The translations under genes were made by a program, and so were the position numbers. A DNA stretch of 64,000 bases, taken from NCBI RefSeq assembly GCF_001556105.1, contig NZ_LSIF01000083.1, positions 62,001 through 126,000 of the forward strand. The letters are read 5' to 3'. This DNA is from Pseudoxanthomonas mexicana (GTDB lineage: Bacteria > Pseudomonadota > Gammaproteobacteria > Xanthomonadales > Xanthomonadaceae). Position 1 is the stretch's first letter. Every line of letters starts with the position of its first letter. Below are positions 1 to 64,000 of this stretch, in pieces. Under the pieces are notes generated by a model that saw only the letters and a list, made by a program, of their open reading frames with translations, was not told where the DNA came from and ran no database searches.

Positions 1-827
1 CCCAAACTGAGCGCATCCGGGACCTTCACCATCGCATCGATGCAGGCCGGGATGAAGCTGGGCTCGCAGTGTGGACGCCCGATGCCCTCGATGACGGAGC
101 CTCGCGAACAGGTCAGCGTGGTGTCTTCGCAGCCGTCGCAGGCGCCCCGGAACCGGTCGAAGAACACCGAATGCTCCGGATCCGCGCACAGCACGCGCGT
201 CGGATGCCGGCGGTAACGCACATAGCGTCCCAGGGTGGCGCTGGTACCGCCGGTGCCCGGACTGCAGACGATCCACGTCGGCACCGGATGCGGCTCGGCC
301 TCCATCTGCTTGAAGATGGATTCGGCGATGTTGTTGTTCGCGCGCCAGTCGGTGGCGCGCTCCGCGTAGGTGAACTGGTCCATGAAATGGCCCCCGCTCT
401 CCTGCGCCAGACGCCGGGAGACCTCATTGATCTCCGCCGCCTGCTCGACGAGATGGCAGCGCCCACCCTGGAACTGGATCGCGGCGATCTTGTCCGGCGA
501 CGTCGACGACGGCATCACCGCGATGAAGGGCAATCCGAGCAGGCGCGCGAAATAGGCTTCGGACACCGCGGTGGACCCGCTGGACGCCTCGATGACCGGC
601 GCCCCCTCGCGCAGCCAGCCGTTCGCCAGCGCGTACAGGAACAGCGAACGCGCGAGCCGGTGCTTCAGGCTGCCGGTCGGGTGGCTGGATTCGTCTTTGA
701 GGTAGACGTCGATGCCGGGAAAGCCGGGCAGCGGCAGCGGGATCAGGTGGGTGTCCGCGGACCGGTTGTAGTCCGCTTCGATGCGCTGGATCGCCTGCGC
801 CGTCCAGTCACGCGCTGCCGTGGTCAC
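1..827 (-). CDS. PLP-dependent cysteine synthase-family protein, 3' end outside window
   Basis: Fold-type II pyridoxal-phosphate enzyme of the cysteine synthase family. About 275 residues are visible and the C-terminus is cut by the window edge. The PLP-binding lysine is K55 in [11 protein letters not shown]. An ASSGSTA substrate loop and a [11 protein letters not shown] phosphate-binding loop follow. The HPTGSLKHR motif is unlike the CysK/CysM lysine motif and resembles the Cds1-type branch, where characterised members release sulfide from cysteine, so cysteine desulfhydrase is as likely as cysteine synthase. The start is GTG at 827, preceded by an AAGGAAG ribosome site; no upstream ATG is in frame. 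Family is sure, reaction is inferred. Confidence 0.85.
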
Positions 828-921
828 GCCGCTTCCTTTTCCGCACCGCCTGGATCCGGCGCCGAGTGCGTCAGTTTAGCAAGCCGCGACCGAGCCGACG
901 CCTTCCATGTCGCTGGCAATG

Positions 922-953
922 CGGACGGGGACGCGCTGTCGCGTCCCCGTCCG
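922..953 (-). terminator. Perfect 14-bp stem-loop after the DUF3829 gene
   Basis: The arms CGGACGGGGACGCG (922-935) and CGCGTCCCCGTCCG (940-953) are perfectly complementary with a 4-nt loop. They start 5 bp beyond the stop codon of the DUF3829 gene. No U-tract follows on the minus strand, so this may end transcription imperfectly or protect the mRNA 3' end rather than act as a classical intrinsic terminator. Confidence 0.5.
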
Positions 954-958
954 ATGCA

Positions 959-1918
959 TCACGAACGATCCCGGTCGATCAGCTGGTTGTACTGGCGGAC
1001 CATCTCATCGAACTGGCTGGCATCACCGCCCGCCTTGATCTGCCGGTAAGTGCCGAGCAGCGACATCATGTCTTCGTAGGCACCCATTTCTTCATACTGC
1101 TGCTCGCCATCGGCCTTCGCGTCGAGCTGCGCCTTGATGCTGGTCGCGCTGTCCTCGATCTGCTTGGCCAAGGCATCGGCCTGCGCCATCTTGCCTGCGT
1201 CCTTGAAGTCGGAGGCCTTCTCAAACAGCGCTAGCAGGTCATTGGCCGCGTAGGTGCCCTGCTTGATGTCGACCCAGACGGTATCGCCGTCGGCCTTCAG
1301 GCGGGCCAGCACCTTGGTCCGGTTGGCGCGCTCGATCGCGTCCAGTTCGTCGGAAAGCGCATCGAAATCACGGTTGAGCTGCGTCCAGCGCTGGACGAAC
1401 TCCGGCTCCATCGCCTTGCCCTTCGCCAGGTTGTCCTCGAGATACTTCTTCGAGTCGATGTAGCCATCGAGATCCGTGGCCTGCTTGAAGAGCGCTTCAC
1501 CGTTGGCCACCATCCGCTTGACGACGTCGTCGACCTTCGCGGTATCCGCACCGCCAGACAGCGCGAGCCCCTTCTTCAAGTTGCCGAGGCTGTTGCGCAG
1601 CATGCTGGTATTCAAGTAGACGACCAGCCGGGTATCGGCGCCGACCGACGTCATGCCCGCGATGTTCTGCGCCTTGTACGCCTCCAGCAGATTGTCCAGG
1701 CCCTTGGTGCTGCCATAGAACATGCCCACCATGTCGTTGTAGGCCTTGGTATAGGCGTTGATCTTCTCCGCACCCTGCTGGTCTGCATCGGGCGCGTCGA
1801 CGCTGGCGTTGTCGCCTACGACTGCCGCGCCCCTGTCCGTGCCAGTCCCCGTCTTGCCGCACGCAGCCAACGCCATTGCCGTGACGACGGCCACGGCCAA
1901 CACTTTCCTAGCACTCAT
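959..1918 (-). CDS. DUF3829 (YiiG-like) lipoprotein
   Basis: Predicted 319-residue lipoprotein. The N-terminus MSARKVLAVAVVTAMALAAC is a signal peptide ending in an LAAC lipobox, so C20 should be lipidated. A disordered Gly/Thr/Asp linker follows, then an alpha-helical domain with Tyr-, Lys- and Asp-rich helices typical of the DUF3829/YiiG family, whose function is unknown. The frame stays open upstream to 2203, but ATG at 1918 is chosen because it gives the signal peptide and has an AAGGAGCAAAGG ribosome site directly before it. It stands alone, with a strong stem-loop just after the stop. Confidence 0.85.
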   Translation of the reverse strand: MSARKVLAVAVVTAMALAACGKTGTGTDRGAAVVGDNASVDAPDADQQGAEKINAYTKAYNDMVGMFYGSTKGLDNLLEAYKAQNIAGMTSVGADTRLVVYLNTSMLRNSLGNLKKGLALSGGADTAKVDDVVKRMVANGEALFKQATDLDGYIDSKKYLEDNLAKGKAMEPEFVQRWTQLNRDFDALSDELDAIERANRTKVLARLKADGDTVWVDIKQGTYAANDLLALFEKASDFKDAGKMAQADALAKQIEDSATSIKAQLDAKADGEQQYEEMGAYEDMMSLLGTYRQIKAGGDASQFDEMVRQYNQLIDRDRS

Positions 1919-2365
1919 CCTTTGCTCCTTGACGTGTAGATCTACCGACGCATCGTGTCCGCTGCATCGCACTCGACATCGCACCTGCGTTAACCGGCGA
2001 AAATGTGAACCGAGATAGCCGGATAACCATGCACAGGCTACCCGTTTATCACGAAGGGGAATGCAGGATTGCCGGCCCATATGCATCACATTAGCGGCCT
2101 TCCGAGCCGCGTGGGCGCGAACGAACCAGCGCCTGCTCGACAGCGCAGTACACATGCCGGATCCCACCCGTGTCTCGACAGCAGCCTGACGAACCATCGT
2201 CACGCGTTATCGGCAATGCGAACCGTCGTGACGGCATTGATACGGAACGACTGGCGAGTTGTCGCATGGCACAGCTAGTGCGTCGTCGCTTGGAATCGTA
2301 TTCCTGGCCAACACGCATCGGGTGCGTCCTGGCATCTGGATGCGTGATGCGTGATGGAGTCCAAG
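1919..2365. other. Intergenic region without a recognisable gene
   Basis: About 447 bases between the DUF3829 lipoprotein and tRNA-Lys. Open frames here lack ribosome sites and recognisable protein character. Just downstream of the tRNA the heptamer GATGCGT/TGCGTCC recurs several times (about 2328-2353) with a short GCATC-GATGC hairpin. No clear promoter, operator or RNA gene was found; the lipoprotein promoter must lie at the left end. Confidence 0.5.
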
Positions 2366-2441
2366 TGGTGGGCCGTGAAGGATTCGAACCTTCGACCAAA
2401 AGATTAAAAGTCTTCTGCTCTACCGACTGAGCTAACGGCCC
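2366..2441 (-). tRNA. tRNA-Lys (UUU)
   Basis: A 76-nt cloverleaf with a 7-bp acceptor stem (GGGCCGT paired with ACGGCCC), discriminator A and an encoded CCA end. The D-arm is TAGCTCAGTCGGTAGAGCA. The anticodon loop CTTTTAA carries anticodon UUU, and the T-loop reads GGTTCGAATCC. It lies just downstream of queC on the same strand, as in related genomes. Its anticodon is not a queuosine target, so the adjacency is probably not functional. Confidence 0.97.
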
Positions 2442-2474
2442 GGAAACGCATCCCGGCCTTGCACCGGGACGCGC

Positions 2475-2480
2475 ATTCTA
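2475..2480 (-). promoter_or_regulatory. Candidate -10 box for tRNA-Lys
   Basis: On the minus strand TAGAAT lies about 34 bp upstream of the tRNA 5' end. Only a poor -35 match (TTCGCC, 18-bp spacer) is visible. The intervening leader contains a small CCCGG-CCGGG hairpin. Tentative. Confidence 0.3.
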
Positions 2481-2514
2481 CCCCAACGCTCGTGATGGGG
2501 CGAAGCCCGCGCGA

Positions 2515-3180
2515 TCAGGCGTAGCGCGTGGGATCCACAACACCGGCATCGGCGAAGCCGGCGGCCCGCAGCCGGCAGGCATCGCAATGCCCGCAGGCGC
2601 GGCCCTGTTCGTCTGCCTGGTAGCAGGAGACGGTCTGTCCGAAATCGACGCCCAGGCGCACGCCTTCGCGCACGATGTCGGCCTTGCTCATGCGCAGCAA
2701 CGGCGCCTGGATGCGCAGCCCTGCGCCTTCCACTCCGGCCTTGGTCGCCAGATTGGCGAGCGTCTCGAAGGCCTCGATGAACTCGGGACGACAATCGGGA
2801 TAGCCGGAATAGTCGACGGCGTTGACGCCACAGAAGATGTCGTTGGCGCCCAGCACTTCGGCCCAACCCAGCGCGACCGACAGCATGATGGTGTTGCGCG
2901 CCGGCACGTAGGTCACCGGGATGCCTGGCCCGCCGGCCTCCGGCACGTCGATGTCGTCCGTCAGCGCGGAGCCGCCGATGCTGCGCAGGTCCACGTGCAC
3001 GGTCTTGTGCGCGGCGGCGCCGAGCGTGGTGGCGACGCGCGCGGCAGCATCGAGTTCGGAGGTGTGGCGTTGGCCATAGCGCACGCTGAGTGCGTGCACG
3101 GCGAAGCCCTGCTCGCGGGCGATGGCGACGACGACGGCGGAGTCCATGCCTCCGGACAGGAGGACGACGGCGTTCTTCAT
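2515..3180 (-). CDS. queC: 7-cyano-7-deazaguanine synthase QueC
   Basis: QueC uses ATP and ammonia to turn 7-carboxy-7-deazaguanine into preQ0, the queuosine precursor used for tRNA modification. The 221-residue length is normal. The N-terminal PP-loop reads SGGMDS (residues 9-14). A C-terminal four-cysteine zinc site lies at C186, C196, C199 and C202 (CGHCDAC). It is 47 bp downstream of queE, the preceding pathway enzyme, and is probably co-transcribed with it. Cytoplasmic. Confidence 0.97.
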
Positions 3181-3227
3181 GGGGCGATGGTTCGTGGGGT
3201 GAGGGGTAGGCTACCGCAGGCGCCAGG

Positions 3228-3911
3228 TCAGCGGCCCGGCTCGTCGTTCCACAGCAGCTTGTGCAGCTGCATCTGGAAGCGCACCGGCAGGCGGTCCTCG
3301 ACGATCCAGTCCGCCAGGTCGCGCGGCGACAGTTCGGATTTGCTGGGCGAGAACAGCACGTCGCAGCGTTCGGCCAGGCGGTGCTCGGCGAGCATGCCGC
3401 GCGCCCACTCGTAGTCGGCACGGCCGCACAGGACGAACTTCACCTGGTCGCGCGCGGTGAGCAACGGCAGGTTCTCCAGCCGATTTCTGGACACTTCATT
3501 CGAGCCGGGCGTCTTCAGATCGACCACGCGCGACACGCGCGGATCGACATCGGCGATATCGAGCGCGCCGGAGGTTTCCAGCGACACATCGAAACCGGCG
3601 TCGCACAGCTTCCGCAGCAGCACCACGCTGCGCTTCTGCGACAGCGGTTCGCCGCCGGTGACGCAGACGTGGCGGACACCCTGGCGGGCGACTTCGGCGA
3701 CGATGTCGTCGATCTCACGCCACTCGCCACCGTGGAAGGCGTAGGCGGTGTCGCAATACTGGCAGCGCAGCGGGCAGCCGGTCAGGCGGACGAAGACCGT
3801 GGGCCAGCCGACCGCATTCGCCTCGCCCTGCAGGGACAGGAAGATCTCGGTGATCTTGAGGCGTTCCAGTGGGGACTGGACGATCTCGCTGGGGCGGGCG
3901 GCGTCATTCAT
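3228..3911 (-). CDS. queE: 7-carboxy-7-deazaguanine synthase QueE
   Basis: Radical-SAM enzyme that contracts the ring of 6-carboxytetrahydropterin to make 7-carboxy-7-deazaguanine. The protein has 227 residues. The SAM-cluster cysteines are C46, C50 and C53 in CPLRCQYCDT, preceded by the family motif SLQGEANAVGWPTVFVRLTG. A VTGGEPL SAM-binding segment follows. It sits between cpoB and queC on the same strand. This queE-queC pair at the end of the tol-pal block is conserved in Xanthomonadaceae as I know the family. Confidence 0.97.
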   Translation of the reverse strand: MNDAARPSEIVQSPLERLKITEIFLSLQGEANAVGWPTVFVRLTGCPLRCQYCDTAYAFHGGEWREIDDIVAEVARQGVRHVCVTGGEPLSQKRSVVLLRKLCDAGFDVSLETSGALDIADVDPRVSRVVDLKTPGSNEVSRNRLENLPLLTARDQVKFVLCGRADYEWARGMLAEHRLAERCDVLFSPSKSELSPRDLADWIVEDRLPVRFQMQLHKLLWNDEPGR

Positions 3912-3974
3912 GGGGTGCGCATGATACGCCCTGGCGGCCCGGCGTCTCCGCCAGGCGTGCCGGACGTGGCCGGC

Positions 3975-4811
3975 TCAGCGCAGGCGGCCGAGCTGGATGG
4001 CGCGCAGACGGTCGTCGGCCGTGCGGGCGACGTCGGTGCCGGGATACTTGGCGATGACCTCGCCCAGGGTGCGCTCGGCTTCGGGCAGCTTGCCCAGTCC
4101 GTAGTCGCACAGGCCGATCTTCAGCAGGGCGCCGGGCGCCTTGTCATGGGTCGGGTATTGCGCCAGCAGCGCGCGGAACTGCTCCGCGGCCAGTGCGTAA
4201 TTCTGGGTGACGTAATAGCTTTCGCCCAGCCAGTAGAGCGCGTTGGGCGCGTACACGCCACTGGGGTACAGCTGGAGGAAGCTGGTGAACAGCTGCGCCG
4301 CATCGGCGTATTCGCCCGCCTTCAACCGGTCGAAGGCGACGTTGTAGGCGGTGCGTTCGTCGCCCGTGGCGGACAACGCACCCATGTCGCCATGGACGCT
4401 GGGCGAGCGCTCGGCCGTGGCGGCCACAACGGGCGCCGGCGTGGTGGCCGGCGCGGCGACAGGGGCAGCATTGCCAAGCGGCGGACTGGCGGGCGCCGTA
4501 CCGACCGGGGCTGGCGTCGCGCCGCCTTCAAGGCGGTTGAGACGACCATCCAGGTCGAGGTACTGGTCGCGGCCACGCTGCTTGAGCTGCTCGTTCTCGT
4601 TCTGCAGCTGCTCCAGCTGGGCACGCAGCTCACGCAGCTCCGCTTCCTGCTGGGAGACCTTGTTGAGCAGGTCGAGGTTCTGCTGCGGATTGTTGGCCTT
4701 CGCTTCCAGCGCCGCCACGCGGTCAGCCAGGCTGACGCGCTGCGCGTACGCGGGAGCGGCGACCACGAGGGCCGCCGCCAGGACCAGCAGATACGTCTTC
4801 TTCGCGATCAT
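3975..4811 (-). CDS. cpoB: Cell division coordinator CpoB (YbgF)
   Basis: Periplasmic Tol-Pal partner that couples peptidoglycan synthesis with outer-membrane constriction. It has 278 residues. The signal peptide ends near AYAQ (about residue 24). A coiled-coil trimerisation segment runs roughly 30-90 (repeated Leu, Gln, Glu), followed by an Ala/Pro/Thr linker. C-terminal tetratricopeptide repeats begin near residue 155 with motifs such as YADAAQLFTSFLQLYPSG. It directly follows pal, as expected. The upstream ribosome site is weak, but ATG at 4811 gives the full signal peptide. Confidence 0.95.
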   Translation of the reverse strand: MIAKKTYLLVLAAALVVAAPAYAQRVSLADRVAALEAKANNPQQNLDLLNKVSQQEAELRELRAQLEQLQNENEQLKQRGRDQYLDLDGRLNRLEGGATPAPVGTAPASPPLGNAAPVAAPATTPAPVVAATAERSPSVHGDMGALSATGDERTAYNVAFDRLKAGEYADAAQLFTSFLQLYPSGVYAPNALYWLGESYYVTQNYALAAEQFRALLAQYPTHDKAPGALLKIGLCDYGLGKLPEAERTLGEVIAKYPGTDVARTADDRLRAIQLGRLR

Positions 4812-4826
4812 CGTGACGGCGACGGC

Positions 4827-5345
4827 TTACTTCGCCGTGTAGACGATCTCGACGCGACGGTTCTGCGACCAGGAAGCCTCGTCCGACCCCGTGGCAACCG
4901 GACGCTCTTCGCCGTAGCTGACCACGGTCAGCTGGCTGGCCGAACCGCCGCTCGCCTGCAGGGCCGAATTCACGGCATTGCCGCGACGCTCGCCCAGACC
5001 CAGGTTGTACTCGCGGCTGCCGCGCTCGTCAGCATGGCCTTCCAGCGTGATGCGCGAGGACGGACGGTCACGCAGGTACTTGGCGTGGCAACCCATGATG
5101 GCCTGGAACTCCGGCTTCAGGGAATCCTGATCCAGATCGAAGTACACCACGCGCTGGCGCAGGCAGGCATCGGTGTCGAGGTCGTTCGGACCGTACACGC
5201 CCGACGTGGTCGGGGTGGTCGGGGTGGTGGGCGTCGTCGTGGCGGTGTCGGTCGGCGCTTCCGGCTTGGTGCTCTTGGTCTTGCAGCCAGCCAGCACGGC
5301 GACGGACATCATGGAGAGCAGCAGAACACGGGTGGTGTTGTTCAT
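4827..5345 (-). CDS. pal: Peptidoglycan-associated lipoprotein Pal
   Basis: Outer-membrane lipoprotein that anchors the membrane to peptidoglycan and binds TolB. A VLAGC lipobox ends the signal peptide. A Thr/Pro-rich linker (repeated TPTTPTT) follows, then an OmpA-like domain with the peptidoglycan-binding stretch TLEGHADERGSREYN. Two ATGs compete: at 5351 the AAGGA ribosome site touches the start codon, whereas ATG at 5345 is 6 nt from it, so 5345 is chosen (172 residues). It lies between tolB and cpoB in the tol operon. Confidence 0.96.
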   Translation of the reverse strand: MNNTTRVLLLSMMSVAVLAGCKTKSTKPEAPTDTATTTPTTPTTPTTSGVYGPNDLDTDACLRQRVVYFDLDQDSLKPEFQAIMGCHAKYLRDRPSSRITLEGHADERGSREYNLGLGERRGNAVNSALQASGGSASQLTVVSYGEERPVATGSDEASWSQNRRVEIVYTAK

Positions 5346-5409
5346 GGTCATTCCTTGCGTCGTTGAACGGGGGATCGGTGGATCAGGGGGTCACATTGTA
5401 GACGTAAAA

Positions 5410-6729
5410 TTAACGAGCAGTGCGGTAGGGCGACCACGCCGGCTCGCGAACGTCCGCATTGGCGACGACCAGACGCTGGCGCACGCGCGCATCGGCCGAG
5501 ACCGCATACAGCACGCCCCGCCCGCCTTCGCGCGCGGCGTACAGCACCATGCTGGCGTTGGGAGCGAAGCTCGGCGACTCATCCAGCGAACCGGGCGACA
5601 GCGAGGACCAGCGGGCGCCGCCCAGGCTGCTGTCCATCAGCGCAATGCGGTAATTGTTGCCGCCGCCCTGCACCACCGCGATCTTCTTGCCGTCGTAGGA
5701 CATGCTCGCGGTCGCGTTGTAGTTGCCTTCGAACGTCACCCGGCTGGCGCTGCCGCCGGCGGCCGGCACGCGGTAGATCTGCGGGCGACCGCCACGATCC
5801 GAGGTGAAGTAGATGCTGCCGCCATCCGGACTCCACACCGGCTCGGTGTCGATCGCCGAGGTCGTGGTCAGCTGGCGCAGCGAGCGGCTGCCCAGGTCCA
5901 TGACGTAGATTTCGGGGTTGCCGCTGCGCGACAGCGTCAGCGCCAACTGGCGGCCGTCCGGTGAGAACGAGGGGGCGCCATTGATGCCGCGGAAGCTCGC
6001 CACCTTCTCGCGTGCGCCGGTCGAGATGTCCTGGAGGTAGATCGCCGAGTTACCGCTCTCGAAGCTGACGTAGGCCAGCTTGCGGCCATCCGGGCTCCAC
6101 GACGGCGACAGCAGTGGCTCGGCCGAACGCACCACGGTCTGCGGATTGAAGCCATCCGAGTCCGCCACCATCAGCGCGTAGCGCGTCGCCTTGCCGGTGC
6201 CGGCGGCGGTGATGTACGCGATGCGGGTCCAGAACGCGCCGCGCACGCCCAGGATCTTTTCGTAGATCGCGTCCGCCATCTGGTGGGCGACATCACGCAG
6301 GGAGTTCGAACGTGCGGTCATCGCCAGGCCGAGCATGCGCTCCTGCTTGGCGACATCGAACAGTTCGTACTCCACCCGGTAGCTCCCGTCGCCGGCATCG
6401 GCGACGCGCCCGACGACCAGGTAGTCCTGGCGCAGCGCACGCCACGTGGGGTACTGGATCTCGCCACCGCGGGTCGGGCGCTCGGTGATGCGCGCTTCCG
6501 GCAGCGTGCGGAATGCACCGGAGCGCTCCAGGTCCGCACGGACCACGGCCGACACGTCGGTCGGCGGGGCGACAGCGCTGCCTTGGTAGGGCATCGGGAC
6601 CACGGTGATCGGCAGCGCGGAAGCGTTGCCGCCGATGATGTCGATCTCCAGACCCTGTTGCTGGGCAGCCGCCAGCATGGGCAGCAGGGAGAGGGCGAAC
6701 AGGGCGAACCAGCGCAGCGGTTTCTTCAT
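5410..6729 (-). CDS. tolB: Tol-Pal translocation protein TolB
   Basis: Periplasmic beta-propeller protein that cycles between TolA and Pal. It has 439 residues. A signal peptide ends near LAAAQQQG. The N-terminal domain carries a DLERSGAFRTL segment. A C-terminal six-bladed propeller shows repeated SPDGRKLAYVS, SPDGRQLAL and SPDGGSIYFTS WD-like blades. Order tolA-tolB-pal-cpoB is standard. The gap to tolA is about 100 bp. Confidence 0.97.
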   Translation of the reverse strand: MKKPLRWFALFALSLLPMLAAAQQQGLEIDIIGGNASALPITVVPMPYQGSAVAPPTDVSAVVRADLERSGAFRTLPEARITERPTRGGEIQYPTWRALRQDYLVVGRVADAGDGSYRVEYELFDVAKQERMLGLAMTARSNSLRDVAHQMADAIYEKILGVRGAFWTRIAYITAAGTGKATRYALMVADSDGFNPQTVVRSAEPLLSPSWSPDGRKLAYVSFESGNSAIYLQDISTGAREKVASFRGINGAPSFSPDGRQLALTLSRSGNPEIYVMDLGSRSLRQLTTTSAIDTEPVWSPDGGSIYFTSDRGGRPQIYRVPAAGGSASRVTFEGNYNATASMSYDGKKIAVVQGGGNNYRIALMDSSLGGARWSSLSPGSLDESPSFAPNASMVLYAAREGGRGVLYAVSADARVRQRLVVANADVREPAWSPYRTAR

Positions 6730-6832
6730 GGGCGGGAACTACTCGCGGTTGGGCGGAGCGGCAAAGGGATACCAGCCCCGGCGTGAACGTTTTAACAATT
6801 GTGAACGACATCCGCCGAAATGCGGCGTGAAG

Positions 6833-7870
6833 TCAGCGATCCCGAGCCTCGAAATTGAGGGTCAGGGTCCTGGCGAACACCGACTCGAAGCCCCGATACG
6901 GCAACGGCCGCGCCTTGAGTACCGCGCGCTCGATCGAGTCCTGCCCAGCCGGGTCCATCGCGCAACCCGGCTGCACCTCGGCGCTGACGACGTCGCCCCC
7001 GGGCAGCTGGCGGATCACCACGCGGCAGCGCGTACCGACGGGCACCGACTCCGGCCGCGTCCATTGGCGAAGGACCGCCTCCTGGATCGCGGCGGCGTAG
7101 CGGCCGCGCAGATCCTCGTCGGTACCGCCCGCGCCCGCCGGACCCTGCGCTGGCGCAGGGGTGGACGCTGCTGCGCTGGCCGCCTGGCGCGACCGCGCAT
7201 CCGCGAGCTGGCGCAGTTTCTGTTCGGCGAGCTGGGCTTCGCGTGCCGCCTGGGCGCGCTGGCGGCGGATCTCTTCCAGACGCTTCTTGTCGGCTTCCGC
7301 CTTCTGCTGCGCCTCGGCGGCCACACGCTTCTGCTGATCCGCTTCCTGCTGTGCCGCCAACCGGCGCTGCTGCTCGGCCTGCTCCTGGCGCTTGCGCTCG
7401 GTGAGGTCGATCTGCTCCTGTCGGCGCTTGGCTTCCTGCTCCTGAAGCGCCTTCTCCTGCGAGATCGCATCACGGCGCGCTTCGTCCTGGTCCACGTCGT
7501 CGGGCACCGGCACGCGCTCCTGGGCATTGGCCTGGCGCTCGACCGGCGCATCCTGCGGCGCCGGTTCGGGGATCGGCTGCGGCGGCGGGATGGTGTCTTC
7601 CGGTGCAGGGTCCTGCACGGGCTCGGGCATTGGCGCCGGCTGGAAGTCGAGGGCGCGCTCGACGGCGCGCTGGTCGCTGGCGGATACGTCCAGCGTCGCT
7701 TCCATCGCCTGTGAGCCAGCGGCGTTGAGTCGATCCCTGTCCCACTTGAAGTAGGGCGACACCAGCAACAGTGCGAGCAGCAGCACGTGCAGGCCGACGG
7801 CCCATGCCACCGCCCGGCCCAGCCCCTCTTCATGCGGGGGCTGCTGGCGCTGGAGCACCTCAGCGTGCAT
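6833..7870 (-). CDS. tolA: Cell envelope integrity protein TolA
   Basis: Inner-membrane protein that transmits proton-motive-force-driven movement from TolQR to TolB/Pal. A single N-terminal membrane helix (about 20-42, ending LLVSPYFKW) is followed by a Pro/Glu-rich stretch. A long Ala/Glu/Gln/Lys/Arg helical domain runs about 125-240. A C-terminal domain (YAAAIQEAVLRQWTRPES to the end) matches TolA domain III. ATG at 7870 is preferred over an in-frame GTG at 7876. The start overlaps the end of tolR by 11 nt, implying translational coupling. 345 residues. Confidence 0.95.
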   Translation of the reverse strand: MHAEVLQRQQPPHEEGLGRAVAWAVGLHVLLLALLLVSPYFKWDRDRLNAAGSQAMEATLDVSASDQRAVERALDFQPAPMPEPVQDPAPEDTIPPPQPIPEPAPQDAPVERQANAQERVPVPDDVDQDEARRDAISQEKALQEQEAKRRQEQIDLTERKRQEQAEQQRRLAAQQEADQQKRVAAEAQQKAEADKKRLEEIRRQRAQAAREAQLAEQKLRQLADARSRQAASAAASTPAPAQGPAGAGGTDEDLRGRYAAAIQEAVLRQWTRPESVPVGTRCRVVIRQLPGGDVVSAEVQPGCAMDPAGQDSIERAVLKARPLPYRGFESVFARTLTLNFEARDR

Positions 7871-8303
7871 TGCCACCCGCGTTGGTCATCAGGCTGACAT
7901 TGCTGACCTTGGCCCGGCGCAGCACGTCCATGGCATCGAGCACCTTCTGGTACGGCGCGTCACCCTCGGCGGCAACCATGATGCGAAGCTCGCTGCCCTG
8001 TTCGGCGCGGATCGCCGCGACCTGCGCCTCGAGCGCGGCCGCATCCAGTACGTCAGGCTGCTTGGCGTCTGGCAGCTTCAGGCCATAACGTCCATCCGGA
8101 TAGGCGATGACGATGACAGGCTCGTCGCGGGTCTCCACCGCCTTCGCGTTGGACGACGGCAGCTTCACGTCCACGCTCAGCGTGAGCAGGGGCGCGGTCA
8201 CCATGAAGATGATCAGCAGCACCAGCATCACGTCGATGTAGGGCACGACGTTGATCTCGGACTTCAGCTTGCGCCGCTTGCGATGGATGATGCTTCCGGC
8301 CAT
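7860..8303 (-). CDS. tolR: Tol-Pal proton channel subunit TolR
   Basis: ExbD/TolR family protein, 147 residues. The single membrane helix near 19-41 contains the essential aspartate in VVPYIDVMLVLLIIFMV, followed by a periplasmic domain with a DAPYQKVLDAMDVLR helix. With TolQ it forms the proton-driven stator that energises TolA. The upstream tolQ stop is 12 bp away and the downstream tolA overlaps, so these are one transcription unit. Confidence 0.97.
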   Translation of the reverse strand: MAGSIIHRKRRKLKSEINVVPYIDVMLVLLIIFMVTAPLLTLSVDVKLPSSNAKAVETRDEPVIVIAYPDGRYGLKLPDAKQPDVLDAAALEAQVAAIRAEQGSELRIMVAAEGDAPYQKVLDAMDVLRRAKVSNVSLMTNAGGNAR

Positions 8304-8315
8304 GGCGTGCCCCGC

Positions 8316-9089
8316 TTACTCGCCGGAGTTCTGGCGCTGGAGGATCGAGCTGAACTCCTCGGCGAAGCTCTCATAGCGAACCGCCAGACGCTCGACGCGC
8401 GTGGTGAAGCGGTTGTAGGCCCACACCGCAGGAATCGCGACGAACAGGCCGATCGCGGTGGCGAAGAGCGCCTCTGAAATGCCCGGTGCGACGGCGGCGA
8501 TACCCGCCTGCTCGCCGCTGTTGAGCATGTCGTGCATGGTGACCATGATGCCGAACACGGTACCGACCAGGCCCACGTAGGGCGCGGTGGAGCCGATGTT
8601 GGCCAGCAGTTCCAGGTTGCGCTCGAGCTGGTCGACTTCGCGCGTATAGGTCACGCGCATGGCGCGCTGCGCGCCTTCGAGTTGGGCCCGGCCGTCGAGG
8701 CCACGCTTGTCGCGCAGGCGGGTGAATTCGCGGAAGCCGGCTTCGAAGATCGCCTCCAGGCCCGTGACCACGCGGTTGCGGTCGGCGGCACCGGCGTACA
8801 GCTTGTGCAGTTCGGCGCCGGACCAGAAGCGGCCTTCGAACTCGTCGGCGTCGCGATTGGCGAGCTTGAACACCCGCGCCTTGCGGAAAATGATCACCCA
8901 GCTGATCACCGATCCGGCCAGCAGCAGCAGCACGATCAACTTGACCGGCAGGCTCGCCTTGAGCATCAGGTCGATGTAGTTGATGCCGCTCTGCACGGTC
9001 GCGGCAGTGGCCTCGGCGGCGGCAGCGGCGGTCTCGGGCGGCAATGCCTCGACCACGGTGTCCTGGAAGGCCAGCAGCGTTGCGATCAT
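8316..9089 (-). CDS. tolQ: Tol-Pal proton channel subunit TolQ
   Basis: MotA/TolQ/ExbB family protein, 257 residues. Three membrane helices are visible: about 40-60, about 150-175 (ANIGSTAPYVGLVGTVFGIM) and about 195-215 (ISEALFATAIGLFVAIPAVWAYN). The conserved small-residue and Thr positions of the proton path lie in the last two. It is preceded by ybgC and followed by tolR. A GAGGAACG ribosome site precedes ATG at 9089. Confidence 0.97.
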   Translation of the reverse strand: MIATLLAFQDTVVEALPPETAAAAAEATAATVQSGINYIDLMLKASLPVKLIVLLLLAGSVISWVIIFRKARVFKLANRDADEFEGRFWSGAELHKLYAGAADRNRVVTGLEAIFEAGFREFTRLRDKRGLDGRAQLEGAQRAMRVTYTREVDQLERNLELLANIGSTAPYVGLVGTVFGIMVTMHDMLNSGEQAGIAAVAPGISEALFATAIGLFVAIPAVWAYNRFTTRVERLAVRYESFAEEFSSILQRQNSGE

Positions 9090-9128
9090 CCGTCGTTCCT
9101 CGATTCTCGGTTCGTGTTGCGTGTCGGG

Positions 9129-9584
9129 TTACAGCGGCCGGCCCGGGGTTTCGAGCCGACGGAACGCCTGATACAACGCCTCGGGCAGCCCAACGGGCCT
9201 GAATCCCGACGCGGTCAGCGCCGCGACCTTCACCTCGGCGGTCAGCAAGATCTCGCCATTCCGTTCGATGGACTGCGCGAAGACCACGCTGGCCCGCTTG
9301 CACTGGTGGATGTGCGCGCTGACCTGAAGCAGATCGTCCAGCCGTGCGGGGCGCAGGAAATCCAGGCGCATCGAACGGACGGCGAACACCAGGTCATGGG
9401 TCTGGCGCAGTCGCTCCTGGGCGTAGCCGCGGGCCCGTAACCACTCGGTGCGGGTCCGCTCCAGGAATGCCACGTACTGCGCGTGGTACACCACGCCACC
9501 GGCGTCGGTATCTTCCCAATAGACGCGTGTCGGAAAGATGAATGGAGCCGCATCCACGGCGATCGTCGGGGAATCAGTCGTCAA
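9129..9584 (-). CDS. ybgC: Tol-Pal-associated acyl-CoA thioesterase YbgC
   Basis: Hot-dog-fold acyl-CoA thioesterase found at the head of tol operons. The motif YWEDTDAGGVVYHAQYVAFLERTR contains the catalytic aspartate (DTDAGG). No ATG is available. The frame reaches TTG at 9635, directly after the ruvB stop and without a ribosome site. TTG at 9584 has GGGAG 8 nt upstream and gives the usual family length (151 residues), so it is preferred. Confidence 0.9.
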   Translation of the reverse strand: MTTDSPTIAVDAAPFIFPTRVYWEDTDAGGVVYHAQYVAFLERTRTEWLRARGYAQERLRQTHDLVFAVRSMRLDFLRPARLDDLLQVSAHIHQCKRASVVFAQSIERNGEILLTAEVKVAALTASGFRPVGLPEALYQAFRRLETPGRPL

Positions 9585-9635
9585 AGCATACGCTCCCGCA
9601 CGTTGTCGTGCATACCAACCTGTGACCGACCGCAA

Positions 9636-10676
9636 TCAGAAAAGCTCGGCCGACGCATCGCTCGCGTCGGGTGCCCTGCCCTTCGGCGCCAGCCCGAGGT
9701 GCAGATAGGCCTTGCGGGTGGCCATGCGGCCGCGGGCGGTACGGATCAGGAAGCCCTGCTGGATCAGATAGGGCTCGATGACATCCTCCAGCGTGCCACG
9801 CTCCTCGCTGAGTGCGGCCGCCAGCGACTCCACGCCCACCGGGCCGCCATCGAAGCTGTCGATGATGGTCCGTAGCATGCGGCGGTCGAGTTCGTCGAAA
9901 CCTTCCGGATCCACCTTCAGCATCTGCATGGCCGCCTGCGCCACCCCCATGTCGATATGGCCGTCCGCCTTGACCTGGGCGTAGTCGCGCACGCGCCGCA
10001 GCAACCGGTTGGCGATGCGCGGCGTGCCGCGTGCACGGCGGGCGATCTCGGCAGCGCCTTCCGGCACGCAGTCCATGCCGAGGATGCGGGCCGAGCGCTG
10101 CACGATGCGGGTGAGCTCCTCGGGCGAGTAGAACTCCAGTCGCTGCACGATGCCGAAGCGGTCGCGCAGCGGCGCGGTCAGCAGGCCGGCGCGCGTGGTG
10201 GCGCCGATCAGGGTGAACGGCGGCAGGTCGAGCTTGATCGAGCGCGCGGCCGGACCTTCGCCGATCATGATGTCGATCTGGAAATCCTCCATCGCCGGGT
10301 ACAGCACTTCCTCGACCACGGGCGACAGGCGATGGATCTCGTCGACGAACAACACATCGTGCGGCTGCAGGTTGGTCAGCAGCGCCGCCAGGTCACCGGC
10401 CTTCTCGATCACCGGGCCGGAGGTCACGCGCAGGTTCACGCCCAGTTCGTTGGCGATGACATGGCTCAGCGTGGTCTTGCCCAGTCCCGGCGGCCCGAAG
10501 ATCAGCACATGGTCGAGCGCCTCGCCGCGCCCCTTCGCCGCCTGGATGTAGATGTCCAGCTGCTCGCGGACCGGCTTCTGGCCCAGGTACTCGTCCAGCC
10601 GCTTGGGGCGGATGCTGGCCTCGATGGCGTCGTCTTCGCGGGTGGCGGACGAGTCGATGATGCGGTCGGCGGTCAT
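9636..10676 (-). CDS. ruvB: Holliday junction branch-migration helicase RuvB
   Basis: AAA+ ATPase motor of the RuvAB complex, 346 residues. Walker A is GPPGLGKTT and Walker B is LFVDEIHR. Sensor motif GATTRAGLL and the C-terminal winged-helix domain ([18 protein letters not shown]) are present. The frame is open far upstream, but ATG at 10676 gives the standard N-terminus MTADRIIDS. It is separated from ruvCA by kup and a DUF418 gene, all on the same strand. Confidence 0.97.
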
Positions 10677-10717
10677 GGCGGCATTATGACGGACGGATCC
10701 GGCCTGCGGCCGCGACA

Positions 10718-11872
10718 TCAAGCCTCGACGGCGACTTTGGTCCGAGCTCCGCGCGTCAATCGCAGGTAGGACACGTGCCACAGCCACTCCAGCGGCCCGC
10801 GCTTCGCGCGCCGCTGCCAGACATGGGCGAACAGCATCACGCAGGCCGCCACCAGCGCGTAGACGGCGATGGTGGCCGGCACCGCCCAGGCGTCCGGGAC
10901 GCGTCGCGCCAGGCCCAGCCCCCAGTCGTAGCAGAGCGCCGATGCGATGAGGTTCTGCAGCACGTAACCACTCAGTGCCATGCGCCCGACTTCGGCGAAC
11001 CGCCGCCCGATGACACCCGGTTGCGGACGACGGTGGAAGGCCTCGGCCACCGCGGCGAGCAAACCCATGGCCACCAGCGGTGCGGTGCCGTAGCGGCCCG
11101 CCATGATGCCGGCATCGCCGCCAAAGACACCCAGCGCCATGTCGATCGGCCACGCCACGCCCAGTCCCGCCGCCATCAAGCATCGGCGCAACGATGCGCC
11201 GCGAGCCTCGAACACGCCCGCCTCCAGCAGCCGTGCGCCGAGCAGGAACAGGGCCACGCTCATCGGCGCGATGAAGATCATCTCCTCGCGGAATAGCCAG
11301 ACGTGCTCGATGCGCGACAGCACCATGTCCCACCATCCCGAGGGTGCGGCGGCGGACGTGCCGGTCGACAGCTCACCGCCCAGGAAGGCCAGCGCAAGCA
11401 CGACCAGCCCCAGCATCATCAGGTGCATGCCGGCAGCGACCACCAGCCACACCGCCCTGCCGCGCGCACCCGCCTTCAGCAGGAAGGCGACGACCACCGA
11501 GGTCAGCGCGTAACCCATCAGCACATCGAACTCGACGACGAACAGGTAGTTCAGTACGCCATCGACGAACAGCAGCGCGGCGCGCACCAGATACGGTCCG
11601 GGCCAGCGGATGCCCGCCGCGATCGCGGATCGCTGCTGCAGGGCGATGCCCATGCCGAACATCAGCGCCAAAAGGCCGAGGAACTTGCCCTGCGTCAGCT
11701 GCTGCAGCGCGAGTACGCCCCAATGCATGCCATCCGACTGGCCCCAGCCGGTATCGAGATAGCCCAGCAGGCCGCCCGGATACATGAAGATCCAGATGTT
11801 GGTGCCCAGCGTGCCGAGGATGGCGATGCCCCGCAGCACGTCGAGTACGGTGAGGCGGTCCTGCGATGGCAT
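10718..11872 (-). CDS. DUF418 family membrane protein (YeiB-like)
   Basis: Integral membrane protein of 384 residues with about ten hydrophobic segments. It begins with the family signature [20 protein letters not shown] and ends with a DUF418 domain ([22 protein letters not shown]). Distantly related to acyltransferase-3-like membrane proteins; the function is unknown. It is inserted between kup and ruvB on the same strand. Confidence 0.85.
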
Positions 11873-11931
11873 CCGGCGTCCCTGCGTGGGGTCGTCCGAG
11901 TGTACGGCACCCCCCGCACCGCGCCGTGCGG

Positions 11932-13860
11932 TCAGATCTCGACCTGCGCGCCCAGTTCGACCAACCGGTTACCCGGGATGCGGAAGAAGCCCGTCGCCGG
12001 CGCGGCATTGCGATGCATGGCGGCGAACAGCTTGTCGCGCCAGATCGGCATGCCGCCGTGGCGCGCGGCCACGATGGTTTCGCGGCTGGCGAAATACGTG
12101 GTTTCCATCGGGTCGAAATAGACGCCGCCCTGGTCGCAGGAACCCATCAGCGCCTGTGGCACGTCCGGCGTCTCGGCGAAACCGTAGCTGATCAGCACGC
12201 GATAGAAGTCGTCGCCGATGGGCTCGATCTTCAGCCGCTTCTTCTTCGGCGCGTAAGGCACCGTCAGCGTCTCGACGGTAAGGAACACGTTGCGCTCGTG
12301 CAGCACCTTGTTGTGCTTGAGGTTGTGCAGCATCGCGTGCGGCACCACGCCCTTGTCGGCGGTCAGGAAGATCGCCGTGCCCGGCACGCGTACCGGCGGC
12401 GCCAGCATCAAGCCGGGCAGGAACGTATCCAGGCGGATGCCCTCCTTCTGCACTTCACCATGCAGCAGCTCGCGGCCACGGCGCCAGGTACGCATCATGG
12501 TGAAGGCGGAAATGCCGATGAACAGCGGCACCCACGCGCCGATGCCCGTGACCAGCTTGGCGCCGTTGGCGAACAGGAAGGCCAGGTCGATGACCAGGAA
12601 GACACCACACAACGGCAGCACCCACTTGCGCGAGTCCGGCCAGCGCGTATACGCCACGATCGCCAGCAGCAACGTGTCGATCAGCATCGTGCCGGTCACC
12701 GACAGGCCGTAGGCGGTGGCCAGCGCGCCGGAACTCTGGAAACTCAGCACCAGCACGATCACTGCGAGGTACAGCATCCAGTTGATCGACGGCACGTAGA
12801 TCTGGCCGATGGTGTCCTTGGAGGTGTATTTGATGTGCAGGCGCGGCAGGTAGCCCAGCTGGATGGCCTGGCGCGTCACCGAGAACGCGCCGGTGATGAC
12901 GGCCTGCGAAGCGACCGCCGCGGCGGTCGTCGCCAACACCAGCATCGGGATCTGCGCCCAGCCCGGGATCGACATGTAGAACGGATTCGCCACCGCCTCG
13001 GGATGGCGCAGCAGCACGGCGCCCTGGCCGTAGTAGTTCAACACCAGCGCCGGCAGCACGAAAGCAAACCAGCCCCAACGGATCGGCCGCTTGCCGAAAT
13101 GGCCCATGTCGGCGTACAGCGCTTCGCCACCGGTCACGGTCAGCACCACCGCGCCGAGGATCAACACCGCGTGCCAGTCGTGGGTCACGAAGAAATGCCA
13201 CGCCCAGTACGGATTCAGCGCCGCCAGCACCGACGGGTTGTGCGCGATGTTGTAGATGCCGAAGCCGGCCAGCACGATGAACCAGGTGATCATCACCGGG
13301 CCGAACGCCTTGCCGACCTTCGCCGTGCCGAAACGTTGCACCGCGAACAGGCCGGTCAGGATGACCAGGCTGATCGGCATCACCCATTGCTTGAAGACCG
13401 GCGATACCACTTCCAGGCCTTCCACCGCACCCAGCACGGTGATCGGCGGCGTGATCATGCCGTCGCCGAAGAACAGCGCCGCGCCGAAGATGCCGAGGAT
13501 GCCGACCGTGTAGCTCATCCGCGAGCCCTTGGCCAGGCTGCGCTGCGCCAGCGCGGTCAACGCCATGATGCCGCCCTCGCCATCGTTGTCGGCGCGCATG
13601 ATGACGATGACGTACTTCAGCGTCACCACCAGCAACAGCGACCAGAAACCCAGCGACAGGAGTCCGCGCACCGTGTCCGGGTCCGGCGTCAGCCCGAAAT
13701 GCGGGTGGAACATCTCCTTGATCGTGTAGAGCGGACTGGTGCCGATGTCGCCGAACACCACGCCGACCGCACCGGCGACCAGGGCGACCATGCCCGCCTG
13801 CGAATGACCGTGCTGCCCGCTGTTGCCGGCATCGGCGTGGGAAGAAGATGGGGTGGACAT
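11932..13860 (-). CDS. kup: Kup family potassium uptake transporter
   Basis: Proton-coupled, low-affinity K+ transporter of the HAK/KUP/KT family. The 642 residues include twelve predicted membrane helices and a cytoplasmic C-terminal domain. The family signature [19 protein letters not shown] lies near residues 33-52, and [20 protein letters not shown] also matches. Located between ruvA and ruvB, a position shared with Xanthomonas relatives. Confidence 0.97.
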
Positions 13861-13912
13861 GGCGGCCGGAAGGGTAGCGCTGTGGAAGTGAAGGGATGCT
13901 CTAGGCCGACGA

Positions 13913-14500
13913 TCAGCGCAGCGCGGCCTGCAGGGCCTTGCGGATGATCATCGCCGCATCGTCGCCAGGGGCGGTGGCGTCGCGCGCCATCCGCGTGGCT
14001 TCGGCCGGCTTGTAGCCCAGCTGCTGCAGGGCGATGGTCGCTTCGGACTGCGGATCGACCGGCAAGGCGCTGATACCGCCCACGCCCGTCGCCATCAGGT
14101 CCGCGGCGCGATCGCGCAGCTCCACCACCATGCGCTCGGCGGTCTTCTTGCCGATACCGGGAATGCGCGTCAGCGCGGTGATGTCGCCGGCCTGCACCAT
14201 GCGCGCGAACTCGTCCACGCTGGCGCCGGACAGCACCGCCAGCGCGATCTTCGCGCCGATGCCGGTGACCTTCTGCACGTCGCGGAACAGCCTGCGCTCG
14301 CCTTCGCGCAGGAAGCCGTACAGCGACACACTGTCTTCCTTCTGCGCGTAGTGGGTGAACAGCAGCACTTCGCGACCGACGTCCGGCAGGTCGTAGAAGG
14401 TGCTCATCGGCGCTTCCAGCTCGTAGCCCACGCCACCGACGTCGATCACCAGCCAGGGCGGCGACTTGTACGCCAGGATGCCGCGCAGACGTCCGATCAT
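13913..14500 (-). CDS. ruvA: Holliday junction binding protein RuvA
   Basis: Tetrameric four-way-junction DNA binding protein of the RuvABC system, 195 residues. The N-terminal OB domain starts [12 protein letters not shown]. Two helix-hairpin-helix motifs appear ([15 protein letters not shown] and [16 protein letters not shown]). The small C-terminal RuvB-binding domain includes [11 protein letters not shown]. Its ATG overlaps the ruvC stop (ATGA), giving translational coupling. Confidence 0.97.
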
Positions 14501-15018
14501 TTCCTGCTCCAGGCCAGTTGCGAACTCACGCCCAGCCGCTTGGCGGTGGCGCGTACGTGTGCGTGGGTGATGGCCACGGCCAGCGCGTCGGCGGCGTCGG
14601 CCTGCAGCTTGCCCTGCAGGTTCAGCATCAGGCCGACCATGTGCTGGATCTGCGCCTTTTCTGCGCTGCCGCGACCGACCACGGCCAGCTTCACTTCCGT
14701 GGCCGCGTATTCGTGCACCGGCAGGTCGCGCAGGACGACCGCGCTGATGGCGGCGCCGCGCGCCTGTCCCAGCTTCAGTGCCGAATCCGGATTGCGTGCC
14801 ATGAAGACTTTTTCGATGGCCACTTCATCCGGCTGCCACGTGGTGATCGCATCACCCAGCCCATCCAGCAGCCTTCGCAGCCGCTGCGGAAAGTCATCGG
14901 CACCCAGCAGCACCAGCGGTGCATGGTAGACGTGCGTGGTCTTGCCGGCGGCATCGACATCGATGATGCCAATGCCGGTGCGCTGCGAACCGGGGTCGAT
15001 GCCGAGGATGCGGGTCAC
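14497..15018 (-). CDS. ruvC: Holliday junction resolvase RuvC
   Basis: Endonuclease that resolves Holliday junctions, 173 residues. The acidic catalytic residues are visible: D8 in [11 protein letters not shown]69 in VAIEKVF and aspartates in [10 protein letters not shown] near residues 137-144. The start is GTG at 15018; GTG overlaps the TGA of the preceding gene (GTGA) and the ATGA junction with ruvA follows. The frame extends upstream to 15051, but that start would lie inside the neighbour without benefit. Confidence 0.96.
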
Positions 15019-15527
15019 TCGGTCAGCCCCATCGATTCGGCGGGGATCCACTTGTTGAAGAAACCCTCGGTGCGGTAGAACTGCATAAAGCTCCCGGATG
15101 ATCCGGACGCATCACTTACGCTGCCGCTCACCGTCAACTGGGCGTCGGCGCAATCCGACCATTGACCACGGAAGATGGTCTGCAGGCGAATCCTTGAGAC
15201 GGCCTTGTTGCTGACTAAACGCTCGGGTATGCCCAACTGCGCCAACCAAGACTCCTCGCTCGTGCGCTCAATGCGCACGAGATAGTTCTCGCCATGGGGG
15301 AGGATGCGAGTCTCCCACCCATCAGGAATGGACGTGACCCCTCCGATGCCCATGCAGGTGAATTCGAGTTCGACCTTGCTGATGACTGCGTTCTTCGAAG
15401 AGTAGTCGCTGAAATCCGGCAAACGCAGCTGCCCTCCTCGATCCAGGATCTCGCCATGCACCGTGCCGGTTAACAGCAGGAGCAAGATCGACAGTCCGGC
15501 TGCCCAGGTTTTCTTAGACGTAAGCAT
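15015..15527 (-). CDS. Hypothetical secreted protein between yebC and ruvC
   Basis: Unrecognised 170-residue protein with a clear signal peptide ([26 protein letters not shown]). The mature part is a mixed, probably beta-rich domain with two cysteines (C58 and C130) that could form a disulfide. Its start lies 14 nt inside the end of yebC and its stop overlaps the ruvC GTG, so it is translationally embedded in the yebC-ruvC-ruvA operon. Base composition is visibly less GC-rich than both neighbours, suggesting acquisition. No function can be assigned. Confidence 0.8.
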
Positions 15528-16245
15528 CCGCGCCCAGGTCGGCGTTGGAATAAACGTCCTGCACGTCGTCCAGGTCTTCCAGCATGTCCAGCAGCTTCTT
15601 CACCTGCAGGGCGGTGTCGCCCTCCACGCTGATGTCGTTGTCGGCGCGGTAGGTGGTCTCGGCATGGTCCGGCGCCAGGCCGGCGGCGGTCATGGCGTCC
15701 TTCACGGACTGGAACGCATCGGGCGAAGTAACCACGTCGATCGAGCCGTCGTCCGGGTAGACGACGATGTCGTCGGCTCCCGCCTCGATCGCGGCTTCCG
15801 TGATCTTCTCTTCGTCGGCGCCGGGCGCGTAGCTCAGCACGCCCAGGCGCTTGAACATGAAGGCCACCGAGCCCTCGGTGCCCATGTTGCCACCGTGCTT
15901 GCCGAAGGCGTGGCGCACCTCGGCCACCGTGCGCACGCGGTTGTCGGTCAGGCAGTCGACGATCACGGCGACGCCGCCGGGCGCATAGCCTTCGTAGCGG
16001 ATCTCCTCGAAGACCACGCCTTCCAGTTCACCGGTCGCCTTCTTGATGGCGCGCTCGATGACGTCCTTCGACATGTTGGCGGACAGGCCCTTGTCGACGG
16101 CGACGCGCAGGCGCGGGTTGTTGGCGGGATCACCACCGCCGGCCCGGGCCGCCACGCCGATCTCGCGGATGATCTTGGTGAAGATCTTGCCGCGCTTGGC
16201 GTCGGTGGCGTTCTTGCGGGCTTCGATGGAAGGGCCTCTGCCCAT
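15514..16245 (-). CDS. yebC: YebC/PmpR family regulatory protein
   Basis: 243-residue YebC family protein beginning [20 protein letters not shown]. It has the conserved [12 protein letters not shown] segment and the acidic C-terminal domain. Family members have been described as transcriptional regulators and, in some branches, as factors relieving ribosome stalling at proline runs. It heads the yebC-hypothetical-ruvC-ruvA operon. Confidence 0.96.
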
Positions 16246-16301
16246 GGTGACGTCCGGAGTGCACTGACAAGGGCGCGGATTATACGCGTCCCGTGCGGAC
16301 G

Positions 16302-16940
16302 TCAGTCCCGCTCATCGAAACGCCCGTCGCGCAGGAAGCGGGCGGCCTGGCGGGCGGCGGCGGCGGAGAACACCAGGCCGGTGTGGCTGGCCGGCACCAC
16401 GCAGTGGGCGGCCAGCCCGGGCAGGCGTGTCTCGGCCAACCCGACCGTGCCGTCCGATTCGCCATCGAAGCGCGCGATCAGGCGGCCGATGCCGCGGGCG
16501 ACATTGCCCGCGACCATGCCGACCGGCGTCCGCCCTTGCCAGTCGGGGCAACCGGCCTGCAGCAGCGCGCCACTGCGCCCCAACACGGGCGCGGTCCATC
16601 GGCGTTGTCCCAGGTTGCGCGCCGCACGACTGCCGCGCAGGGGCGACCCGAGGCAGACGGCGCGCTGCACCGGCAGGTCGGGCGCACGGCGAAGCGCTTC
16701 CAGCACGATCATGCCGCCCAGGCTGTGGCCGACCAGATGCACCGGCGGGCCGCCTCGCAAACGTTCGACAAGTACGGCGATGGCAGGCTCGGGACCGCCG
16801 ACGATGCTCGGATAACCGAAGACATCGACCTCGAAGCCCTCATCGCGCAAACGCCGTGCCAGCGGCATCAACCATGACTTTGCATTCCAGATGCCATGCA
16901 CCAGCACGATGCGCGTCGCGGGTTTCGTGGAGTCGTCCAT
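16302..16940 (-). CDS. Small alpha/beta hydrolase (lipase/RBBP9-like)
   Basis: Predicted cytoplasmic alpha/beta-hydrolase of 212 residues. The oxyanion segment is [12 protein letters not shown], the nucleophile elbow is GHSLGG with S73, and a likely catalytic His lies in [10 protein letters not shown]. Substrate is unknown: the compact size suggests an esterase or lipase-like activity. ATG at 16940 ([10 protein letters not shown]) is chosen because the upstream extension is a low-complexity Arg/Ala frame. Divergent from the metallophosphoesterase gene. Confidence 0.85.
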
Positions 16941-17079
16941 GTCGCCAGTGTCGGCCAGGCGGGCCACTCCCGCCAACCGCCGCCGCAGATGCGCCCGCGG
17001 CGCAGGTTCGCCCCGGCGCCGCGCCGGTGTTGCACACTGGGGCACCGCCCATGGCACGCATGTACTGGTCACTTCTACC

Positions 17080-18201
17080 ATGATGGGAAAATGCTTTACC
17101 GCCGCGTGGTGGTTCCTCGCCTGCCTGTCATCTGCCGCAGCCGAGGAACCGGCTGCAAACACCCACGCCGCCGCCGACGATGGTCCCTACATCATCCAGC
17201 TCACCCCGCGCCGCTACGAGGCGCTGTGGGTCTGCGACGGCAAGGTCGAGCGCGAGGAACACCGCACGCGACGCAAGACCATCACGATCGCGCCGCGCTG
17301 TGGCTACGAACGGCCCGCGGTGCTGCCGGCGCATCTTGCCGATGCCGAATCCGTGCCGTACGACGGTGGCCGCATCGTGGCGCTGTCCGACATCCACGGC
17401 CAGTACGCGTTGATGGTGAAGCTGCTCCGCGCGCACCGCGTGATCGACGGCAACGACGACTGGGCACTGGGGCGCGACCACCTGGTCATCACCGGCGACG
17501 TGTTCGACCGTGGCGACAAGGTCAACGAGGTGTTCTGGCTGTTGTTCCAGCTGCAGCAGCAGGCGGATGCCGCCGGCGGCGCCGTGCACTTCCTGCTCGG
17601 CAACCACGAAACCATGGTGCTGTACGACGACCTGCGCTACGTCAACCCGAAGTACGTCGAGGTCGCGCGCCTGCTCGGACGCCCGTACTCCGCACTATAC
17701 GGCGCCGACACCGTGATCGGCGGCTGGCTGCGCACGCGGCCTGTGATGTTGAAGCTGGGCGACACGCTGTTCCTGCATGGCGGCATCGCGCCGGAGAATC
17801 TCGACCTGGTCACCGGCATCCACGCCACCAACGCCGCGTATCGCGGCTCGCTCGGCACCGCCAAGGACACGGTGAAGGCGGACCCGGCGACCTCGCGTCT
17901 CTACGACGGCAAGCGCAGTCCGATCTGGTACCGCGGCTATTTCAACGGCGAACTCGCCACGCCGGACGTGCAGACGCTGGTCGACCGTCTGGGCCTGGCG
18001 CGCATCGTCGTCGGGCACACGACGATGGACGAAGTGGTGAGCTTCCACGATGGCCGCATCATCGCCATCGACAGCGGCATCAAGCGCGGCGAATCCGGGC
18101 AGCTGCTCTTCATCGAGAACGGCAGGCTCACGCGTGGCCTGCTGGACGGCACGCGCGAAGCGCTGCCGGAGCGCCAGGTGGCACCCGCGGACAACGACTG
18201 A
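17080..18201 (+). CDS. Secreted calcineurin-like metallophosphoesterase
   Basis: Predicted exported phosphoesterase of 373 residues. The signal peptide MMGKCFTAAWWFLACLSSAAA is followed by the metallophosphatase motifs DIHG (D104, H106), GDVFDRGD (D140, D143), GNHE (175-177) and GHTTMDE. The arrangement resembles protein Ser/Thr-phosphatase-like and Shewanella-like phosphatases, so protein or small phosphoesters are possible substrates. Tandem ATGs at 17080 and 17083 both fit; no good ribosome site is visible. Confidence 0.87.
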   Translation: MMGKCFTAAWWFLACLSSAAAEEPAANTHAAADDGPYIIQLTPRRYEALWVCDGKVEREEHRTRRKTITIAPRCGYERPAVLPAHLADAESVPYDGGRIVALSDIHGQYALMVKLLRAHRVIDGNDDWALGRDHLVITGDVFDRGDKVNEVFWLLFQLQQQADAAGGAVHFLLGNHETMVLYDDLRYVNPKYVEVARLLGRPYSALYGADTVIGGWLRTRPVMLKLGDTLFLHGGIAPENLDLVTGIHATNAAYRGSLGTAKDTVKADPATSRLYDGKRSPIWYRGYFNGELATPDVQTLVDRLGLARIVVGHTTMDEVVSFHDGRIIAIDSGIKRGESGQLLFIENGRLTRGLLDGTREALPERQVAPADND

Positions 18202-18205
18202 TGGG

Positions 18206-19033
18206 CTACGCCGCCGCGTGCTGCCGTTTCCACTCGCGCGGCGACACGCCGCTGTGCGCCTTGAAAGCGCGCGACAGCGCCGCTTCGCTGCCGTAGCCCA
18301 CGTCCGACGCCACCACCTTCAATGGCTTGCCGTGCCGTAGCGCCTGTTGCGCCAGGCCCACGCGCCAGCCCTGCAGGTACTGGCCCGGCGTGATGCCGAG
18401 CGCTTCGCGGAAATGCGTCGCGAACACGCTGCGCGACATGCCGGCGACGCGCGCCAGTTCCTCCAGCGTCCAGTCCTTCGCCGGCGCTTCATGCATCGCC
18501 ACGATCGCGTTGCGCAGGCGCGGATGCGACAGCCCTGCCAGCATGCCGCCCTTCACCTCGCCGGTTTCCATCACCTGGCGCAGCACCTGGATCATCACCA
18601 CCTCGAACAGGCGGTTGACCAGCGCCGCGCGCCCGCAACGCTGGGTGAAGGCTTCTTCGAACAGCAGTGCCAGCACGTCCTGCGCACCATGGAGACTGGT
18701 CAGCGGCACGCAGACCACATCGGGCAACGCCGCGCTGATCGGGTTCTGTGCACCCCCCTCGAACCGCAGGCTGGCGCAGGCCATCTCGGCGCCTTGCACC
18801 TCGTCGCTGACGAAACGGTGCGTCATCGCACGCGGATAGAGCAGCAGGCTGGGCGTGTCGATGCGCAGCGACGTCGTGCCATGGAACACCTCCAGCGGTC
18901 CGCGCTGGATCAGGTGCAACTGGCCAATGCCGGGCTCGGCCTCCAGCGTGTTGACGCCACACAACGCACCGGCATGGAACATATGCGCGCTCACGGAGAA
19001 GCGCTCCAGCAGGACGGCAAGCCGATCGACCAT
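18206..19033 (-). CDS. AraC family transcriptional regulator with cupin N-domain
   Basis: 275-residue regulator with an N-terminal cupin-type sensor ([30 protein letters not shown]). Two C-terminal AraC helix-turn-helix motifs lie in [21 protein letters not shown] and [23 protein letters not shown] at 19033 has GGAAG 7-8 nt upstream and is preferred to an in-frame TTG at 19051. It is divergent from ohr and the following hydrolase over a 123-bp spacer, so it probably controls them; the inducer is unknown. Confidence 0.9.
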
Positions 19034-19156
19034 GACGGAACTTCCGATCAAGTTTTCAGGATTCTACATCACCATTCGTATCGCACAGCGGCGCAAAGTA
19101 CACCTCACCGGACGGCCACCCGCCGGGCCACCACCCCACTCTCCAAGGAAACCGCC

Positions 19157-19585
19157 ATGTCCATCGAAAAGATCCTCTACACCGCCACCGCCACCGCCAC
19201 CGGCGGTCGTGAAGGCCAGGCCACCTCGTCCGACGGCGTGCTGGACGTCAAGCTGACCACCCCGCGCGAGCTGGGCGGCGCCGGCGGCGACGGCACCAAC
19301 CCGGAGCAGCTGTTCGCCGCGGGTTATTCGGCCTGCTTCCTGGGCGCACTGAAGTTCGTCGCCGGCAAGCAGCAGGTCGCCCTGCCGGACTCCACCACCG
19401 TCACCGGCAAGGTCGGCATCGGCCAGATCCCGACCGGCTTCGGCATCCAGGCCGAACTGACCATCGCCGCCCCGGGCGTGAACCGCGAGCAGCTGCAGGC
19501 CCTCGTCGACGCCGCCCACATCGTCTGCCCGTACTCCAACGCCACGCGCGGCAACATCGACGTGACGCTGGTGCTCGCCGACTGA
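19157..19585 (+). CDS. ohr: Organic hydroperoxide resistance protein Ohr
   Basis: Thiol peroxidase of the Ohr/OsmC family that reduces organic hydroperoxides, 142 residues. The catalytic cysteine pair is C60 in [11 protein letters not shown] and C124 in [13 protein letters not shown], both at family positions. An AAGGAA ribosome site precedes ATG at 19157. No OhrR gene is present; the divergent AraC regulator is the likely controller. The next gene begins 40 bp downstream on the same strand. Confidence 0.95.
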
Positions 19586-19625
19586 CCTCTTTCCTGACCC
19601 ACCACCTTTCGCAGGAACCGAACCC

Positions 19626-20561
19626 ATGAACGCTGTCACCCGCACCATCGCCGCCACGCTGCTGGCCGTCGCCACCCAGGCCAGCTTCGCCGCGCAGCCC
19701 ACCACCGCCCCGGTCGCCGTCGAACGCACCGCCAGCACACTGACCACCGCCGACGGCGTGCAGCTCTACTACAAGGACTGGGGCCCGAAGAACGGCCCGG
19801 TCGTCACCTTCAGCCACGGCTGGCCGCTGTCCTCGGACAGCTGGGAATCGCAGATGATCTTCCTGGCCTCGAAGGGCTACCGCGTGGTCGCCCATGACCG
19901 CCGCGGCCATGGCCGCTCGAGCCAGCCGTGGGACGGCAACGACATGGATCACTACGCCGACGACCTGGCCACCGTGATCAACACGCTGAACCTGAAGGAC
20001 GTGACCCTGGTCGGCTTCTCCACCGGCGGTGGCGAAGTGGCGCGCTACATCGGCCGCCACGGCACCAGCCGTGTCAAGAAGGCCGTGCTGATCAGCGCCG
20101 TGCCGCCGCTGATGCTGAAGACCGCCAACAACCCGGGCGGCCTGCCGATCGAAGTCTTCGACGGCATCCGCAAGGGCTCGCTGGACAACCGCGCGCAGCT
20201 CTACAAGGACATCGCCTCGGGCCCGTTCTACGGCTACAACCGCCCCGGTGCGAAGCCCTCGCAGGGCCTGATCGACAGCTGGTGGGCGCAGGGCATGCAG
20301 GCCGGCCACAAGAACACGTACGACTCGATCGCCGCGTTCTCCGCCACCGACTTCCGCGCCGACCTGAAGAAGTTCGACATCCCCACCCTCGTCATCCACG
20401 GCGACGACGACCAGATCGTCCCCATCGACGCCGCCGGCAAGGCCTCCGCCGCGCAGATCAAGAACGCCAAGCTGATCGTCTATCCCGGCGCTCCGCACGG
20501 ACTGACCGACACCCACAAGGATCGCGTCAACCAGGACCTGCTCGACTTCCTGCAGAAGTAA
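19626..20561 (+). CDS. Exported alpha/beta hydrolase, non-heme chloroperoxidase-like
   Basis: 311-residue alpha/beta hydrolase with a signal peptide (cleavage near ASFAAQ). The core starts [21 protein letters not shown]. The nucleophile is S132 in GFSTGGGE, with acid in [10 protein letters not shown] and His in [10 protein letters not shown], the pattern of cofactor-free haloperoxidases and esterases. Family members can make or use peracids. Its position after ohr suggests a shared response to organic peroxides, but in the periplasm. A terminator follows the stop. Confidence 0.9.
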
Positions 20562-20583
20562 AGCCAGAGCCGCACAAACAGCA

Positions 20584-20612
20584 ACGGCCGCATCAGCGGC
20601 CGTTTGCTTTTG
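20584..20612 (+). terminator. Intrinsic terminator of the ohr-hydrolase operon
   Basis: Arms ACGGCCGC (20584-20591) and GCGGCCGT (20596-20603) form a perfect 8-bp stem with an ATCA loop, followed by a T-rich tract. Confidence 0.85.
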
Positions 20613-20768
20613 TTCTGGCTTGTCCCGATGCGCCAGCGAGCCCACCAGACCCGGAGGGCGGCGGAAAAGGATGTCCGCCGTTTTCCGCCTCGCCAGGATG
20701 GCGAGTCGGAAAATCCCGATAGCCATCAAATCATGGGATTGCTTCGTCGGGGATTGGCCTTTCTTTTG

Positions 20769-20802
20769 GTGACTTTTCTTTGGCCAGACAAAGAAAAGTT
20801 AC
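20769..20802. repeat. Dispersed palindromic repeat
   Basis: Arms GTGACTTTTCTTTG (20769-20782) and CAAAGAAAAGTTAC (20789-20802) are complementary with one mismatch around a GCCAGA loop. The element is followed by ACCCGCTGGCCCGAAGGG and preceded by a C/T-rich stretch. Sequences of this kind recur between genes in Xanthomonadaceae from my general knowledge; the copy number in this genome cannot be seen here. The rest of 20613-20839 has no gene. Confidence 0.6.
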
Positions 20803-20839
20803 CCGCTGGCCCGAAGGGCAAGCGGAACGCTCCTATCAG

Positions 20840-21361
20840 TCAGACATCGACAGAAGCCGCACGCCTCAGGATGAACTCGTCGTCCAGCGTCTTCCCCACC
20901 GCAAACTTGTACCCACCAACGCGCGCGAACCCCTGCCGTTCATAGAACCGCTGCGCGCCAAAATTCTCCGACCACACCCCGATCCACAGCGTCCGCGGCC
21001 CATCCCTCAACAGCCAGCGCTCCACCTCGGCGAACAGCTTCCCGCCCCAGCCGCCATTCTGGTGCGACGCGAGCACGTACAACCGCTTCAGCTCGCCATC
21101 GCCCTGCACCACGTCCACGTGCGGCAACCCGCACGGCCCGGCCGCCGCATGGCCCACGGCCACGCCATCATCTTCCAGGAACCACACCGCGTAATCCGGG
21201 TGCGCGAGGATGACGCGCTGTTTGTCGACGTCATAGGCATCGGCGAGGAAAGCCGAGAGGTCCTCGGCCGGATACAGATGCCCGAAGGTTTCGATGAAGG
21301 TACGCGACGCCAGGTCCGACAGGACCATGGCGTCATCGACGGTGGCGCGACGGATCCGCAC
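20840..21361 (-). CDS. GNAT family N-acetyltransferase
   Basis: 173-residue acetyltransferase. The fold is recognisable from MRIRRATVDDA at the start, the core GELKRLYVLASHQNGGWGGKLF (acetyl-CoA binding loop QNGGWGG) and the C-terminal NFGAQRFYERQGFARVGGYKF. Substrate is unknown. It starts 2 bp after the stop of the acidic-tail protein and is likely in an operon with aspS. Confidence 0.9.
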   Translation of the reverse strand: MRIRRATVDDAMVLSDLASRTFIETFGHLYPAEDLSAFLADAYDVDKQRVILAHPDYAVWFLEDDGVAVGHAAAGPCGLPHVDVVQGDGELKRLYVLASHQNGGWGGKLFAEVERWLLRDGPRTLWIGVWSENFGAQRFYERQGFARVGGYKFAVGKTLDDEFILRRAASVDV

Positions 21362-21363
21362 GC

Positions 21364-21663
21364 TTACGCGTCCTCTTCTTCCTCGTCGTCTTCCTCGTCC
21401 GCCTCGTCTTGCTCGTCGGCGTCCTCGTCTTCTTCCTCTTCGTACTCTTCTTCGTCTTCTTCTTCGTAATCGTCCTCGCCGAAGTCCTCGCCATCCCAGC
21501 GGCCCTGGCCATCCGGCAGGAAGGTCACCGCCATCGACGTCGGCGACGTACCCACGCGCACCAGCCAGCCACCGAACACGCGCGCGCGTTCCGTCACCAG
21601 GCCCGCATCGGCGCCTTCATTGCCCAGGCGTTCCCACTCCAGCGAAAAAGCATGTTCCGTCAT
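21364..21663 (-). CDS. Small protein with a polyacidic C-terminal tail
   Basis: 99-residue protein. Residues 1-55 look like a small folded domain (GLVTERARVFGGWLVRV, MAVTFLPDG). Residues 58-99 are almost entirely Asp and Glu. The start is ATG at 21663, 15 bp beyond the aspS stop codon, with GAGAGAG upstream. It sits between aspS and a GNAT gene with tight spacing. The tail suggests binding to a basic partner such as a ribosomal or nucleic-acid-binding protein, but that is inference. No function can be assigned. Confidence 0.75.
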   Translation of the reverse strand: MTEHAFSLEWERLGNEGADAGLVTERARVFGGWLVRVGTSPTSMAVTFLPDGQGRWDGEDFGEDDYEEEDEEEYEEEEDEDADEQDEADEEDDEEEEDA

Positions 21664-21677
21664 TGCGTGGTTCTCTC

Positions 21678-23429
21678 TCAGTCTTTCTTCGGACGTACTT
21701 GAATGTGGACTTCCGCCAGCTGCTCGTCCGGGATCGGCGACGGCGCACCGGTCATCAGGCACTGCGCGCTGGTGGTCTTCGGGAACGGGATGACGTCACG
21801 GATCGACTCGGTGCCCGCCATCAGTGCGGCGATGCGGTCGATGCCGAACGCGATGCCGCCGTGCGGCGGTGCGCCGAAGCGCAGCGCATCGAGCAGGAAG
21901 CCGAACTTGGCTTCCGCCTCTTCCGCACCGATGCCGAGCAGCTCGAACACCGCGCTCTGCATGTCGGGGCGGTGGATACGGATCGAACCACCGCCGATCT
22001 CGTTGCCGTTCAACACCATGTCGTAACCGCGCGACACCGCCGTCTTGGCATTGGCGCGCAGGTCGCCGATGTCGTCGACCGCGGGCGCGGTGAAGGGATG
22101 ATGCAGGGCGACGTAGCGCTGCGCTTCGTCGTCGTACTCGAACATCGGGAAATCGGTGACCCACAGCGGCGTCCAGCCGTCCTGGACGAGGCCGAAGTCC
22201 TTGCCGGCCTTCAGGCGCAGCGCGCCCATGAAGTCGGAGACCTTGTTGTAGCTGCCGGCACCGAAGAACACGATGTCGCCGGTGCCGGCGCCCACATGCT
22301 TCAGCAGCGCAGCGAACGCGTCCTCGGCGAAGAACTTCTGGATCGGCGAGCTGATCGCGCCGGCCTCATCGATCTTGATGTAGGCCAGCCCCTTCGCGCC
22401 GTACTTGGCGGCGTGGGCGGCGTACTCGTCGATCTGCTTGCGGCTCAGCGATGCACCGCCGGGGATGCGCAGCGCGGCGACGCGGCCGTCAGGATCGTTG
22501 GCGGCACCGGTGAACACCGCGAACTCGCTGGCCTTCACCAGCTCCGCCACGTCGACCAGTTCCAGCGCGATGCGCAGGTCCGGCTTGTCCGAGCCGTAGC
22601 GACGCATCGCCTCGGCCCAGGTCATGCGCGGGAACGGGTTGGCCAGTTCCACGTCCATCACCTCCTTGAAGATGTCGCGGATCATGCCCTCGACGGCGTC
22701 CTGCACGTCGCGCTCGCGCACGAAGGCGAACTCCATGTCGAGCTGGGTGAACTCCAGCTGGCGGTCGGCGCGCAGGGCTTCGTCGCGGAAGCAGCGCGCG
22801 ATCTGGTAGTAGCGGTCGAAGCCGGCCACCATCAGGATCTGCTTGAACAGCTGCGGCGACTGCGGCAGCGCGTAGAACTCGCCCGGGTGCATGCGCGCCG
22901 GCACCAGGAAGTCGCGCGCGCCTTCCGGCGTGGCCTTGGTGAGGATCGGCGTTTCGATGTCCTGGAAACCACGCGCATCCAGCCAGCGGCGCAATGCCTG
23001 CACCAACCGGATGCGGGTGCGCTGCTTGCGCTGCATGTCGGCGCTGCGCAGGTCCAGGTAACGGTACTTGAGGCGCGTTTCCTCGCCGGGGTTCTCGTGG
23101 TGGTGGAACGGCAGCGGTTCGGCCTTGTTGAGCACGGTGATGCTGGTGGCGATCACTTCCACCTGGCCGGTACGGATCTTGGTGTTGACAGCCTCACGCG
23201 CACGCACGACGCCCTCGACCTGCAGCACGTCCTCGTACCCCAGCGACGCGGCGACCTTGAACACCTCGGCGTTGGACGGATCCACCGTCACCTGCACGAT
23301 GCCCTCGTGGTCGCGCAGGTCGATGAAGCAGACGCCGCCGAGATTGCGGGCGACGTCGGTCCAGCCGCAGAGGGTCACGGTCTGGCCGATCATGGCCTCG
23401 TCGACGAGGCCGCAGAAATGGGTACGCAT
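21678..23429 (-). CDS. aspS: Aspartyl-tRNA synthetase
   Basis: Class II aminoacyl-tRNA synthetase charging tRNA-Asp, 583 residues. It has an N-terminal OB anticodon-binding domain starting [11 protein letters not shown]. Class II motif 2 is [18 protein letters not shown], a bacterial GAD insertion follows, and motif 3 is GIAFGIDRI near the end. ATG at 23429 with a GGAG site is chosen over an upstream extension without homology. It heads a likely operon with the acidic-tail protein and GNAT gene. Confidence 0.98.
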
Positions 23430-23580
23430 GGGAACTCCAGAGGGTCGTCCGGACGGTGCCGGAAGGGGTACGACGACCATCGGCCGTCCTAGTCCGCTAG
23501 TTTACCCGGTCCCCCGGCCGGCCTCCGCCCAGGATTAACATTCGCGGCGTATGCTGGCGCCTCCCCAGGAGGGTGCCACC

Positions 23581-24489
23581 ATGAAGAAGCCGTTGTTGCA
23601 GTCGGTGCTCGTACTGTTGCTGGCCTTCGTGGCCGGCAGCGCCGTCGCCCAGGTCGGTACGCGGGCCTACGCTCCCGAGAACCTGCGCACGCTGTCGGTG
23701 CAGGACCAGACGCGGGTGATCAGCCTGGAGTATTCCGAGCAGTCCCGCGGTCGCCGCATTCCGGACGACCAGCTGCGGTTCTACCTCGACCAGGTCAACC
23801 GATCCAACTGGACCTTCAGCCAGATCAAGCAGGACATCGCCCAGTCGCTCGGCGGCAACAATGGCGGCTGGAACCCCGATCCGCCGCCGGTCAGCGGACA
23901 GACCTTCCTCTGCGAAAGCAAGAGTGGCGACGCCAAACGTTGCACGCCACCGTGGCGCGGCCCGTCGCGGCTGGTGCGGCAGCTCTCGAACAGCCGCTGC
24001 ATCGAGAACACCACCTGGAATTCGCAGGACGGACTGATCACGGTCTGGAAGGGCTGCCGGGGCGAATTCGCCGCCGCCACTTCGTCGTCGACCGGCACGA
24101 TCCGCTGCGAAAGCACGGATGGACGCGGCCGCACCTGCCGCACGCCGTGGAGCGGCCATTCGCGCCTGACCCGGCAACTGTCCAGCGCGGGCTGCGTCGA
24201 AGGCCGGAGCTGGCAGTCGCAGCAGGGCCAGGTCTACGTGGGCAATGGCTGTCGTGCCGAGTTCGCCGCCCGCGACGGTGGCTGGAGCGGCGGCAACAGT
24301 GGCTACAGCGTTACCTGCAACAGCGAGGACAACCGCCGCAGGAGCTGCGCCTACGACGCCCGCCAGGGCCGTCCGATCCTGCTGCAGCAGGTGTCCAACA
24401 CCAGCTGCCGCGAAGGCTACAACTGGGGCTACGCCGGCAACCAGGTGTGGGTGGACCGCGGTTGCCGGGGCCGTTTCGGACCGCGCTGA
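23581..24489 (+). CDS. Secreted protein with three DUF3011 repeats
   Basis: 302-residue exported protein with a signal peptide cleaved near AVAQ (residue 24). After a helical segment (about 35-90), three tandem DUF3011 modules occupy about 110-163, 174-229 and 243-300. Each has four cysteines (111/121/140/159, 176/186/205/224, 246/256/276/295), which suggests two disulfides per module in the periplasm. The modules resemble small carbohydrate-binding or lectin-like domains, but the ligand is unknown. AGGAGG precedes ATG at 23581. Divergent from aspS. Confidence 0.85.
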   Translation: MKKPLLQSVLVLLLAFVAGSAVAQVGTRAYAPENLRTLSVQDQTRVISLEYSEQSRGRRIPDDQLRFYLDQVNRSNWTFSQIKQDIAQSLGGNNGGWNPDPPPVSGQTFLCESKSGDAKRCTPPWRGPSRLVRQLSNSRCIENTTWNSQDGLITVWKGCRGEFAAATSSSTGTIRCESTDGRGRTCRTPWSGHSRLTRQLSSAGCVEGRSWQSQQGQVYVGNGCRAEFAARDGGWSGGNSGYSVTCNSEDNRRRSCAYDARQGRPILLQQVSNTSCREGYNWGYAGNQVWVDRGCRGRFGPR

Positions 24490-24498
24490 ACGCCGCGA

Positions 24499-25116
24499 TC
24501 AACCCTCGTCGTCGGCGCCCCAGGGCGCCGGCGGCAACGCGACCGGCGTGGTGAGATCGAACTCCACCCGGAACAGCCGTCCGCTCGGCCGGCTCAGCTC
24601 GTAGACGAACGTCTTCGCCGGCACCAGCTCCATCGCCCAGGTGTTGGTCACCGACGCCGCCAGTCCTTCGCGCTCGAACATCGCGATCGACTCCGCATCC
24701 ACCGGGAACGCCTGTCGCTGCGTCGTGCCCGCCTCAGCGGTGTCGCCGCCGTACATCGTCACCGCGTCCGGGCTGCCGTCCTCATGGCGATGGTCGTGCT
24801 TGAGCCGCAGACCGCTCGCCGTGCGCGTGAGGACCCACGTGCGCGAATGGTCGTCGCCGACATGGAAGGGAATGCGGATCTCGCGCAGTGCGTCGTCACA
24901 GCCGCGCACATGCATCACCAGCGGCTTGCCCTCGAACGGATCGGGCGTGGTCGATGCGGGCTGGTTGGCGGTGATGCGACCGGCGTAGGCCTTGCCGCAA
25001 TGCTGCGCCAGCGACGCGAGGAACGTGTCGGCCGGCGTTGGCGCGGTCGCGATCGCGGGCGGTACAGCCACGCCGGTGACGATGAACGCCACAAGCGCGA
25101 TGAGGGTCTTCTTCAT
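24499..25116 (-). CDS. Hypothetical secreted protein
   Basis: 205-residue protein with a signal peptide (MKKTLIALVAFIVTGVAVPPAIA). The mature part contains HCGKAYAGRI and two cysteines (about residues 44 and 77), then a beta-rich region with a HDHRHEDGSPDAVTMYGGDT segment. No family function is recognised; similar proteins in this bacterial family are annotated as hypothetical. ATG at 25116 with GAAGGGA upstream is preferred over an in-frame start at 25146. It converges on the DUF3011 gene with only 9 bp between stops. Confidence 0.8.
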   Translation of the reverse strand: MKKTLIALVAFIVTGVAVPPAIATAPTPADTFLASLAQHCGKAYAGRITANQPASTTPDPFEGKPLVMHVRGCDDALREIRIPFHVGDDHSRTWVLTRTASGLRLKHDHRHEDGSPDAVTMYGGDTAEAGTTQRQAFPVDAESIAMFEREGLAASVTNTWAMELVPAKTFVYELSRPSGRLFRVEFDLTTPVALPPAPWGADDEG

Positions 25117-25161
25117 GGCATCCCTTCGTTGCAGGAAGGGAAGCACCTTACACCGCCGACC

Positions 25162-25497
25162 TCAGGACGAGGACGTCGAGGGCGGCGTCGCCGGTTTGGT
25201 TTCCGTCTTCGCGGGCGCGCTTTCGGTCTTCGCCGGTGCCGTCTCGGCGGGCTTGGAGTCGCTGGATGGCTTCGCGGCTTCGCCACCGTCAGCGAGGTTG
25301 CGCTTCTTGTCGCCGTCCTTCTTGAAGTCGGTCTCGTACCAGCCGCTGCCGGCCAGGCGGAACGACGGCGCGGTCAACTGCCGTTTCACCGCCTGCGCGC
25401 TGCACGCCGGGCAGGTATCGGGATCCGGGTCGGACAGCTTCTGCAGGCGGTCGAAACTGTGGCCACAGTGGGTGCATTCGAAAGCGTAGATGGGCAT
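25162..25497 (-). CDS. FmdB family zinc-ribbon protein
   Basis: 111-residue protein with an N-terminal zinc ribbon: MPIYAFECTHCGHSF holds the first CxxC and TCPACSA the second. A conserved FRLAGSGWYETDFK segment follows. The C-terminal part is a disordered repeat of Ala, Lys, Glu and Pro. FmdB-family proteins often neighbour aspS; here four genes lie between them. Exact role unknown. Confidence 0.9.
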   Translation of the reverse strand: MPIYAFECTHCGHSFDRLQKLSDPDPDTCPACSAQAVKRQLTAPSFRLAGSGWYETDFKKDGDKKRNLADGGEAAKPSSDSKPAETAPAKTESAPAKTETKPATPPSTSSS

Positions 25498-25556
25498 GGC
25501 GGGCGATCAGGCAACGGATTGAACGTGGGGTGTTGTGGGGATGACAGGCGCGCGGA

Positions 25557-27407
<1,851 letters not shown>

Positions 27408-27487
27408 GAAACAACCTACGGGGATTTGGGGGGACGCGGCCGCGTAGTTTATCGATAGCGCACCTGCTCACACTTGTTAACAAAGCA

Positions 27488-27516
27488 TTGACATGCCCTT
27501 TCCACCCCTGTAACCA
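27488..27516 (+). promoter_or_regulatory. Candidate sigma-70 promoter of the first TonB receptor
   Basis: TTGACA (27488-27493) and TAACCA (27511-27516) are separated by 17 bp, about 95 bp before the ATG. The -35 is perfect and the -10 is weak. Confidence 0.45.
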
Positions 27517-27528
27517 GAACAGGTAGCA

Positions 27529-27552
27529 CCTAAGTCCATGGTTTCAAAGGAA
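27529..27552 (+). promoter_or_regulatory. 24-bp motif also found upstream of pilS
   Basis: A CCTAAGTC block followed 8 bp later by CAAAGGAA; 20 of 24 positions match a segment at 50771-50794. It also contains the overlapping inverted repeats GTTTC-GAAAC and CAAAG-CTTTG. It sits 59 bp before the start codon and directly after the candidate -10 box, in the presumed 5' leader. Function unknown. Confidence 0.5.
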
Positions 27553-27611
27553 ACTTTGCAAGCCCTGATTCACTTGAAGTCGCACTTCGCTGTCCTTCCC
27601 GGAGCTCCCCA

Positions 27612-30002
27612 ATGACCCGCACGCTGTCGCCCCTGACCCTCGCCATCAGCCTGGCCCTGGTCGCCCCCACCACGTTCGCGCAGGCATCGGCCCCCGCCGA
27701 GGCCCGCACGCTGGACACCCTGATCGTCACCGGCACCCGCGTCTCCGACCGCACGGTCGCCGAGTCCCAGTCGCCCATCGACATCATCACGCCGGAGGCC
27801 CTGCAGGCCACTGGCACCACCGAACTGGCCACCGCCCTCGCGCGCGCCCTGCCCTCGCTGAACTTCCCGCGCCCGGCCGTGACCGACGGCACCAGCGGCG
27901 TGCGACCGGCGCAGCTGCGCGGCCTGTCGCCCGACCAGGTGCTGATCCTGGTCAACGGCAAGCGCCGCCACATCTCGGCGCTGGTCAACGTCAACGGCAG
28001 CATCGGCCGCGGTTCGTCGGCGGTGGACCTCAACGCGATCCCGGTGTCGGCGATCGAGCGCGTGGAAGTGCTGCGCGACGGCGCGTCCGCGCAGTACGGT
28101 TCCGACGCCATCGCCGGTGTGGTCAACATCGTGCTGAAGGGTTCCGGCAAGGGCGGCAGCCTGGTCGTGGATGCCGGCGGTTACTCCGCCGGTGACGGCC
28201 GCAGCACCCAGCTGTCCGGCGACACCGGCGTGTCCTTCGGCGATGGCCGCGGCTTCGTGCACGTCGCGGGCCAGCTGACCCAGCAGGACGAAACCGACCG
28301 CGCCGGTCCTTACCAGGGCACGGCGCCGAATACCGGCAACAATCCGGCCATCGGCCGCGTCGCCTTCGTCTATGGCGACCCGAAGGTGGACGCCGGTGCC
28401 GTGTCGGCGAACGCCGGCTTCGCGTTCAGCGACAACGTCAGCGCCTACGCCACCGCCATCGCCAGCAACCGCGACATCACTTCGTTCGCCTTCTTCCGCT
28501 CGATCGGCCACAACGCGCTGGTGCCGCAGGTGTATCCGAACGGCTACGTGCCGGAGATCAACCAGCTCTCGCAGGACCGCTCGCTGGTGGCCGGCGTGAA
28601 GGGCGACACCGAAAGCGGCTGGAAGTGGGACGTCAGCTACAACTACGGCTACAACAACCTGAAGTTCTATACCCAGAACAGCGTCAACTACAGCCTGGGC
28701 GCGAACAGCCCGCGTCGTTTCTACGACGGCGCGCTGGAGTACACCCAGAACCTGTTGAACGCCGACATCAGCAAGCCGCTGGAGATCGGCCTGGCGTATC
28801 CGGCCACGCTGTCGTTCGGTGCCGAGTACCGCGAAGAGAAGTGGAACCAGTCGCCGGGCGAGCTGAACTCGTATACGGGCAGCGGCGCGCAGGGGTTCGG
28901 CGGCTTCACGCCCGCCAACGCCGTGCACTCCAGCCGTGACAGCTACGCCGCCTATGCGGGCCTGGAAGCCGACCTGACCGAGAAATTCTCGGCCGGCATC
29001 GCCGGGCGCTACGAGGACTATTCCGACTTCGGCAGCGAAGTGTCGGGCAAGCTGTCCGCGCGCTATGCCTTCACCGATGCGGTGGCGCTGCGCGCGACGG
29101 TGGCCAGCGGCTTCCGCGCGCCCGCGCTGGCGCAGCAGAACTACCAGGTGGTGACCTCCCAGTACAACGCCACGCTGGACCGTTTCTTCGAATCGGGCAC
29201 GTTCCCCGCCACCGGCCCCGTCGCGCAGGCGCTGGGCGCGGAAGCGCTGACGGCGGAAACCTCGCTGTCGTACGGCCTGGGCCTGGTGCTGCAGCCGGTG
29301 GATCGCCTGTACGTCACCATCGATGCGTACCAGATCGATATCGATGACCGCGTCGTGCTGTCCTCCAACCTGCTGCTGGGCGGCAACGCGGCGGCCCAGG
29401 CCCTGCTGGCCAGCCTGGGCGTCAACGGCGTCACCAGCGCGCGCTACTTCACCAATGCGGCCGATACCCGCACGCGCGGCGTCGACGTCATCGCGCAATA
29501 CACGGTGCCGTTCGAGAACAGCAGCCTCGACCTGACTGCCGGCTACAACTACAACAAGACCGAGATCCAGCGCATCGCACCGAATCCGCCGGAGCTGACG
29601 GCACTCGGCGCCAACCTGTGGCGCATCGGCCGCGACGAACAGGGCCGCATCGAGGAAGGCTACCCGCGCGACAAGGCCACGCTGACCGCGGCCTGGAAAC
29701 TGGCGCACTGGGGCTTCACCTTCGGCGCCACCCGGTACGGCGAATTCACCACCCGCGTCAGCGAAACCGGCAATCCGGCCAACGACCAGACCTATGGCGC
29801 GACGTGGATCCTGGATGCATCGACCAGCTATCGCCCGAGCGAGAACTGGACGCTGACGCTGGGTGCGGACAACCTGCTGGACAAGTATCCGGACCGCACC
29901 ATCTTCCCGAACTCGAACAGCGGCCAGTTCCCCTACAGCAGCCAGTCGCCGGGCGGCTTCAATGGTGCGTATGTCTACGGTCGCATCGCGTACACGTGGT
30001 AG
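27612..30002 (+). CDS. TonB-dependent outer-membrane receptor
   Basis: 796-residue receptor with a signal peptide (cleavage near TTFAQA). The plug domain begins TLDTLIVTGTRVSDRTVAESQSP and includes LRGLSPDQVLILVNGKRRH and EVLRDGASAQYGSDAIAGVVNIVLK. A 22-stranded barrel follows, ending in an aromatic C-terminus (YTW). The substrate is not deducible: no partner transporter or regulator gene lies alongside. It is a close paralogue of the receptor at 39451, which shares the plug motifs. Confidence 0.93.
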   Translation: MTRTLSPLTLAISLALVAPTTFAQASAPAEARTLDTLIVTGTRVSDRTVAESQSPIDIITPEALQATGTTELATALARALPSLNFPRPAVTDGTSGVRPAQLRGLSPDQVLILVNGKRRHISALVNVNGSIGRGSSAVDLNAIPVSAIERVEVLRDGASAQYGSDAIAGVVNIVLKGSGKGGSLVVDAGGYSAGDGRSTQLSGDTGVSFGDGRGFVHVAGQLTQQDETDRAGPYQGTAPNTGNNPAIGRVAFVYGDPKVDAGAVSANAGFAFSDNVSAYATAIASNRDITSFAFFRSIGHNALVPQVYPNGYVPEINQLSQDRSLVAGVKGDTESGWKWDVSYNYGYNNLKFYTQNSVNYSLGANSPRRFYDGALEYTQNLLNADISKPLEIGLAYPATLSFGAEYREEKWNQSPGELNSYTGSGAQGFGGFTPANAVHSSRDSYAAYAGLEADLTEKFSAGIAGRYEDYSDFGSEVSGKLSARYAFTDAVALRATVASGFRAPALAQQNYQVVTSQYNATLDRFFESGTFPATGPVAQALGAEALTAETSLSYGLGLVLQPVDRLYVTIDAYQIDIDDRVVLSSNLLLGGNAAAQALLASLGVNGVTSARYFTNAADTRTRGVDVIAQYTVPFENSSLDLTAGYNYNKTEIQRIAPNPPELTALGANLWRIGRDEQGRIEEGYPRDKATLTAAWKLAHWGFTFGATRYGEFTTRVSETGNPANDQTYGATWILDASTSYRPSENWTLTLGADNLLDKYPDRTIFPNSNSGQFPYSSQSPGGFNGAYVYGRIAYTW

Positions 30003-30029
30003 GACGCCTCGACGCTTGACGGCCCCGGA

Positions 30030-30060
30030 ACGCCCCGCCCCGTGCGGGGCGTTTCCGTTT
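30030..30060 (+). terminator. Intrinsic terminator after the TonB receptor
   Basis: Arms ACGCCCCGC and GCGGGGCGT (30030-30038, 30044-30052) with a 5-nt loop are followed by TTTCCGTTT. Confidence 0.8.
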
Positions 30061-30172
30061 CGGCGATGCCGGAATGCGGGGGCTCCGTCGACGCGCAAGC
30101 ACGGCGCGCGTTTGCCGCAGGGCGTCCGCATCGGCGACACTCGACCCTCATGCAGAGGAAAAACACCCGTCG

Positions 30173-31861
30173 ATGCACAACGACACCGACCTGATCAACC
30201 TCATCGCGGTGGGCCTGGCCCTGGCCTTCGTGCTTGGGGCGATCGCCCACAAGCTGCGCTTTTCGCCGCTGGTCGGTTACCTCGTTGCAGGCATCTTCGT
30301 CGGTCCGTTCACCCCCGGCTTCGTCGCCGACCAGGAACTCGCCACCCAGCTGTCCGAACTGGGCGTGATGCTGCTGATGTTCGGCGTAGGCCTGCACTTC
30401 TCGCTGGAAGACCTGCTGGAAGTGAAGGCGATCGCCATCCCGGGCGCGATCGTGCAGATCGTGGTCGCCACCGGCCTGGGCTGGGCGCTGGCCTGGGGCA
30501 TGGGCTGGACCCCGCTCAACGGCTTCGTGTTCGGCCTGGCGCTGTCGGTGGCGAGTACGGTGGTGCTGCTGCGCGCGATGGAGGAACGGCGCCTGCTGGA
30601 AACCAAGCGCGGCCGCATCGCGGTGGGTTGGCTGATCGTCGAAGACCTGGTGATGGTGCTGGCGCTGGTGATGCTGCCGGTACTGGCGTCCACCTTCGGC
30701 CCGGACAACGGCGGCGAGAAGGCGACCTTCGGCCGCTTCGCCGTGGAGATCGCCTGGACCTTCATCAAACTGGGCGCATTCGTGGCCTTCATGCTGATCG
30801 TGGGCCGGCGGGCGATCCCGTGGACGCTGGAGAAGATCGCGGCGACCGGTTCTCGCGAACTGTTCACCCTCTCGGTGCTGGCCATCGCGCTGGGCGTGGC
30901 CTTCGGCTCCGCGATGCTGTTCGGCGTGTCGTTCGCGCTGGGCGCGTTCTTCGCCGGCATGCTGCTGAACGAGTCGGAGCTGAGCCACAAGGCCGCGAAC
31001 GACTCGCTGCCGCTGCGCGACGCGTTCGCGGTGCTGTTCTTCGTCTCGGTGGGCATGCTGTTCAACCCGGCGATCGTGGTGGCGCATCCGTGGCAGGTGC
31101 TGGCCACGTTCGGCATCATCGTGATCGGCAAGTCGGTGGCGGCGTACTACATCGTCAAGGCGTTCAAGCACCCCACCGGCACCGCGCTGACGATCTCGGT
31201 CAGCCTGGCGCAGATCGGCGAGTTCTCCTTCATCCTGGCCGCGCTCGGTGTGGCGCTGAAGATCCTGCCGCCGGAAGGGCGCGACCTGATCCTGGCCGGT
31301 TCACTGCTGTCGATCATCGCCAATCCGTTCCTGTTCACCTGGCTGGACCACTGGCAGAAGAAGCAGGAGGCGCTGGCACCGGTGCCGCTGGAGCCGGAAG
31401 TTCCGCCAGGCCCGTCGCTGGACGTCACCGACCACGCCATCATCATCGGTTACGGCCGCGTGGGCAGCGAACTGGCGCGTGTGCTGCGCGACCGTGGCGT
31501 GCCCCTGATCGTCATCGACGACAACGGCGACCACGTCGCCCGCGCGCACGACGCCGGCATCCCGGCGATCCGTGGCAGTGCGGCGGCCGACCGCGTGCTG
31601 GCCGAAGCGCACCCCGAGCGCGCCAAGATCGCCGTGCTGGCGATTCCGCAACCGCTCGAGGCAGGCGAAGCACTGGCCAAACTGCGCGCGATCAACCCGG
31701 GCCTGACGCTGCTCGCCCGTGCGCACAGCGAGGGCGAGGTGAAGCACCTGCTCGGACACGGCGCCGATGGCGCGGTGCTGGCCGAGCGCGAACTGGCGTT
31801 CTCGCTGGCGGAGATGGTGATGTCCACGCCGCCCTACCGCCCGCAGCGCACACCGGCTTGA
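30173..31861 (+). CDS. ybaL: Kef-type monovalent cation:proton antiporter (YbaL-like)
   Basis: 562-residue inner-membrane antiporter of the CPA2 family. About twelve membrane helices fill residues 8-400, with signature segments LGVMLLMFGVGLHFSLEDL and SVSLAQIGEFSFILAALG. A C-terminal TrkA-N/RCK domain starts HAIIIGYGRVGSELARVL and binds a nucleotide. ATG at 30173 has AGAGGAA upstream. Probably exports K+ or Na+ in exchange for protons. Converges on the EAL gene with a 9-bp gap. Confidence 0.92.
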   Translation: MHNDTDLINLIAVGLALAFVLGAIAHKLRFSPLVGYLVAGIFVGPFTPGFVADQELATQLSELGVMLLMFGVGLHFSLEDLLEVKAIAIPGAIVQIVVATGLGWALAWGMGWTPLNGFVFGLALSVASTVVLLRAMEERRLLETKRGRIAVGWLIVEDLVMVLALVMLPVLASTFGPDNGGEKATFGRFAVEIAWTFIKLGAFVAFMLIVGRRAIPWTLEKIAATGSRELFTLSVLAIALGVAFGSAMLFGVSFALGAFFAGMLLNESELSHKAANDSLPLRDAFAVLFFVSVGMLFNPAIVVAHPWQVLATFGIIVIGKSVAAYYIVKAFKHPTGTALTISVSLAQIGEFSFILAALGVALKILPPEGRDLILAGSLLSIIANPFLFTWLDHWQKKQEALAPVPLEPEVPPGPSLDVTDHAIIIGYGRVGSELARVLRDRGVPLIVIDDNGDHVARAHDAGIPAIRGSAAADRVLAEAHPERAKIAVLAIPQPLEAGEALAKLRAINPGLTLLARAHSEGEVKHLLGHGADGAVLAERELAFSLAEMVMSTPPYRPQRTPA

Positions 31862-31870
31862 TCCCCTGAT

Positions 31871-34144
31871 TCAGTCGCGGGCGGCCGGCGCTTCGGCCAC
31901 CACTTCCGCCAGCACCTCGGCCAGCGGCCGCGGCGCGCCATAGAGATAGCCCTGCACGCGGTGCACGCCCAGGCGACGCAGGCAGAACTCCGTATCTTCG
32001 TCCTCGACGAACTCGGCCACCGTGGTCGCGCCGAACGCTTTCGCCACCGCCACCGACGCCTGCACGACGGCGTAATCCTTGCCGAGCTGCGCGACGTTGC
32101 GGACGAACGAACCGTCGATCTTGATCACGTCGACCGGCAATTCCCGCAGGCGCGCGAAGCTCTGCATGCCGGTGCCGAAATCATCGATGGCGATGTGGCA
32201 ACCCAGCGCGCGCAGGTCGGCCAGCAGGTGGCTGGCCGCCGCGGTATTGGAGATGGCGGCGGTCTCGGTGACCTCGAAGCACAGCGCGCTCATCGGCAAT
32301 GGCGATCCCGCCAGCAACGTGCGCAGTTCAACCTGGAAACTCATCGAGGCCAGGCTTTGGCCGGTGAGGTTGACCGCGATCTCGCGACAGTGCGGGATCG
32401 CAGCGGGCGACTTTCGCAGCAGCCGGAACAGCGCGCGCATGACCGCAAGGTCGAGTTCGGCGCCGCGGCCGGCCGCTTCGAGCGGCGCCATGAACCGTGC
32501 GGGCGACATGATCTCGCCCTTCTCGTCCAGCAGCCGGCACAGCACTTCGCCCGCCAGCTCGCGCGGCTCGTGGTGCATGTCGGGCAACAGGTCGCGGATC
32601 GGCTGGAAGTACAGCGCCACGCGCTCGCTGCGCAGGCTGGCCAGCGCCTCGGTCGCGTCGTGCAACTGGCGGCGGTGCGTGCGCCGCACCTGGGTGTCAC
32701 CGATGTCGCTGTAGCGCGGCCGCAATTCGCCATGCTGGCGCGCCTCGAACGCCAGGTGCGAGGCCGTCAGCACGGCACCGTCGACCACACTCGCATGGGT
32801 CCCGTTGAAGGCGGCAACGCCAAGGTACGGCAGCAGCCTGATCGGCTCGCCACCGACATCGATTTCCGCGTGCTCCACGCGCGCCATCACGCGCTCCCAC
32901 AGGTCGGCGTCGCGCCGGGGCCGGGGCAGCAGCGCGAACTGGCCCGTGCCCACGTAGAACGTCTCGACCAGGTCATCCAATCGCCGCGCCGTGGCGTTCA
33001 TCGCCTGTGCCTGCGTATCCAGGCCGAAGCCGGCCACCAGCGTGTCGGTCTGGTCTAGCAGCAGGTAGCCCAGCTCCGCACGCTGCATGGGCCGCGCCAC
33101 GCGTTCGCGCAATGCCTTGAGGTTGGGCAGCCCGGTCACCTGGTCGCGCAGCGTTTCTTCCGACAGCTGTCCGGCCAGCGCGGAGCGGTCGCGGTTGGTC
33201 AGCCACAGGTAGAGCATCGCCAGCAGCAGGATGTTCATCTCCACCGTGATGTGCAGCAGGTTGAAGAAGCCCACCGGGGTGTTGGCGTATTCGGCCGTGC
33301 CCGCCACCATGCCGATCAGCAGCAGCAGGGTCAGCGACAGCGACAGCATGGCCCAGCGCGGCGGCAGCCGCAGCATGCACCAGGCCAGCACGACCAGCAC
33401 GGCGAACCGGTAGTCCATCAGCACCGGCCCGGTCAGCAGGATGGCCAACCCGTTGAAGGCGTGCCGCACCTGCACGGCGGCCCACAGGCTGACCGCCAGG
33501 CCCAGGCCCAATGCCACCGGCCACAGCCAATGCGTGGCCACATCGGAACGCGGTGACGGCGTCGCGCGCTCCTGCCAGCCGATCACCAGGGGCAGGGTCA
33601 CGACCGCGACACCGAACTGCTTGGCGAAGAACATCTGGAAGGCCGTGCTCGTTGCGCCTGCCGGCGAGGTCACCAGCACGATGCTGAGCCCCAGCAGCGC
33701 CAACACCAGGGGGTAAAGCAACAGGCCGATCGCGGCGAACCGCAGCAGGTCGCTGCGTTGCAGGCGTGCGCCCGAGGCGCGTGGCCACCCCATCCAGCGC
33801 GCGCACGCCATGGTCCATGCGTACTGGAGCAGATAACCCGACACGCCCCATGCCAGCATCACGGTGGGGCGCCCGCCATCGAACAGGTACGTCTGCCGGA
33901 ACATCCAGCCTGCGCACGCCAACGCGAAGCAACCGGCGACCACGCGCCAGTCGCGCACCAGCATCGCGATGGCCAGCAGCAGGCCGGTATGCAGGTGGAT
34001 CAGCGAGGCGTCGACCACCTCGCCGAAGAAGTCGATGCGGTAACGGATCGGGATCTGCTGCAGCAGCACGCACAGGCCGCCGAGCAGGAGCACCTGCATG
34101 CTCCCGCCGAGGCCACGTGGCGGCTGTCCTGCATGATCAGCCAT
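31871..34144 (-). CDS. Membrane protein with degenerate GGDEF and EAL domains
   Basis: 757-residue protein, probably a cyclic-di-GMP phosphodiesterase. The N-terminal third has about eight to ten hydrophobic helices forming an unassigned sensor. A GGDEF-like domain follows (about 310-470): it begins DQVTGLPNLKAL, but the active loop reads GTGQF, so cyclase activity is unlikely. The EAL domain (about 500-745) keeps GEVLCR in place of EAL, plus NLTGQSL, DDFGTGMQSF and IKIDGSFV, so catalysis is plausible. ATG at 34144 is preceded by AAGGACGG. Confidence 0.87.
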   Translation of the reverse strand: MADHAGQPPRGLGGSMQVLLLGGLCVLLQQIPIRYRIDFFGEVVDASLIHLHTGLLLAIAMLVRDWRVVAGCFALACAGWMFRQTYLFDGGRPTVMLAWGVSGYLLQYAWTMACARWMGWPRASGARLQRSDLLRFAAIGLLLYPLVLALLGLSIVLVTSPAGATSTAFQMFFAKQFGVAVVTLPLVIGWQERATPSPRSDVATHWLWPVALGLGLAVSLWAAVQVRHAFNGLAILLTGPVLMDYRFAVLVVLAWCMLRLPPRWAMLSLSLTLLLLIGMVAGTAEYANTPVGFFNLLHITVEMNILLLAMLYLWLTNRDRSALAGQLSEETLRDQVTGLPNLKALRERVARPMQRAELGYLLLDQTDTLVAGFGLDTQAQAMNATARRLDDLVETFYVGTGQFALLPRPRRDADLWERVMARVEHAEIDVGGEPIRLLPYLGVAAFNGTHASVVDGAVLTASHLAFEARQHGELRPRYSDIGDTQVRRTHRRQLHDATEALASLRSERVALYFQPIRDLLPDMHHEPRELAGEVLCRLLDEKGEIMSPARFMAPLEAAGRGAELDLAVMRALFRLLRKSPAAIPHCREIAVNLTGQSLASMSFQVELRTLLAGSPLPMSALCFEVTETAAISNTAAASHLLADLRALGCHIAIDDFGTGMQSFARLRELPVDVIKIDGSFVRNVAQLGKDYAVVQASVAVAKAFGATTVAEFVEDEDTEFCLRRLGVHRVQGYLYGAPRPLAEVLAEVVAEAPAARD

Positions 34145-34281
34145 CAATCCGTCCTTGCCCCTTGCCAGGTCCGCATCGTCAGGGCATGCGTCGGCGACCG
34201 GCCCACCCACTGCGGGCCGCCCCATAACGTACTACCACGTGATGACAGACGGAAGCAGGACATGCCTGCGCCGACCGTCCG

Positions 34282-36882
<2,601 letters not shown>

Positions 36883-36935
36883 CGGAGGAACCTCTCGGGA
36901 AGTCGGGGGCCGGCGAACGCCAGCCGATGCTACCC

Positions 36936-36963
36936 AGATGCGGTTAAGCGCCGGTGTTTCAAG
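36936..36963 (-). promoter_or_regulatory. Sigma-32 (RpoH) promoter of clpB
   Basis: On the minus strand CTTGAAA (36957-36963), 13 bp of spacer and CCGCATCT (36936-36943) match the heat-shock consensus CTTGAAA-N11-16-CCCCATNT with one mismatch in the -10 element. It lies about 55 bp before the clpB start, consistent with heat-shock control. Confidence 0.8.
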
Positions 36964-36985
36964 ACCGGCTGAGACCCGGATTCAC

Positions 36986-37049
36986 GTAGGGTGGGCCTTG
37001 GCCCACCGTCTTCGCGCCTCTCGAACCGGCGGACCAAGGCCCGCCCTAC
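36986..37049. repeat. Inverted repeat of the GTAGGGTGGGCC type
   Basis: Two 23-bp arms (36986-37008 and 37027-37049) match in inverted orientation at 20 positions. They are built on GTAGGGTGGGCCTTGG and its complement around an 18-bp spacer. The right arm includes positions 37046-37048, the stop codon of the next gene. This looks like a dispersed REP-type element. Confidence 0.75.
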
Positions 37050-38572
37050 GGCTTCTTCTGCAGCGACAGCAGACCCAGCAACACCGCCAGCGCCGCATAC
37101 GCACCGGCGAACTGCCACAGGATGGTCGCGCGCAGGCCTTCGACGTCCCACGGCAGGTAGATGCCGCCGCGCGGATCGACCGAGTGGATGACGCCGAACA
37201 GCGTCAGCACCGCGCCGACCAGCAGCGCGACGACCGCGCGGCCGTTGCGTCCGTCGATCATCGCCACCAGCGCGGTGGTCCAGATCATCGCGGTGATGAT
37301 GAAGCCGTTGCCGAGCGTGACGATGGTGGCCAGGTCCGGCAGGCCATGGCCGTCGACGCCTTCGTACAGACCGGCGAAACGGTCCGGCGCGATCCACGCC
37401 GGATTGCCGAACTTGATCGTCAGCAGGTAGGCGACCGACGGCAGGAAGCCGAGCGCCACCGCGATGGCGTGCTTGCGCGGCGTTTCGGTGAACGCCTGCA
37501 CGGTGATGTCCAGGCCGACGTAGACGATGATCGGCGCCAGCACCGCGACCGGCAGCCACTGCACCAGGCCCGATACGTAGCCGAGCACGCCACCGAGTCC
37601 GATGAAAAGGCCGGTCAGCAGCGTATAGCCCTTGCGCGCGCCCATGTGTTTGTAAGCCGGCTGGCCGATGTAGGGCGTGGTCTGCGCGACGCCGCCGCAG
37701 AAACCGGCGACCAGTGTCGACACCGCTTCGGCCAGCAGCACGTCGCGCGTGCGGTAGTCGTCACCGGCCGCGCGCGCGCTTTCGCTGACGTTGATGCCGC
37801 CCACCACCATCAGCAGGCCGAACGGCAGCAGCAGCGGCAGGTAAGGCACGGTGTAGGCCTCCGGCACTTTGAAGCCGGGTGCGCCCAAGCCCGAGAGGCC
37901 GAGCGCGTAGTACAGCGCGGTGCCGACGACGAACGCCAGCAGCACGCCGGGGATCTTCACCGGCAGCTTGCCCTTCGCCACCAGCACGTACAGCAGCAGG
38001 CCGAAGGTAACGAAACCGACGATGGGCTGGCGCAGCGTTTCGATCAGCGGCAGGAAGCCGAGCAGCGTCAGCGCCGCGCCACCGATGGAGCCGAGCAGAC
38101 CGGCGCGCGGCACCGCACGCGTGACCGCATCGCCGAAGAACGACAGCACCAGCTTCAGCACGCCCATCACCACCAGCGAGGCCATGCCGAGCTGCCAGGT
38201 GGCGGTCGCCGCCGCCTGTTCGTCCATGCCCGCCTGCTTGAAACCGATGAACGCCGGACCCAGCACCAGCAACGCCATGCCGATGCTGGTCGGTGCATCC
38301 AGACCCAACGGCATCGCGGTGACGTCGTCGCGACCGGTCTTCGCCGACAGGCGATGCGCCATCCACGTGTAGATCAAGTTGCCGACCAGCACACCCAGCG
38401 CGGTGCCGGGGAACATGCGGGTGAACACCACTTCGGCCGGGAACTGGAAGATGCCGATCAGCGCGGCGGCGATGAAGCCGAGGATGGACAGGTTGTCCAC
38501 CACCAGGCCGAAGAAACCGTTGAGGTCGCCGGGAACGAACCAGCGGCGCACGGAGGGAACCGATGCGGTCAT
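37046..38572 (-). CDS. NCS2-like (xanthine/uracil family) permease
   Basis: 508-residue integral membrane protein with about 12-14 helices. GDLNGFFGLVVDNLSIL at the start and a conserved CGGVAQTTPYIGQPAYKHMGARKGYTLLTG segment are reminiscent of NCS2/AzgA nucleobase transporters. Substrate is inferred only at family level; purines or an organic anion are possible. The UAG stop is part of a GTAGGG repeat arm, so the protein ends exactly at the repeat boundary. Confidence 0.75.
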   Translation of the reverse strand: MTASVPSVRRWFVPGDLNGFFGLVVDNLSILGFIAAALIGIFQFPAEVVFTRMFPGTALGVLVGNLIYTWMAHRLSAKTGRDDVTAMPLGLDAPTSIGMALLVLGPAFIGFKQAGMDEQAAATATWQLGMASLVVMGVLKLVLSFFGDAVTRAVPRAGLLGSIGGAALTLLGFLPLIETLRQPIVGFVTFGLLLYVLVAKGKLPVKIPGVLLAFVVGTALYYALGLSGLGAPGFKVPEAYTVPYLPLLLPFGLLMVVGGINVSESARAAGDDYRTRDVLLAEAVSTLVAGFCGGVAQTTPYIGQPAYKHMGARKGYTLLTGLFIGLGGVLGYVSGLVQWLPVAVLAPIIVYVGLDITVQAFTETPRKHAIAVALGFLPSVAYLLTIKFGNPAWIAPDRFAGLYEGVDGHGLPDLATIVTLGNGFIITAMIWTTALVAMIDGRNGRAVVALLVGAVLTLFGVIHSVDPRGGIYLPWDVEGLRATILWQFAGAYAALAVLLGLLSLQKKP

Positions 38573-38610
38573 GGAGTCGGGAGTCAGTGGGAAAGGCAGC
38601 GGGCCGCCAG

Positions 38611-38637
38611 CATAAACGCCCGCACCATCGGCGGGCG
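38611..38637 (-). terminator. Terminator of the DUF3574 gene
   Basis: Minus-strand arms CGCCCGC and GCGGGCG (38617-38637, 7-nt loop) are followed by GTTTATG. The moderate U-tract and position just after the stop support termination. Confidence 0.6.
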
Positions 38638-38645
38638 CGCCGGGT

Positions 38646-39122
38646 TCAGAACGATACGTCCACCGCGTGGCGCGACCACAGCACCGACTGGTGGCCGGTC
38701 GCCTGCTTCCACGCGAGGCGGATGGCCTCGATGTCGGCACGACGCTGCGGCGTGTCTTCGTGCAGCACGACGATGACCTTGGTCTTCAGACGATTCGGCT
38801 CCGCAGCTCCGCGGAACAGCCACTGGCCGTAGGCATCGAACACAGTCAGGCCGTCGGGGAAGCGCGAGGTCACTTCCTTGTCGAGGAAGGCGCGCCAGGT
38901 GTCCTCGGTGATGGTCTCGGCCTGCGGACGGTCGGCGGGACCCGTCTCTTTCCCCACACCGAAATACAGTTCGCTGCGCACCCAGCCGGTAGCCTGCCCG
39001 GGACGCAGGGCATCGCCCTGCAGTGATGACGTGGTGGTCGATGGTGCCTCGGCACTGCGGACGCTGGCGCATCCGGACACGACCAGCAACGCGGTGGCCA
39101 GGAAAAGACTTCTCAACGGCAT
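38646..39122 (-). CDS. DUF3574 lipoprotein
   Basis: 158-residue predicted lipoprotein with a VVSGC lipobox at residues 13-17. A DUF3574 domain contains RSELYFGVGKETGP, WRAFLDKEVTSRFPDGLTVFDAYGQW and a VIVVLHED strand. The function of the family is unknown. ATG at 39122 with GGAG is chosen over an upstream frame reaching 39182, because it gives a normal signal peptide. Confidence 0.85.
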   Translation of the reverse strand: MPLRSLFLATALLVVSGCASVRSAEAPSTTTSSLQGDALRPGQATGWVRSELYFGVGKETGPADRPQAETITEDTWRAFLDKEVTSRFPDGLTVFDAYGQWLFRGAAEPNRLKTKVIVVLHEDTPQRRADIEAIRLAWKQATGHQSVLWSRHAVDVSF

Positions 39123-39450
39123 GGGGAACTCCAACGGGGACGCGTACTGTCGGCGCACATCATCAGGCATCGAAATAACCACTGGTTATAAGCACATGGG
39201 ATCACGCCATGGCCCCGCTCGGTCATGCAGGGGAACCGGCGCGTTAAGGTGCCGTCACCCCGGCGCATGCAGCAGACCGGGGACGACGACCCACACGACA
39301 CGCCTTGTCCCGATGCCGACCGCACGACCCGCCGCCCACGTCCTTCATGGTCTCTCCCCCCGAGGGGCGGGCGGCTGCGGTTGTCGTTGCCCCTGAGTCC
39401 GGCCTCCGTCGTCCGCGTCCCTTTCTCGTACCCACCCGTCAGGAGTTTCC
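39123..39450. other. Divergent intergenic region
   Basis: About 328 bases between the DUF3574 lipoprotein and the second TonB receptor, holding both promoters. The only distinct structures are the TAACCA-C-TGGTTA palindrome at 39176 and a CCCCGAGGGG run near 39358. No gene or clear sigma-70 hexamers were found. Confidence 0.5.
39176..39188. promoter_or_regulatory. Palindromic operator-like site
   Basis: TAACCA-C-TGGTTA is a perfect 6-bp inverted repeat around one base, 54 bp upstream of the DUF3574 start and 262 bp upstream of the TonB receptor. It could bind a dimeric repressor; no regulator is known. Confidence 0.3.
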
Positions 39451-41880
39451 ATGTCCCGCCCCACCGTGGCGCCGCTCGGCGCTGCCATCACGCTTGCCCT
39501 CGCCTTCCCCGCGTTCGCCCAGCAATCGCCCGCCGGCACCACCGACCTCGACGCGGTGATCGTCACCGGCACGCGCGCCAGCGACCGCACGGCGCTGGAG
39601 TCGACCTCGCCGATCGACGTGCTGACGGCCGAGGACATCCGCAAGGCCGGCGTGCTCAACGGTGAGCTGGGCAGCGCGCTGCAGGCGCTGCTGCCCTCGT
39701 TCAACTTCCCGCGCCAGTCCAATTCCGGCGGCGCCGACCACGTGCGCGCCGCGCAGTTGCGCGGCCTGGCCCCCGACCAGGTCCTGGTGCTGGTCAACGG
39801 CAAGCGTCGCCACACCAGCGCACTGGTGTCGACCGGCTCGAAGATCGGCCGCGGCACCACCCCGGTGGACTTCAACGCGATCCCGGTCACCGCCATCAAG
39901 CGCATCGAAGTGCTGCGCGATGGCGCCGGTGCACAGTACGGCTCCGACGCCGTCGCCGGCGTCATCAACATCATCCTCGACGACGCACCCGAGGGCGGCG
40001 CGTGGGAAGGCAGCTTCGGCCTGCACCGCACCGACGTCGAGCCGATCAACCGGACGCTCACCGACGGCCAGACCAGCTTCCTGTCGGGCAAGGTCGGCAC
40101 CGCGATCGGCGATGGCGGTTTCTTCCGCGTCGGTTTCGAACTGAAGAACCGCGAGGCCACCAACCGCGCCGGTTTCGACCAGGTGCCGCCGTGGGACCAG
40201 TCGCCGGCCAACCTGGCCGTGCAGGGCCAGCGCAACTACCACCTGGGCGATGGCGCCTCGAAGGACATCAACGCCTGGGTCAACGCCGGCCTGCCGCTGG
40301 GTGAGGCCTCCGAGTTCTACGTCTTCGGCACGTACAACAAGCGCGACACCGTCGGCGCCAACTACTTCCGCTATCCGGACGGCGTGTCCAACTGGCCCGA
40401 GGTGTATCCGAACGGCTACCGCCCGGTGTCGCTGGGCGAAAACCAGGATGTCGCCATCGTCGGTGGCGTGCGCGGGCAATGGGGCAGCTGGGATTACGAC
40501 GCCAGCGTCAACTACGGCGGCAACCGCTTCACCTACCGCCTGCGCGACTCGCTCAACGCCTCGCTCGGGCCGACCAGCCCGACGCGCTTCAAGACCGGCG
40601 ACTACGAGTCGTCGCAGACGCTGGCCAACCTCGACCTGAGCCGCGGCTTCGGCAGCGGCGACACCACGCACGACGTCGCCTTCGGCGCGGAGTTCCGCTT
40701 CGAGGCGTACGAAACCGGCGCCGGCGATCCCGCCAGCTACGCCGCCGGCCCGTACATCGACCGACCGACCGGCTCGCAGGCCGGTGGCGGCCTGACCCCG
40801 CAGGACGTGGCCAACCTCGACCGCGACGTCGCCAGCGTCTACGCCGCGCTGTCCAGCAGCTTCGGCGAGAAGCTGACCACCGACGTCGCCGTGCGCTACG
40901 AGCGCTACAGCGATTTCGGCGGCGAGCTGACCGGCAAGCTGGCCGCGCGCTACGAGTTCGCGCCGGCGTTCGCCCTGCGCGGCGCGCTGTCTAACAACTT
41001 CCGTGCCCCGTCGCTGGCGCAGATCGGCTACGAATCCACCTCGACCGGCTACAGCGCCGCCGGCCAGCTGACCCAGGGCCGCCTGCTGTCGGTCAACAAC
41101 CCGATCGCCCGTGCGCTCGGTGCGCAGGCGCTGGACCCGGAAAAGTCGATCAACGCCAGCCTCGGCTTCACCAGCCGGATCGGCGAGCACTTCGACCTGT
41201 CGCTGGACGTGTTCCACATCGAGATCGACGACCGCGTGGCGCTGTCCGAGAGCATCACCGGCGATGCGCTGACCGATTTCGTCGAGGGCGAGTTCGGCGT
41301 GCGCGGCGTGCAGAGCGTCAACTTCTTCACCAATGCGGCGGATACGCGTACGCAGGGCGTGGAACTGGTGACCAACTGGCGGCAGGCGCTGGCCGGCGGC
41401 AACCTGCTGCTCACCGGCACCTACAGCTACGCCAAGACGGAGCTGAAGAACATCGTCGCCACGCCGGCGCAGCTGCTGGCGCTGGACCCGTCCTACCAGT
41501 TGTTCGGCGTGGAAGAGAGCAACACGCTGACCGACGCCGCGCCGCGCACCCGTGCGCAGTTCACCGCCAACTGGAACAACGACCGCTGGAACTTGTTGAG
41601 TCGCGTCAGCCGCCACGGCAGCGCCAAGCGCGTGTTCAACTTCGGTGGCGGCTTCGAGCCGGAGCAGCGCTACGGCGCGGAGTGGCAGCTCGATGCGGAA
41701 GTCGAGTATCGGCTGTCGTCGAAGTGGAGCGTGGCGCTGGGTGGCCTGAACCTGACCGACGAGTACCCGGACCTGTCGAACCAGGACATCTACTACTTCG
41801 GCAACCTGCCCTACGACGTGCTGTCGCCGATCGGCAGCAATGGCGCGTACTACTACTCGCGGGTGCGTTACACGTTCTGA
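39451..41880 (+). CDS. TonB-dependent outer-membrane receptor (second paralogue)
   Basis: 809-residue receptor with a signal peptide ending AFAQQ. Its plug starts AVIVTGTRASDRTALESTSP and carries LRGLAPDQVLVLVNGKRRH and EVLRDGAGAQYGSDAVAGVINIILD, nearly the same as the receptor at 27612. The barrel ends with an aromatic C-terminus (YTF). Substrate unknown. CAGGAG precedes ATG at 39451. The next genes are on the opposite strand. Confidence 0.93.
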   Translation: MSRPTVAPLGAAITLALAFPAFAQQSPAGTTDLDAVIVTGTRASDRTALESTSPIDVLTAEDIRKAGVLNGELGSALQALLPSFNFPRQSNSGGADHVRAAQLRGLAPDQVLVLVNGKRRHTSALVSTGSKIGRGTTPVDFNAIPVTAIKRIEVLRDGAGAQYGSDAVAGVINIILDDAPEGGAWEGSFGLHRTDVEPINRTLTDGQTSFLSGKVGTAIGDGGFFRVGFELKNREATNRAGFDQVPPWDQSPANLAVQGQRNYHLGDGASKDINAWVNAGLPLGEASEFYVFGTYNKRDTVGANYFRYPDGVSNWPEVYPNGYRPVSLGENQDVAIVGGVRGQWGSWDYDASVNYGGNRFTYRLRDSLNASLGPTSPTRFKTGDYESSQTLANLDLSRGFGSGDTTHDVAFGAEFRFEAYETGAGDPASYAAGPYIDRPTGSQAGGGLTPQDVANLDRDVASVYAALSSSFGEKLTTDVAVRYERYSDFGGELTGKLAARYEFAPAFALRGALSNNFRAPSLAQIGYESTSTGYSAAGQLTQGRLLSVNNPIARALGAQALDPEKSINASLGFTSRIGEHFDLSLDVFHIEIDDRVALSESITGDALTDFVEGEFGVRGVQSVNFFTNAADTRTQGVELVTNWRQALAGGNLLLTGTYSYAKTELKNIVATPAQLLALDPSYQLFGVEESNTLTDAAPRTRAQFTANWNNDRWNLLSRVSRHGSAKRVFNFGGGFEPEQRYGAEWQLDAEVEYRLSSKWSVALGGLNLTDEYPDLSNQDIYYFGNLPYDVLSPIGSNGAYYYSRVRYTF

Positions 41881-42234
41881 GCTGCACGGGTATCGCCGCC
41901 TCCACCCAGGAGGCGGCCACGAACTGATCGGACGGGCGCCGCGGCACGGGAACGGGCGGGCAACCGTCGCGCGCAGCGGCTGGCTGGCCACCTGCGCGCC
42001 GACGCCCGGACGATCAGACCGCGCAGCAAGAAGAATGCGGCATGCAAGGAGAGGAACGCGTCGCCACGCGCCCGGATGAGGAACAACCGGGACACTGCTT
42101 TATCCGACGTCGCCGAACGCATCGCAATGCGCGCACACGGTGAACCGCGTGGACACCGCCTTGCGGCAGGGCATGGAGCACGCTAGCCGGGTGCGAGGAT
42201 CCATCTGACACCACGGTCGCGACCGACGTCGCTC
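41881..42234. other. Intergenic region downstream of the TonB receptor
   Basis: About 354 bases. At 41895-41917 GCCGCCTCC and GGAGGCGGC form a 9-bp hairpin without a T-run. A GTAGGAGC repeat lies at the right end. On the minus strand a 34-residue frame (42100-42204) has CSMPC and CAHC motifs but no ribosome site; it is not annotated as a gene. Confidence 0.4.
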
Positions 42235-42240
42235 CTACAG
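42211..42240 (-). repeat. GTAGGAGCGACG-type palindromic repeat
   Basis: On the minus strand GTAGGAGCGACGTCGG followed by TCGCGACC forms a GCGAC-GTCGC hairpin. This resembles the GTAGGAGC REP-like elements of Xanthomonadaceae and pseudomonads. The UAG at its left end (42235-42237) is the stop codon of the DCC gene. Confidence 0.65.
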
Positions 42241-42648
42241 GAATCGCGCCCGCTCCTCGTCCGTCGGCACCCGGCATGCCGTGGTGCCGAACCACCGGTA
42301 CCGATTCCGCGCGATCAAGCGATACAGCGGATCGCGCACGAAACGCGGCACCACGGCGATCACCGCCGCCAGCCGCCACACGCCACCCAGGCCGGTCAGC
42401 ACGCGACGGATCGCGTCGCTGTCCGTCCATGACCGCGCGCCGTCCACCAGCAGGAACGAGGCCGGATCGTCGGGATCCAGACCGTGCATCGCGAGCAACG
42501 CGCGACCGGCGTCCGATTGCATCGCGGCGAAGCGGTAGCGCCCCACGCGATCGTGCTTCAGCAGGAAACGCACCCAGCCGTTGCACAGCACGCAGACACC
42601 ATCGAAGACGATCACCGGTCCGCCACGCTGCGGGAGCTCATCCGACAT
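42235..42648 (-). CDS. DUF393 thiol-disulfide oxidoreductase DCC family protein
   Basis: 137-residue protein with the family motif VIVFDGVCVLCNGWVRFLLKHD, whose CxxC gives the DCC name. A C-terminal RNRYRWFGTTACRVP holds a third cysteine. Thought to be a thiol-disulfide oxidoreductase; the partner is unknown. It overlaps the DUF4166 gene by 11 nt and is last in the rluD operon. Its stop codon belongs to the repeat at 42211-42240. Confidence 0.88.
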   Translation of the reverse strand: MSDELPQRGGPVIVFDGVCVLCNGWVRFLLKHDRVGRYRFAAMQSDAGRALLAMHGLDPDDPASFLLVDGARSWTDSDAIRRVLTGLGGVWRLAAVIAVVPRFVRDPLYRLIARNRYRWFGTTACRVPTDEERARFL

Positions 42649-43150
42649 CCAGCCATCCCCGGTAGTGCACCAGCAAACCCGCGATCGGCAATGATGCCCA
42701 CACGTCGAACCGGTAGCGTCCGTCCTCGGCGGATTCGCGCGCGCCCACGCCCGTGAACCAGCGCGACGGCAGCGACACCCCGAACACGCGGACACGGACA
42801 ACGCGCCAGGCGATGGCGCCGTCGATGACTTCCAGCCGGAAGCCGAACGTCGCCAGTCCCAGCCGTTCACACAGCACGTCACCCTCGCGCCACAGGCGCG
42901 ACGGCATCGCACGACCGCCGATGAAGCGCGTCCAGCGCTCGGCGTGCGGCGACGCACCGATCTCCACGCAGAGCGGACCGCGACCGGCGGGCGGCAGCCG
43001 CGTCACGGCTCCGGTACCACGGTCCACCTCGACATCGCCGCGATACCGGTGCAGTCCCTGCGCGACATGCAGCGCATGCAACGGCGCCGGCAGCGCATCG
43101 AAGGCCGGGCCCAGCACCTGCGCGAACAGCGACCTTACGGCTGCATCCAT
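42638..43150 (-). CDS. DUF4166 domain protein
   Basis: 170-residue protein of the DUF4166 family, cytoplasmic by sequence. Characteristic features are LHALHVAQGLHRYRGDVEV, ERWTRFIGGRAMPSRLW and VRVFGVSLPSRWFTGV. No catalytic motif is obvious. Its start overlaps pgeF by 16 nt and its end overlaps the DCC gene, so all four genes appear translationally coupled. Function unknown. Confidence 0.82.
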   Translation of the reverse strand: MDAAVRSLFAQVLGPAFDALPAPLHALHVAQGLHRYRGDVEVDRGTGAVTRLPPAGRGPLCVEIGASPHAERWTRFIGGRAMPSRLWREGDVLCERLGLATFGFRLEVIDGAIAWRVVRVRVFGVSLPSRWFTGVGARESAEDGRYRFDVWASLPIAGLLVHYRGWLDVG

Positions 43151-43905
43151 GCCAGTGTGGCGATGCGTCCGCTGCGGCCGTCGCGGCGATGCGAAAAGAA
43201 ACGGTCGGGCTCGGCGATCGTGCAGAGATCGCCGCCGTGGACATCAGCGGGCGACACGCCGCGCGCCACCAATCGTCGGCGTGCCAGGGCAGGCAGATCC
43301 GCCAGCCAGTGGTCCGGGCGGGTTGGAACGAAGCACGTGACGGCACCGGCATCGTGGGCGACGAAGACATCGAATACGTCCCTGCCCACTTCGTAACGCG
43401 CCGGCCCCGCGGCTGGACCGATCCACGCCACCACCTCGGCCGCAGGCGTCTTCATCGCGGCGAGCGTGGCTTCCAGCATGCCTTTCGACAGGCCGGGCCA
43501 GCCGGCATGCGCGGCGGCGACCTCGCGGCCGTCCTTCGCGGCGAACACCACCGGCAGGCAATCGGCGGTCAGGATGGCCAGCACCACGCCGGGCACAGAG
43601 GTCACCAGCGCATCGGCGACGGGCTCGGCGGCATCGGGGTCGGCGGGCGTCTCCACGCGCAGCACGTCGGTGCCATGCACCTGCTTCAACCAGTGCGGCG
43701 CCGATGGCAGGCCGGCGAGGTCGACCAGCAGCGCGCGGTTGCTCGCCACGGTGGCCGGATCATCACCGTCGGCCGCGTACCGGTTGCCCAGGTTGAACGT
43801 GTCGAACGGCGCCGCGGAAAAGCCGGCACCGCGCCGCAACGTGGTGAACGCACGCACGCCGGCAGGTGCAGGCCAGTCCGCCGCCGCCACCGGTGCGCGA
43901 TTCAT
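43135..43905 (-). CDS. pgeF: Peptidoglycan editing factor PgeF (YfiH)
   Basis: 256-residue laccase-domain protein that hydrolyses L-Ser-containing muropeptide precursor errors in the YfiH/PgeF family. The metal-binding motifs [19 protein letters not shown] and [10 protein letters not shown] are present. ATG at 43905 overlaps the rluD stop (ATGA), as in many proteobacteria where pgeF follows rluD. Confidence 0.94.
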
Positions 43906-44876
43906 CCGCGCTGCGTCTTGCTGTCCGCACGCAGCGCCGCCAGCAGCGCCACCATGTCGGCCGGCACCGGCGCGGTGACGCGGACCGGCTCGCCGCTGAC
44001 CGGGTGGGCGAACTCCAGCGTTTCGGCATGCAGCGCCTGCCGGCGGAAGCTGCGCAGCACCGCGATCAGTTCGTCGCTGGCGCCCTTCGGCAATCGCAGC
44101 GGCCCGCCATACAGCGGGTCGCCAATGATCGGGTACCGGATGTGGGCCATGTGCACGCGGATCTGGTGCGTGCGGCCGGTTTCCAGCCGGCATTCCAGCG
44201 CGGTATGTGCGCGGAAGCGTTCGCGCAGCCGGTAGTGGGTGACGGCGTCGCGGCCATCCTCGCGCACCGCCATCTTCAGGCGATCGCGCGGATGGCGGTC
44301 GATCGGGGCGTTGGCCGTGCCGCCGGACACCATCGCGCCGACCACGACGGCGAGGTACTGGCGGTGCACGTCGCGCGAGGCCAGCTGCGCCACCAGCGAG
44401 GTGTGCGCCGGCAGCGTGCGCGCCACCACCATGACGCCGGACGTGTCCTTGTCGAGCCGGTGCACGATGCCCGCGCGCGGCAGCGCCGACAGCGACGGAT
44501 CGCGGAACAGCAGCGCGTTGACCAGGGTGCCGGTCGGATTGCCCGCGCCGGGGTGCACGACCAGGCCCGCCGGCTTGTCCAGCACGAAGACGTGCTCGTC
44601 CTCGTACAGGATGTCCAGCGGGATGTCTTCCGGCTCGGCATGGGTCTGGGTGTCCAGCACCACGTCCAGGCTGGCGGTTTCGCCACCGCGCACGGGGTCG
44701 CGTGGGCGTACCACCTGGCCGTCCAGCAGCGCATTGCCGGACTTGATCCATTCGGTCAGGCGCGAGCGGGAGAACTCGGGAAACAGCTCGGCCAAGGCGG
44801 CGTCGAAGCGCCGGCCGGCGGCGCTGGCGGGCACGACGGCCGTGCGGAGGGTGTCGGGGGAATCGGGTTCGGTCAT
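43902..44876 (-). CDS. rluD: 23S rRNA pseudouridine synthase RluD
   Basis: 324-residue RluA-family enzyme modifying U1911/1915/1917 of 23S rRNA in E. coli numbering. It has an N-terminal S4 RNA-binding domain ([19 protein letters not shown]). The catalytic aspartate D142 sits in [12 protein letters not shown], and the [15 protein letters not shown] motif follows. Divergent from bamD, a widely conserved pairing. ATG at 44876 is used; the frame reads on upstream without homology. Confidence 0.96.
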
Positions 44877-44994
44877 GCGGAAAGACGTCCAGGGAGGCCA
44901 GGATCCGGTCCGTATTGGCCGAATGTTCATGGCGAAGGCGGCGCCTAGGCTATCATCGACGGCCTGTTTCCCTGCCGCGGCCTGCCGCCAGCCC

Positions 44995-45882
44995 ATGACC
45001 CAGCGTGCCTTTCCCCGCTCTGCCCGTCGTTCCGCGACCGCCCGTTTCGTCCTGCTGGCCCTCGTCGTCGCCTTCACCGGCACCGGCTGCGGCAAGATCT
45101 TCAAGAAGAAGGAAGCGCCCGAGAACCAGCCCGTCGAGGTGATGTACGAGGAAGGCCACAAGGCGATGGTCAACAACAACTGGGACCGTGGCGTGTTGAA
45201 CTTCCGCCGCCTGATCGCCCAGTACCCGTACGGTCCGTACACCGAGCAGGCGCTGATGGAGACGGCCTATGCCGAGTACAAGTCCGGCAAGCTGGACGAC
45301 GCGGTCACCACGGTAGACCGCTTCATCCGCACCTACCCGACCCACCGCAACATCCCGTACATGTATTACCTGCGCGGGCTGGCCAATTCCAACCGCGATA
45401 CGGTGTTCCTGCAGAAGGTGTGGCGCCTCGACGCCAGCCGCCGCGACCTGGCCACGCCGATGCAGGGCTACAACGACTTCGCCCGCGTCGCCGAGAACTA
45501 TCCCAACAGCCGCTACGCCGCCGACGCGCGCCTGCACATGATCAGCCTGCGCGACCAGTTCGCGCTGCACGAGCTGGACACCGCGATCTACTACCTGCGC
45601 CGCGATGCGTGGGTGTCGGCCGCCAGCCGCGCCCGTTACCTGCTGGAAACCTACCCGCAGAGCAGCTACCAGTACGACGCCGTCGCCGTGCTCGCCGAGG
45701 CCTACACCCATCTGGGCAACCAGACGCTGGCCGCCGACGCCAAGCGCGTGCTGGAACTCAACGATCCGAAGCATCCGTGGCTGGCAGGCCACTTTCCGAA
45801 GTATCCGTGGATGGTGCGCCGCCTGAATCCGTTCGCCGGCGAGAAGTCGAGCAACACGGTGGAACAGCGCAAGCACGACTGA
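44995..45882 (+). CDS. bamD: Outer-membrane assembly lipoprotein BamD
   Basis: 295-residue essential lipoprotein of the BAM complex. The lipobox lies at TGTGC (C32) after a basic leader. Five tetratricopeptide-type repeats cover about 45-260, with motifs such as [20 protein letters not shown] and [21 protein letters not shown] at 44995 gives the signal peptide. Divergent from rluD with a 118-bp intergenic region. Confidence 0.97.
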
Positions 45883-45908
45883 CGCATCCGTCCGGTAGCA
45901 CCATGACG

Positions 45909-45932
45909 AAAAAGGGCCGCAAGGCCCTTTTT
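45909..45932. terminator. Bidirectional terminator between bamD and the VKOR gene
   Basis: AAAAAGGGCC and GGCCCTTTTT around a GCAA loop form a 10-bp stem with A- and T-runs on both sides, so it can end transcription from either converging gene. Confidence 0.88.
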
Positions 45933-45958
45933 CCTTGTCCGGCCTTCCTGCGTCCCGC

Positions 45959-46846
45959 TCAGTCGGTCGCGCCGGCCTTGTCCCAGTCGAAGCGCGTCAG
46001 CACCGCCAGCTGTTGCGGCGCCATCACGCCCTGGTGCTCGATGCCATCGATCACCCACGTGGGGAACACGGTGACACCGGCAGACGCACAAGTGGAGGTC
46101 ATCGGCGAACTGCGCCCGCCGGGCGCGCATTCCACATACGGCAAACGGTCCGCGGCATGCCCGAACTCCCGCTTCTGCCGACTGCATTCCGTGCACCACG
46201 ACGCGCCGTAGAACTTGGCGCCATAGTCGGACAGGTGCTGCGCCAGCGCGGCGGCACGGCGGCTTTCCGGCCGCTGGTGCAGCAAGCCGCTCTGCTGCAC
46301 ATGCAGGAGTGCGACGACCAGCAGCACCGGCACCGCCTGCACGGCCCACCACCGTCCCCAGGGCTGCGCGGGCGCGGAGGCAGGACGACGCAGCTGCAGC
46401 CACACGAACATGGCCGCCAAGACCGCCAGCGAGGCGAGGCACCCCACACAGAATGCATCGAGCACGAATGCGCCCACCGCGGTCAGGTACACGCTGATCG
46501 CCAATCCGAGCAGCACCAGCCGCCACTGCCGTTGCCAGCGCAGCAGCGGCGACGCCTTGGGCGCCAGCGACACGAGTACGACGACGGCGTAGAGGCCGAA
46601 ACCCCACAGCGCCATCGGCAGGCCCAGCAGCGTGGACCAGCCACTGCGCTGGATGGCATCGCAGCCGCCGTCACCGGTGCAGAAGGCCGAGGGCGAGTCA
46701 CTGCCTGCCGTCCATGCCAGGTAGCCGGTGATCAGCAGGCCCAGCACCGCCAGTGCCAGCATCACCCGGTCCGGCGGCGTCGCCGGACGTGGCGCGGGCG
46801 ATGCCGGACGGTCGCGGTGCGCCGTGCGCTTCTTCTTCCTTGTCAT
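45959..46846 (-). CDS. Vitamin K epoxide reductase-thioredoxin fusion
   Basis: 295-residue membrane protein. Residues about 28-180 form a VKOR domain with four to five helices: CTGDGGC carries the first cysteine pair and DAFCVGC the redox CxxC, with a Ser/Trp loop (SGWSTLLGLPMALWG). Residues about 200-295 form a thioredoxin-like domain with SWCTEC and a C-terminal cis-Pro segment FPTWVIDG. This arrangement resembles quinone-linked disulfide-forming enzymes that can replace DsbB/DsbA. It lies 34 bp from nadE on the same strand. Confidence 0.92.
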   Translation of the reverse strand: MTRKKKRTAHRDRPASPAPRPATPPDRVMLALAVLGLLITGYLAWTAGSDSPSAFCTGDGGCDAIQRSGWSTLLGLPMALWGFGLYAVVVLVSLAPKASPLLRWQRQWRLVLLGLAISVYLTAVGAFVLDAFCVGCLASLAVLAAMFVWLQLRRPASAPAQPWGRWWAVQAVPVLLVVALLHVQQSGLLHQRPESRRAAALAQHLSDYGAKFYGASWCTECSRQKREFGHAADRLPYVECAPGGRSSPMTSTCASAGVTVFPTWVIDGIEHQGVMAPQQLAVLTRFDWDKAGATD

Positions 46847-46880
46847 GCAGGTCTCCGTGTTGCGTCGCGCGCGAACATGC

Positions 46881-48518
46881 TCACAGCGCGTACTTGTTGG
46901 TGATCGGGTAGCGGCGCTCGCGGCCGAACGCGCGGCGCGAGACCTTCGGCCCTGGCGCGGCCTGGTGGCGCTTCCACTCGTTGATGCGTACCAGCCGCAG
47001 CATGCGGTCGACGGTGGCGGCGTCGAAGCCGGCGGCGACGATCTCGTCGCGCGACTGCTCCAGGTCCACGTAGCGGAACAGGATCGCGTCCAGCACGTCG
47101 TACGGCGGCAGCGAATCCTGGTCCTTCTGGTTGTCGCGCAGTTCCGCGGAAGGCGGCCGGTCGATGACCGCCGGCGGAATCACCGGCGCGCCGCCCACCG
47201 TGTTGCGCCAGCGCGCCAGCGCGAACACCTCGGTCTTGTACAGGTCTTTGATCGGCGCGTAGCCGCCGCACATGTCGCCGTAGATGGTGGCGTAGCCGAC
47301 GGCGTATTCGCTCTTGTTGCCGGTGGTCAGCAGCAGGCCACCGAACTTGTTGCTCAGCGCCATCAGGATCACGCCGCGGCTGCGCGACTGCAGGTTCTCT
47401 TCGGTGGTGTCGGCGGGCATGTCGCCAAACAGCGGCCCCAGCGCCTCAAGGAAGCCCTTGAACGGCGCCTCGATCGACACGGCCTCGAGCTTCACGCCCA
47501 TTGCCGCGCACTGTTCAGCGGCAAGGTCGTTGGACAAGCCTGCGGTGTAGCGCGACGGCAAGCGCACCGCGGTGACGTTGTCCGGCCCCAGCGCATCCGC
47601 CGCCAGCGCCAGCACGATGGCCGAATCGATACCACCGGACAGCCCCAGCCACACCTTGGAGAACCCGTTCTTGCCGCAGTAGTCGCGGATGCCGCGCACG
47701 ATCGCCCGCCATGCCAGTGCGTCGCGACTCTCGTCGCCATCGTCCATCCAGACCACCGGACTGAACTTCCGCGTCGCCACGTCGAAGTCGACCACCAGCC
47801 ACTGGTCGGTGAACGCGGCAGCCGCCGGGTGCACCGTGCCGTCGCCGTCAGCGACGACGGACGCGCCATCGAAGACCACCGCATCCTGTCCGCCGACCAC
47901 GTTGAGGTAGGCCAGCGCCATGCCGGTCTCGCGCGTGCGCTCGGCGATCAGCGCATCACGCTGCGCATGCTTGTCGCGGTCGAACGGCGAGGCATTCGGC
48001 ACCAGCGTCAGCACGGCGCCCGCCTCCGCCGTGTCCGCCAGCGGCTCGGGAAACCACAGGTCTTCGCAGATCACCAGGCCCACCGGCACGCCGTTCACCT
48101 CGAACGTGCAGGCGCCGCCGTCCGGATCCACGTCGAAGTAGCGACGCTCGTCGAACACCGCGTAGTTGGGCAGTTCGCGCTTGCGGTAGGTCGTTTCGAC
48201 CACACCGTCGCGCAGCACGCTGGCCGCGTTGTAGACCACGCTGCCGGCGCTCTGCGGCCAGCCGACCACCGCGACGATGCCGTGCGTGCTGGCCGCGATC
48301 TCCGTCAGCGCCGTCTCGCAGTCGGCCAGGAAGCGCGGCCGCAGCAGCAGGTCTTCCGGCGGATAGCCACTGACCGCCAGTTCGGGGAACAGCACCACGT
48401 CCGCCCCGTACTCGTCGCGCGCCTCGGCGATCATGCGCCGGATGCTGTCGCGGTTCTGCGCTACGCCGCCGACCGGGAAATCGAACTGCGCCATGGCGAT
48501 GCGAAGCGAGGAACCCAT
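46881..48518 (-). CDS. nadE: Glutamine-dependent NAD+ synthetase
   Basis: 545-residue enzyme converting deamido-NAD to NAD. An N-terminal nitrilase-type glutaminase has the catalytic triad E46, K113 (RKRELPNYAVFDE) and C151 (VICEDLW). The C-terminal synthetase domain has the ATP loop LGLSGGIDSAIVLALA and a SPTAEL-like region replaced here by PPSAELRDNQKDQDSLPPYD. Start ATG at 48518. Followed by the VKOR gene. Confidence 0.97.
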   Translation of the reverse strand: MGSSLRIAMAQFDFPVGGVAQNRDSIRRMIAEARDEYGADVVLFPELAVSGYPPEDLLLRPRFLADCETALTEIAASTHGIVAVVGWPQSAGSVVYNAASVLRDGVVETTYRKRELPNYAVFDERRYFDVDPDGGACTFEVNGVPVGLVICEDLWFPEPLADTAEAGAVLTLVPNASPFDRDKHAQRDALIAERTRETGMALAYLNVVGGQDAVVFDGASVVADGDGTVHPAAAAFTDQWLVVDFDVATRKFSPVVWMDDGDESRDALAWRAIVRGIRDYCGKNGFSKVWLGLSGGIDSAIVLALAADALGPDNVTAVRLPSRYTAGLSNDLAAEQCAAMGVKLEAVSIEAPFKGFLEALGPLFGDMPADTTEENLQSRSRGVILMALSNKFGGLLLTTGNKSEYAVGYATIYGDMCGGYAPIKDLYKTEVFALARWRNTVGGAPVIPPAVIDRPPSAELRDNQKDQDSLPPYDVLDAILFRYVDLEQSRDEIVAAGFDAATVDRMLRLVRINEWKRHQAAPGPKVSRRAFGRERRYPITNKYAL

Positions 48519-48534
48519 ACCGTCTCCAGAAAAG

Positions 48535-48561
48535 CGAAAGGCCGCACGCGGCGGCCTTTCG
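48535..48561 (-). terminator. Terminator of sucCD
   Basis: Arms CGAAAGGCCGC and GCGGCCTTTCG (48535-48545, 48551-48561) around a 5-nt loop lie 21 bp beyond sucD. The minus-strand continuation is CTTTTCTGG. Confidence 0.85.
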
Positions 48562-48581
48562 TGTGCCTCAGGCGATTCTAC

Positions 48582-49460
48582 TTACTTCTTCAGGCGCGCC
48601 GCGATGGCCGCACCCAGGTCGCCCGGCGAACGCACCGTGGTGACGCCTGCGGCTTCCATCGCCGCGAACTTGCCCTCGGCCGTGCCCTTGCCGCCGCTGG
48701 CGATCGCGCCGGCGTGGCCCATGCGCTTGCCGGCCGGGGCCGACGCACCGGCGATGAAGCCGACGACCGGCTTCTTCACGTGGTTCTTGATGTACTCGGC
48801 GCCGGCTTCCTCGGCGTCGCCGCCGATCTCGCCGACCATGATGATGCCTTCGGTCTGCGGGTCTTCGTTGAACAGCTTCAGGCAGTCGACGAAGTTCAGG
48901 CCGTTGATCGGGTCGCCGCCGATGCCGATGCAGGTCGACTGGCCCAGGCCCACTTCGGTGGTCTGCTTGACCGCTTCATAGGTCAGCGTGCCCGAGCGCG
49001 ACACGATGCCGATCTTGCCCGGCATGTGGATGTGGCCCGGCATGATGCCGATCTTGCACTCGCCCGGGGTGATGACGCCGGGGCAGTTCGGACCGACCAG
49101 CACGGTGTCCGGATGGGCGCGGGTCAGCACGTTCTTGACGCGCAGCATGTCCAGCACCGGGATGCCTTCGGTAATGCAGACGATGACCTTGATGCCGGCC
49201 GCGGCCGCTTCAAGGATGGCGTCGGCCGCGAACGGCGGCGGCACGTAGATGACGGAGGCATCGGCGCCGGTGCTCTTGACGGCATCGGCGACGGTGTCGA
49301 ACACCGGCAGGTCGATGTGGGTGGTGCCGCCCTTGCCCGGGGTGACGCCGCCGACGACCTGGGTGCCGTACTCGATCATCTGGGTGGCGTGGAAGGTGCC
49401 CTGCTGGCCGGTGAAGCCCTGCACGATCACCTTCGTCTTCTTGTTGATCAAAACGCTCAT
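48582..49460 (-). CDS. sucD: Succinyl-CoA synthetase alpha subunit
   Basis: 292-residue TCA-cycle enzyme subunit. The Rossmann-like CoA-binding N-terminus starts [21 protein letters not shown]. The active-site histidine lies in [12 protein letters not shown] (about residue 247), which becomes phosphorylated. It directly follows sucC with a 27-bp gap. Confidence 0.98.
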
Positions 49461-49487
49461 GGAGATTTCCTGGTTCGGTGACGTGGG

Positions 49488-50657
49488 TTAGGCGGCGGCC
49501 TTGACCGCTTCAACGACCTTCTTGGCGCCGTCGTTGATGTTGTCGGCCGGGATGATGGCCATGCCGCTGTCGCGCAGCAGCTGCTTGCCTTCTTCCACGT
49601 TGGTGCCTTCCAGGCGAACGACCACGGGCACCTTGACGCCCACTTCCTTCACCGCGGCGATGATGCCCTCGGCGATCATGTCGCAGCGGACGATGCCGCC
49701 GAAGATGTTGACGAAGATGCCTTCGACCTTGTCCGAGGACAGGATCAGCTTGAACGCCTCGATCACGCGCTGCTTGTTGGCACCACCGCCCACGTCGAGG
49801 AAGTTCGCCGGCTCGCCGCCGTTGAGCTTGATGACGTCCATGGTGGCCATCGCCAGGCCCGCGCCGTTGACCATGCAGCCGATGTTGCCGTCCATGGTCA
49901 CGTAGTTGATGTCCATCTCCGAGGCCAGCACTTCGGTCTCGTCTTCCTGGCTGGTATCGCGCATCGCGACCAGGGCCTTGTGGCGGAAGTTGGCGTTGTC
50001 GTCGCTGTTGAACTTGCCGTCCAGCGCGTACAGGTTGCCGTCGTCCAGGATGGCGAGCGGGTTGATCTCGACCAGCGCCAGGTCCTTCTCGTTGAAGATG
50101 CGGTACAGGTTCACCATGATGGTGGCGAACTGGCCGGCCTGCTTGGCGTTCAGGCCCATCTTGAAGCCGAACTCGCGGCCCTGGTACGGCTGCACGCCTT
50201 CGACGAAGTCGACGTTGAGCGTGTGGATCTTGTCCGGCGTCTCGGCCGCGACCTGCTCGATCTCCATGCCGCCTTCGGACGAGGCGATATAGGTGATGGT
50301 GCGGGTGCCGCGGTCGACGAGGACCGACAGGTACAGCTCCTTGACGATCTCGCCGGCGGTGGTCACCAGCACCAGGTTGACCGGCAGCTCGACGCCGGCG
50401 GTCTGGTAGGTGGCCATCTTGGTGCCGAGCATCTTGCCGGCAGCGGCCTTCACATCATCGACGGTCTTGCAGAACTTGACGCCGCCGGCCTTGCCGCGGC
50501 CGCCCGCGTGGATCTGGGCCTTGACCATCCAGGGTCCGTTGCCGAGGGACTGCGCGACCGTAACCGCTTCGTCCGCCGTGGAGGCGACTTTGCCGGCCGG
50601 GACCGGGATGCCGTACTCGGCCAGCAGCTGCTTGGCCTGATATTCGTGGAAATTCAT
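49488..50657 (-). CDS. sucC: Succinyl-CoA synthetase beta subunit
   Basis: 389-residue ATP-grasp subunit of succinyl-CoA synthetase, binding nucleotide and succinate. It starts [20 protein letters not shown]. The C-terminal ligase domain contains [16 protein letters not shown], the conserved phosphate-interacting loop. Operon with sucD; divergent from pilS. Confidence 0.98.
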
Positions 50658-50770
50658 GCGTCACCGTGGGTAGGGAACAGAAGACACCGCCCGGACCGGG
50701 GCCACGGGGGCCAGCGGCCGGGCAAGCCCCCTATTGTCGCCGACGCGGCCGGGGGGCGCAAAACCCGGGG

Positions 50771-50794
50771 CCTAAGTCTTTGGTGGCAAAGGAA
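50771..50794 (+). promoter_or_regulatory. 24-bp motif upstream of pilS shared with TonB receptor leader
   Basis: CCTAAGTC followed 8 bp later by CAAAGGAA, 20 of 24 positions identical to 27529-27552. It contains a CTTTG-GTGG-CAAAG inverted repeat and lies 64 bp before the pilS start, almost the same distance as at the TonB receptor. Confidence 0.5.
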
Positions 50795-50858
50795 CGGCTG
50801 GGCCATCCGGCGGCCCGCATGCCTATACTGTCGCCCTCGCTACAGGGGAAGTACGCGT

Positions 50859-52481
50859 TTGCGCCAGGCCCAGTCGCTCCTGTCCCGCATTGAATCGGTA
50901 CCGCGCCGCGAACTGTACTTCTTCGCGCTGTACCGCATTCTGGAAGCCGGGATCCTGGCCGCGCTGATGTTCAGCCCGCTGGGCGAAGTGCTGGGCCAGC
51001 CGCGCCACGAAGACCTGGGCATGGCTGTGGCGGTGGGCTACTTGGTGCTCGCGCTGGTGCTGTTCTTTGTCGGCCGCAGCGTGCAATGGCTGGTCTGGAT
51101 CGTGTTCTTCAGCGTCTGCATCGACATCCTGGTCGCCGCACTGATCACCCACGCCCTGCCCGGCGCCACCGCTGGCGTGGCGATGATGCTGCTGTTCAAC
51201 GTCTCCGCCGCGGCGCTGCTGCTGCCGCGCACCCGGATGGCGCTGGCGGTGGCCCTGCTGGCCATTGGCGCGCTGTTCGGCGAGTACGTGTTCGCCCAGT
51301 TCCACGATGGCGACATCTCCCGCTCCGCCGCCGAGGTCATCATGTTCGCGGTGAGCTACCTGGCGCTGGCCTACCTCGCACACCAGGTCGGCCAGAAGGC
51401 GCGCGCCAGCCAGGCGCTGGCGGACAAGCGTGGCGAGGAAGTCGCCAACCTGTTCGAAGTCAACGAGCTGATCATCCGGCGCATGCGCACCGGCGTACTG
51501 GTGGTGGATGCGGACAACCACATCAAGCTGGCGAACGAGGCGGCCAGCCTGTTGCTCGGCGATGGCGGCGACGGCCAGGGCGCCGATGGCAAGGGCGCGT
51601 CGCTGCTGCATGCCGCACCGGAACTGGCCCGCCGCCTGCAGCGCTGGCGCAATGGCTGGCAGACCGACGAGACACCAATGCAGTTCTCGCCCGACCAGCC
51701 CGAAGTCCAGCCGCGCTTCGCCCGCCTGCTGGCCGACAGCGAGACCTCGCTGATCTTCCTGGACGACGCCACGGTGGTCTCTCGCCGGGCCGAATCGCTG
51801 ACGCTGGCCGCACTCGGTCGCTTCTCCGCCAGCCTGGCGCACGAGATCCGCAACCCGTTGGCGGCCATCAACTACGCGGTGCAGCTGCTGGAGGAATCCC
51901 AACAGGTCACCGACGGCGACCGCAGGCTGCTGCAGATCATCCATCAGCAGTGCCAGCGCACCAACGGCATCGTCGAAAGCGTCCTCGGCCTGGCCCGGCG
52001 CGAGCGCGCCACGCCCGAGCACGTGGACCTCAACAGCTTTACCCGCCGCTTCGTCGACGACTACCAGCAGACGATGTCGATCGAGACCGACACGCTGGAA
52101 ACCATCATCGGCGCCAAGCCAGTACCCGCGCTGGTCGACCCGCGCCACCTGCAGCAGGTGGTGACGGTACTGGTGCAGAACGCGCTGAACTACGGCCGCC
52201 TGCCCGGCGAATCCGCGCGCATCCGGGTCCGCGTCTTCACTGCCGAAGGCCGTCCGACGCTCGATGTGATGGACCGCGGCCCGGGCATTCCCGAAGCCGT
52301 GGCCGCGCAACTGTTCCGTCCGTTCTTCACCACGTCCGAGCACGGCACCGGCCTGGGCCTGTATATCGCCCGCGAACTGTGCCGGGCCAACCAGGCCACG
52401 CTGGAGTTCGTGCCCGTCCCCGGCGGCGGCAGTTGCTTCCGCGTCACCCTCCCCGGCCCGCACGCCCTGCTGCCCGCATGA
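50859..52481 (+). CDS. pilS: Sensor histidine kinase PilS
   Basis: 540-residue sensor of the PilS-PilR system controlling pilin transcription. Six membrane helices occupy about 20-172. A PAS-like domain (about 200-310) is followed by the phosphorylated H328 in SASLAHEIRNPLAAINYA. The ATPase motifs QNALNYGR (N box), DRGPGIP and GTGLGLYIAREL follow. The start is TTG at 50859, 7 nt from an AGGGGAAG site; no ATG is available. Followed by pilR. Confidence 0.96.
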   Translation: MRQAQSLLSRIESVPRRELYFFALYRILEAGILAALMFSPLGEVLGQPRHEDLGMAVAVGYLVLALVLFFVGRSVQWLVWIVFFSVCIDILVAALITHALPGATAGVAMMLLFNVSAAALLLPRTRMALAVALLAIGALFGEYVFAQFHDGDISRSAAEVIMFAVSYLALAYLAHQVGQKARASQALADKRGEEVANLFEVNELIIRRMRTGVLVVDADNHIKLANEAASLLLGDGGDGQGADGKGASLLHAAPELARRLQRWRNGWQTDETPMQFSPDQPEVQPRFARLLADSETSLIFLDDATVVSRRAESLTLAALGRFSASLAHEIRNPLAAINYAVQLLEESQQVTDGDRRLLQIIHQQCQRTNGIVESVLGLARRERATPEHVDLNSFTRRFVDDYQQTMSIETDTLETIIGAKPVPALVDPRHLQQVVTVLVQNALNYGRLPGESARIRVRVFTAEGRPTLDVMDRGPGIPEAVAAQLFRPFFTTSEHGTGLGLYIARELCRANQATLEFVPVPGGGSCFRVTLPGPHALLPA

Positions 52482-52584
52482 AGGCATCCGGATCGGTTGA
52501 CCTTGTCCCGATCCGCAGCACCTCGCGTACCATGATTCACATTCAGCCGGTACACTGGCTGCACAGGGGTTCGAGGGGAGATGC

Positions 52585-53988
52585 ATGAATCAAAACCGTA
52601 GCGCCCTGATCGTCGACGACGAACGCGACATCCGTGAACTGCTGACGCTGACGCTGGGCCGCATGGGCCTGCGCATCGACACCGCCGCCAACCTCGGCGA
52701 GGCCCGCGAACTGCTGGGCCGCAACACTTACGACCTGTGCTTTACCGACATGCGCCTGCCGGACGGCAACGGCATCGACCTGGTCAGCGAGATTTCGCGC
52801 AACCATCCCAGCACGCCGGTGGCCATGATCACCGCGTTCGGCAACATCGAACTGGCGGTGGAAGCGCTGAAGGCCGGTGCCTTCGACTTCGTCAGCAAGC
52901 CTGTGGATCTCACGGTCCTGCGCGGGCTGGTGAAGCACGCGCTGGAATTGAACAACAGCGAACGCGCTCCGCCCCCGCCCCCGCCGCCGGAACAGGCCAG
53001 TCGCCTGCTGGGCTCGTCGGCGGCGATGGATGGCCTGCGCGAGACCATCGGCAAGGTCGCCCGCAGCCAGGCGCCGGTCTACATCATGGGTGAGTCCGGC
53101 ACCGGCAAGGAGCTGGTCGCCCGCACCATCCACGAACAAGGCGCCCGCGCGCCGGGCCCGTTCATTCCGGTCAACTGCGGTGCGATTCCCGCCGAGCTGA
53201 TGGAAAGCGAATTCTTTGGCCACAAGAAAGGCAGCTTCACCGGTGCACACGCCGACAAGCTGGGCCTGTTCCAGGCGGCCAGCGGCGGCACGCTGTTCCT
53301 CGATGAGGTCGCCGAGCTGCCATTGCCGATGCAGGTGAAGCTGCTGCGCGCCATCCAGGAGAAAGCGGTGCGTCCGGTCGGCGCCGCCGGCGAAGTGCCG
53401 GTCGACGTGCGTATCCTGTCGGCCACCCACAAGGACCTGGGCGAACTGGCCGCCGATGGCCGCTTCCGCCACGACCTGTACTACCGCATCAACGTGATCG
53501 AGCTGCGCGTGCCGCCGCTGCGCGAGCGCACCGGCGACCTGGCCCAGCTGACCACCGCCATCCTGGAGCGCCTGGCCGCCCAGCACGGCCGGATGGCGCC
53601 GTCGGTATCGCCGGAAGCGATGGAGGCATTGGGGCGCTATCCGTTCCCGGGCAACGTGCGCGAGCTGGAGAACATCCTCGAGCGCGCACTGGCCATGTCG
53701 GAAGGCCACAGCATCGAGATCGACGACCTCTACCTGCCGCAGGCCCCGACCGGCAGGAAATTCGGCGGCGACTTCAGCCCCGGCGAAGTGGTGCGTGACG
53801 CACCCGGCGCGGTGGACGTGGACCCGGCGGCCGGCGGTGCCCTGCCCGACTACATCGAGCAGCTCGAGCGCGCCGCCATCCAGAAAGCGCTGGAAGACAA
53901 CCGCTGGAACAAGACCAAGGCGGCCGCGCAGTTGGGGATCACCTTCCGTGCTCTGCGCTACAAGCTCAAGAAGCTGGGGATGGAGTAG
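52585..53988 (+). CDS. pilR: Sigma-54 response regulator PilR
   Basis: 467-residue NtrC-type activator. The receiver domain has the phospho-acceptor D55 in CFTDMRLPDG. A proline-rich linker (PPPPPPP near residue 133) leads to the AAA+ domain with Walker A GESGTGKE, the sigma-54 contact loop GSFTGA and Walker B GGTLFLDE. A C-terminal Fis-type helix-turn-helix lies in NRWNKTKAAAQLGITFRALRYKL. It activates RpoN promoters such as those before the two pilin genes here. Confidence 0.97.
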   Translation: MNQNRSALIVDDERDIRELLTLTLGRMGLRIDTAANLGEARELLGRNTYDLCFTDMRLPDGNGIDLVSEISRNHPSTPVAMITAFGNIELAVEALKAGAFDFVSKPVDLTVLRGLVKHALELNNSERAPPPPPPPEQASRLLGSSAAMDGLRETIGKVARSQAPVYIMGESGTGKELVARTIHEQGARAPGPFIPVNCGAIPAELMESEFFGHKKGSFTGAHADKLGLFQAASGGTLFLDEVAELPLPMQVKLLRAIQEKAVRPVGAAGEVPVDVRILSATHKDLGELAADGRFRHDLYYRINVIELRVPPLRERTGDLAQLTTAILERLAAQHGRMAPSVSPEAMEALGRYPFPGNVRELENILERALAMSEGHSIEIDDLYLPQAPTGRKFGGDFSPGEVVRDAPGAVDVDPAAGGALPDYIEQLERAAIQKALEDNRWNKTKAAAQLGITFRALRYKLKKLGME

Positions 53989-54061
53989 GCCGGTCGAGGC
54001 CTTACGCCACACCTATATATATGTCTCGATGCAAACGTGCGCGGCATCGCACAGTGACCCG

Positions 54062-54080
54062 AGTGACGCGAAGCGTCACT
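54062..54080. promoter_or_regulatory. AGTGACGC palindrome downstream of pilR
   Basis: AGTGACGC-GAA-GCGTCACT is a perfect 8-bp inverted repeat 73 bp after pilR. Further TGAC half-sites flank it (TGACCC, CTGACGC, AGTCA). It may be a regulator site or a weak terminator (only TTTC follows). Confidence 0.45.
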
Positions 54081-54293
54081 TTCTGACGCAAGCAGTCATC
54101 TCACCAAGGGAGCGTCAGCGGATTGGCGGAGAGCGACCAGAAACGATCCATCGCTCAATGTGTGACACGAGCCGGGATTGGCGGCACTTCCCTGTACACA
54201 ACGCAAAAGAATGATGCGATAGTCACGCCCGACTTCGGTGTCAGGGCTTCTTCCCGGGGAAACGTGGGGGAATCGCTGGGGGTATCAGAAGTT

Positions 54294-54309
54294 GGCACGC
54301 ATCCTGCTC
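54294..54309 (+). promoter_or_regulatory. Sigma-54 (-24/-12) promoter of the first pilin gene
   Basis: TGGCAC-N5-CTGCT matches the RpoN consensus TGGCAC-N5-TTGCW with one mismatch; the GG and GC doublets have the required 12-bp spacing. It lies about 107 bp before the pilin ATG. Activation by PilR is inferred from the family. Confidence 0.85.
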
Positions 54310-54358
54310 CACATCACCTGCACGCGTCGTATGTTGTACGCGGCGCCCACGGTCCACG

Positions 54359-54383
54359 TAGGGACACGGGGCTTGTGTCCCTA
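54359..54383 (+). promoter_or_regulatory. Leader hairpin before pilA
   Basis: TAGGGACAC and GTGTCCCTA form a perfect 9-bp stem with a 7-nt loop in the expected 5' untranslated region, about 18 bp before the ribosome site and 32 bp before the start codon. It could stabilise the abundant pilin mRNA. Confidence 0.6.
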
Positions 54384-54415
54384 ACCATCAAGCCAATCCT
54401 GAAAGGGGAAATACC

Positions 54416-54781
54416 ATGAAGAAGAACGCCCAGGGCTTCACCCTGATCGAACTGATGATCGTCGTCGCCATCATCGCCATCCTGGCCGCCATCGCGCTGC
54501 CGGCGTACCAGAACTACACCCGCAAGTCGGCCAACCGCGCTTGCTTGGCAGAAGCCAAGGCCTACTCGAACACCGTGCTTGCCGACTTGAACGACGGCAA
54601 GGTTCCCTCGGCACCCAACTCTGGCGCCAATGCCGCTTGCACCGCACTGACGACCGGCGTTGGCCAGACGCTGTCGGCTCTCGGCACCCTGTCGGGCACC
54701 CCGCGCGCTCCGGGTGACGGCGCCATCAGCTGCAACCTGGCGACCGGCGGCAACTGCTCCATCACCGGCGGCACCAACTGA
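54416..54781 (+). CDS. pilA: Type IV major pilin (first paralogue)
   Basis: 121-residue type IVa prepilin. The leader MKKNAQG is cleaved after G7 to leave an N-methylated F8; E12 is the conserved glutamate of [27 protein letters not shown]. Four cysteines (43, 75, 106, 114) include a C-terminal pair ([11 protein letters not shown]) that probably closes the D-region. It is preceded by a sigma-54 promoter and a good ribosome site, and followed by a strong terminator. Likely polymerised by PilB/PilC after PilD processing. Confidence 0.95.
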
Positions 54782-54842
54782 GCCACCGTCCACTTGGTCC
54801 TCGATAGTTACTCGACGACTTCGTAACAACGACCGTTGCACT

Positions 54843-54874
54843 CAAACCCCGGCGCAGGCCGGGGTTTGTTTTTT
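54843..54874 (+). terminator. Strong intrinsic terminator after the first pilin
   Basis: CAAACCCCGGC and GCCGGGGTTTG form an 11-bp stem with a GCAG loop, followed by six T residues. This separates the first pilin from the methyltransferase unit. Confidence 0.93.
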
Positions 54875-54979
54875 CCGCCTTGTACAGCAGCGCGTAGCAT
54901 GGCTGCGCCGTGCCACGTCCTACATGCTCGGCCCCGCATCCGTGACAGTGCGCCTACTTCGTCCTAAATCCGGTTCCGC

Positions 54980-55600
54980 ATGAGCAAAGTTTCCAAGCAG
55001 TCCGTCATCCGCACCTACGGCCGTTACGCCCCGATCTACGACGTTCTGTTCGGCGCTATCCAGCGCACGGGATGCCGGAAGATGGCAGATGTCGTCTCCA
55101 GCCTGGAGGCCATGCGCGTCTTAGAAGTGGGAGTAGGCACTGGCCTCACCCTGAAGCTCTACCCTGAGGCCACTCACATTACGGGCATCGATCTGTCCGC
55201 CGAGATGCTTGAGCACGCGAGGCTGCGCGCCACCTCGCTACCCAAGCATTGCATTACGCTAGAAGTCATGGACGCGGAAAAGATGCAATTCGAAGACAAT
55301 GCGTTCGATTGCGTCACCGTGCCGTATGTCCTGTCAGTCACTCCAAATCCGGACCAGCTTACAACTGAAATTCGGCGCGTTTGCCGTCCTGGCGGACATA
55401 TTCTCATCGTCAACCACTTCAGCGGCAGCCGCATCTGGTGGTTAGCGGAACGACTGGTGCGATCTGTTGCCGACCGTATCGGATTCCGCTCCGATTTCGA
55501 TTACTCGCACCATATCCTGCAGCAGGATTGGACAGTCCTTTCCACACGGCCCGTCAGCCTGTTCGGCCTCTATCGACTCGTGGTGATCCGCAATGACTGA
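54980..55600 (+). CDS. SAM-dependent methyltransferase, phospholipid-N-methyltransferase-like
   Basis: 206-residue class I methyltransferase. Motif I is VLEVGVGTGLTLKLY, the acidic SAM-binding residue is in TGIDLSAEM, and motif IV is FDCVTVPYVLSVTPNP. The N-terminal VIRTYGRYAPIYDVLFGAIQ resembles Rhodobacter-type phosphatidylethanolamine N-methyltransferases (PmtA), which make phosphatidylcholine. That identity is an inference from recollection, and other small substrates are possible. Its end overlaps the next gene by 8 nt. Codon use is A/T-richer than in the pilS-pilR region. No good ribosome site is visible. Confidence 0.85.
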   Translation: MSKVSKQSVIRTYGRYAPIYDVLFGAIQRTGCRKMADVVSSLEAMRVLEVGVGTGLTLKLYPEATHITGIDLSAEMLEHARLRATSLPKHCITLEVMDAEKMQFEDNAFDCVTVPYVLSVTPNPDQLTTEIRRVCRPGGHILIVNHFSGSRIWWLAERLVRSVADRIGFRSDFDYSHHILQQDWTVLSTRPVSLFGLYRLVVIRND

Positions 55601-57551
55601 GATGCCGAAGCGTTCGCTCGCTTGGCGATTATTGATTGAAGCATTCGCCTGGCTGGTTCCGGCCAGCACGTTCCTTACAGCCTACACTTGGCATTTTGGC
55701 AACAATACGGCAGTCATCGCGCCACACTTATTCATAGTCTCCGCGCTGTGGGCAGGTAGCATCGGGCTGCGGGCGCTCGCAACAGGACTGATCCGCACGC
55801 GCCGTTGGACACCATACTTGGCCGTCGCGCTGGCTTTCACGCCTTGGGTGGTATTGATGGCCTGGTATGTGACGGCACTTGTGGGATTGTCGTCGTGGGG
55901 AAGAGTTACGACGCTACCAATTTTCAAGACATATGCAGGCCAGTATTCCTTCTTGCTGAACTCTCTGGGACTGCCCGGATGGCTGGCGTGGATGCCCCCG
56001 ATGCTGCTGATTGCGGCTGTAGCATTGCTCGGCATGTCTCCGCTCATGCGCCCCGACTGGAGTCGCGTGCTGTTCGATGCGACCACACGCGGAAAAGCTA
56101 TGGCGCTCGCTCTGATGCTCGCTGCGTTCCCCTGGATTCTGTTCAGCATGATTCACCTGACTGAGCCACTGCATCCGGAGGAGCCGATCGCGCTCAGTCT
56201 GTATCCGCAACTAGGCGCCATGAAAGAGAGTATTGCTTTCTCGTCGTCACCCGCGGTGAATGCGGCAGAAGCCAATGTATGGCGCACCTATGCTGCGGCG
56301 CCGAACAGCAGGCCGCGCAACGTAATCTTGATCGTGGGAGACGCACTGCGCGCTGACCACATGGGCGTATACGGTTATCCTCGCGACACCACGCCCTACC
56401 TGTCGTCGCTGGCCGAGAAGGGGACGCTGCAAGCCGTCGCGGGCACGCGCGCCGTCTGCTCCGAATCCATGTGCGGATTTATGGCGATGGCTGCGTCTCG
56501 CCCCATCCACACGATGCCTACCAAGCCTTTTACGCTTCACCAAGCATTGCGCAGGAACGGTTACACCGTACGAATGGTGCTGAGCGGCGACCACACCAAC
56601 TTCTATGGCCTGCGTGATCTCTATGGCGAAGTTGACAGCTACGTGGACGGTAGCGCCCAACCTGTCGGCTGGGGCGGCGACGGAGAATCGCTGGTCCGTT
56701 ACATCAATGACGACCAATTGGTTCTAGATGAGGTGGGCAAACTGCCCGCCGCTGACACGGCCCATCCTTTGATGCTGCAAATTGTGCTGATGTCCACCCA
56801 CGGATTGGGACCGCGCCACCCAGAGAACGTCCGTTTCAAGCCCTTCTTCAACTACTACGCTTGGTTCGGAAAGCAGGTACCGAAGTTGGGACCCACTCAA
56901 CGGCAAGCAATCGTTAACTTCTACGACAATGGCGTCTACCAGTTCGACCATTACGTCAGGCTGCTAATGGAGCAGCTCCGCGCAAAGGGCTACCTCGACA
57001 ACACGGTCGTAGTAATCACCGGCGATCATGGCGAAATGCTTGGTGAGAGCAATCTCGTTTCGCACGGTTTGGGGGTGCACGAGCCGACTCTACACATACC
57101 TCTCCTAATAGCTCGTTTCGGCTACGAGGCGCCCATCCTTCCTCGGCACCTGCTCACCTCGCAGATCGACATCGCGCCGACGATCATGGACGAACTGTCG
57201 ATCACTGCCCCCTCGACCTGGGAAGGACTGCCGCTGCAGGCTACCCGGGAGACGCGCACTGCTTATTTCCAGCAGGCTGCGGAGGCGGGCATCTACGAGC
57301 AAGGTACCGATGGCCGCGTCTATAAGTACTGGCGTGATTTCCGCGCAGATATGGATTTCGTCTTCGACATCGGTCACGATCCGGGTGAAAAGAGGAACAT
57401 GGCACGTGAGTTCCCTGAAGAGCAGCTGGCCTACTGGCGCGCCAAAGTCGCGCACGGTGGATTGCAGGTGGGGAGAAACGATGCGATCTCAATCGTAGTC
57501 CCTCTATTCAAACCAGACTCCACTCCAGCCCAGTCCACCCAAAAGAATTAG
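55593..57551 (+). CDS. Membrane-anchored sulfatase/phosphoethanolamine-transferase-like protein
   Basis: 652-residue protein of the alkaline-phosphatase superfamily. Five or so membrane helices fill residues 12-190 and the catalytic domain (about 240-600) lies outside the membrane. Probable metal ligands are D250 (VGDALRADH), H402 (STHGLG), D478-H479 (TGDHGE), H491 and H496. The nucleophile position is C289 in AVCSESMCGF: it keeps a Cys but lacks the CxPSR formylglycine signal of sulfatases, and EptA's Thr is absent too. A phospho-form or sulfate transferase is inferred. Translation is coupled to the methyltransferase. Confidence 0.82.
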   Translation: MTEMPKRSLAWRLLIEAFAWLVPASTFLTAYTWHFGNNTAVIAPHLFIVSALWAGSIGLRALATGLIRTRRWTPYLAVALAFTPWVVLMAWYVTALVGLSSWGRVTTLPIFKTYAGQYSFLLNSLGLPGWLAWMPPMLLIAAVALLGMSPLMRPDWSRVLFDATTRGKAMALALMLAAFPWILFSMIHLTEPLHPEEPIALSLYPQLGAMKESIAFSSSPAVNAAEANVWRTYAAAPNSRPRNVILIVGDALRADHMGVYGYPRDTTPYLSSLAEKGTLQAVAGTRAVCSESMCGFMAMAASRPIHTMPTKPFTLHQALRRNGYTVRMVLSGDHTNFYGLRDLYGEVDSYVDGSAQPVGWGGDGESLVRYINDDQLVLDEVGKLPAADTAHPLMLQIVLMSTHGLGPRHPENVRFKPFFNYYAWFGKQVPKLGPTQRQAIVNFYDNGVYQFDHYVRLLMEQLRAKGYLDNTVVVITGDHGEMLGESNLVSHGLGVHEPTLHIPLLIARFGYEAPILPRHLLTSQIDIAPTIMDELSITAPSTWEGLPLQATRETRTAYFQQAAEAGIYEQGTDGRVYKYWRDFRADMDFVFDIGHDPGEKRNMAREFPEEQLAYWRAKVAHGGLQVGRNDAISIVVPLFKPDSTPAQSTQKN

Positions 57552-57597
57552 GCGTGAAGTGACGATGATCACGTAATCGCGAGGCGTGCGATCTGGA

Positions 57598-57613
57598 TGG
57601 CATGTTCCTTGCT
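57598..57613 (+). promoter_or_regulatory. Sigma-54 promoter of the second pilin gene
   Basis: TGGCAT-N5-TTGCT is an almost perfect -24/-12 match (one mismatch in the first element) about 38 bp before the ATG at 57651. It gives the second pilin, and perhaps pilB-pilC-pilD, their own PilR-responsive promoter. Confidence 0.9.
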
Positions 57614-57650
57614 TTAGATTTCGCGGGAAATCGACTTGCGGGCTAGGACT

Positions 57651-57998
57651 ATGTCAAGAACGTCACGGGGTTTCACGCTCATCGAGCTTATGATCGTTGT
57701 CGCAATCATAGGAATTCTTAGCGCCATCGCATTTCCGGCTTACCAGAATTACAGCATCCGCTCTGCAAATCGCGCGTGCATGATGGAAGCCAAATCTTAT
57801 GCAAACGTCGCCCTGGCGAATCTTTACCTACAGGAAGCGGTACCTGCCCCTGCAAATAGCGCCTGCGCCGGGACCAGCACACCAGCAACGACCAGCGATA
57901 CGGTCACTGCTACCGCGAAAGGCTCGGGCGACGCCGCAGTATCCTGTCCGCTAAGCGCTGGTGCCACCTGTACCTATACGTCAGCGTCCGGAAACTGA
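57651..57998 (+). CDS. Type IV pilin (second paralogue)
   Basis: 115-residue prepilin with leader MSRTSRG and mature [27 protein letters not shown]. Its first helix and the SANRAC segment closely match the upstream pilin, as do the four cysteines (43, 72, 99, 107), but the rest differs, with many Ala, Thr and Ser. ATG at 57651 gives a standard 7-residue leader; TTG at 57636 is an alternative. It lies upstream of pilB and has its own sigma-54 promoter. It may be an alternative major pilin or a minor subunit. Confidence 0.93.
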
Positions 57999-58074
57999 CG
58001 CCGTATACTCCCAAGACGATCCCGCATCTCCGGCACCTTTTTCGACCGGAACGAACCGACAGGACTATCGAACC

Positions 58075-59808
58075 ATGAGCGCAGTGCCGACAACAAACCT
58101 CGTTGGCATCACCGGCCTGGCCAGGCGCTTGGTGCAGGATGGCGCCCTGGAAGAGTCCATCGCTCGATCCGCGATGACCAATGCCTCCGAGGCAAAGGTG
58201 CCTCTACCGCAGTGGATTGCCGAAAAACGGCTCGTCACCGCGCCGCAACTAGCTGCTGCCAATGCCATGGAGTTTGGCGTGCCGCTACTGGACGCACAGG
58301 CCTTCGACCCGACGCATGCCGCTCTCAAGCTAGTCAGCGAAGAGCTGATCTTGAAGCACCAAGTGCTTCCTCTTTTCAAACGTGGCGGCAAACTTTTCGT
58401 AGGCGTGGCGGATCCAACGCGGAGTCATGGTGCGCTGGACGAGATCAAGTTTCACACCAACCTCATCGTCGAGCCTGTGCTGGTGGATGAAGACCAGCTG
58501 CGCCGCACTCTCGATCAATGGCAAAGCTCCGCCAACAGCCTTTCCACCAACTTTGGCGATGACGATGATGGACTGGACAGCCTCGATGTTGATTCGACCG
58601 ATGAGGATGGCGGCAATGATAGCGCCGTCGACGCTAAGGGCGATGACACGCCAGTGGTGAAGTTCGTCAACAAGGTTTTGGTGGATGCCATCAAGCGCGG
58701 CGCGTCGGACATCCACTTCGAACCCTACGAAACCGACTATCGTGTCCGTTTGCGCGTGGACGGCATCCTGAAGCAGGTGGCCAAGGCACCGACAAAATTA
58801 AAAGATCGCATTGCAGCGCGCATCAAAGTGATGGCGCAACTTGATATCGCTGAGAAGCGGGTGCCGCAGGACGGTCGCATCAAGCTGAACCTTTCCAAGA
58901 CTAAACAGATGGACTTCCGCGTCAGCACACTGCCCACCCTATTCGGCGAGAAGGTGGTGCTGCGCATCCTAGACGGCAGCGCCGCCAAACTGGGCATTGA
59001 CAAGCTCGGTTACGAACCGGACCAACAGAAGCTGTTCGAGGACGCCATTCACAAGCCGTATGGGATGGTCTTGGTGACCGGCCCTACTGGCTCGGGCAAG
59101 ACCGTGAGCTTGTACACAGCGCTGGGCATTCTCAACGACGAAACGCGCAATATCTCAACTGCGGAAGACCCGGTGGAAATCCGTCTGCCCGGCGTCAATC
59201 AGGTGCAGCAGAACAGTCGTCGCGGCATGACCTTCGCCACTGCGCTGCGCAGCTTCCTGCGCCAGGATCCGGACATCATCATGGTCGGCGAAATCCGCGA
59301 TCTGGAAACGGCGGAAATCGCCATCAAGGCAGCTCAGACCGGTCATATGGTCTTGTCGACCTTGCATACGAACGACGCGCCGCAGACCATCGCTCGCCTG
59401 ATGAACATGGGAATCGCACCCTACAACATCACCAGCTCCGTGACATTGGTGATCGCCCAGCGGTTGGCCCGGCGACTATGCAGCAAGTGCAAGCGCCCCG
59501 TGGACCTACCACCCAATGCGCTGGTCGCGGAGGGCTTCAATGAGGCAGAGGTACAGGCTGGCTTTACCACTTACGAGGCTGTCGGTTGTGACGAGTGCAC
59601 AAGCGGCTACAAGGGCCGCACGGGTATCTACCAGGTGATGCCGATGAGCGAGGCCATTCAGGAAATTGTATTGGAGGGCGGCAATGCCTTGCAGATCGCC
59701 GAGGCGGCCAACAAGGTGGGTATCCGCGACCTACGCCAATCCGCACTATTGAAGGTCCGCAACGGCATCACCAGCCTGGCGGAGATCAATCGCGTCACCA
59801 AAGATTGA
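58075..59808 (+). CDS. pilB: Type IV pilus extension ATPase PilB
   Basis: 577-residue GspE-family hexameric ATPase powering pilus extension. N-terminal MshEN-type domains precede the core with an Asp/Glu-rich insert near 160-195. Core motifs: Walker A GPTGSGKT, Asp box AEDPVEIRLPG, Walker B GEIRDLETA, His box TGHMVLSTLHTND, and a zinc-binding tetracysteine CSKC...CDEC. ATG at 58075 is used; the frame is open earlier without homology. Confidence 0.97.
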   Translation: MSAVPTTNLVGITGLARRLVQDGALEESIARSAMTNASEAKVPLPQWIAEKRLVTAPQLAAANAMEFGVPLLDAQAFDPTHAALKLVSEELILKHQVLPLFKRGGKLFVGVADPTRSHGALDEIKFHTNLIVEPVLVDEDQLRRTLDQWQSSANSLSTNFGDDDDGLDSLDVDSTDEDGGNDSAVDAKGDDTPVVKFVNKVLVDAIKRGASDIHFEPYETDYRVRLRVDGILKQVAKAPTKLKDRIAARIKVMAQLDIAEKRVPQDGRIKLNLSKTKQMDFRVSTLPTLFGEKVVLRILDGSAAKLGIDKLGYEPDQQKLFEDAIHKPYGMVLVTGPTGSGKTVSLYTALGILNDETRNISTAEDPVEIRLPGVNQVQQNSRRGMTFATALRSFLRQDPDIIMVGEIRDLETAEIAIKAAQTGHMVLSTLHTNDAPQTIARLMNMGIAPYNITSSVTLVIAQRLARRLCSKCKRPVDLPPNALVAEGFNEAEVQAGFTTYEAVGCDECTSGYKGRTGIYQVMPMSEAIQEIVLEGGNALQIAEAANKVGIRDLRQSALLKVRNGITSLAEINRVTKD

Positions 59809-59995
59809 TCGCGATCGCCGCCCGCCACGCTTTGCCCGGCGGGACCAGCAATTCGTCATCATTTAACGGCGTTTCAAGTCGCCATCTCACCGAAACCCGG
59901 CCGCCGTCACAGGCGCAGTGCTTCCATTGGCCGTATAACCGGCTACCATGCAGCTCTGACAGTCCGGGTGGGGAAATCCGGACAGGGGACTACCG

Positions 59996-61255
59996 ATGGC
60001 CGTGACCCGTTCCGCTGCGAAAACCGCCTCCGCGCCCGTGCGCGAGAACCCCCTGAACCTGTTCGTCTGGGAGGGCACCGACAAGCGCGGCGTCAAGATG
60101 AAGGGCGAGCAGCAGTCTAAGAATGCCAACTTCCTGCGGGCCGAGCTGCGCAAGCAGGGCATTACGCCGACAGTCGTCAAGGTCAAGCCGAAGCCGCTGT
60201 TCGGCGCGGCAGGAAAGACCGTCTCCGCTAAGGAGATCGCGTTCTTTAGCCGACAGCTAGCTACGATGATGAAGTCGGGCGTACCGATGGTTTCCTCTCT
60301 GGAGATCATCGAGGGTGGACAGAAAAATCCGCGGATGAGCAAGATGGTGCAGCAGATCCGCTTCGATATCGAGGGTGGCTCCTCGCTGTATGAGGCTATT
60401 AGCAAGCACCCGGTGCAGTTCGATGAGCTATATCGCAACTTGGTGCGCGCTGGCGAGTCTGCAGGCGTGCTTGAGACTGTGCTCGACACCATCGCCAGTT
60501 ACAAGGAGAACCTGGAAGCCCTGAAGGGCAAGATAAAGAAAGCGCTCTTCTATCCCACAGCGGTTATGGCAGTCGCAATTCTGGTGTGCGCCGTCATTCT
60601 TATCTACGTAGTGCCCGTATTTGAAGATACCTTCAAAGGGTTCGGCACCGAGCTCCCTGCATTTACACAGCTCGTAGTGAATATGTCCCGCTTCATGGTC
60701 AGCTGGTGGTGGGCATTGTTGATTCTTGTTGTGGGTGCTGGTTTTCTAGGAGTATCTCTTTTCAAGCGCTCGCCAGCGTTCCAGCATGCCGTTGATCGCT
60801 TCATTCTCAAAGTGCCCGTGATCGGTCAGATCATGCACAACTCGTCGATAGCGCGCTTCGCGCGCACGACGGCGGTAACGTTCAAAGCTGGCGTGCCATT
60901 GGTTGAGGCGTTGGACACGGTAGCAGGCGCAACGGGCAACACTGTCTACGAGAAAGCCGTTCATCGCATGCGCGACGACGTTTCGGTAGGCTATCCGCTG
61001 AACATGGCAATGAAGCAGACACAGCAGTTTCCACACATGGTCGTTCAGATGACGGCCATCGGCGAAGAAGCGGGTGCGTTGGATACGATGCTTTTCAAAG
61101 TGGCCGATTACTTTGAGCAAGAGGTAAACAATGCGGTTGATGCATTGTCCAGCTTGCTGGAACCATTCATCATGGTCATCATCGGCGTGCTTGTAGGCGG
61201 CATGGTAATCGCAATGTATCTGCCCATCTTCAAGATCGCAGCGACAGCCGGCTGA
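59996..61255 (+). CDS. pilC: Type IV pilus inner-membrane platform protein PilC
   Basis: 419-residue GspF-family protein that anchors the pilus motor in the inner membrane. Two GspF repeats have a cytoplasmic part (SRQLATMMKSGVPMVSSLEII; ARTTAVTFKAGVPLVEALDTV) and three membrane helices, with family signature VVQMTAIGEEAGALDTMLFKVADYFE. ATG at 59996. Preceded by a 187-bp spacer containing a GTCCGG-CCGGAC inverted repeat. A/T-richer than pilD. Confidence 0.97.
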   Translation: MAVTRSAAKTASAPVRENPLNLFVWEGTDKRGVKMKGEQQSKNANFLRAELRKQGITPTVVKVKPKPLFGAAGKTVSAKEIAFFSRQLATMMKSGVPMVSSLEIIEGGQKNPRMSKMVQQIRFDIEGGSSLYEAISKHPVQFDELYRNLVRAGESAGVLETVLDTIASYKENLEALKGKIKKALFYPTAVMAVAILVCAVILIYVVPVFEDTFKGFGTELPAFTQLVVNMSRFMVSWWWALLILVVGAGFLGVSLFKRSPAFQHAVDRFILKVPVIGQIMHNSSIARFARTTAVTFKAGVPLVEALDTVAGATGNTVYEKAVHRMRDDVSVGYPLNMAMKQTQQFPHMVVQMTAIGEEAGALDTMLFKVADYFEQEVNNAVDALSSLLEPFIMVIIGVLVGGMVIAMYLPIFKIAATAG

Positions 61256-61258
61256 TTC

Positions 61259-62122
61259 GTGGCATTCCTCGATCAGCACCCCGAACTGGGGTTCCCGGTA
61301 GTCGCAGGCCTCGGCCTGCTGGTAGGCAGCTTCCTCAACGTGGTCATCCTGCGGCTGCCGCGGCGGCTCGAATGGGAGTGGAAGCGCGACGCGCGCGAGG
61401 TGCTGGAGGAGCCGGAGCTCTACGACCCACCGCCCCCGGGCATCGTGGTCGAGCGCTCGCACTGCCCGCATTGCAAGACGGCGCTGTCCTGGTACGAGAA
61501 CATCCCGCTGTTCAGCTGGCTGGCCCTGCGTGGCAAGTGTCGGCACTGCAAGACACCGATCTCGCCGCAATACCCGCTGGTCGAACTGCTTACCGCCGTG
61601 CTGGCCGTGGCATCGGTATGGCGCTTCGGCTTCGGCTGGCAAGGTTTCGGCGCGGCCCTGCTGAGTTGCTATCTGGTGGCGCTGAGCGGGATCGACCTGC
61701 GCACGCGGTTGTTGCCGGACCAGCTGACCCTGCCGCTGATGTGGCTGGGGCTGATTGGCAGCCTCGACAATCTCTACATGCCTGCCAAGCCCGCCTTGCT
61801 GGGCGCGATCGCGGGCTATGCCTCGCTGTGGCTGGTGTGGTGGATCTTCAAGCAGGTCACCGGCAAGGAAGGCATGGGCCGCGGCGATTTCAAGCTGCTG
61901 GCAGCGCTGGGCGCGTGGGTGGGGTTGAGCGGCGTGTTGCCCATCATCCTGTTCTCCTCGCTGGTGGGCGCCGTGGTTGGCTCGGTCTGGCTGGCCATGA
62001 AAGGGCGCGACCGCGCCACGCCGATCCCGTTCGGACCCTATCTGGCGATCGCAGGCTGGATCGTCTTCTTCTGGGGCCAGCAGATCGTCGATGCGTACCT
62101 GCAGTTCGCGGGCTTGAAGTAA
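61259..62122 (+). CDS. pilD: Prepilin leader peptidase/N-methyltransferase PilD
   Basis: 287-residue membrane aspartic protease that cleaves prepilin leaders and methylates the new N-terminus. A cytoplasmic zinc-type four-cysteine domain (CPHC...CRHC) follows the first helix. The catalytic aspartates are in SGIDLRTRLLPD and GRGDFKLLA. The start is GTG at 61259, 3 bp beyond the pilC stop. Here base composition returns to GC-rich. Followed by coaE. Confidence 0.97.
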   Translation: MAFLDQHPELGFPVVAGLGLLVGSFLNVVILRLPRRLEWEWKRDAREVLEEPELYDPPPPGIVVERSHCPHCKTALSWYENIPLFSWLALRGKCRHCKTPISPQYPLVELLTAVLAVASVWRFGFGWQGFGAALLSCYLVALSGIDLRTRLLPDQLTLPLMWLGLIGSLDNLYMPAKPALLGAIAGYASLWLVWWIFKQVTGKEGMGRGDFKLLAALGAWVGLSGVLPIILFSSLVGAVVGSVWLAMKGRDRATPIPFGPYLAIAGWIVFFWGQQIVDAYLQFAGLK

Positions 62123-62168
62123 CCCGGCCGCGGGCTCAGGCCTGTGCGCGTGGCCGCATACTCTGCCC

Positions 62169-62792
62169 ATGAGCGAGTACTTCATCGGAATGACCGGCGG
62201 CATCGCCTCGGGCAAGAGCGCGCTGGAGAAGGCGTTCGCGGCGCACGGCATCGTCGTGGCCGATGCCGACCTGCTGGCCCGCGAGGTGGTGCAACCGGGC
62301 ACATCTGCACTGGCCGCCGTGGTGGAACGATTCGGACGCGACGTGCTGCTGCCGGATGGCCAGTTGGACCGTACCGCCCTGCGCCAGCGGGTGTTCGGCA
62401 ACGACGGGGAACGGCGGGCGCTGGAAGCCATCCTGCATCCCGCCATCCGCGCGCGCCTGCTGGAGATCTGCCAGCGTGCTGTCAGCCCGTATGCGATCGC
62501 GGTGATCCCGCTGTTGACCGAAGGTGGTGGCCGGAGGACCTATCCCTGGCTGCGCCGCATCCTCGTGGTCGATACGCCAGCCGCGGTGCAGAAGGCGCGG
62601 CTGATGCAGCGCGACGGCATCGACGAGGCATTGGCGGAGAAGATGATGGCGGCCCAGGCATCCCGGGCCGACCGGCTGGCGTTGGCCGACGACATTGTGG
62701 TGAACGATGGCGGCATCGGCCATTTGCTAGATGCCGCGGATGCGCTGCATGCGCGCTATCTGGCGCTGGCCGCGGCAGCGTCCGCCACCTGA
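62169..62792 (+). CDS. coaE: Dephospho-CoA kinase
   Basis: 207-residue P-loop kinase performing the last step of coenzyme A synthesis. Walker A is GGIASGKS (residues 10-17). The remaining family motifs include ADADLLAREVVQPG and LHPAIRARL. Location after pilD is conserved in gammaproteobacteria with type IV pili. Confidence 0.97.
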   Translation: MSEYFIGMTGGIASGKSALEKAFAAHGIVVADADLLAREVVQPGTSALAAVVERFGRDVLLPDGQLDRTALRQRVFGNDGERRALEAILHPAIRARLLEICQRAVSPYAIAVIPLLTEGGGRRTYPWLRRILVVDTPAAVQKARLMQRDGIDEALAEKMMAAQASRADRLALADDIVVNDGGIGHLLDAADALHARYLALAAAASAT

Positions 62793-62799
62793 TCGAGCG

Positions 62800-63747
62800 T
62801 CAGGCGCCCCACAGGCTGCGGATGGCGGCGATGCCCTGCGCACCGTGTCGACGCGCTTCGCTGATGTCGACCGGCGTCATGCCGCCGATGGCATAGATCG
62901 GCAGTGAAACCCCCTCGCGCAGGCTGGCAAAGCCGGTCCATCCCAGCGGCGTGACGCCGGGATGGCTCTGGGTGGGATAGACGCTGCCGACCACGGCGAA
63001 GTCGCAGGCCAGCGCTTCGGCGCGCCGCAGATCCTCAGAGGTGTGGCAGGAGGCGCCGACGGGCTGGCCGGGTGGCAGTGGACGCCCCGTCAACTCCGCC
63101 AACTGGCCCGACCGCAGGTGTACGCCGACGCCCAATTCGCTGGCCAGCGCTACGTCGCCATTGAGCAGCACCTCGGCGCCCGCCTCACGGCACCGCGCTA
63201 CACCCTGCCGGGCCAGCGCCCGCCACGCTTCGTCGTCCGATTGGCGCGCACGCAGCTGGATGCGACGAATGCCCTGCGCCAACGCCTGCTCCAGCGCGGA
63301 CAGCCAGTGCGTGACCTCGCCGGGGTCGGGAGTGACGAGATAGCGGTCCGGCTGCAACAGCGCCGCGACGACCGGGCGGTCGGCAGGCGGCATGTCGTAA
63401 CGCATCAGTTTGTCGGGGGCGACCCAGGCCAGTGCCTGCCCTTCATGCCCGCGCGGCGTACCGGTCCAGCCCGTCAGGTGCCGCACCTCCAGGCACAGCC
63501 GCTTGTCGGGGTACTGCTGCGGGACGCTGATGAGGTGCTCGCCCACCCGCGCCTCTATGCCGAGTTCCTCGCGCAACTCCCGCACCAGCGCGTCTTCGGG
63601 CCGCTCCCCGGGTTCCTGTTTGCCGCCGGGAAACTCCCAGCGCCCGGCCAGGTCGCGCCCTTCCGTACGGCGGGCCAGCAGGATGCGGCCGCGCGCGTCG
63701 GTGATGACGGCAGCCATGACGTGGATGGAGCGCAGGGGCGTGAGCAT
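62800..63747 (-). CDS. Nudix hydrolase fused to a ThiE-like domain
   Basis: 315-residue fusion. Residues about 8-130 form a MutT-type Nudix domain with the box GGKQEPGERPEDALVRELREELG intact (two short parts: GGKQEPGE and RELREELG). Residues about 140-315 resemble thiamine-phosphate synthase (LQLRARQ, GVHLRSGQ, FAVVGSVYPTQSHPG). The Nudix half could cleanse oxidised nucleotides such as 8-oxo-dGTP; the second activity is uncertain. ATG at 63747. Convergent with coaE (7-bp gap). Confidence 0.9.
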   Translation of the reverse strand: MLTPLRSIHVMAAVITDARGRILLARRTEGRDLAGRWEFPGGKQEPGERPEDALVRELREELGIEARVGEHLISVPQQYPDKRLCLEVRHLTGWTGTPRGHEGQALAWVAPDKLMRYDMPPADRPVVAALLQPDRYLVTPDPGEVTHWLSALEQALAQGIRRIQLRARQSDDEAWRALARQGVARCREAGAEVLLNGDVALASELGVGVHLRSGQLAELTGRPLPPGQPVGASCHTSEDLRRAEALACDFAVVGSVYPTQSHPGVTPLGWTGFASLREGVSLPIYAIGGMTPVDISEARRHGAQGIAAIRSLWGA

Positions 63748-63803
63748 GGAAGCAGCTTGCCGGGAACCGGCGGGTAGACGCAAATAGTCACCGACCCGAC
63801 CCA

Positions 63804-63838
63804 AAGAAAAAGCCGCGCAGTGCGCGGCCTTTTCCTTC
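63804..63838 (-). terminator. Intrinsic terminator of secA
   Basis: GCCGCGC and GCGCGGC (63812-63828, loop AGT) form a 7-bp stem, with AAGG pairs extending it. On the minus strand TTTTTCTTTGG follows. It lies 19 bp beyond the secA stop. Confidence 0.88.
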
Positions 63839-63856
63839 AATCGAAGCGGTGATGCC

Positions 63857-64000
63857 TCAGGCCAACTGACCGTGGCAGTGCTTGAACTTCTTGCCGCTGC
63901 CGCAGGGGCACGGATCGTTGCGGCCCACCTTCGGCGCATCACGGTGCGCCGGCATCGGGCCGGACTGCATGTAGCCGCCTTGCGTCGCGGCGATCTGCCG
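63857..64000 (-). CDS. secA: Protein translocase ATPase SecA, C-terminal end only
   Basis: The last 47 residues are visible; the gene continues beyond the right edge. The sequence ends in the SEC-C zinc-binding motif [20 protein letters not shown] with cysteines spaced CxC and a C-H pair, typical of SecA tails that bind SecB and phospholipids. Identity rests on the tail only, but this ending is characteristic. Confidence 0.9.

Follow-up and report, generated by a model that had tools for sequence, protein, structure and literature searches.

Two genes lying between two major-type pilin genes, one encoding a PmtA-like methyltransferase and the other a predicted head-group transferase of the AlkP superfamily, form a real and recurrent pair, most likely a module that modifies pilin with phospho-forms and has a lipid methyltransferase dedicated to it. 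We put the probability that the pair modifies pilin with phospho-forms, and does so with its own supply of donor, at roughly 0.6. This reading is built on gene order, on domain families, on intact active-site positions, and on a linkage to PmtA and pilin genes that is non-random.

In the proposed mechanism, the PmtA-like protein would act in the cytosol, methylating the amino group of inner-membrane PE to yield mono- and dimethyl-PE and possibly phosphatidylcholine. The membrane-anchored transferase, acting in the periplasm, would load Ser292 with the head group, phospho-(methyl)ethanolamine or phosphocholine, and hand it to Ser or Thr residues of the neighbouring pilins. We infer which lipid PmtA methylates, that the methylated lipid is the donor and that pilin is the acceptor.

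The gene pair within the pil locus

In the window (the whole 64-kb stretch of DNA that was analysed), the gene for the 206-aa methyltransferase (54980..55600, + strand) and that for the 652-aa transferase (55593..57551, + strand) share 8 nt (55593-55600) according to the ORF list. They are flanked by pilin 1 (54416..54781, + strand; a 121-aa precursor, Pfam N_methyl E 9.9e-11) and pilin 2 (57651..57998, + strand; a 115-aa precursor, Pfam N_methyl E 6.3e-10). The pilR gene for a sigma-54 activator (52585..53988, + strand; Pfam Sigma54_activat, Response_reg and HTH_8) lies upstream, and pilB, encoding the extension ATPase (58075..59808, + strand; Pfam T2SSE and MshEN), lies downstream, followed by pilC (59996-61255) and pilD (61259-62122). 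The original prediction had described this arrangement (the 8-nt overlap, the two flanking pilins, pilR upstream and pilB downstream), and the ORFs and Pfam matches place every part of it at these coordinates. The ORF caller started pilin 2 at a TTG (57636); the ATG at 57651 is the more plausible start.

The pattern TGGCAYRNNNNYTGCT, which describes sigma-54-type (-24/-12) promoter-like sites, matched twice in the 64-kb window, compared with 0.07 matches expected, and one match lies 5' of each pilin gene (54293..54308 and 57598..57613, both + strand). These putative, near-consensus sites would fit control of both pilins by PilR. The same scan of the window revealed no such site 5' of the gene pair, and a simple scan from 54000 to 58300 revealed no sigma-70 promoter-like site. 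A terminator-like hairpin (54843..54868, + strand), with an 11-pair stem followed by TTTTTT, comes after pilin 1 and sets it apart from the gene pair, which counts against the module; three terminator-like sites were found in all versus 3.4 in shuffled sequences, the two others having 7- and 5-pair stems. The GC content of the cassette is 56-60%, compared to 66-70% for pilS and pilR. As that of pilB and pilC is just as low, we dropped the interpretation of the cassette as a low-GC island and make no such claim.

The 206-aa protein is, on the basis of its sequence, a PmtA-like, SAM-dependent phospholipid N-methyltransferase that probably acts on PE. The solved protein closest to it, the PE N-methyltransferase 8ys9 of the Rhodobacter PmtA type, matches residues 8-177 with an E value of 6.6e-33 and stands clear of other methyltransferases, the next relative having 8.8e-12. 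The PmtA family NF045882 was matched at E 2.8e-42 with 144.8 of 390 bits, below the curated equivalog cut-off. Hydropathy gave no membrane segment (top 19-residue value, 1.26). The window gene differs from the Rhodobacter-type gene in adjoining the gene for a pilin-locus transferase. The PmtA of Xanthomonas campestris is placed with the Sinorhizobium type in a figure legend of PMC10434233 (Fig. 6).

Linkage of the transferase to PmtA and to prepilin genes

Relatives were gathered using the transferase sequence alone, resulting in 32 distinct loci from 22 genomes; these comprise 21 loci of a 79-locus set and 11 new ones, with the repeats L080, L081 and L087 left out. The other 58 loci of the 79 (L022-L079) were excluded because their AlkP proteins are more distant; 1 of these 58 has a prepilin gene no more than 6 kb away, and 1 of 58 a PmtA gene within 500 nt. 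The excluded loci include two borderline cases, L026 (E 2e-50) and L035 (E 2e-52); if they were counted, prepilins would be found at 20/34 loci and PmtA at 19/34.

In 18 of the 32 loci, a PmtA gene is found no more than 500 nt from the transferase gene, on the same strand in 17, and in 16 of these 18 the longest ORFs of the two either overlap or have 29 nt or less between them. PmtA of the same type (E 1e-20) was found in 12 of the 22 genomes, as a single match in each, and is adjacent to the transferase in 11; in Vandammella (G006) it lies away from it. Among 279 genomes of the Luteimonas order, a sample centred on G002, this PmtA type (E 1e-35) is present in two, G002 and G008, both times beside the transferase. 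The original prediction had treated the two genes as a functional pair, and their co-occurrence, at 18 of 32 loci and in both of the 2 PmtA-bearing genomes among the 279, speaks in its favour. When the 120 listed homologues of each protein were compared, 21 transferases shared the exact size of the longest contig with a listed PmtA versus about 1.4 expected. The distances of the two proteins also co-vary (Mantel r 0.79 for 17 of 19 pairs, the shortened L007 and the oddly arranged L019 being left out; 0 of 5000 permutations were as high), although part of this correlation will be due to common descent of the genomes.

At the same time, an adjacent PmtA is absent from 14 of the 32 loci, and 10 of the 22 genomes have no PmtA of the same type at E 1e-20; methylation is therefore not obligatory for the transferase family. 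Seven PmtA-less genomes, two of them Pseudomonas, carry the transferase near a pilin (L001, L009, L082-L085 and L091), where the enzyme may draw on plain PE or on phosphatidylcholine made in some other way. A second PmtA 3 kb off in L016 means that PmtA is not always present in a single copy. On the tree, PmtA linkage requires at least 7 changes and is therefore not the mark of a single clade; the window falls together with the Luteimonas locus L002 and with L001, a Pseudomonas locus that lacks PmtA (support 99/97). Residues R60, W156, Y421, S523 and Q560 were considered as markers distinguishing PmtA-linked from PmtA-less transferases, but they are weak and confounded by phylogeny.

These seven genomes are what one would expect if the transferase added plain phosphoethanolamine to pilin and PmtA were a travelling lipid gene that does not set the head group, and known relatives are described as using PE (available text of PMC10525099). 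We consider this explanation unlikely, as PmtA, in the 12 of the 22 genomes that have it, is the sole match of its type and sits next to the transferase in 11, overlaps or closely abuts it (29 nt or less) at 16 of 18 loci, and in the 279 genomes of the order occurs only beside it.

The second link is that to pilin genes. The transferase has a prepilin gene no more than 6 kb away in 20 of the 32 loci and 16 of the 22 genomes, the genomes without one being G007 (where it is at 7 kb), G580, G684, G542, G871 and G1116. In the control, the same scan applied to other PF00884 genes (40 of 74 such places, in 13 of the genomes) revealed a prepilin within 9 kb in 0 of 40, some loci of both the control and the test set being shortened by contig ends. 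The original prediction would have been undermined by homologues lying consistently outside pil loci, and this is not the case (16/22 genomes versus 0/40 controls). A strict prepilin DNA motif, examined in 16 of the 22 genomes, had a match within 6 kb in 11 of 16 (G002-G006, G008-G010, G692, G730 and G805), compared with 0.21 expected from motif density; with a looser protein scan of the same 16 genomes, a prepilin was found near the transferase in 14, and in 0 of 40 places in its own control. The order pilin-PmtA-transferase-pilin recurs in Variovorax (L008) and in G730 (L088), both on tree branches separate from that of the window.

Other arrangements exist. PmtA-transferase pairs at L005, L006, L019 and L086 have no prepilin in the 9 kb searched, and the nearest prepilin to the L012 pair is at 7 kb; the pairs L003 and L010 are on contigs of 6.0 and 4.3 kb, and L021 is also on a short contig (4-6 kb). 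With these pairs away from pilins and many transferases without PmtA, neither link is strict; the transferase-pilin linkage is non-random all the same. In L085 (7044-12293), two AlkP genes lie between two pilins, the second having only a weak Pfam Sulfatase match, and in L084 (6447-11482), one pilin is flanked by two transferase-family genes. A Bacteroidetes MAG (L026, 7709-10170) carries an overlapping PmtA-like/AlkP pair; no prepilin was found there and the C-x-E-S-x-C loop is absent, and the two proteins may act on targets other than pilin.

The stretch upstream of pilB was compared in 40 of the 42 relatives top-ranked by PilB (G002 and G1580 were left out). A pilin lies directly 5' of pilB in 12 of the 40, and the rest have a variable stretch there. 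In L145, whose PilB is 82% identical, a 558-aa CptA-like PEtn transferase is encoded right behind the pilin, 5' of pilB. The presence at this position of a second PEtn-type transferase, from another subfamily, supports phospho-decoration of pilin. Other occupants include a glycosyltransferase, a polysaccharide-synthesis protein and an amine-oxidase-like protein. Together, these findings suggest that enzymes modifying pilin are exchanged at the site between pilin and pilB.

Several further proteins were noticed in this stretch or near pilins. Seven loci (L134, L141, L143, L154, L165, L170 and L171) contain 10 ORFs for proteins of 615-787 aa in which 6-9 membrane segments are predicted, and each locus has one or more copies adjoining a pilin; the members scanned matched no Pfam or NCBIfam family except for one weak TPR match, and they are candidate pilin-modifying enzymes. 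L147 (5833-9811) and L166 encode, between pilin and pilB, a multi-helix protein of 632-658 aa without a Pfam match, and one small ORF beyond it a related ORF of 513-514 aa, amine-oxidase-like in L147. Spermidine-synthase-like proteins are encoded near pilins in L011 (5835-8897), L015 (5270-8347) and L145 (5950-7479), those of L011 and L015 carrying MFS-type parts, and a polyamine-type pilin modification is possible.

A further explanation is that the pair decorates some other envelope target, such as LPS, lipid A, a glycan or another exported protein, and merely shares the pil locus. The pairs without a near prepilin (including L012 and the Bacteroidetes MAG) are in line with this, and so are the reported activities of EptA and MCR-1, full-length fold matches of the transferase, on lipid A and of PptA on periplasmic lipoproteins in addition to pilin (both from the available part of PMC10525099). 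However, another target is made improbable by the presence of a prepilin gene no more than 6 kb away in 16 of 22 genomes versus none of the 40 control AlkP genes, by the pilin-pair-pilin order in the window plus two more genomes, and by the second type of PEtn transferase adjoining a pilin in L145.

Fold and active site of the transferase

The 652-aa protein has a Pfam Sulfatase (AlkP) domain. In a single-sequence search its best solved relatives are the PEtn transferases 6bnc/6bne (E 2.7e-15); in a profile search, the sulfatase 6hr5 (3.2e-21) is slightly ahead of 6bnc/6bne (8.5e-20), and LtaS-type 2w8d (8.9e-8) is far below 6bne. The AlphaFold model (pLDDT 83.2, pTM 0.83) has five helices (6-34, 39-66, 73-102, 129-148 and 166-189) making up a membrane domain, followed by the AlkP domain, which, from what holds for the family, would face the periplasm. 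In the Foldseek ranking, the full-length matches 9nww (MCR-1) and 5fgn (EptA) come first and fifth. VIA-align ranked a sulfatase first for the model, and the fold scores leave PEtn transferases and sulfatases unseparated.

Residues D250, D478, H479, H403 and H491 are invariant in all 34 aligned rows (the window plus relatives) and pair with the metal ligands and second-site His residues of EptA in the profile alignment, with Asp (D250) in place of Glu. The corresponding EptA residues are given as Glu240/Asp452/His453 and His383/His465, with Thr280 as the nucleophile and a Cys276-Cys286 bond (available text of PMC10525099). Position 292 is Ser in 31 of 34 rows and Thr in 3, either of which can be the nucleophile (Thr, or Ser as in BcsG); the assignment of S292 is based on its position and on a Cys bracket, the loop being gapped in the profile alignment. 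The bracketing residues, C289 and C294, are the only two Cys of the protein, each present in 33 of 34 rows. That this protein is a membrane transferase akin to PptA had been predicted from its family; the comparison with EptA is favourable, with metal, His and nucleophile positions all kept.

The AlkP protein could also move another head group, for example phosphoglycerol as transferred by meningococcal PptB, or it could be a hydrolase or sulfatase. Its fold is common to sulfatases and LtaS, and both VIA-align and the profile search put a sulfatase first. However, the formylglycine motif of type I sulfatases (C/S-x-P/A-x-R) is not present, CSESM standing at 289-293 instead, and the membrane domain, the EptA-like nucleophile and His positions, the low profile rank of LtaS-type 2w8d and the partnership with a PE-methyltransferase all argue against these other chemistries, leaving them very improbable.

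Judged by its sequence, the transferase belongs to a rare clade of its own. The clade was found in 6/397, 7/399, 4/390 and 2/369 genomes in surveys that scored up to 3 candidates per genome and may miss weak members, and against the lipid A PEtn transferase family NF028537 the protein scored 58.5 of 500 bits, below the curated cut-off. No relative was confirmed in viral contigs and none was found in plasmids at E 1e-20, and a viral or plasmid origin was dropped for this reason. Because of this rarity, a single window proves little, which is a point in favour of the genes being chance neighbours without joint function, but the counts of pilin and PmtA linkage and the Mantel co-variation make that explanation almost negligible.

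Relation to known systems

Our preferred reading can be carried further. As a more tentative proposal, to which we give slightly less than even odds, the pair would be a self-contained module producing phosphatidylcholine (or methylated PE), whose head group it puts on type IV pilin; it would then be the first example of a protein phospho-form derived from a methylated phospholipid, and probably a model for how Neisseria pilin comes by its phosphocholine. In a literature search whose scope left out most subscription journals and bioRxiv, we found no paper reporting a PmtA/AlkP pair at a pilin locus.

The pair bears on the source of Neisseria pilin phosphocholine and on whether phosphatidylcholine can be its donor. 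PptA, like the window protein, is a membrane transferase of the AlkP superfamily, and it puts zwitterionic phospho-forms, thought to be phospholipid-derived, on pilin. Compared by description, the window clade carries Ser where the nucleophile is placed and has Asp (D250) instead of Glu, and the window transferase differs from PptA in lying inside the pil locus with an overlapping pmtA-like gene. PptA is said to cluster loosely with EptB among PEtn transferases, and a 2023 article states, in its available part, that the pathway supplying its donor remains to be identified (both PMC10434233). The pilin of gonococci mutated in pilus assembly carries PE, mono- and dimethyl-PE and phosphocholine, and the mono- and dimethyl forms were taken to implicate a methyltransferase pathway; the available part of this 2014 article also notes no established case of a phosphatidylcholine head group as the precursor of LPS or protein phospho-forms (PMC4010543). 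By analogy, this series would be the ladder expected from a methylated-lipid donor.

Two results reported for Neisseria point the other way: inactivation of a Rhodobacter-type PmtA homologue in the meningococcus left ChoP unaltered, and gonococcal PptA expressed in phosphatidylcholine-making P. aeruginosa placed PE, not PC, on pilin (available text of PMC10434233 and PMC4010543). It has also been objected that methylation of pilin-bound PE in the periplasm would be without SAM (PMC4010543, as far as its text is available). This objection does not apply to the window pair, because a cytosolic PmtA would methylate the lipid ahead of the head-group transfer. With a lipid methyltransferase and a pilin-locus head-group transferase paired in nature, the donor question becomes testable in an environmental bacterium.

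The transferase resembles EptA, MCR and ICR-Mc in combining membrane helices with an AlkP domain that has the same metal and nucleophile positions. It differs from them in its 15-20% identity, its modest TM-scores, its scores far under lipid A transferase cut-offs and its linkage to pilins; it has two Cys, whereas Neisseria EptA is described as having five disulfides. A parallel of another kind is found at the pilA loci of Pseudomonas aeruginosa, which carry TfpO/TfpW-type glycosylation genes. There, too, a modification enzyme adjoins its pilin and is exchanged between strains, but in the window a phospho-form rather than a sugar is predicted, and a lipid methyltransferase is attached.
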